Shown here: piece after piece, positions 1-23,058 of the stretch
How positions within the stretch are numbered: position 1 is the stretch's first letter
How the letters are laid out: every line of letters starts with the position of its first letter
Virus record (IMG/VR): IMGVR_UViG_3300045453_000018
Location: 1 to 23,058 of that record
Length of the DNA stretch: 23,058 nucleotides
DNA from: a virus
Direction: 5' to 3' (one strand)
Program-made: the position numbers and the translations under genes
Notes under the pieces: generated by a model
Told to the model about the DNA's origin: nothing
Database searches by the model: none
Seen by the model: only the letters and a program-made list of their open reading frames with translations

Positions 1-894
1 GCGCCCAATCGCCACCGGACGCTGCTAATTGCTCACCATGACAATACGCTGCCCGATGTGGATCGGGAGGTGCAGCGCGTGTCGAACATGCTGGCGCCGC
101 GGCTGCTGTTTTCCGAGGTGACGATTGCTACGCTGATCGATGAGCTGCAGCGCTCCCGATACGACATCATTTGGTTTGCGGGACATTCGTCGGAGGAAGG
201 GCTGGTGCTCGCCGACGGCATGTTGTCTGCATCGCAGTTGGTGCAGTTGTTGCGTCAGCAAACACCGCGGCTGGTGTTTCTCAATTCGTGCGCGTCGCTG
301 AAGGTGGCGATGGCGATTCACAATGAGATTGGTTGCGTCGTGATCGCGACGATTGCGGAGGTGGCTGATCTGCTGGCGTTCACGACGGGGGCACAGTTGG
401 CGGCGGCGTTGGCGGCAGGGATGCCGATCAGCGAGGCGTACCTGGTGAGCCGTCCCGGCGCCAATCGCCAGTATGTGCTGCTGGGCGGCCAGGCCGAGCG
501 CGGGGCGACGGACATCGAGGCGGATGAGATCAGGCTGATCCGGTTGTTCAATGAGTGGGGCGAGCGGATCGAGGGGAAGCTGGTCGGGCTGGAGACGCGC
601 GTCAATCGGCGGATCGATGATCTGCAGGGCGATGTCGATGAAATGCGCGGGGACGTGCAGCGGCTGACCGCGGAGACGAATACGCTCAACCCGACCAAGC
701 GGCTGTTGTGGGGTGTCGGGTTCGTGATGCTCTTTGTGCCGGTGATTGGTTTCTTTTCGGGCTGGCGTGAGTTTGCCGATATAAGCTGGCAGGCAGCCTA
801 TTTGTTCGCCGGGTTCTGCTATGTGTTCGCTGCGCTGCTATTTGGGCTGGGCATGGGGATTATCCGCATTGACCAGTTGATGCGAGGGCGCTGA
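1..894 (+). CDS. CHAT-like (caspase-fold) protease domain with coiled coil and two membrane spans, 5'-partial
   Basis: The reading frame is open to the left edge, and codons upstream of the GTG at 58 read as the first CHAT strand (RTLLIAHHDNTLPDVDREV), so the gene begins outside the window. The catalytic dyad of the CHAT/C25 clan appears intact: His in FAGHSS (codon 184-186) and Cys in FLNSCAS (codon 289-291), each after a hydrophobic strand. The stretch around 520-680 is a charged heptad-like coiled coil. Two hydrophobic segments follow (about 697-765 and 790-865), so the C-terminus is membrane-anchored and the protease domain is probably cytosolic. The TGA overlaps the next start (TGATG), which implies co-translation with the HNH gene. 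CHAT proteases are known in host-defence and cell-death systems; a protective or killing role here is inference. The family call is fairly secure, the function is not. Confidence 0.7.
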   Translation, partial: APNRHRTLLIAHHDNTLPDVDREVQRVSNMLAPRLLFSEVTIATLIDELQRSRYDIIWFAGHSSEEGLVLADGMLSASQLVQLLRQQTPRLVFLNSCASLKVAMAIHNEIGCVVIATIAEVADLLAFTTGAQLAAALAAGMPISEAYLVSRPGANRQYVLLGGQAERGATDIEADEIRLIRLFNEWGERIEGKLVGLETRVNRRIDDLQGDVDEMRGDVQRLTAETNTLNPTKRLLWGVGFVMLFVPVIGFFSGWREFADISWQAAYLFAGFCYVFAALLFGLGMGIIRIDQLMRGR

Positions 895-1241
895 TGCCGA
901 GTCGAGCGCCGACGGCGTGTCGGCGGCCGGGTTGCGCGGGGCTGGTGCGCAACGGGGTGTGCAATGTGTGCGGGCCGCTGCGTCGCCGGCGCGACAAGGA
1001 GATCGATGAGCGGCGCGGGTCGTCGTCACGGCGTGGCTATGGCTACAGTTGGCGCCGGTGGCGAGCCATGTACCTGCGGTCGCACCGACTGTGTGTGATC
1101 TGCCTGCGCAATGGTCGCGTCGAGCCTGCGACCGACGTGCATCACATCATCCCCAAACGTGACGGCGGGCTGGACATCGAGAGCAATCTGCAGGCGCTTT
1201 GCCATAGCTGTCATAGCCGGATTACGAATGCGGGCGGCTGA
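894..1241 (+). CDS. HNH endonuclease (HK97 gp74-like)
   Basis: This 115-aa protein has the HNH core near residues 81-110: DVHHIIPKRDGG (His83/His84), Asn98 in SNLQALC and the closing CHSCH. Two cysteine pairs, C67/C70 and C103/C106, form the usual structural zinc site. A second N-terminal knuckle is formed by C9, C14, C23 and C26. The SSRRGYGYSWRRWRAMYLR segment is typical of phage HNH proteins encoded beside terminase. In HK97-like phages this nuclease works with the terminase holoenzyme at cos cleavage during DNA packaging. The start overlaps the stop of the CHAT gene. The small terminase starts about 100 bp downstream. The gene appears complete. Confidence 0.9.
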   Translation: MPSRAPTACRRPGCAGLVRNGVCNVCGPLRRRRDKEIDERRGSSSRRGYGYSWRRWRAMYLRSHRLCVICLRNGRVEPATDVHHIIPKRDGGLDIESNLQALCHSCHSRITNAGG

Positions 1242-1297
1242 CCATAGGCCACCGGAGGGGGGATCGACAATTTGCTAAGGCGGCGAGCTAGACCGGA

Positions 1298-1317
1298 TGC
1301 GAAGCAGAGCTTTCGCA
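1298..1317. repeat. Inverted repeat in the HNH-terS gap, possible terminase or cos site
   Basis: TGCGAA (1298-1303) and TTCGCA (1312-1317) form perfect 6-bp arms around an 8-nt spacer. It lies in the only sizeable gap (1242-1342) of the packaging block, between the HNH nuclease and the small terminase. A G-rich run (1253-1262) precedes it. In HK97-like phages cos and terminase-binding sequences lie close to the small terminase gene. That role is inferred from position only; a short mRNA hairpin is the alternative. Confidence 0.3.
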
Positions 1318-1342
1318 CGGAAGAAAATCTGGAAATTGTGAG

Positions 1343-1777
1343 ATGGGGAATTTCCTGTCAGGGCAGAGGGATGTAGCCGCACAGCAGCACGGGGAGCCGC
1401 TGGCGATGCCTGATGGCCTTGACCCGACGTTGCTGCCGTACTGGGAGGCCGTTGCCAATCTGTTGCCAAAGGGGGTGGCCACCAAGCACGACACGCAGAT
1501 TGTGCTGCAACTATGCCAAGCGCTGCATGTGCGCGACCGTGCGTATGAGCAAATTCTGAGTGGCGGTATCGAGGTGGCGGACGCTGCGCACGGGGGCGAG
1601 CCACGCCGGAACCCGGCAATCATCACGTGGCGGCAGGCGGCAGACATGGCGACAGGACTGATGAATTTGCTTGGGCTGTCGCCGATCAGCAGAGCACGGA
1701 TACAGTCAGCCGATGGCGAAAAAGCAGACCCTCTCTCTGAGTTCATCCGGCACCGGCACGCGTCGGGCTCGGAGTAG
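1343..1777 (+). CDS. terS: Terminase small subunit, P27 family
   Basis: This 144-aa protein resembles P27-type small terminases. A helical core (LLPYWEAVANLLPKGVATKHD, then QIVLQLCQALHVRDRAYEQI) is followed by the family-like C-terminal segment ITWRQAADMATGLMNLLGLSPISRARI. Small terminases form rings that recognise phage DNA and load it onto the large subunit. The length suits the family. The start is the ATG at 1343; no strong Shine-Dalgarno sequence is visible. The 3' end overlaps the large terminase by 65 nt if that gene begins at 1713. The neighbouring HNH, large terminase and portal genes support the call. Confidence 0.85.
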   Translation: MGNFLSGQRDVAAQQHGEPLAMPDGLDPTLLPYWEAVANLLPKGVATKHDTQIVLQLCQALHVRDRAYEQILSGGIEVADAAHGGEPRRNPAIITWRQAADMATGLMNLLGLSPISRARIQSADGEKADPLSEFIRHRHASGSE

Positions 1778-3446
1778 GAAACACCCGGCTGAACGGTACA
1801 TTGACAATGTTATACGCGGGAAGGTGGTCGCGTGCCGATGGGTGCGCCTGTTCTGTGAGCGGCATAAGCGTGACCTGAAGCGGGGGCGCCAGCGCGGGCT
1901 GTATTTCGACCGTGACGCTGCGGCACATGCGATTGAGTGGTTCGATTATCTGCACCACAGCAAAGGGCGGTGGGCTGGACGGCTGATCGAGCTGGAGCCG
2001 TGGCAACAGGCGATTCTCTGGGTGCTGTTTGGATGGCACCGGAGATCGGGGGGGCGGCGGTTCCGGTCTGGCTATGTCGAGATTGCGCGCAAGAATGGCA
2101 AGAGTACGCTGGCGAGCGGGCTGGCGCTGTACATGCTGATCGCCGATGGCGAGGCCGGGGCGGAGGTGTATTCGGCAGCGACGAAACGGGATCAGGCAAA
2201 AATTACGTGGGATGAGGCGGCGCGGATGGTCAAGGCGTCGCCGCACCTACGCCGGCACGTGACGGTGCACAAGGACAAGCTCTTTCTGAAGTGGGACACG
2301 GCGAGCCTTTTTGTGCCGCTTGGACGTGACTCGGACACGATGGACGGGTTGAATGTGCATTGTGCGATTGTCGACGAGCTGCACGCCCACCGCACTTCGG
2401 AAATTTGGGATGTGCTGGAGACGGGGACAGTGGCACGCACGCAGCCGTTGATGTTTGGCATTACGACGGCAGGGTTTAACCAGTCGTCGTTCTGCTACGA
2501 GCGCCGGCGCTATACGCTGCAGGTGCTGGACGGTGTGATCGAGGATGATTCCCATTTTGGGATAATCTTCACGCTCGATGAGGGGGACGACGAGTGGGAC
2601 GAGCGCAATTGGATCAAGGCGAATCCCAACCTGGGCGTGAGTGTGGATTTGGTCGACCTGCGCGAGCAGGCGCGCAAGGCGAGGAAGATCGCCAGCGCGC
2701 TGACCTCCTTCCTGACGAAGCGGCTGAATGTCTGGACACGCGCGTCGGAGCAGTTCATTCACCCGGACAAGTGGAAGGGCTGCGGCGGGGCGTTGGATGT
2801 GGAAGCGCTGGCCGGGCGCACTTGCTATGGCGGGCTGGATTTGTCGAGCACGCTGGATATTACGGCTTGGGTGCTGGTCTTCCCGCCGACTGAGGATGAT
2901 CCATTGTGGCGGGTGCTGCCGCGGTTTTGGGTGCCGGAGACGGCCATGCACGAGCGCAGCAGGCGTGACCAGGTGCCCTATGATGCGTGGGTGCGGCAGG
3001 GCTGGATTGAGGCGATTCCCGGCGACGTGATCGATTATGAGTTTGTGTATGCCCAGATCGACCGGGATGCCCAGTTGTATGACGTGCGAGAGGTTGGGTT
3101 TGATCGATGGGGGGCGGCTGCGATTTATCTGTGGTTTGCTGCTCGCGGGATGACGGTCGTGCAGATTGGGCAGGGATATCAGTCGATGTCGGCGCCGATG
3201 AAGGAGATGGAGAAGCTGATTGTGAGTGGTCAGCTTGCGCACGGCGATAATCCTGTGCTGACGTGGATGGCCTACAACCTGGTTGCGCAGCGGGACCCGG
3301 CAGGCAATGTGAAGCCAGACAAGCGCCACAGTGGCGAAAAAATTGACGGGATCGTTGCGTTGGTTATGGCGTTGTCACGGGCGACGCTGCATGACCCAGA
3401 GAGTCAACGTTCGGTGTATGAGGAAAGGGGGATTCGGTCGCTATGA
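1713..3446 (+). CDS. terL: Terminase large subunit (HK97-type ATPase and nuclease)
   Basis: The 577-aa protein is the packaging motor. The N-terminal ATPase has a Walker A-type motif EIARKNGKST near residues 123-132 and Walker B IVDE at 219-222. The RNase H-like nuclease domain begins near CYGGLDLSST, where Asp376 is a likely metal ligand. It continues through REVGFDRWGAAAIY and ends with a DGIVALVMALSRA segment typical of this family. I chose the ATG at 1713; an in-frame TTG at 1671 would lengthen the overlap with terS and adds nothing family-like. The stop overlaps the next ATG (ATGA). Size and motifs match intact HK97/P27-associated large terminases. Confidence 0.96.
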   Translation: MAKKQTLSLSSSGTGTRRARSRKHPAERYIDNVIRGKVVACRWVRLFCERHKRDLKRGRQRGLYFDRDAAAHAIEWFDYLHHSKGRWAGRLIELEPWQQAILWVLFGWHRRSGGRRFRSGYVEIARKNGKSTLASGLALYMLIADGEAGAEVYSAATKRDQAKITWDEAARMVKASPHLRRHVTVHKDKLFLKWDTASLFVPLGRDSDTMDGLNVHCAIVDELHAHRTSEIWDVLETGTVARTQPLMFGITTAGFNQSSFCYERRRYTLQVLDGVIEDDSHFGIIFTLDEGDDEWDERNWIKANPNLGVSVDLVDLREQARKARKIASALTSFLTKRLNVWTRASEQFIHPDKWKGCGGALDVEALAGRTCYGGLDLSSTLDITAWVLVFPPTEDDPLWRVLPRFWVPETAMHERSRRDQVPYDAWVRQGWIEAIPGDVIDYEFVYAQIDRDAQLYDVREVGFDRWGAAAIYLWFAARGMTVVQIGQGYQSMSAPMKEMEKLIVSGQLAHGDNPVLTWMAYNLVAQRDPAGNVKPDKRHSGEKIDGIVALVMALSRATLHDPESQRSVYEERGIRSL

Positions 3447-3658
3447 GTGAGTTGCGAGGGGCGAAAAGCGTAGGGCGTGTCGGGATCGACGATGTGCTGG
3501 TGCTGGCCGGGGTGATCATGCTGGGGCTGGCGATTTGGACGTTGTGGGGCGTGGTTGCGGTGTTGGCCTATGCCGGGGCGTTGTTGGTGTCGCTGGGGGT
3601 GCTGGCCGGGTGGGCGCAGGCGCATCGCGGGCGAGGGGCGCGGGGCGAGGGGCGATAG
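3443..3658 (+). CDS. Small two-span membrane protein between terminase and portal
   Basis: This 71-aa protein is nearly all hydrophobic between residues 17 and 58 (VLVLAGVIMLGLAIWTLWG, then VVAVLAYAGALLVSLGVLAG), giving two membrane helices with a short turn. The tail is strongly basic. It is translationally coupled to the large terminase by ATGA. I do not recognise a family. Both ends are encoded by GCGAGGGGCG-type repeats also found at 9553-9575: the N-terminal MSELRGAK shares 16 exact bases with 9553-9568, and the C-terminal RGARGEGR shares 14 exact bases with 9562-9575. A holin-like or superinfection role is possible but unsupported. Confidence 0.6.
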   Translation: MSELRGAKSVGRVGIDDVLVLAGVIMLGLAIWTLWGVVAVLAYAGALLVSLGVLAGWAQAHRGRGARGEGR

Positions 3659-3689
3659 AATCGCCGTTGTGATTCCGATGGGGGAGGCG

Positions 3690-3917
3690 ATGCTGAGCGA
3701 TATGTTACCCACTGAGCGGATTGCGTTGGCGGCGTTCCGGTTGGCGCAGGGGCGCGCGGTGACGGTGCGCAGCCTGGCGAGTGAGTTGGACATTACGCCG
3801 CGTGGCGCCCGGTCGATGTTGGAGCGGATGAGCCGGGTGGTGCCGCTGGTCGACGATGGTGGGGTGTGGCGGGTGGCGGAGGGTGAAAAAGAAGAGATTG
3901 GGAGATTGGGAGATTAG
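3690..3917 (+). CDS. Small winged-helix DNA-binding protein
   Basis: From the ATG at 3690 this is 75 aa and reads as a compact winged helix: helix 1 TERIALAAFRLAQG, helix 2 VTVRSLASELD, recognition helix TPRGARSMLERMSRV, then a two-strand wing VPLVDDGGVWRV. Such domains bind DNA or act as small transcriptional or packaging adaptors. In-frame starts also exist at 3669 (GTG), 3678 and 3702; GGGGGAGG at 3680-3687 is close to 3690. The C-terminal EKEEIGRLGD is encoded by a GAGATTGGGAGATT repeat, so the original stop may have been earlier. The position before the portal gene gives little functional information. Confidence 0.6.
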   Translation: MLSDMLPTERIALAAFRLAQGRAVTVRSLASELDITPRGARSMLERMSRVVPLVDDGGVWRVAEGEKEEIGRLGD

Positions 3918-3941
3918 AGATTGCGCTGATGGGAGAGTGAC

Positions 3942-4214
3942 ATGGTTCGAATTGACGCCAGTGTTACGGGCTGGTTGATGAAAATGGGGCGAGAGATCAA
4001 TGCGGTGCTGGGCGATCTGTCGCCGGCGGATTTACCCAACCAGGCGATCAATTGGGACGATCTGGGTTGTCATGACGTGACGCTGCGATGGGATGGGGAG
4101 CGGTTGGTTATCCGGGCGGTGATCGAGGAGGCGGCGCCGTCCTGGGTGGGGCGGCGCTTTTGTTTTCCTGGAAAACATCAGAGAGTGAACTGTTGGTTCC
4201 CCTGCGCGTGGTAG
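3942..4214 (+). CDS. Hypothetical protein, 90 aa
   Basis: No recognised family. The first 70 residues look like a small alpha/beta protein (helix WLMKMGREINAVLG, then strands DVTLRWDGERLVIRAVIEEA). The last 20 residues (RRFCFPGKHQRVNCWFPCAW) are Cys/Trp-rich and unlike the rest. They coincide with an AT-richer stretch holding a 17-bp palindrome at 4161-4177, so the end may have been changed by a frameshift or may lie in regulatory DNA. GGGAGAG at 3931-3937 is the ribosome binding site, supplied by a host-type GAGATTGGGAG repeat. The gene ends 9 bp before the portal start. Confidence 0.5.
   Translation: MVRIDASVTGWLMKMGREINAVLGDLSPADLPNQAINWDDLGCHDVTLRWDGERLVIRAVIEEAAPSWVGRRFCFPGKHQRVNCWFPCAW
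4161..4177. promoter_or_regulatory. 17-bp perfect palindrome, operator-like
   Basis: TGTTTTCC (4161-4168) and GGAAAACA (4170-4177) are exact 8-bp inverted arms around a single T. The site is AT-rich within GC-rich surroundings and lies 47 bp upstream of the portal ATG, inside the 3' end of the 90-aa reading frame. Its geometry is that of a dimeric repressor operator. No convincing -35/-10 pair was found beside it and I saw no second copy in the window, so a regulatory role is inference. Confidence 0.35.
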
Positions 4215-4223
4215 GGTGTGGGT

Positions 4224-6281
4224 ATGGGTTTTGTTTCGACGCTGATTGGGAATTTGCGGGAGCTGACGCTCGACGATCCGGCGAATTGGCCGGTGGAGTT
4301 TTTGCGCGGCGGGTCGGCGGTGTCGCCGGATTCGGCGATGCAGATCGGCGCGGTGTTGGCGTGTGTGCGGGTGGTGGCGGAGTCGGTGATGATGCTGCCG
4401 CTGGAGGTGCGCGCACGTGAGGGGCGCGGGACGCGGCGAGCGACGGAACTGCCGATCTATGGGCTGCTGCATGATTTGCCCAACCCGGAGATGACGAGCG
4501 CCGATCTGCGGATGACGCTGCAGGGGCATTTGACGACGTGGGGAAATGGGTATGCGCAGAAGGTTCCCGACCGCGCCGGGCGCTGGATCGAGTTGTGGCC
4601 GTTGGCGCCGAACCGGATGACGGTGACGCGGGCGCCGGATGAGAGCCTGGTCTATGAGTATCGAGAGGCCAGCGGGAAGATGCGCACGTTCCCACAGCGG
4701 GAGATTATGCACGTGCGGGGACTTTCCTTCGACGGGCTGATGGGCTATTCGCCGGTGGCGCTGGCGCGGCGCACGTTCGAGCGCAAGCTGAGTATGGAGC
4801 GCTTCGAGTCGGCGTTTTGGGACAATGGGGCGCAGCCCGGCAGTGTGTTGAAGCATCCGGGGACGCTGAGCGATAAGGCGTATGCCCGACTGTTGGAGGC
4901 ATGGGAGAAGCGCCACATGGGGCCGCAGAATGCGAACCGGGTGGCGATTCTGGAGGAGGGGCTGGACGTTGCCAGCATCGGGATTCCACAGAGCGACGCG
5001 CAGTTTCTGGAGAGCCAGAAGCTGACCAGAACGGAGATCGCGGCGCTGTTCCGGGTGCCGCCACACATGGCGGGCGATCTGGATCGGGCAACGTGGTCGA
5101 ATGTGGAGCAGATGGGGCTGGAGTTCGTGATCTATGCGCTGATGCCCTGGTTGGTGCTGTGGGAGCAGGCGATTGGGCGGGATTTGATGACGGCGCAGGA
5201 GCGTACCCGCTATTACGCCAAACACAAATTACAGGGGCTGCTGCGCGGGGATAATGCGAGCCGATCGCAGTTCTATGCTGCGGGGCTGCAGTGGGGCTGG
5301 TTCAGCATCAACGACGTGCGCGAGCTGGAGGATATGAATCCGGTGGCGAACGGCGATACCTACTTTGTGCCGCTGAATATGGCGCCGCTGGATCAGGCAG
5401 TGCTGGGGGTGTCGGCGGTGAGTGCGGCGCAGGTGCGGGCATTCGAGCAGTGCGACCATGGCGAGGGGTGTCGATGCGGGAGAGAGCACCCGCAAGGGGA
5501 TGCTCCTACGGAGCGGCGCGCTGAGGATGATGCGGTCGAGGAGTTGCGGCTGACGCGCGTCGAGATGGCGCGGGCGATGGAGCCGGTTCTGGAGGATGTT
5601 GCCCGGCGGCTGACGGGGCGTGAGGTGCGCGATGTGCGGCGGCTGGTGGAGAAGCATTTGCGCAAGCGCGCCGACGATGAGTTCCTGGCCGCGGTGACGG
5701 CGCTCTATAACGAGTTTGGCGGCGTGGTAGCGGATGCGTTCCGGGCGGCGCTGCTGGCCTACGCACGGCAGGCGATGCTGGCGGCCAGCGCCGAGCTCGG
5801 GGTGAAGTCGCCAGGGCTGACGGATGAACTGCGCCAGTTTGTGATCGAGTATCTGGAGAATTTGGGCAACGGCTGGGCAGCGAGCAGCCGGACGCAGATT
5901 GGGATTGTGCTCGACGCGGCGGTGGCGGCCGGGGATGACCCGGCAACGGCCATCGAAGAGCGGCTGACGCGGTGGGAGGAGAGCAAGCCGGGGAAGGTGG
6001 CGGATCGCCAGGCCTTCGAGGGGCTGAATGCGTTTGTGATCGCCGCCTATAGGATTCATCAGATCACGCGCATTCGATGGGTGGCGGCGGGTACGAGCTG
6101 CCCGTTCTGTCGACAGTTGAATGGGCGGGTGATCGGGATCGAAGAGTCATTTTTGGAAGAGGGCGCCGAACTGGACGGCGGCGAGGCCGGGCCGATGAAG
6201 GTGCGGCATCGGGTGCGCAGTGGGCGGCTGCACGGCGGCTGCGACTGTATGATTGTGGCAGAGCGAGCAACGGAGGAGTAG
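4224..6281 (+). CDS. Portal protein fused to a Mu gpF-like (MuF) minor head domain
   Basis: Residues 1-400 are an HK97-type portal: SAMQIGAVLACVRVVAESVMMLPLEV, NPEMTSADLRMTLQGHLTTWGNGYAQ, then FRVPPHMAGDLDRATWSNVEQMGLEFV and a YYAKHKLQGLLRGD segment. A linker (about 405-440) is followed by a helical stretch and a MuF-type ending with CPFC (626-629), NGRVIGIEESF and HGGCDC (670-675), the usual Cys/His cluster of phage head morphogenesis proteins. At 685 aa it is far longer than a plain portal (about 400). The portal is the dodecameric DNA gateway; MuF proteins are internal or minor head proteins usually encoded separately. Part of the linker comes from a hairpin repeat (5484-5513). The ATG at 4224 is preferred over the GTG at 4218. 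Confidence 0.9.
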   Translation: MGFVSTLIGNLRELTLDDPANWPVEFLRGGSAVSPDSAMQIGAVLACVRVVAESVMMLPLEVRAREGRGTRRATELPIYGLLHDLPNPEMTSADLRMTLQGHLTTWGNGYAQKVPDRAGRWIELWPLAPNRMTVTRAPDESLVYEYREASGKMRTFPQREIMHVRGLSFDGLMGYSPVALARRTFERKLSMERFESAFWDNGAQPGSVLKHPGTLSDKAYARLLEAWEKRHMGPQNANRVAILEEGLDVASIGIPQSDAQFLESQKLTRTEIAALFRVPPHMAGDLDRATWSNVEQMGLEFVIYALMPWLVLWEQAIGRDLMTAQERTRYYAKHKLQGLLRGDNASRSQFYAAGLQWGWFSINDVRELEDMNPVANGDTYFVPLNMAPLDQAVLGVSAVSAAQVRAFEQCDHGEGCRCGREHPQGDAPTERRAEDDAVEELRLTRVEMARAMEPVLEDVARRLTGREVRDVRRLVEKHLRKRADDEFLAAVTALYNEFGGVVADAFRAALLAYARQAMLAASAELGVKSPGLTDELRQFVIEYLENLGNGWAASSRTQIGIVLDAAVAAGDDPATAIEERLTRWEESKPGKVADRQAFEGLNAFVIAAYRIHQITRIRWVAAGTSCPFCRQLNGRVIGIEESFLEEGAELDGGEAGPMKVRHRVRSGRLHGGCDCMIVAERATEE
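5484..5513. repeat. Hairpin repeat inside the portal-MuF linker, related to 8163-8195
   Basis: GAGCACCC-GCAA-GGG-(GA)-TGCTC folds into a stem with a GCAA tetraloop at 5484-5505, and CCTACGGAG follows. The blocks CCGCAAGGGG and CCTACGGAG are both found exactly in the intergenic palindrome at 8173-8182 and 8187-8195. Here the element is read in frame as linker sequence (REHPQGDAPTER), so a dispersed repeat has been absorbed into a coding region. Confidence 0.65.
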
Positions 6282-6905
6282 ATGGAGCGCCGATTTTTCC
6301 CGACTGAATTGAGGGCGGAGGGCAACGAGGGCGAGCAACCTACGCTGACCGGGTATGCGGCGGTGTTCAATCAGCTCTCGGTGGTGCTGTATGGGATGTT
6401 CCGCGAGAAGATCGCCCGTGGGGCGTTCGCCAATGCGCTGAGTGGGGATGTGCGGGCGCTGTGGAACCATGACACAAATCTGCCGCTGGGACGCACGAAG
6501 GCGGGCACGCTGCGGCTGGAAGAGGATGCGCACGGGCTGCGGGTGGAGATCGACCCACCGACAACGCAGGCTGGGCGTGATGCGCTGGTGAGCGTGCAGC
6601 GCGGGGATGTGGATCAGATGTCCTTCGCCTTCGACGTGCTGGAGGACGAGTGGGATCAGGATGAGAGCGGGATGCTGATCCGCACGCTGCGGAAGGTGGT
6701 GCTGTACGAGGTTAGCCCGGTGACGTTTCCGGCTTATCCTCAGACGACGGTTGCGGCACGTGCGGGAGAATCCGACGCGTGGGGCGATATGCCGGCGATT
6801 CCGGCGCGGTTCGGGCGAACCGGGGACGGGAGCGACGCGGAGCGGGCGCAGGGGCGCCTGGCGATGAGGCGGCGACGGCTGGCGTTGGTGGAATTGAATC
6901 GGTAG
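6282..6905 (+). CDS. Prohead maturation protease (HK97 gp4-like, U35)
   Basis: This 207-aa serine protease of the HK97/herpesvirus assemblin fold cleaves the scaffolding domain from capsid subunits in the prohead. Seen here: TGYAAVFN near the N-terminus, catalytic His63 in ALWNHD, Ser114 in QMSFAF, and the conserved EVSPVTFPAYPQT segment near residue 150. The Arg/Glu-rich C-terminus is usual and is probably self-cleaved. The ATG follows the portal stop directly (TAGATG), with GGAGGAG at 6272-6278. Position between portal and major capsid gene is the classic HK97 order. It appears complete. Confidence 0.95.
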   Translation: MERRFFPTELRAEGNEGEQPTLTGYAAVFNQLSVVLYGMFREKIARGAFANALSGDVRALWNHDTNLPLGRTKAGTLRLEEDAHGLRVEIDPPTTQAGRDALVSVQRGDVDQMSFAFDVLEDEWDQDESGMLIRTLRKVVLYEVSPVTFPAYPQTTVAARAGESDAWGDMPAIPARFGRTGDGSDAERAQGRLAMRRRRLALVELNR

Positions 6906-6941
6906 CTCCTACGGGAGATCAGAGATTGGGGAGTAGAGCAG
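6906..6941 (+). promoter_or_regulatory. Repeat-derived leader and ribosome binding site of the capsid gene
   Basis: The gap contains GCTCCTACGG, a half-site of the repeat seen at 5502-5511, followed by AGAGATTGGGGAG, a degenerate copy of the GAGATTGGGAG run at 3894-3920. The GGGGAG at 6928-6933 sits 8 nt before the capsid ATG and is the evident Shine-Dalgarno sequence, so the repeat supplies the translation signal. Confidence 0.55.
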
Positions 6942-8126
6942 ATGAAACTGGATGAGTTGATTGCGAAGCGCAAGGCAGCGGTGGCCCGGATGCGGGCGCT
7001 GACCGAGCAGGAGACAATGAGCGAGGAAGAGGCTGGCGAGTTCGACCGGCTGCAGGGTGAGGTGGGCGAGCTCGACCAGCAGATCAGGCGGCTGGAAACG
7101 GTCGACGAGCTGGAGCGCAGTGCATCGGCGCCGGCGACGCGGGCGAGCAGACCCAGCGGCAGCCAGGCGCCGGGGCAGATTCGCCACCGTGGCGACGACC
7201 GCTGGCAGGCTGACATCCGTGCGGTGCGGCTGTATGCACGCGGCGACGAGGGTGCCATCCGCGAGATGGATGCGCAGATGCGCGCTGAGGCACGCGCCAG
7301 CAACGACACTGACCTGAACATCACGACGCCGGCCGATGGCGGGTACCTGGTGCCCACGGGGCATTATCAGGGGATCATCGAGCGCGCCAACGAGCTGCTG
7401 CTCTATCCGCAGTTGGGCGTGATGGAAGTGCCTGGCCTGGGCACGACTGTGAATGTGCCGACGGGTGGGGTAGCCAATCCGTTCGTGGCGACCAACGAGG
7501 CAGGGGCGCAGGATCGGGACGCGCCGACGTTCGGCCAGTCGGTGATGACGCTGGCGAAGTTCACGAAAAAATTGGAGCTGAGCGACGAGCTGCTGGCCGA
7601 CGAGGGCAGCCTGCTGATCAACTACCTGAACGGCTATGTGGGCGATGCGTATGCGCTGACGCACAACAGCGCGCTGGTGACGGAGGTGCTGGCGAACGGC
7701 ACGAGCGTCACGTTGGGCGCGGCAGCAGCGGCCACGGCGGCCGACATTCCGCTGTTGATCTCCTCGGTGAAGGATGAGTATGCCGAGATGGGTCAGTGGC
7801 TGATGAAGCGGGCGACGCGGTTCAAGTACCATGCGCTGCAGGGGAGCGACTTTTTGTTTGCGCCCACGCCGGCGGGTGGAGATCAGGGCCTGTGGACGTA
7901 CCCGGTGCGCCATTCCGAGTATATGCCGGCGATCGGTGCGGGCAACAAGAGCAGCGTGTTCGGGGCGTTCCGCTATGTGGGCGTGCGCACGACCGGCATG
8001 ACGTTCCTGCGCGACCCGTTCAGCAAGGCGGACAACGGGCAGCTTGTGCTGCGCTACTACACGCGCATCGTGTACAAGGTGCTGCAGGCTGAAGCGGTGG
8101 TATACGGCAAGCACCCGACGGCGTAG
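6942..8126 (+). CDS. Major capsid protein, HK97 fold with N-terminal delta domain
   Basis: This 394-aa protein builds the icosahedral shell. Residues 1-65 form a charged coiled coil (MKLDELIAKRKAAVARMRAL, later EVGELDQQIRRLETVDELER), the built-in scaffold removed by the protease encoded upstream. After a flexible SAPATRASRPSG linker the shell domain has TPADGGYLVPTGHYQGIIER, then LGTTVNVPTGGVANPFVATNEAGA, and KFTKKLELSDELLADEGSLL, all typical of HK97-like capsids. The C-terminus (RVGVRTTGMTFLRDP-like, NGQLVLRYYTRIVYKVLQAEAVVYG) is the closing P-domain strand region. There is no separate scaffold gene, as expected for this type. The exact cleavage site cannot be read from the sequence. Confidence 0.95.
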   Translation: MKLDELIAKRKAAVARMRALTEQETMSEEEAGEFDRLQGEVGELDQQIRRLETVDELERSASAPATRASRPSGSQAPGQIRHRGDDRWQADIRAVRLYARGDEGAIREMDAQMRAEARASNDTDLNITTPADGGYLVPTGHYQGIIERANELLLYPQLGVMEVPGLGTTVNVPTGGVANPFVATNEAGAQDRDAPTFGQSVMTLAKFTKKLELSDELLADEGSLLINYLNGYVGDAYALTHNSALVTEVLANGTSVTLGAAAAATAADIPLLISSVKDEYAEMGQWLMKRATRFKYHALQGSDFLFAPTPAGGDQGLWTYPVRHSEYMPAIGAGNKSSVFGAFRYVGVRTTGMTFLRDPFSKADNGQLVLRYYTRIVYKVLQAEAVVYGKHPTA

Positions 8127-8130
8127 GCGG

Positions 8131-8200
8131 TCAGTCCTTAGTCCGTAGTCCTGAGTCAAATGGTAGGGGCGTCCGCAAGGGGCGCCCCTACGGAGGCGAA
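8131..8200. repeat. Host-type repeat cluster: 7-bp AGTCC repeats and a GTAGGGGCG palindrome with ribosome binding site
   Basis: 8132-8152 is three 7-bp units (CAGTCCT, TAGTCCG, TAGTCCT). It is followed by a perfect 9-bp inverted repeat, GTAGGGGCG (8163-8171) and CGCCCCTAC (8183-8191), whose loop extends the stem around GCAA. GGAGG at 8192-8196, just after the palindrome, serves the ATG at 8201. There is no T-run, so it is unlikely to be an intrinsic terminator. The units look like dispersed intergenic repeats of Chloroflexota genomes; that attribution is from memory. Confidence 0.7.
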
Positions 8201-8743
8201 ATGCCCTTTCTGGAGATTCTGACCCGAACGTATAAGCGGCCGACGATGTTGGCGGCGAACCAGGCGAGCCTGGCGGCGCAGACATCGGGCGACTGGCAGC
8301 AGACGCTGCTCGTCGACGATGTTGGCCGCGGCTGCGGCTGGGCGAATGCGCAACTTGGGCAGTATGCGCCGCAGTTGGTTGGCGACTTCATCTGGGTCCT
8401 GGACGATGACGACGTGTGTATCGACGAGTCGCTGGTCGAGCAGCTTGCGCTGATCGTGCAGTTGGCGGCGCCGGATGTGATCATGATGCGCATGGATCAC
8501 GGTCCGCTGGGCGTGCTGCCGGATGGGGCGCACTGGCGCAAGCGGCCGGTCAGAGGGCACATCGGGGTCAGCGCGTGTGTGATCCGGCGTGAATTGTTCC
8601 AACAGTGCGCAGGGGCGTGGAAAGAGGTATATGACGGCGATTTCGACTTCATCGCCGCCGTGTTCGACGCCAAGCCGATTGTGTTCTGGTATGACTGCAT
8701 CGCCTCCAGGGTGCAGCGAATCAGCAGGGGGGCGCCGGAATGA
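8201..8743 (+). CDS. Glycosyltransferase, GT-A fold (GT2-like)
   Basis: This 180-aa protein begins with the GT2-type strand-helix start FLEILTRTYKRPTMLAANQASLAAQT and DWQQTLLVDD. It has an acidic metal and nucleotide-sugar site in FIWVLDDDDV (Asp68-Asp71). A C-terminal acceptor-side segment GHIGVSACVIRRELF and DGDFDFIAAVF follows. It is shorter than bacterial GT2 enzymes and has no membrane segment, so it is probably a soluble enzyme that transfers sugar to a protein. Its place between the capsid and neck genes suggests the virion as the target, which is inference. It overlaps the next gene by ATGA. Donor and acceptor are unknown. Confidence 0.75.
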   Translation: MPFLEILTRTYKRPTMLAANQASLAAQTSGDWQQTLLVDDVGRGCGWANAQLGQYAPQLVGDFIWVLDDDDVCIDESLVEQLALIVQLAAPDVIMMRMDHGPLGVLPDGAHWRKRPVRGHIGVSACVIRRELFQQCAGAWKEVYDGDFDFIAAVFDAKPIVFWYDCIASRVQRISRGAPE

Positions 8744-9678
8744 GTAGGGTGCTGATTTTCACGCCGACCTATACAGACCCGACGACGGGGAAGGATGCGA
8801 TGCACCCGGCGTGTGAGGCGTCGGTGATCGTGCAGTTGCGCACGTTCGAGGGCTACGCCGATTGGCGCGTCGGGCGGGAGAATCCGTACCCGGTGGGCGA
8901 CTATCGGAATGTGCTGCATCAGTACCAGGTGGCGCGGGAGGTCTTCCTCGCCGGGGAGTGGGATGCGCTGCTGACGGTGGAGCACGACAACGAGATGCCG
9001 GACGACGCGCTGCAGCGGATGTACGGGACGGCGGCCGATGTGGTCTATGCGCCCTATGTGCTGCGGCACGGGATGCGGCAGTTGTCGACGTGGCAGTATA
9101 TCAACGACCGGAACCTGGGAATGTCGCTGACGTTGTACCCGTTCGAACTGGCGCAATTCAAGGCGGCCGGGGTGGGGCGGGTGAGCGGCGTGGGGCACGG
9201 CTGCACGCTCTTCCGGCGGCACACGCTGGAGGCGCTGCCCTTCCGTGAGGTGGGGGACGGTGTGAATTTCTGTCCCGACATTCCGTTCGCCGAGGATGCG
9301 CTGCGGATGGGGTTTGTGAGCATGGGGCGCTTTGACGCACCGGTGGCGCACTGGGAGAAGGGTGTGCGGCTGGAGCCGTATCAGGAGGGAGGGCTGGTGC
9401 TCTACACTGCGACCGAAACATGCAATGCGCTGGCCGATGGGAAGATGATTCACCTGGAGGCCGGGAAGACGTATGAGTTGACGCCGATTGCGGCGGCGGA
9501 TTTGATCCGCGCCGGGTATCTGGCGCAGGAGCGGGCCACTGTGGCGCCTAGCGAGTTGCGAGGGGCGAGGGGCGAGGAATGCCCGCGCAGCCGCGCAAGA
9601 GGGCGAAGGGGTAACCATGTTCGAGGGTCAGTTGGTGGTGGTGACGGCGCCGACAGAGGAGCCGATCACGCTGAGTGA
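8740..9678 (+). CDS. Second glycosyltransferase-like protein (GT-A fold)
   Basis: This 312-aa protein has GT-A hallmarks: start RVLIFTPTY, a metal-site-like acidic motif LLTVEHDNEMPDDAL (Glu81-Glu85), a VVYAPYVLR strand, and VSGVGHGCTLFRRHTLEALPF, the acceptor-loop region of many phage and GT2-like enzymes, followed by EDALRMGF and an HWEKGV ligand-like His. It is coupled to the first glycosyltransferase, suggesting sequential or paired sugar transfer. The last 40 residues (from ELRGARGEE) are encoded by GCGAGGGGCG repeats plus out-of-frame reading of the next gene, giving a 62-nt overlap. That tail is probably not part of the fold. Confidence 0.7.
   Translation: MSRVLIFTPTYTDPTTGKDAMHPACEASVIVQLRTFEGYADWRVGRENPYPVGDYRNVLHQYQVAREVFLAGEWDALLTVEHDNEMPDDALQRMYGTAADVVYAPYVLRHGMRQLSTWQYINDRNLGMSLTLYPFELAQFKAAGVGRVSGVGHGCTLFRRHTLEALPFREVGDGVNFCPDIPFAEDALRMGFVSMGRFDAPVAHWEKGVRLEPYQEGGLVLYTATETCNALADGKMIHLEAGKTYELTPIAAADLIRAGYLAQERATVAPSELRGARGEECPRSRARGRRGNHVRGSVGGGDGADRGADHAE
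9553..9600. repeat. GCGAGGGGCGAGG repeat run in the 3' end of the second glycosyltransferase gene
   Basis: 9553-9568 matches 3449-3464 exactly over 16 bases, and 9562-9575 matches 3642-3655 exactly over 14 bases. All three copies lie at gene ends. The run introduces an Arg/Gly/Glu-rich tail with no counterpart in the enzyme fold. Confidence 0.6.
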
Positions 9679-10204
9679 GGCGAAGCTGCATTGCCGGGTG
9701 GATGGCAGCGACGACGATGCGCTGCTGTCGAGCCTGATTGCGGCAGCCAGGGCGGCGTGCGAGGTGCTGGCGCGGCGGGCGTTCGTGACGCGGACGTTGG
9801 ATTACCGGCTGGCGAGTTGGCCCGGCGGGCGCTCGATTGTGCTGCCGCTGCCGCCGTTGGTGAGCGTGACAAGCATTTCATATACCGACGAGGCTGGCGT
9901 GGCCGGGACGGTGCCCAGCACGGACTATGTGGTGTATAGCCAGGTCGAGCCGGGGCTGATTATGCTGAAGCCGACGGCAAGTTGGCCGGCGGCGACGCTG
10001 ATGCCGGGGCCGGCGCTGGTGGTGCGCTATGTGGCCGGGTTCGGTGCGGCCGCAGCGGTGCCAGCGGAGTATAAGCACGCCATCAAGTTGACGGTGGGGC
10101 ATTGGTACGAGAATCGTGAGGTGGTGATGGTGGGAACGATGGTCGCCAGGCTGCCGCTGGCGGTGAAGGATTTGCTGACGCAGGATCGGGTGAGCTGGGT
10201 ATGA
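9617..10204 (+). CDS. Head-tail connector, HK97 gp6-like
   Basis: This 195-aa protein has the gp6/phiE125 gp8-like layout. The N-terminal ITLSEAKLHCRVDGSDDDALLSSLIAAARAACE helix pair is followed by a strand-rich middle with PLPPLVSVTSISYTDEAG, and by the closing segment YKHAIKLTVGHWYENREVV plus LPLAVKDLLTQDRVSWV. Connector proteins form a ring under the portal and join head to neck. Length and order (after capsid, before head closure) fit. It begins inside the repeat-extended 3' end of the glycosyltransferase gene and overlaps the next gene by ATGA. Confidence 0.88.
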   Translation: MFEGQLVVVTAPTEEPITLSEAKLHCRVDGSDDDALLSSLIAAARAACEVLARRAFVTRTLDYRLASWPGGRSIVLPLPPLVSVTSISYTDEAGVAGTVPSTDYVVYSQVEPGLIMLKPTASWPAATLMPGPALVVRYVAGFGAAAAVPAEYKHAIKLTVGHWYENREVVMVGTMVARLPLAVKDLLTQDRVSWV

Positions 10205-10536
10205 GAGCGGGCACGCTGCGGCAGCGGGTGACGATTCAGACGCCGAGCACGACGCGCAACGACCGCGGCGCCGAGGTGATTTCGTGGGCGGATGTGGCGA
10301 CGGTGTGGGCAGAGGTGCGCACGCTGGATGGCCGCGAACGCACGGCGAATGAGCAGGTGGTGGCGATGGCGACGCACGTGGTGACGATGCGCTACCGGGC
10401 GGGGCTGACGCCCACGCAGCGGTTGAAGTGGGGATCACGTGTGTTGAGCCTGCTGGCGACGCCTGACCCGGACAATCGGCGGCGGATGCTGGTGTGCCAG
10501 TGCCAGGAGATCATCGGCGATGCGGAGGTGATTTAG
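10201..10536 (+). CDS. Head closure / head-tail joining protein (SPP1 gp16-like)
   Basis: This 111-aa protein shows the head-tail joining family pattern: MRAGTLRQRVTIQTPSTTRND at the start, then VWAEVRTLDGRERTANEQ, HVVTMRYRAGLTPTQRLKWGSRVLSLL and a C-terminal strand with MLVCQCQEI. These proteins form the ring that closes the connector and keeps DNA in the head. The length is usual. It overlaps both neighbours' boundaries closely: ATGA with the upstream gene, and its TAG abuts the next GTG. The sequence GGAGGTGATTT near its end (10524-10534) is a near-complete Shine-Dalgarno for the next gene. Confidence 0.88.
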   Translation: MRAGTLRQRVTIQTPSTTRNDRGAEVISWADVATVWAEVRTLDGRERTANEQVVAMATHVVTMRYRAGLTPTQRLKWGSRVLSLLATPDPDNRRRMLVCQCQEIIGDAEVI

Positions 10537-11037
10537 GTGGCAAGACGTGCGCAGCGCAAGGTGCAGGTGGCGTGGTATGGCGATGAGTTTGTGCGCATCG
10601 TCGGCAAGCATGGCGATGCGGCGCTCTTTGCGGCGGGCACGGTGCTGCAGCGGGCAGCGGTGGCGCGCGTGCCACGCGTGACCGGGAACCTGGCTAAGTC
10701 GGCGTATGTGTCTACGGCGACGCGCAGCACGTATGTGCGGCGCCCCTATTGGCGCAAGGAGAAGAAGCCGCCACAGGGCGCGGCGACAGTTGCCTTCAGT
10801 GCGCCCCACGCGCATCTGATCGAGAGCGGGCGGCGGAAAGTGGGGCCGATTCGGCCACGCCGGGCGCAGGCGCTGCGGATCGAGGGCAGGTTTCGGGCAG
10901 CGAGCCGGTACCGGCGCACGAGCGGGCGCCACTTTCTGGGAGAGGCCATCGAAGCGGCGAAGGCGACGATGGTGCAGGAGTTGGCGGCGGTGCTGCGCGA
11001 GGGGCTGGAGCGTGAGATGCCGAAGGGGAAGCGATGA
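10537..11037 (+). CDS. HK97 gp10-like neck protein
   Basis: This 166-aa protein has the gp10 family signature: RAAVARVPRVTGNLAKSAYV in the first half, SAPHAHLIESGRRKVGPIRPRRA in the middle, and a C-terminal helix FLGEAIEAAKATMVQELAAVLREGL. The family is placed in the neck or tail completion region between the connector and tail terminator. It uses a GTG start preceded at 8 nt by a very strong Shine-Dalgarno (10524-10533), which decides the start. It ends with an ATGA overlap to the tail terminator gene. It is basic, with many Arg residues. Confidence 0.85.
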   Translation: MARRAQRKVQVAWYGDEFVRIVGKHGDAALFAAGTVLQRAAVARVPRVTGNLAKSAYVSTATRSTYVRRPYWRKEKKPPQGAATVAFSAPHAHLIESGRRKVGPIRPRRAQALRIEGRFRAASRYRRTSGRHFLGEAIEAAKATMVQELAAVLREGLEREMPKGKR

Positions 11038-11414
11038 ACGCAGGGGCGATCATCTATGCACGGCTGGCAGCATCTAGCGGGGTGACGGCGATTGTCGGCA
11101 CTCGGATTTTGCCGATGGAGGTGACGCAAGAGATCGACCTGCCGGCGCTGGCGTACAGCGTGCAGTTGGCGGACGCCGGCGAGGGGACGGCGCCGATCCA
11201 GCGGGCGACGGTGACGCTGTATTGTATGGCACACACGGAGGCCGGTGCGCACGACCTGGCCGTGGCGGTGAATGGGGCGCTCGACGAATATGCGGCGGTG
11301 AACGGCGCGACATGGCTGGCGCCGCTGCAACGGGCAGGCTGGGATTATCTGCGCAGTCATGAGTTGAATCTCTGGCAGGTCACTGTGACCTATCAGACGT
11401 GGGTTGTTTACTAA
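11034..11414 (+). CDS. Tail terminator / tail completion protein (DUF3168-like)
   Basis: This 126-aa protein fits the DUF3168 tail-terminator pattern: the N-terminal helix AGAIIYARLAASSGVTAIVGTRILP, then LPALAYSVQLADAG, a strand ATVTLYCMAHTEAGAHDLAVAVNGALDEY, and the closing WQVTVTYQTWV strand. Tail terminators cap the tail tube and attach it to the neck. Its position between gp10-like and tail-tube genes supports the call. The start overlaps the previous stop (ATGA). A strong ribosome binding site for the tail tube gene lies just after its stop. Confidence 0.85.
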   Translation: MNAGAIIYARLAASSGVTAIVGTRILPMEVTQEIDLPALAYSVQLADAGEGTAPIQRATVTLYCMAHTEAGAHDLAVAVNGALDEYAAVNGATWLAPLQRAGWDYLRSHELNLWQVTVTYQTWVVY

Positions 11415-11425
11415 AGGAGCTAGAG

Positions 11426-12022
11426 ATGGCAGTAACAGATATTCTGGTGACGCCGGCGAAGATTTACCGTGCGCCTGTGGGCACGGCGGTGCCGGATGAG
11501 ACAAGCGTCGCCTACGGTGCGGCGTGGGGCGCCTCGTGGACGGATTTGGGCTACACGCTGGAGCCGGTGAGTTTGAGCTATGAGTCGGAGACTTTTAAGT
11601 TGATGGTGGAACAACTGACGGCGCCGGTGCGCTCGGTGCGGCAAGAGGAATCGGTCACGATCGAGACGGTGCTGGCGGAGATCACCGGCGCCAATCTGGG
11701 CATGGTGCTCGATGGCACGGTGACGACTACGGCAGCAGGCGCGGCGCAGGCCGGTTTTGATGCGGTGGAGGCCGGCGGCAGCGTGAGCATCAGTGAGTAT
11801 GCGTGGGGCTTCGAGGGCTATCGGCTGACATCGGTAAACGCCAAGCTTCCGGTGCGGGTGTTTGTATATCGCGGCGTGGCGACGCTCAACGGGCAGTTGA
11901 CTTTTGCCAAAAGCGCCGGGGTGGGGATTCCACTGCGCATCGAGGTGCTGCCAGATACGACAAAGGCCGCAGGCAAGCAATTGCTTTTGATCCACAACGT
12001 GACGGCGGCTGCGACCTCATGA
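11426..12022 (+). CDS. Major tail tube protein
   Basis: This 198-aa protein builds the tail tube. It is rich in beta strand and begins with ILVTPAKIYRAPVGTAVPDET. It continues with LGYTLEPVSLSYESETFKL and ends with KLPVRVFVYRGVATLNGQL and IPLRIEVLPD. The same fold is repeated at 15431-16219, where 53 of the first 93 aligned residues are identical by my hand alignment. The start is the ATG at 11426, not the TTG at 11399, because AAAGGAG (11413-11419) precedes it at 6 nt. The stop overlaps the chaperone start by ATGA. It follows the terminator and precedes the chaperone pair, the standard tail order. Confidence 0.88.
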   Translation: MAVTDILVTPAKIYRAPVGTAVPDETSVAYGAAWGASWTDLGYTLEPVSLSYESETFKLMVEQLTAPVRSVRQEESVTIETVLAEITGANLGMVLDGTVTTTAAGAAQAGFDAVEAGGSVSISEYAWGFEGYRLTSVNAKLPVRVFVYRGVATLNGQLTFAKSAGVGIPLRIEVLPDTTKAAGKQLLLIHNVTAAATS

Positions 12023-12429
12023 GCAAAAAAGTGACAGTTACCCTGGGCGGCAAGAGCTACGAGATCGCCGAGGCGCCGATGCGCAAGAATGCGGCGTGGC
12101 GGGCGAGCCTGGCTGCGCTGCTGGTCGATCTGGGCGGGCTGATGGAGAGCGCCAGCACGGTGGAACTGAACAATGTCGGCGATCTGCTGTCGGTGGTGCG
12201 CCAGATTCAGGATGTGATTCTGGCGGCGCCGGATCGATTAACAGCGATGCTGTTCGATTATTCGCCGGTGCTGGCCGCCGACCGTGCACGGATCGAGGCG
12301 GAAGCGTACGAGAGCGAATTGCTGACAGCATTTCGGGAGGTGCTGTCGCTGGCCTTCCCTTTCGGCGATCTAATCCGGCTGGCGAATGGCTGGACGCCGA
12401 GTTCCAGCAACTCGATCTCGCCGAGCTAG
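12019..12429 (+). CDS. Tail assembly chaperone, short form (lambda gpG-like)
   Basis: This 136-aa protein is the unshifted product of the chaperone locus. It begins MSKKVTVTLGGKSYEIAEAPMRKNAAWR, a small strand-rich start common in these chaperones. It continues with helices around MESASTVELNNVGDLLSVVRQIQDVI and LLTAFREVLSLAFPFGDL. Such proteins coat the tape measure during tail assembly and are not part of the virion. The frame holds a -1 slippery site (12357-12363), after which the zero-frame codes a low-complexity ending (TPSSSNSISPS) before TAG at 12427-12429. It is coupled to the tail tube gene (ATGA). Confidence 0.85.
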   Translation: MSKKVTVTLGGKSYEIAEAPMRKNAAWRASLAALLVDLGGLMESASTVELNNVGDLLSVVRQIQDVILAAPDRLTAMLFDYSPVLAADRARIEAEAYESELLTAFREVLSLAFPFGDLIRLANGWTPSSSNSISPS

Positions 12430-12626
12430 TAGAAGCCGAGTACGGTGGCGCAGGCTGGATTGACGAACTGACAGCAGTGGATTTGGTAACAGCGTATGTG
12501 CGCCGCAAGCGCTTCGAGGCCAAACTGATCGCCATCGAGTTCGCTCAGTTGTTCAGCGTGGACGATGTGCAGCGAATGCAGCGCGTGCCCAGCGGCGAAC
12601 TGCTGAAAATGATGGGGGTTGAATAG
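12019..12626 (+). CDS. Tail assembly chaperone, -1 frameshifted long form (lambda gpGT-like)
   Basis: Reading shifts back one base at 12357-12363 and continues in the frame that ends at TAG 12624-12626, giving about 202 aa. The added part (RRSNPAGEWLDAEFQQLDLA, then an acidic helix and YVRRKRFEAKLIAIEFAQLF) has no start codon or ribosome binding site of its own. It is rich in the acidic/Gln helices usual for gpT-type extensions. In lambda-like phages the minor fusion binds the tape measure while the short form coats it. Location directly before the tape measure gene is diagnostic. Confidence 0.83.
12357..12363 (+). promoter_or_regulatory. Programmed -1 frameshift site C CCT TTC
   Basis: In the zero frame the codons are TTC CCT TTC, so the heptamer C CCT TTC fits the X XXY YYZ rule with X=C, Y=T, Z=C. 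Both tRNAs can re-pair after a one-base slip. The -1 frame from here is open for 87 codons and encodes the expected second half of the chaperone. I see no strong stimulatory hairpin just downstream. Confidence 0.8.
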
Positions 12627-12657
12627 GCGACGCGCGTTCATAAAAGGGAAATGCACG

Positions 12658-14334
12658 ATGGGTATACGGCTGACCGATGCAGCAGTCTATTTGACCACGA
12701 ACGACGACAGGCTAAAGTCCGGGCTGGATGCCGGGAAGCGGCAGGTCGACGGGTGGGGCAGCGCCATCAACGGGATGCTGATGGGCGCCGGGATGGCGGC
12801 GTTCAATGCGATTGCGAGCGTGGCTCAGGGAACAGTGGCGTATCTGGGCGACTCGGTGGCGGCGGCGTCCGATTTGAACGAAACGGTGTCGAAGGTTGAG
12901 ACGCTGTTTGGGTCGTCGAGCGTTGGGATTATGCAGTGGGCGCAGAACAGTGCGACGGCGATGGGGCTGCCCAAGCAGGCGGCGCTGGATGCCGTAGGCA
13001 CGATTGGCAATCTGTTCATGCAGTTGGGCGCCAGCAGCGACGAGGCGGCTGGTGTGGGGCAGAACATGGTGCAACTGAGCGCCGATCTTGCCTCCTTCCA
13101 CAATGTGGCGGGCGGGTCGGCGGAGGTGCTGGATGCAATGAGCGCCGCGTTCCGCGGCGAGTATGATGCGCTACAGCGATATATCCCCACGATCAACGGC
13201 GCGGCGGTGGAGCAGCAGGCGCTGGCGATGACCGGCAAGGAAAGCGCCAAAGAGCTGACCAATCTGGAAAAAGCGATGGCGGTGCAGGCGATCATGGCGC
13301 GGGATGCGGGCGCGGCGATGGGCGATTTTGCGCGCACGTCGGGCGGGCTGGCGAATCAGCAGCGCATTCTGGATGCGCAGATGGCCGACTTGCAGGCGAC
13401 GGTGGGGGCGGCGCTGCTGCCGGTGATGACGACGTTGACGACCCTGCTCAATCAGATGGTGCAGGCGGTGCTGCCGCCGTTGACGGCGTTCATCACGGAT
13501 CGGGTGGTGCCAGCGATGGCGGCGATTGGCGCGGTGATTGACGCAACAGTCGGGCCGATGATCGAGGCGGCGATGGGTTGGTTCGCCGGGCTGGGCACGA
13601 CGGTGCAGGCGCAGACGAACGGGCCGCTCAATTTCTTCAATGGGTGGATTGCGGAGAACATGCCGCGTATTCAGCAGATTGTATCGAACGTGCTGACGGC
13701 GATCACCGGCTTTTGGAACGAGCATGGCGCGGCAATTGTGGCGGCTGTGCAGACCTATTTCGGCTGGATGATGGATTTCTGGTCGCTGGTCTTCCGCACG
13801 CTGCTCAACATTGCGCAGGTGTTTCTGCAGGTGCTGACGGGCGACTGGGAAGGGGCCGGGAAGACGCTGCAGGGGATCGTGCGCGATTGGTGGACGACGC
13901 TGCGGCGCATTTTCAGCGACATGATCGCCAGCATCGTGCAGTTGTGGCGATCGGTCGATTGGGGCGGCATCGGGCGGGCGATTGTGGATGGCATTTGGAG
14001 CGGGCTGCGGGCGGCGTGGGGCGGCTTGCAGTCGTGGTTTGGGGACCGGCTGCAGGAGTGGCGCAATATGCTGCCGTTCTCAGAGCCAAAAGACCCGTCC
14101 AGCCCGTTGCGGGGACTTGCCAAAGCGGGCGAGGCGATTGTCGACCAGGTGCGCACGGGGATCGACCGGGCTGCCGATTGGACGGTGCCGGCGTTGGCCC
14201 TGCCGCAGGTGCAGGCGGCGGGCGCACCGATTGAGATTACGATCAACATCAGCGGCGTGCCGGATGCGCAGGCGGCAGGCCGGGCAAGCAAGGATGGCGT
14301 GCTGGCCGGACTGCGTGCAGCGGGGTACAGGTGA
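12658..14334 (+). CDS. Tape measure protein (short)
   Basis: This 558-aa protein sets tail length and is threaded through the tube. The TMP core reads SDLNETVSKVETLFGSSS, with later ALDAVGTIGNLFMQLGASSD, MSAAFRGEYDALQRY, and QRILDAQMADLQATVGAALL, all typical of PhageMin-type tape measures. It is followed by a hydrophobic central part (about residues 250-325) and a C-terminal domain. No lytic transglycosylase or peptidase domain is visible. At roughly 1.5 angstrom per residue it predicts a tail of about 80 nm, a rule-of-thumb inference. Start ATG 12658 follows AAAAGGGAA (12642-12650); the TTG at 12619 lies within the chaperone frame. Confidence 0.92.
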   Translation: MGIRLTDAAVYLTTNDDRLKSGLDAGKRQVDGWGSAINGMLMGAGMAAFNAIASVAQGTVAYLGDSVAAASDLNETVSKVETLFGSSSVGIMQWAQNSATAMGLPKQAALDAVGTIGNLFMQLGASSDEAAGVGQNMVQLSADLASFHNVAGGSAEVLDAMSAAFRGEYDALQRYIPTINGAAVEQQALAMTGKESAKELTNLEKAMAVQAIMARDAGAAMGDFARTSGGLANQQRILDAQMADLQATVGAALLPVMTTLTTLLNQMVQAVLPPLTAFITDRVVPAMAAIGAVIDATVGPMIEAAMGWFAGLGTTVQAQTNGPLNFFNGWIAENMPRIQQIVSNVLTAITGFWNEHGAAIVAAVQTYFGWMMDFWSLVFRTLLNIAQVFLQVLTGDWEGAGKTLQGIVRDWWTTLRRIFSDMIASIVQLWRSVDWGGIGRAIVDGIWSGLRAAWGGLQSWFGDRLQEWRNMLPFSEPKDPSSPLRGLAKAGEAIVDQVRTGIDRAADWTVPALALPQVQAAGAPIEITINISGVPDAQAAGRASKDGVLAGLRAAGYR

Positions 14335-14336
14335 AT

Positions 14337-15431
14337 ATGAGTTGGATTAGATTTGGGCAACTATCGGCGGAAACGCAGAGCCTGGCGGATGTGACGGGGC
14401 TGGGCGGCGCCGGGTATACAGTTAGCAATACCGTAGCGTACACGGGAACATGGTCCTATCGCAGCAGCGGCACAAATGCACCGCACGGTTTCGCAGGCGC
14501 ATTTGGTGCAACGGCACGATGCGGGATGCATTTTCGCCATAATAGCGCCACCTCCGGCAATATTCCCCCTATTATTGGGATGATGGTTGACGGCGCATCT
14601 TTGGTTTTTCGGTTTAACCCAACTAATAACGATGTAACCCTGGTCGCAGGCTATGTGATCGGGACTTCGACTGTGCAGATAGCGGTGACGCAAAATGTTC
14701 CAGTGTTGGCCAATGTCAATACTTGGCGACATGTGGCGATGATCGCAAATATTGCAGCAACAGATGGATTTGCGTCATTGTATGTGGATGGCGTCAAAGT
14801 GGCGGAGTGGACAGGCGACACCCGACTATATCGATCGGGGGAAAGCACGCCGCGCACAGCGATTACAGGCATTTACGCGGCGGGCACGGGACTTAATTGG
14901 CCTGGCGCAGGATCGCACAACTGGGGACTACATGTTTATGTAGACGATTTCTATGCTGACTTTTGGGATGGTGTCGGGACACTAGTCAATGCGCCGCCGC
15001 CGACACGAAGATTCCTGGCTGCATTTCCAAATGGGGCAGGCAGTTCAACGCAATGGACGCCGAGCACCGGATCGAATTGGCAAAATGTGGATGAGGCGCC
15101 GCCGAACGATGAGACGGATTTTAATAGAGCGCAAGCGCCCAATCTGCTCGATTTGTATGCATTCAGTGACGTGACGGTGCCTCTGGATCATGCGGTGCGG
15201 GCGGTGATTCCGATAGCCTATGCGCGCAAGAGCGACGCCGGAGTAGATAGTCAAGTGAGGGTTGTGGCAAAGACAGGCGCCAACATAGTCAAGAGTGATG
15301 CAAAGGCGCTGCCCACCAGCTACGGCTATGTCTGGGAGCGCTGGACGACGCAGGCGGATGGTGCTTCTGCCTGGACAGAGGCAGCGGTGAATGCGGCTGA
15401 GTTCGGAGTTGAATCCGCAGGGACGTTCTGA
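14337..15431 (+). CDS. LamG/concanavalin-type tail protein, probable adhesin
   Basis: This 364-aa protein has a jelly-roll-like first half with the LamG-type strand pair NVNTWRHVAMIANIAATDG and SLYVDGVKVAEW (about residues 123-160). The second half, beginning PPPTRRFLAAFPNGAG with WTPSTGSNWQNVDEAPPND and closing with EFGVES, matches a segment I know from tail proteins in many phages. Such domains often bind host glycans or proteins. Codons are visibly more AT-rich than in flanking genes, which suggests separate acquisition. The stop overlaps the next ATG (TGATG). A GTG at 14331 is an alternative start. Receptor specificity cannot be inferred. Confidence 0.75.
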   Translation: MSWIRFGQLSAETQSLADVTGLGGAGYTVSNTVAYTGTWSYRSSGTNAPHGFAGAFGATARCGMHFRHNSATSGNIPPIIGMMVDGASLVFRFNPTNNDVTLVAGYVIGTSTVQIAVTQNVPVLANVNTWRHVAMIANIAATDGFASLYVDGVKVAEWTGDTRLYRSGESTPRTAITGIYAAGTGLNWPGAGSHNWGLHVYVDDFYADFWDGVGTLVNAPPPTRRFLAAFPNGAGSSTQWTPSTGSNWQNVDEAPPNDETDFNRAQAPNLLDLYAFSDVTVPLDHAVRAVIPIAYARKSDAGVDSQVRVVAKTGANIVKSDAKALPTSYGYVWERWTTQADGASAWTEAAVNAAEFGVESAGTF

Positions 15432-16219
15432 TGGCCGAGGCGAGGATTAGCCAGGCGGCGGCGCTAGTTGAGCTGGATGCGCAAAGCGTTCGAGCCAGCC
15501 AGGCGGCGGCGCTAGTTGAGCTGGATGCGCAAAGCGTTCGAGCCAGCCAGGCGGCGCTGTTAATTGAAATCGATCAGATTCAGATTCACATCAGCCAGAT
15601 GGTGGGGCTGATCGAATTTGAGTATGAACCAGCGCCAGAGCCATCGGCCAGGAGCGCATTGCTCGTTACGGCGGCAATATTGTATCGGGCGCCGGTGGGC
15701 GAGGCCGTACCAGATGAGACAACCATCGGCTATGGGGAGGCGTGGGGTGGTAATTGGATGAGCCTGGGCTATACACTGGAGCCGCTGCGCTTTTCGCTGG
15801 AGAGTGACCTGGTGCACGTGCGCGTCGAGCAATTGCTGTCGGCGGTGCGCATCTTCCGCCGACAGGAGGGGTTGGTGCTGGAGACGACGCTGGCCGAGAT
15901 GACGACCGAGAACCTGGAGATGGTGTTCGATGGCGCGGTGACGGTCGGCGATGGCTATGCGGTGATCGAGGTGGGCGGCAATTTTGCGATGCGTGAATGG
16001 GCGTGGGGCTTCGAGGGCTACCGGCTGAGCGACGCCGGCGAGAAGCTTCCGGTGCGCTTCTTCGTGCATAAGGGTGTGGCGGTGCTGGCCGGGGCACTGC
16101 GCATGGGCAAAGGCACGCCGACGGGCATCCCGCTGCGCATCGAGGCTGTAGCCGATCTGACCAGGCCGGCGGGCAAGCAGTTGGTGGAGAGCCACATTGT
16201 GACGGCGAAGGCGGCATAG
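15431..16219 (+). CDS. Tail-tube paralogue fused to four N-terminal 16-residue repeats
   Basis: Residues 7-70 are four 16-residue units: two identical SQAAALVELDAQSVRA, then SQAALLIEIDQIQIHI and SQMVGLIEFEYEPAPE. Residues 79-262 are a second copy of the tail tube fold (YRAPVGEAVPDET, LGYTLEP, AWGFEGYRL, KLPVRFFVHKGVAVL, IPLRIEAVAD, AGKQLVE). The SQxxxLVE motif usually follows LamG-type tail modules like the one upstream, so this gene joins a piece of that module to a tail-tube domain. Position between the adhesin and the distal tail protein points to a ring at the tube-tip junction, which is inference. No separate strong ribosome binding site is seen; translation is probably coupled by TGATG. 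Confidence 0.75.
   Translation: MAEARISQAAALVELDAQSVRASQAAALVELDAQSVRASQAALLIEIDQIQIHISQMVGLIEFEYEPAPEPSARSALLVTAAILYRAPVGEAVPDETTIGYGEAWGGNWMSLGYTLEPLRFSLESDLVHVRVEQLLSAVRIFRRQEGLVLETTLAEMTTENLEMVFDGAVTVGDGYAVIEVGGNFAMREWAWGFEGYRLSDAGEKLPVRFFVHKGVAVLAGALRMGKGTPTGIPLRIEAVADLTRPAGKQLVESHIVTAKAA
15449..15640 (+). repeat. Tandem 48-bp repeat, four units
   Basis: Units start at 15451, 15499, 15547 and 15595 with a period of 48 bp. Units 1 and 2 (15451-15498 and 15499-15546) are identical at every base; units 3 and 4 are diverged in sequence but keep the 16-residue period and the SQxxxLIE pattern. The exact pair indicates a recent duplication, and the repeat number may vary between relatives. Confidence 0.95.
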
Positions 16220-16220
16220 G

Positions 16221-17024
16221 ATGGCGTACACGTACACGACTTTTGGCAGCATCACGCTGCCGAACTACAACCGGGAGAGCGACGTGTCGCCGGTGACGGC
16301 GGCGACACGCTTCACGCCCACCGCGGCCGGGGTGTTCGACGGCGACGGCAGCGGGCGCTCGGCGCGGCGCTATCCGCACATGCTGACCATCGATGCGATT
16401 GTGAGCGAGAGCACGGCGGCGTTGCAGCGCACGGCGATTGATACACTGCGGGCGGCGGTGGGTACACGCGCCAGCCTGACGCGCAAGGCCGATAGCGACG
16501 CGGCGGAACATGTGGCGTCATGCCGATTGATCGGCATGACGCAGATGCGCAGCTATAACGAAAAAGGCTATCAGCCGGTGCGCCTGCAGTTTGCGCAGCT
16601 CACGCCGTGGCGAGCGAAGTCGGCCACGATAGTCACGACGACGCTGGGAGTGGGCGATCTGATCAAGATCTTCACGATCACGAATCCGGGCAATTTGCCG
16701 GTGTCGAATGTGATGCTGACGGCGGACTATGGGGAGATCGGGCAATCGCTGATCAATCCGCAGTGGACGGCGACCAACATCGATTTGAAGATCAACCTGA
16801 CGATTATCTGTTTGAGACTGAAGGTGGACTGCGGCGCGCTGAGCGTGGTGTACACGCTTTCGACGGGCGAATCGAACAGATATGTCAACCTGGTGCTGGG
16901 TGCGACCCATACGATTGATGCATGGATGCAGTTTGCGCCGGGCGATACGAGCCTGACTTTCACACGCGGCAACAGTGACGCCGAACTGGGTATCGGCGTC
17001 TCATTCTACGCGGAGTATGCATGA
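16221..17024 (+). CDS. Distal tail protein-like (Dit)
   Basis: This 267-aa protein fits the Dit/Sipho_tail position and pattern: an N-terminal beta domain YTYTTFGSITLPNYN, a conserved-looking helix-strand stretch LTIDAIVSESTAALQRTAIDTLRAAVG, RSYNEKGYQPVRLQFAQLTPWRA, and a C-terminal galectin-like strand domain beginning FTITNPGNLPVSNVML and ending with LTFTRGNSDAELGIGVSFYAEY. Dit forms the hexameric hub between tube and tail tip. Its start follows the preceding stop by one base. It overlaps the tail-tip gene by ATGA. Sequence divergence of Dit proteins makes this call partly context-based. Confidence 0.72.
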   Translation: MAYTYTTFGSITLPNYNRESDVSPVTAATRFTPTAAGVFDGDGSGRSARRYPHMLTIDAIVSESTAALQRTAIDTLRAAVGTRASLTRKADSDAAEHVASCRLIGMTQMRSYNEKGYQPVRLQFAQLTPWRAKSATIVTTTLGVGDLIKIFTITNPGNLPVSNVMLTADYGEIGQSLINPQWTATNIDLKINLTIICLRLKVDCGALSVVYTLSTGESNRYVNLVLGATHTIDAWMQFAPGDTSLTFTRGNSDAELGIGVSFYAEYA

Positions 17025-19084
17025 CGCAATTACGCATCTGGTTGGATGTGCAGATCACCGGGACAACGACGGGCGAGGGGCCGATCGTCGAGGTCGAGTC
17101 ATTCGCCAGCCGTGCGCGGCTGAACCGGGCAGGCGACTGGACGGCGACGCTGCCGGCGACAGACCCACGCGCCGCCGAACTGCTGACACCGCGGCGCTCG
17201 GTGCTGGCGTACGCGATGATCAACAACACGCCGACGCTGATCGGCGCGGGCGTAATCGATACGCTCACGACGCAACTGCGCGACGACGGCGAGACGCTGG
17301 TCGTCGCCGGGCGTGATCTGATCGAGGAGTTGAGCCGACTGACGGTCGGTGACGTGACGTTGATCGAAAGCGGGTTGGAGAATTTCCTCAACAACAATAT
17401 CCCCACAGGGTGGGCGTACACGCTGACGGGCACGGCGCCGTCGTTTATGGCGCGCTTCAGCTATGAAAATCTGCTCGGCTGTCTGACGGCGCTGACCGAT
17501 AAGCTGCCGCTATGGTTCAGGCGGCGCACACTGAATGGCAACCCGCGCCACGTGGATGTGCTAACCTCGCTGCCGAACAACCAGACGCTGTTGGCGGTGA
17601 TCAGCGGCGACCCACAGGCGATGGAAAGCAACACCGATGTAGGTTTGATCCAGGAGATTACCGAGATACGTCAGGCCGTCGACGTGATCAGCCGCTTGTA
17701 TGCGTTTGGGGCAGGCAACGCGGCCGCACGGCTATCGATGTCGGCGGCGACGATGTGGCCGAATGGGACGACGCTGGCGAATCCCTACATCATAAACAAC
17801 AATACGCTGATGTTCGACCGGGCGGCCAACCTGATCATCAATCAGACGGCAGAGACAGCCTACGGGCGCGTGGAACGGGCGGCGGCGTGGAAGGACATTA
17901 GCCCGCTATCGAACACGGATGCCGATGTAATCGGCGCAGCCAACACACTGGTGGCGGCGGCGGTCGAGCATCTGCGCCGCAACCGGGCGCCGGCCTACGA
18001 GTACACGCTGAGCGTGGCCGGGGTGCGCAAAGACTTGCTGCCGGGCGATCTGATCCGGGTGCAGGCGCGGCGCACGCGCGACGGAGCGATCCCGATCGCC
18101 ATCGACGCCGACGTGCGCGTGTTGGAGGTGGCGACGATGGTCGATGCGGCGGGCGTGCGCGTGGACGGGCTGACGGTGGCGACAGTCGATCACTGGCCAG
18201 TGACGGATATGGAGATGATCGTCGCGGAGATGCGCCAGTCGATGGTGATGGAGCGGTTGCCGCAGCAAGGGCCGTCAATCGATACGATCGTCTACGATGA
18301 GCCGATTGACGACAACGCCAGCGCTGCACTGCGCTTCTGGCTTGGCGACGAGACGACGCTCGTGAACCAGATTTTGCTGCGCTTCAAGGCTAACCCTTTT
18401 CGCAGCACGGCCAAAACGATTGGCGGCACAGTGTCGGCGACAGTGGATATTCCCAATCACACGCACAGCGTAACGCTCGCCGACCATACGCATAGCGTGA
18501 CGCTCGCCGACCACACGCACAACGTGCCGAATCACCAGCACTACATCATGATCAGCGGCGGCACAGATCCGACGTACAATATCGGATTCAGCGCAGCGGG
18601 CACGGCAGGCGGGCTGTATCACAATGCCAGCAGCAGCAATTTCAACCTGCCGACGAATGCAGACAGCGGCGGCACAACGACGGAGAGCGGCGGCGGCACG
18701 ACGGTGACGAGCGGAGCGGGCGGCGGCACGACGGTGACGAGCGCCGACGGCGGCGGTCAGACCGGGCTAGAGATTAATCTCGTAAATGCGCTGACGCTGG
18801 AGTACGGCATCCACGAGGATACAGCCGGGAATACTTATGCGGCGACTGATCTGGAATTCCTGGTCAATGGCAATCTGGTGATTCAAGTGGCGACTGCGCA
18901 GAGTGACGGCTGGTATGTGCTCGATCTGACGGGTTACATCATCAACACGGGGACGCTGCGCCCAGCGCAGGTGATCAACACGGTGATAGTGCGCGTCAAG
19001 GCGGGGGCGAAAGTGGGCAAACGCTGCCAGGTGGTGGCGCAGATCGAGCGGCGCACGGTAATCCAGGCGCTCAGGTACGTTTGA
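17021..19084 (+). CDS. Tail-tip (Tal/gp37-like) protein with C-terminal HxH ladder
   Basis: This 687-aa protein starts with a hub domain (about 1-440: FASRARLNRAGDWTATLPAT, GAGVIDTLTTQLRDDG, VVAGRDLIEELSR, later RKDLLPGDLIRVQ), similar in layout to ReqiPepy6 gp37-like tail proteins. The C-terminal part holds four His-x-His motifs at 480-482, 489-491, 498-500 and 505-507, the first three in 9-residue HTHSVTLAD repeats. A Gly/Thr-rich stretch (about 548-585) follows, then EYGIHED and a final beta domain. HxH ladders in phage fibres bind metal ions along a trimer axis, and that is the likely role here. No peptidase motif was recognised. It is the last gene of the late operon in this window. Confidence 0.75.
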   Translation: MTQLRIWLDVQITGTTTGEGPIVEVESFASRARLNRAGDWTATLPATDPRAAELLTPRRSVLAYAMINNTPTLIGAGVIDTLTTQLRDDGETLVVAGRDLIEELSRLTVGDVTLIESGLENFLNNNIPTGWAYTLTGTAPSFMARFSYENLLGCLTALTDKLPLWFRRRTLNGNPRHVDVLTSLPNNQTLLAVISGDPQAMESNTDVGLIQEITEIRQAVDVISRLYAFGAGNAAARLSMSAATMWPNGTTLANPYIINNNTLMFDRAANLIINQTAETAYGRVERAAAWKDISPLSNTDADVIGAANTLVAAAVEHLRRNRAPAYEYTLSVAGVRKDLLPGDLIRVQARRTRDGAIPIAIDADVRVLEVATMVDAAGVRVDGLTVATVDHWPVTDMEMIVAEMRQSMVMERLPQQGPSIDTIVYDEPIDDNASAALRFWLGDETTLVNQILLRFKANPFRSTAKTIGGTVSATVDIPNHTHSVTLADHTHSVTLADHTHNVPNHQHYIMISGGTDPTYNIGFSAAGTAGGLYHNASSSNFNLPTNADSGGTTTESGGGTTVTSGAGGGTTVTSADGGGQTGLEINLVNALTLEYGIHEDTAGNTYAATDLEFLVNGNLVIQVATAQSDGWYVLDLTGYIINTGTLRPAQVINTVIVRVKAGAKVGKRCQVVAQIERRTVIQALRYV
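18458..18541 (+). repeat. Tandem 27-bp repeats encoding the HTH ladder
   Basis: Three 27-bp units start at 18458, 18485 and 18512, encoding HTHSVTLAD, HTHSVTLAD and a diverged HTHNVPN, followed by HQH at 18533-18541. The DNA differs at synonymous positions (CAC/CAT), so the repeat is old and held by protein selection, unlike the exact repeat at 15451. Confidence 0.85.
18691..18743 (+). repeat. 30-bp direct repeat encoding GGGTTVTS
   Basis: The 23 bases at 18691-18713 recur exactly at 18721-18743. They encode a flexible Gly/Thr/Ser linker between the HxH ladder and the last domain of the tail-tip protein. Confidence 0.85.
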
Positions 19085-19241
19085 GTAGGGACGGCCGAAA
19101 GGCACTGAATCCTCGGAAGGGGACTAAGACTCCCTTCCTTTCCTTTCTGGGGTCTCTCCCCAGTGCTGAAAAATGCCCGTCGCTCCTACCACAGCCGCCG
19201 CGCGGTTCTACATAACGTCTACGCGGCGGTATACATAACGA
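19085..19241. other. Convergent intergenic region between late and minus-strand operons
   Basis: There is no gene in these 157 bp. From the left they hold a likely plus-strand terminator (hairpin 19115-19138), a second hairpin CTGGGG/CCCCAG (19147-19152 and 19158-19163), an outer pairing GCACTG (19102-19107) with CAGTGC (19161-19166) that competes with it, and a 14-bp direct repeat at 19209-19245. No T-run is positioned to terminate the minus-strand transcript. Confidence 0.7.
19115..19148 (+). terminator. Probable terminator of the late operon
   Basis: GGAAGGG (19115-19121) pairs perfectly with CCCTTCC (19132-19138) around a 10-nt loop and is followed by the T-rich TTTCCTTTCT (19139-19148). 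It lies 30 bp after the tail-tip stop. The T-tract is interrupted by C, so efficiency is uncertain. Confidence 0.55.
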
Positions 19242-19245
19242 CTAC
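19209..19245. repeat. 14-bp direct repeat, 23-bp period
   Basis: TACATAACGTCTAC (19209-19222) and TACATAACGACTAC (19232-19245) differ at one base. The start-to-start distance is 23 bp, close to two helical turns, so the copies face the same side of DNA. The second copy overlaps the stop codon of the minus-strand gene. It could be a protein-binding or recombination site; nothing proves either. Confidence 0.6.
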
Positions 19246-19760
19246 ACTTCACCCAGGTTTTGGTTAGCCCACGTGCTACGCGTCGCCGTCCACGCCTCGC
19301 GCCACTCCGCAAGCGCGACGGGAAAAGCACGCAGATACGCCAGCGCAGACCGCCGGGTGTAGCCAGCGCCGACGAACCACTGACGAAACTCGGCGTCATA
19401 GACGAACAGCGGCGATTCCTGCATCTCGCTGCGTTGCCGCATGAGCCAGGACAGCGCGCGTTGTTCGGTGCGGCGCAGTCCCCACAGCAGACCGCCATTG
19501 CGCCCGAACGGAGCCGGTATCATGATGCGCCCGTCCGGGTCGATGTTGGCGTACACCTGGTCGGCGTCCACGTCGAAGAGCACTTCCACAAACGCCAACA
19601 GCGCCGTGTTTGCGAGTTCCGCCTTTGCTGCCATGACGCCGCGGCGGGTGAGTTTCTGCGCCACCTGTCGCAACGGTGTGTGTCGAGTCGGCGCCGTCGC
19701 CGCAATCGCCTCGGTGCGTTCCAATTCCGCCGGTATGACGTAGTTCATTGTTCGTGCCAT
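19242..19760 (-). CDS. Hypothetical protein, 172 aa, last gene of the minus operon
   Basis: I recognise no family. The protein looks globular and soluble. A helical first third (ELERTEAIAATAPTRHTPLR, LTRRGVMAAKAELANTALL) leads to a short beta region DADQVYANIDPDGRIMIP. A Trp/Arg-rich helical C-terminal half follows (LRRTEQRALSWLMRQRSEM, RSALAYLRAFPVALAEWREAW). There are no membrane segments and no cysteine clusters. Its start overlaps the upstream membrane protein gene by 16 nt. An internal ATG at 19748 is an alternative start. It is the promoter-distal gene of the block. Confidence 0.65.
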   Translation of the reverse strand: MARTMNYVIPAELERTEAIAATAPTRHTPLRQVAQKLTRRGVMAAKAELANTALLAFVEVLFDVDADQVYANIDPDGRIMIPAPFGRNGGLLWGLRRTEQRALSWLMRQRSEMQESPLFVYDAEFRQWFVGAGYTRRSALAYLRAFPVALAEWREAWTATRSTWANQNLGEV

Positions 19761-20203
19761 CTCTCACCGTCCATCATTGAGTCGAGCCGGTCAAGCCGTG
19801 AACGCTGTTCATGTCGCAGGAGTCGGTATTGCAGCAGCACACCAAGTAGCCCGATACCGTCCGGTGACGCCAGGTTGTGAAACAGCCAGGCGCCAGCCCA
19901 TATCAGCGCCGCCAAGCTGAAGAAGATAGCCAGCGCCGCCAGGCTGAATATCGGCACTTTCCACCCAACCACAGCCAGTAGCAGCCCGCCGACGCCGACG
20001 ATAGCCGCCAATCCAGCCGTTGAAATATTGAAAGCGACAGCCCGGTCTGTCTCGCTGGCCGCAACGGATTCCAGCCGCACAGGTGGGTGTAACGTCATCT
20101 CCTGTGGTTCAGGCGGCGCCGCTTCGACCTTGCGCCGCCGCACTGGCGCGACAAAGTTGGGCCGCACCGGCGTTCCTCTGGTGAAGCTGTTATCGTCGTG
20201 CAT
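19745..20203 (-). CDS. Two-span membrane protein, 152 aa
   Basis: From the ATG at 20203 (AGGGGGAC lies a few bases upstream) the protein has a Pro/Arg-rich cytosolic-type N-terminus. Two hydrophobic helices follow near residues 60-78 (ISTAGLAAIVGVGGLLLAVVG) and 82-105 (FSLAALAIFFSLAALIWAGA). The C-terminus is charged (LLQYRLLRHEQRSRLDRLDS). An upstream in-frame start at 20272 would add residues that overlap the previous gene heavily. It overlaps the 144-aa gene by 14 nt. No family is recognised; a holin is possible by topology but the long soluble ends argue against it. Confidence 0.65.
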   Translation of the reverse strand: MHDDNSFTRGTPVRPNFVAPVRRRKVEAAPPEPQEMTLHPPVRLESVAASETDRAVAFNISTAGLAAIVGVGGLLLAVVGWKVPIFSLAALAIFFSLAALIWAGAWLFHNLASPDGIGLLGVLLQYRLLRHEQRSRLDRLDSMMDGERWHEQ

Positions 20204-20624
20204 TGCGTGTCCCCCTGCGGTTTCTGGTTCTGCGTTCCCTTCGTGGGCGTCCTGTTGCAGGCGCGCCGCCAAGCATTTCGACTACCGCGCCGCCAAAACC
20301 CTGTGCAGGTGCAGGAGCTCCCCAGTTGTAGCGTGGCCGCACCGGTTTAGCTTTTGGCCCCACCAGCACGGCGCAGCCATGCCCCGCCAACAATCCAGCC
20401 GCCCACTTTGCTTGTGCTTTGCGCACAGTCAGCCCGTAGCGGTCGCCGTCCTCAAAAGCGTACAGTCGTCCCCAAACCTTCACGCCATGCGCACGCAACA
20501 TGCGTTCAGCGTCGGCGCCGTCCAGTCCGCCAAGCCATTCAAGGCGCACGCCGCCGCCGTTGTGCAGGGTGCAAAGCAGGTCGTCAATCCACTTCAGCGG
20601 GTCAAAGTAGCGTAGCGGGTTCAT
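20190..20624 (-). CDS. Hypothetical protein, 144 aa, basic C-terminus
   Basis: No family is assigned. The first 95 residues look folded: FDPLKWIDDLLCTLHNGGG, then LDGADAERMLRAHGVKVWGRLY and RYGLTVRKAQAKWAAGLLAG, followed by a strand AVLVG. The rest is a flexible Gly/Pro region ending in a very basic tail (RPRRERRTRNRRGTRNARR) that could bind nucleic acid. The HGVKVWGR and KAQAKWA stretches resemble small phage proteins I have seen but cannot name. The ATG at 20624 overlaps the upstream stop (ATGA), so translation is coupled. Confidence 0.6.
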   Translation of the reverse strand: MNPLRYFDPLKWIDDLLCTLHNGGGVRLEWLGGLDGADAERMLRAHGVKVWGRLYAFEDGDRYGLTVRKAQAKWAAGLLAGHGCAVLVGPKAKPVRPRYNWGAPAPAQGFGGAVVEMLGGAPATGRPRRERRTRNRRGTRNARR

Positions 20625-20839
20625 GCTTCATCGCCCTTGAAGAACTGCCAGTCGGCCAGCATGAGACGCAGCACATCCAGGTTGACACCCAATGCTTGCA
20701 GTGCAACCTCTAGCGGAACCTCCTCATACGCCGTGTAGCCTTCACCGCCGCACTGGGTGCAGGTTTGCTCCCCAATCACGCCGATTCCCGCGCAGGCTAC
20801 GCATTCAATCATTACCTGCACCATGTAGATTTTCTTCAT
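20621..20839 (-). CDS. Small DnaJ-type zinc-finger protein, 72 aa
   Basis: Two CxxCxGxG motifs, CVACAGIG and CTQCGGEG, lie about 10 residues apart, forming one DnaJ-like four-cysteine zinc site. There is no J domain. The C-terminal half is helical (LEVALQALGVNLDVLRLMLADW). I chose the ATG at 20839, which has AGGAGGAAA a few bases upstream and overlaps the preceding stop (ATGA); the longer reading to 20884 lacks support. DnaJ-type fingers bind unfolded protein or partner proteins; here the partner is unknown. A second such protein is encoded at 21543-21818. Confidence 0.7.
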   Translation of the reverse strand: MKKIYMVQVMIECVACAGIGVIGEQTCTQCGGEGYTAYEEVPLEVALQALGVNLDVLRLMLADWQFFKGDEA

Positions 20840-21030
20840 GGGATTTCCTCCTGCACGTCCACGCGTGCGCTCACAATCCGCCAATCTCGAAAGTCCCCCA
20901 TTCTGCGCAAGTGGTCGCGCAGCAGGTTGAGCAGCGCCTGGTCGAACATTCCGCCCTCGGCGTCAATCGCCAGGTCATCGAGCACGTCAGCCGCTGCTGC
21001 GCCGTCAAGTCGTAGCTCAAGCGTTGTCAT
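20836..21030 (-). CDS. Hypothetical protein, 64 aa
   Basis: This is a small acidic protein with no recognised family. It reads as strand MTTLELRL, an alanine/aspartate helix AAAADVLDDLAID, helix MFDQALLNLLRDHLRRMG and a last strand DWRIVSARVDVQEE, a compact alpha/beta layout. The ATG is 8 nt after the upstream stop and its own stop overlaps the next start (ATGA), which supports it as a real gene of the operon. Confidence 0.55.
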   Translation of the reverse strand: MTTLELRLDGAAAADVLDDLAIDAEGGMFDQALLNLLRDHLRRMGDFRDWRIVSARVDVQEEIP

Positions 21031-21037
21031 ACTGTCC

Positions 21038-21313
21038 CTACTTCTTCCAACCCATAAGAAGGTCTATGTAGTCGTGTTGCTCTTCCCGCCATTGCTCCAG
21101 CGTCTGCGCCGGTGGTTGTGGCTTTGGCGTCCGCGGGTTCGTCTTTCTGTCCAGCGCCTCTTCCAGTTTGTCCCGCAGGCGCCGGAAAATTTTCTCTTCC
21201 TCTGGTGGGCGTATATGCTCGCCGGTCTGCTGCGCGATGTCGCACGCCTCAACCAGCGCGCAGACTTCCAGCCAGAGTAGCCTGGTTTCCGCACGCGTCA
21301 GTGATAGCCTCAT
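21038..21313 (-). CDS. Hypothetical helical protein, 91 aa
   Basis: No family is recognised. It is mainly helical and charged: LTRAETRLLWLEVCALVEAC, then EEEKIFRRLRDKLEEALDRK, a Pro/Gln linker (PRTPKPQPPAQ) and a last helix EQWREEQHDYIDLLMGW. The first 60 residues could form a helical hairpin. The ATG at 21313 overlaps the upstream stop (ATGA). No cysteine cluster or membrane segment is present. Confidence 0.6.
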   Translation of the reverse strand: MRLSLTRAETRLLWLEVCALVEACDIAQQTGEHIRPPEEEKIFRRLRDKLEEALDRKTNPRTPKPQPPAQTLEQWREEQHDYIDLLMGWKK

Positions 21314-21546
21314 ACCGTCACCTCCTTATCGTCAACTAACCTGGATCGTGGATTCTGCGTAAGGTTCCGGCGTTCGTTCGCCGCTCGGTGTATCGCTTTC
21401 AGCAGCGCCGTCAGCGCCGTTCGTGCGTCGTCAACCGTCTGGCGCGTCGTGCAGGTCAACGAGATTGTCGTTTCGCACCCCTCGTGGACGGCCGTCACCA
21501 GGACGCCCGACAACAGCCAGGTCAAGGTTTCGGGTGTGTTCGTCAT
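21310..21546 (-). CDS. Hypothetical protein, 78 aa
   Basis: No family is recognised. It begins MTNTPETLTWLLSGVLVTAV, with strands in the first half (ETTISLTCTTRQ) and a helix VDDARTALTALLKAIHRAANERR in the second. The start is the ATG at 21546, which overlaps the upstream stop (ATGA); a TTG at 21561 is less likely. The stop overlaps the next start, so the gene is locked into the coupled series. Confidence 0.55.
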   Translation of the reverse strand: MTNTPETLTWLLSGVLVTAVHEGCETTISLTCTTRQTVDDARTALTALLKAIHRAANERRNLTQNPRSRLVDDKEVTV

Positions 21547-21818
21547 GGCGTCACCGTCCAACCCACAGCGGCCAGCGCCTCAAGAAGCGGTGCCTCGCTT
21601 TCAATCCTGCCTGTGCCACCGCATTCGCTACATGGAATCTCCTCATCCGGTGGCATGTCATAGCCACGGTCGTTGAAAAACACGTCAACCTCGCTCTGTG
21701 TCCAACTGGCGTTGTCCGGCAGCCGAAAGAAATCGGCCCAATCCGGGTGCGTCACCACCCCGTCGCCATTGCACTCAGCGCACACTGATACGCTCCGAAC
21801 AAAGTATTGAGTTGTCAT
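21543..21818 (-). CDS. Small DnaJ-type zinc-finger protein, 91 aa
   Basis: CxxCxGxG motifs are at residues 13-20 (CAECNGDG) and 63-70 (CSECGGTG), separated by a 42-residue insert (HPDWADFFRLPDN, then EVDVFFNDRGYDMPP). The two pairs would form one zinc site with the insert looped out. The C-terminus (LLEALAAVGW) resembles that of the 72-aa paralogue-like protein (LEVALQALGV), hinting at common ancestry. The start ATG 21818 has GGAG 9 nt upstream and abuts the previous stop. The longer reading to 21902 is rejected because it overlaps the upstream gene and adds an Arg-rich tail without a ribosome binding site. Confidence 0.7.
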   Translation of the reverse strand: MTTQYFVRSVSVCAECNGDGVVTHPDWADFFRLPDNASWTQSEVDVFFNDRGYDMPPDEEIPCSECGGTGRIESEAPLLEALAAVGWTVTP

Positions 21819-21820
21819 GG

Positions 21821-22036
21821 CTACCACTCCATTGTCATTCCACAGTTGGGGCACTCCTCGCGTTCGCCGTCGTGCGCCAGGATTGCGCAGCACAACGGGC
21901 AACGTTGCGGTAGCTGGCGTGGCGTTTCTGCGACCAGCACAATAGGCGCGTCAACGTCGAAAAGCTCCATTTGCAGCCAGAATGACCGCGCCTTAGTATT
22001 CAGTTGTGGGTTTGGTGAAATGTCTTGTTGTAGCAT
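21821..22036 (-). CDS. Zinc-ribbon protein, 71 aa
   Basis: C46PLC49 and C62PNC65 form a classic four-cysteine zinc ribbon at the C-terminus. The N-terminal half (RSFWLQMELFDVDAPIVLVAE) is a strand-rich arm. The ATG at 22036 has AAAGGA about 9 nt upstream; the longer reading to 22189 is rejected for lack of such a signal. Zinc ribbons of this kind mediate protein or nucleic-acid contacts in small phage proteins. It overlaps the upstream gene by 44 nt. Confidence 0.65.
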   Translation of the reverse strand: MLQQDISPNPQLNTKARSFWLQMELFDVDAPIVLVAETPRQLPQRCPLCCAILAHDGEREECPNCGMTMEW

Positions 22037-22406
22037 TGTCGTGTGTCCTTTCGACTGATAGAATTGGCTTGCGCCCGTCCTGTGTGTGTCCTCTGTGCAG
22101 CGTTCCAACCGTCTGCACAGTCCACAGGACGGGCCGCTGCGGTCGCTGGCGAATCGGCGCCGGGCCGGTGCGCAGCCCGTAGGCGACAAAGCTCAACCCG
22201 GCGACGGTGGTCCAGCTTGGGCGGGTTCCGGCGTCCACGCCGAACGCCGCCAGCGTGCGGTTGATAATCTCGATTTCCTGCGTGAGTTGCTTTTCGAGCA
22301 TCTTGCCTCCAGCCAACAAAAAAGCGGATTGCTGTCGCTGCAATCCGCCTGATACAATGGCGTCGAGTGCGGCGACTTCGCACTCCTCCGCCGTGGCCGG
22401 TGTCAT
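21993..22406 (-). CDS. Hypothetical protein, about 137 aa, start uncertain
   Basis: No family is recognised. From ATG 22406 it reads MTPATAEECEVAALDAIVSG, a helix EKQLTQEIEIINRTLAAFGV, then a strand-rich part TVAGLSFVAYGLRTG and an Arg/Thr-rich tail. An alternative start at ATG 22301 (MLEKQLTQ) has the better ribosome binding site (GGAGG, 4 nt upstream). In that case 22302-22433 would be an untranslated leader with three hairpins and a terminator. The frame is open throughout and codon use upstream of 22301 looks coding, so both readings stand. A TTG at 22424 is a third option. Confidence 0.5.
   Translation of the reverse strand: MTPATAEECEVAALDAIVSGGLQRQQSAFLLAGGKMLEKQLTQEIEIINRTLAAFGVDAGTRPSWTTVAGLSFVAYGLRTGPAPIRQRPQRPVLWTVQTVGTLHRGHTQDGRKPILSVERTHDNATTRHFTKPTTEY
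22318..22348 (-). terminator. Terminator-like hairpin with T6 tract, candidate attenuator
   Basis: GCGGATTGC (22324-22332) pairs perfectly with GCAATCCGC (22340-22348) around a 7-nt loop. On the minus strand it is followed at once by TTTTTT (22323-22318). This is the textbook layout of an intrinsic terminator. It lies inside an operon, with GGAGG and ATG 22301 immediately after it. It could cut or regulate transcription into the downstream genes, or be a coincidence within coding sequence. Confidence 0.6.
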
Positions 22407-22455
22407 CACCACCAGCCACGGCAATTCTTCCCGCTATGCGGCGCTTTTGCGCCGC
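22365..22455 (-). other. Run of three further perfect hairpins before the T6 hairpin
   Basis: Perfect stems are GAGTGCG/CGCACTC (22365-22371, 22379-22385), GCCGTGGC/GCCACGGC (22390-22397, 22415-22422) with an inner GGTG/CACC extension, and GCGGCGC/GCGCCGC with a TTTT loop on the plus strand (22438-22444, 22449-22455), the last just upstream of the 109-aa gene's stop. Together with the T6 hairpin they fill about 130 bp. They may be a structured leader RNA. Confidence 0.45.
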
Positions 22456-22763
22456 CTGACGTGTTGCTCGATCACGTAATAGTTGGCAGCCAGCAAGCTG
22501 CGCTGCGCCTCCGCCTGTTCCGCTTCACGAATCGGACGCCCACAGTTCGGGCAGTAATGATAGTGGTTCGCCTCTAGCCCGCCATCAAACCACATGTACG
22601 CCTGTCCGCACTCTGCCTCGTAGAACTCAGGCTCATACAGGTGCGCATCAACATTCAGCGTCCACGTGCAAACCGGCGCCATCGCCAACTGGCGAGACAT
22701 CTCCACACGCTGATTCAGCGGGCGCATATATCTTTCCATGATCGCCTGTTGATTTGCGTTCAT
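22434..22763 (-). CDS. Small zinc-finger protein with C-x-W and CPNCG motifs, 109 aa
   Basis: Four cysteines, C32 (CTW), C52 (ECG), C71 and C74 (YCPNCGRPI), follow the pattern of a common class of small phage zinc-finger proteins (CxW...CG...CPxCG). The N-terminal 30 residues are helical (QQAIMERYMRPLNQRVEMSR). The C-terminus is a long helix ending in a basic patch (EQHVRRRKSAA). The ATG overlaps the upstream stop (ATGA). The function of the class is largely unknown. Confidence 0.7.
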   Translation of the reverse strand: MNANQQAIMERYMRPLNQRVEMSRQLAMAPVCTWTLNVDAHLYEPEFYEAECGQAYMWFDGGLEANHYHYCPNCGRPIREAEQAEAQRSLLAANYYVIEQHVRRRKSAA

Positions 22764-23058
22764 CTTGTCACCTCCGGGACGGCGTAATAGAGCGCGTCCT
22801 CAATCATGTTTTGTAGGTTGGCAATCTGCATCCGGCTGAGGCCGGGCCAGTCGGCGATCTTGACCTTGCTGCGCAGCAGTGCGGCCATGTTCTTGATGGC
22901 GCTGAGTTCGTCGGGCGTGCTGTCGCTCCAGCGTGCGCACCATGCCAGCACCAACAGCAACTCTTGGCGCGTCGCACCGCTGAGGAAGCGCGGCCAGCCG
23001 TTGAACTCGTCGTGCAGACCGTGCAGGCTGCCGATCTGGTCGGCGGCGATGCGTAGGT
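22760..23058 (-). CDS. Hypothetical helical protein, 5'-partial at the right edge
   Basis: The frame stays open to the window edge. It reads LRIAADQIGSLHGLHDEF, WPRFLSGATRQELLLVLAWC, then SDSTPDELSAIKNMAALLRS and a last helix RMQIANLQNMIEDALYYAVP, so a TTG at 22960 is not the real start. At least 98 residues are encoded here. The visible part is helical, Leu-rich and without cysteine pairs. The family is not recognised. It is coupled to the zinc-finger gene by ATGA. Confidence 0.6.
   Translation of the reverse strand, partial: LRIAADQIGSLHGLHDEFNGWPRFLSGATRQELLLVLAWCARWSDSTPDELSAIKNMAALLRSKVKIADWPGLSRMQIANLQNMIEDALYYAVPEVTR

Follow-up and report, generated by a model that had tools for sequence, protein, structure and literature searches.

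CHAT proteases have been studied as effectors of bacterial immunity and cell death, and a gene that appears to encode one beside the packaging genes of a phage raises the question of what such an enzyme would do for a virus. The window analyzed here is an entire virus record of 23,058 bases, with nothing to fetch upstream of positions 1-894, and the left end of the record interrupts the open frame there. A preliminary description of this DNA had assigned to the frame a His/Cys CHAT domain, a coiled coil and two membrane helices, all of which were borne out by Pfam, an AlphaFold model and hydropathy (Table 1). In the closest relative, L002, which is 89% identical across all 297 residues, the 5' end is intact and the full-length protein has 307 amino acids, indicating that the window copy is short by about 10 N-terminal residues. 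Judged by L002, the full gene begins about 16 residues ahead of the first strand. The sensor suspected upstream did not materialize: the full gene in L002 encodes no N-terminal sensor domain, and the genes 5' of CHAT in the relatives, which encode an SH3b/DUF4236 protein, small membrane proteins or a holin, provide none either.

Table 1 Features of the CHAT locus in the window and coordinates of CHAT-less anchor proteins in other contigs.
Feature	Coordinates	Strand	Basis
CHAT protease gene, 5' end cut by record end (297 of ~307 codons)	1..894	+	Open frame, Pfam, relative L002
CHAT (caspase-fold) domain, residues 1-167	1..501	+	Pfam PF12770; model matched to 8tl0 over residues 4-167
Predicted catalytic His62 codon (WFAGH motif), directly after strand 56-60	184..186	+	Invariant in 20 homologs; model
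Predicted catalytic Cys97 codon (LNSCAS motif), directly after strand 91-95	289..291	+	Invariant in 20 homologs; model
Coiled-coil stalk, residues 171-226	511..678	+	Single long model helix, lower confidence
Two-helix membrane hairpin, residues 231-252 and 263-285	691..855	+	Model helices; hydropathy
HNH endonuclease; start shares one base with CHAT stop	894..1241	+	Pfam PF01844, phrog_144
Terminase small subunit (TerS)	1343..1777	+	Pfam Terminase_4
Terminase large subunit (TerL)	1716..3446	+	Pfam TerL_ATPase and TerL_nuclease
CHAT-less coiled-coil/2TM anchor protein	L062:3683-4228		
CHAT-less coiled-coil/2TM anchor protein	L064:3749-4237		
CHAT-less coiled-coil/2TM anchor protein	L005:7578-8090		

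The window protein matched the Pfam CHAT profile at 40 bits (cut-off 24, E 4e-10), and the same profile matched 14 of 15 homologs scanned (E 0.01). The AlphaFold model (mean pLDDT 79, >80 across most of residues 1-150) revealed a caspase-type strand order and one 56-residue helix; pLDDT in the stalk is about 51-69 (residues 161-230), and its exact shape is not fixed by the model. The best match among solved structures was SAVED-CHAT (8tl0; Z 20.8, rmsd 2.0, 161 residues aligned), followed by caspases, legumain, gingipain and separase (Z about 13-15), with caspase-7 at the top of the rows below 8tl0 (Z 14.7). A profile search paired the His and Cys motifs with those of 8tl0 (E 1e-4). The identification had been staked on the caspase-hemoglobinase fold and on the survival of the dyad in relatives; the model superposes on that fold, and His62 and Cys97 of the window protein are unchanged in all 20 phage proteins compared, most of which share 23-40% identity with it. 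Each of the 20 also has a predicted membrane segment in its C-terminal part, and across the family the coiled-coil stalk comes with one or two membrane helices. Overall, the window gene very probably encodes a membrane-anchored CHAT protease and, judging from sequence, the protease is probably enzymatically active.

The dN/dS of the whole CHAT gene is about 0.17 (dN 0.063, dS 0.373; window vs. L002), indicating purifying selection. This value and the invariant His-Cys dyad leave next to no likelihood that the gene is an inactive remnant of a captured host gene, an explanation for which no supporting point was found. In the same comparison, the CHAT half had a dN/dS of about 0.22 (dN 0.104), the stalk about 0.06 (dN 0.015) and TerL about 0.07 (dN 0.017). 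Since dS was also higher in the CHAT half (0.47 against 0.25), recombination at the module boundary could explain its faster change.

We then considered how far the family extends. With four members as tblastn queries, no family match was found among 50,697 named phage records, and plasmids yielded none. A first scan of bacterial genomes, with short patterns that distant chromosomal relatives could escape, returned nothing, and the sole match of a second short-pattern scan was a phage contig in an Azonexus MAG. This contig, L045 (CALJZP010000306.1), was placed in an Azonexus bin; its CHAT gene is accompanied by genes for phage heads and tails, and it is probably phage and possibly misbinned. 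The family is apparently phage-only. Among viral predicted structures, three fold matches had E <0.001, including one uncharacterized myovirus protein and one giant-virus caspase, so caspase folds are not unheard of in viruses. The window protein had no match in NCBIfam, and its PHROGs matches were weak, fell in the coiled-coil region and led to function-less families. PADLOC gave weak matches in 7 of 15 members, the best being to BovA (2.6e-4), with the first member covering part of the 711-position profile; none of the 15 convincingly matched a catalogued defense component. Present annotation therefore largely misses the family, and no paper describing phage CHAT proteases was found in the literature collection searched.

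Homologs came from IMG/VR searches, first with the terminase as query and later with family alignments, and were sorted by eye on CHAT similarity into eight groups. Group (a), the window and L002, has the order integrase, SH3b/DUF4236 protein, 98-amino acid two-TM protein, CHAT, HNH, TerS and TerL, and group (b), L007, has integrase, LL-H-type holin, CHAT, a small gene, HNH, TerS and TerL. In group (c) (L016, L044, L039 and L049), CHAT is followed by a three-TM protein and, in L016, then by HNH and terminase. The largest, group (d) (L029-L033, L045-L047 and L057), places CHAT, where the surroundings are present, between connector-like and HK97-gp10-like/gp17-like tail-completion genes. Group (e), L035, runs from CHAT through a TM protein and a holin-like protein to an M23+SLT endolysin. 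Group (f) consists of L037 and L038 and group (h) of L050, and in group (g) (L040/L041) CHAT lies upstream of terminase, with a cell-wall hydrolase further on; L051 resembles group (g), but its reading frame breaks after 86 codons. Integrases lie near the CHAT locus in L002, L007, L016 and L044. The endolysin candidate of L035 (L035:7546-9807, 754 amino acids) combines an M23 peptidase with an SLT transglycosylase, and its N-terminal part looks glycoside hydrolase-like by eye.

As first described, the CHAT stop overlaps the HNH start in the window (TGA 892-894 and ATG 894-896, one base in common); in L002 the two lie one base apart. The coupling to packaging read from this arrangement stands in part: the CHAT-HNH-TerS-TerL order is kept in the 89% relative and is looser in diverged phages, and an exclusive tie to HNH and packaging genes gave way to several late-gene slots. 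The CHAT gene is also patchy among TerL relatives, some of which carry it and others do not. Given this patchiness and the several neighborhoods, the gene is optional and shifts between late slots. The connector slot of group (d), flanked by tail-completion genes, would suit a virion morphogenesis protease, but we find this role very improbable, as the window already encodes an S78 prohead protease (Pfam), the CHAT protein carries a membrane anchor, and its gene moves between slots and is missing from some TerL relatives.

Two other stretches of the window deserve mention. Two genes (8201-8743 and 8740-9678) lie between the major capsid and connector genes; the first weakly resembles glycosyltransferase family 2 (E 0.0016, below cut-off) and the second has no match. 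Further on, 15431-16219 (262 amino acids) is a second copy of the upstream tail-tube-like protein at 11429-12022 (52% identity, 195 residues), extended at the N-terminus by repeated ASQAAALVELDAQS motifs.

The window protein shares a homologous coiled-coil/two-TM module with groups (b) and (d). The module has further homologs in CHAT-less proteins whose genes directly follow the connector gene, in L005/L006 (E 1.9e-19) and, at weaker similarity, in L015. In such CHAT-less proteins the module occurs with another N-terminus or with none. L062-L064 share the arrangement of L005, with a short NVVVGKxNRQ-type N-terminus where CHAT would be, again in the connector slot; L062 and L063 duplicate the L005 and L006 contigs. 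Exchanged N-termini on one anchor in one slot resemble the domain shuffling of conflict effectors. We tentatively favor, at somewhat less than even confidence, the reading that this membrane-tethered CHAT cysteine protease, optional in late operons, is an effector of phage-phage or phage-host competition and not a structural or essential lysis protein. Its invariant dyad, its optional gene, its different slots, module swapping typical of conflict effectors, the faster CHAT half and the nearby integrases would all fit such a role, as would a CHAT start that, in 9 of 17 loci, overlaps the gene before it or follows it by no more than 16 bases.

The neighboring genes bear on the main rival to a competition effector, a role in lysis timing. 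A small membrane-protein gene adjoins CHAT in 8 of 18 loci, with at least one such locus in 5 of the 8 groups, versus 27 of 216 other genes (12.5%) in the same loci, which are not independent of one another; the gene caller and hydropathy scan behind the neighborhood counts were home-made, and some minus-strand calls are clearly spurious. The gene caller found such a neighbor in 0 of 7 loci of the connector-slot group, and direct ORF listing gave one in L030/L031. By curated criteria, the sole holin is the L007 neighbor (PF09682, phrog_6918), directly ahead of CHAT. No gasdermin was found among those CHAT neighbors that were scanned against Pfam. The association is suggestive, not general, and a universal holin-like partner is ruled out, as the connector-slot group mostly lacks one.

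A lysis-linked protease would cleave or gate the adjacent holin-like small membrane protein and so set lysis timing, by a logic like that of protease-activated gasdermins. The curated holin of L007, the holin-like protein and endolysin downstream of CHAT in L035 and the excess of small TM neighbors point this way, as does the activation of bacterial gasdermins by dedicated proteases and the clustering of some fungal gasdermins with CHAT proteases (PMC10989679). However, the largest group mostly lacks the neighbor, the small membrane proteins share no common family match, and the CHAT gene is optional whereas lysis is essential; we consider this role unlikely, though worth keeping in view.

Rather less probable still is counter-defense, in which the phage protease would destroy a membrane-proximal host defense protein or set off a host CHAT pathway prematurely. 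Such a role would suit an optional, apparently phage-only family that keeps its active site while its catalytic half changes fast, and bacterial immunity involves CHAT proteases (PMC11229360). Its place in operons alongside holin, connector and terminase genes points to late expression, however, which would be too late for most defenses.

Were the protein a competition effector, it would be made together with late or lysis-linked proteins and sit on the inner face of the cytoplasmic membrane. A trigger, perhaps clustering through the coiled coil, would switch on the protease, which would then cleave a membrane-proximal protein, and the infected or lysogenic cell would be shut down or closed to rivals. 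The protein may serve superinfection exclusion or host killing, as proposed in the preliminary description; a gene packed into such operons would be expected to stay silent in a lysogen, a point against classic prophage immunity. It is doubtful, if conceivable, that the protein is a phage-owned caspase-like executioner whose cleavage of a small phage or host membrane protein late in infection would kill or seal the cell. A conserved CHAT family resident in phages that retains the dyad and has a membrane anchor would show phages using a weapon of the bacterial defense type, and would offer a compact single-gene system for testing the triggering and targets of CHAT proteases.

Among known systems, the phage protein shares with SAVED-CHAT of type III CRISPR (PDB 8tl0) the CHAT fold and the His and Cys positions; unlike SAVED-CHAT, it is membrane-anchored and phage-encoded, with no CRISPR locus and no SAVED domain, CHAT beginning at about residue 16 of the L002 protein and no other Pfam domain scoring above cut-off. 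With TPR-CHAT of Craspase it shares the caspase-fold protease domain (Z 13.4), but it has no TPR region (no room, no match) and no gRAMP partner. As in protease-activated gasdermin systems, the protease gene sometimes lies beside a membrane protein gene, whereas the neighbors here encode a holin or small proteins with 1-3 TM segments and the partnership is putative. PdpSau, a prophage-encoded membrane-anchored abortive-infection protein linked to holin (PMC10127798), is likewise a holin-linked phage accessory gene product with a membrane anchor, but it is not described as a protease. By analogy, PdpSau supplies a precedent in function for exclusion exerted from a comparable place in the genome.
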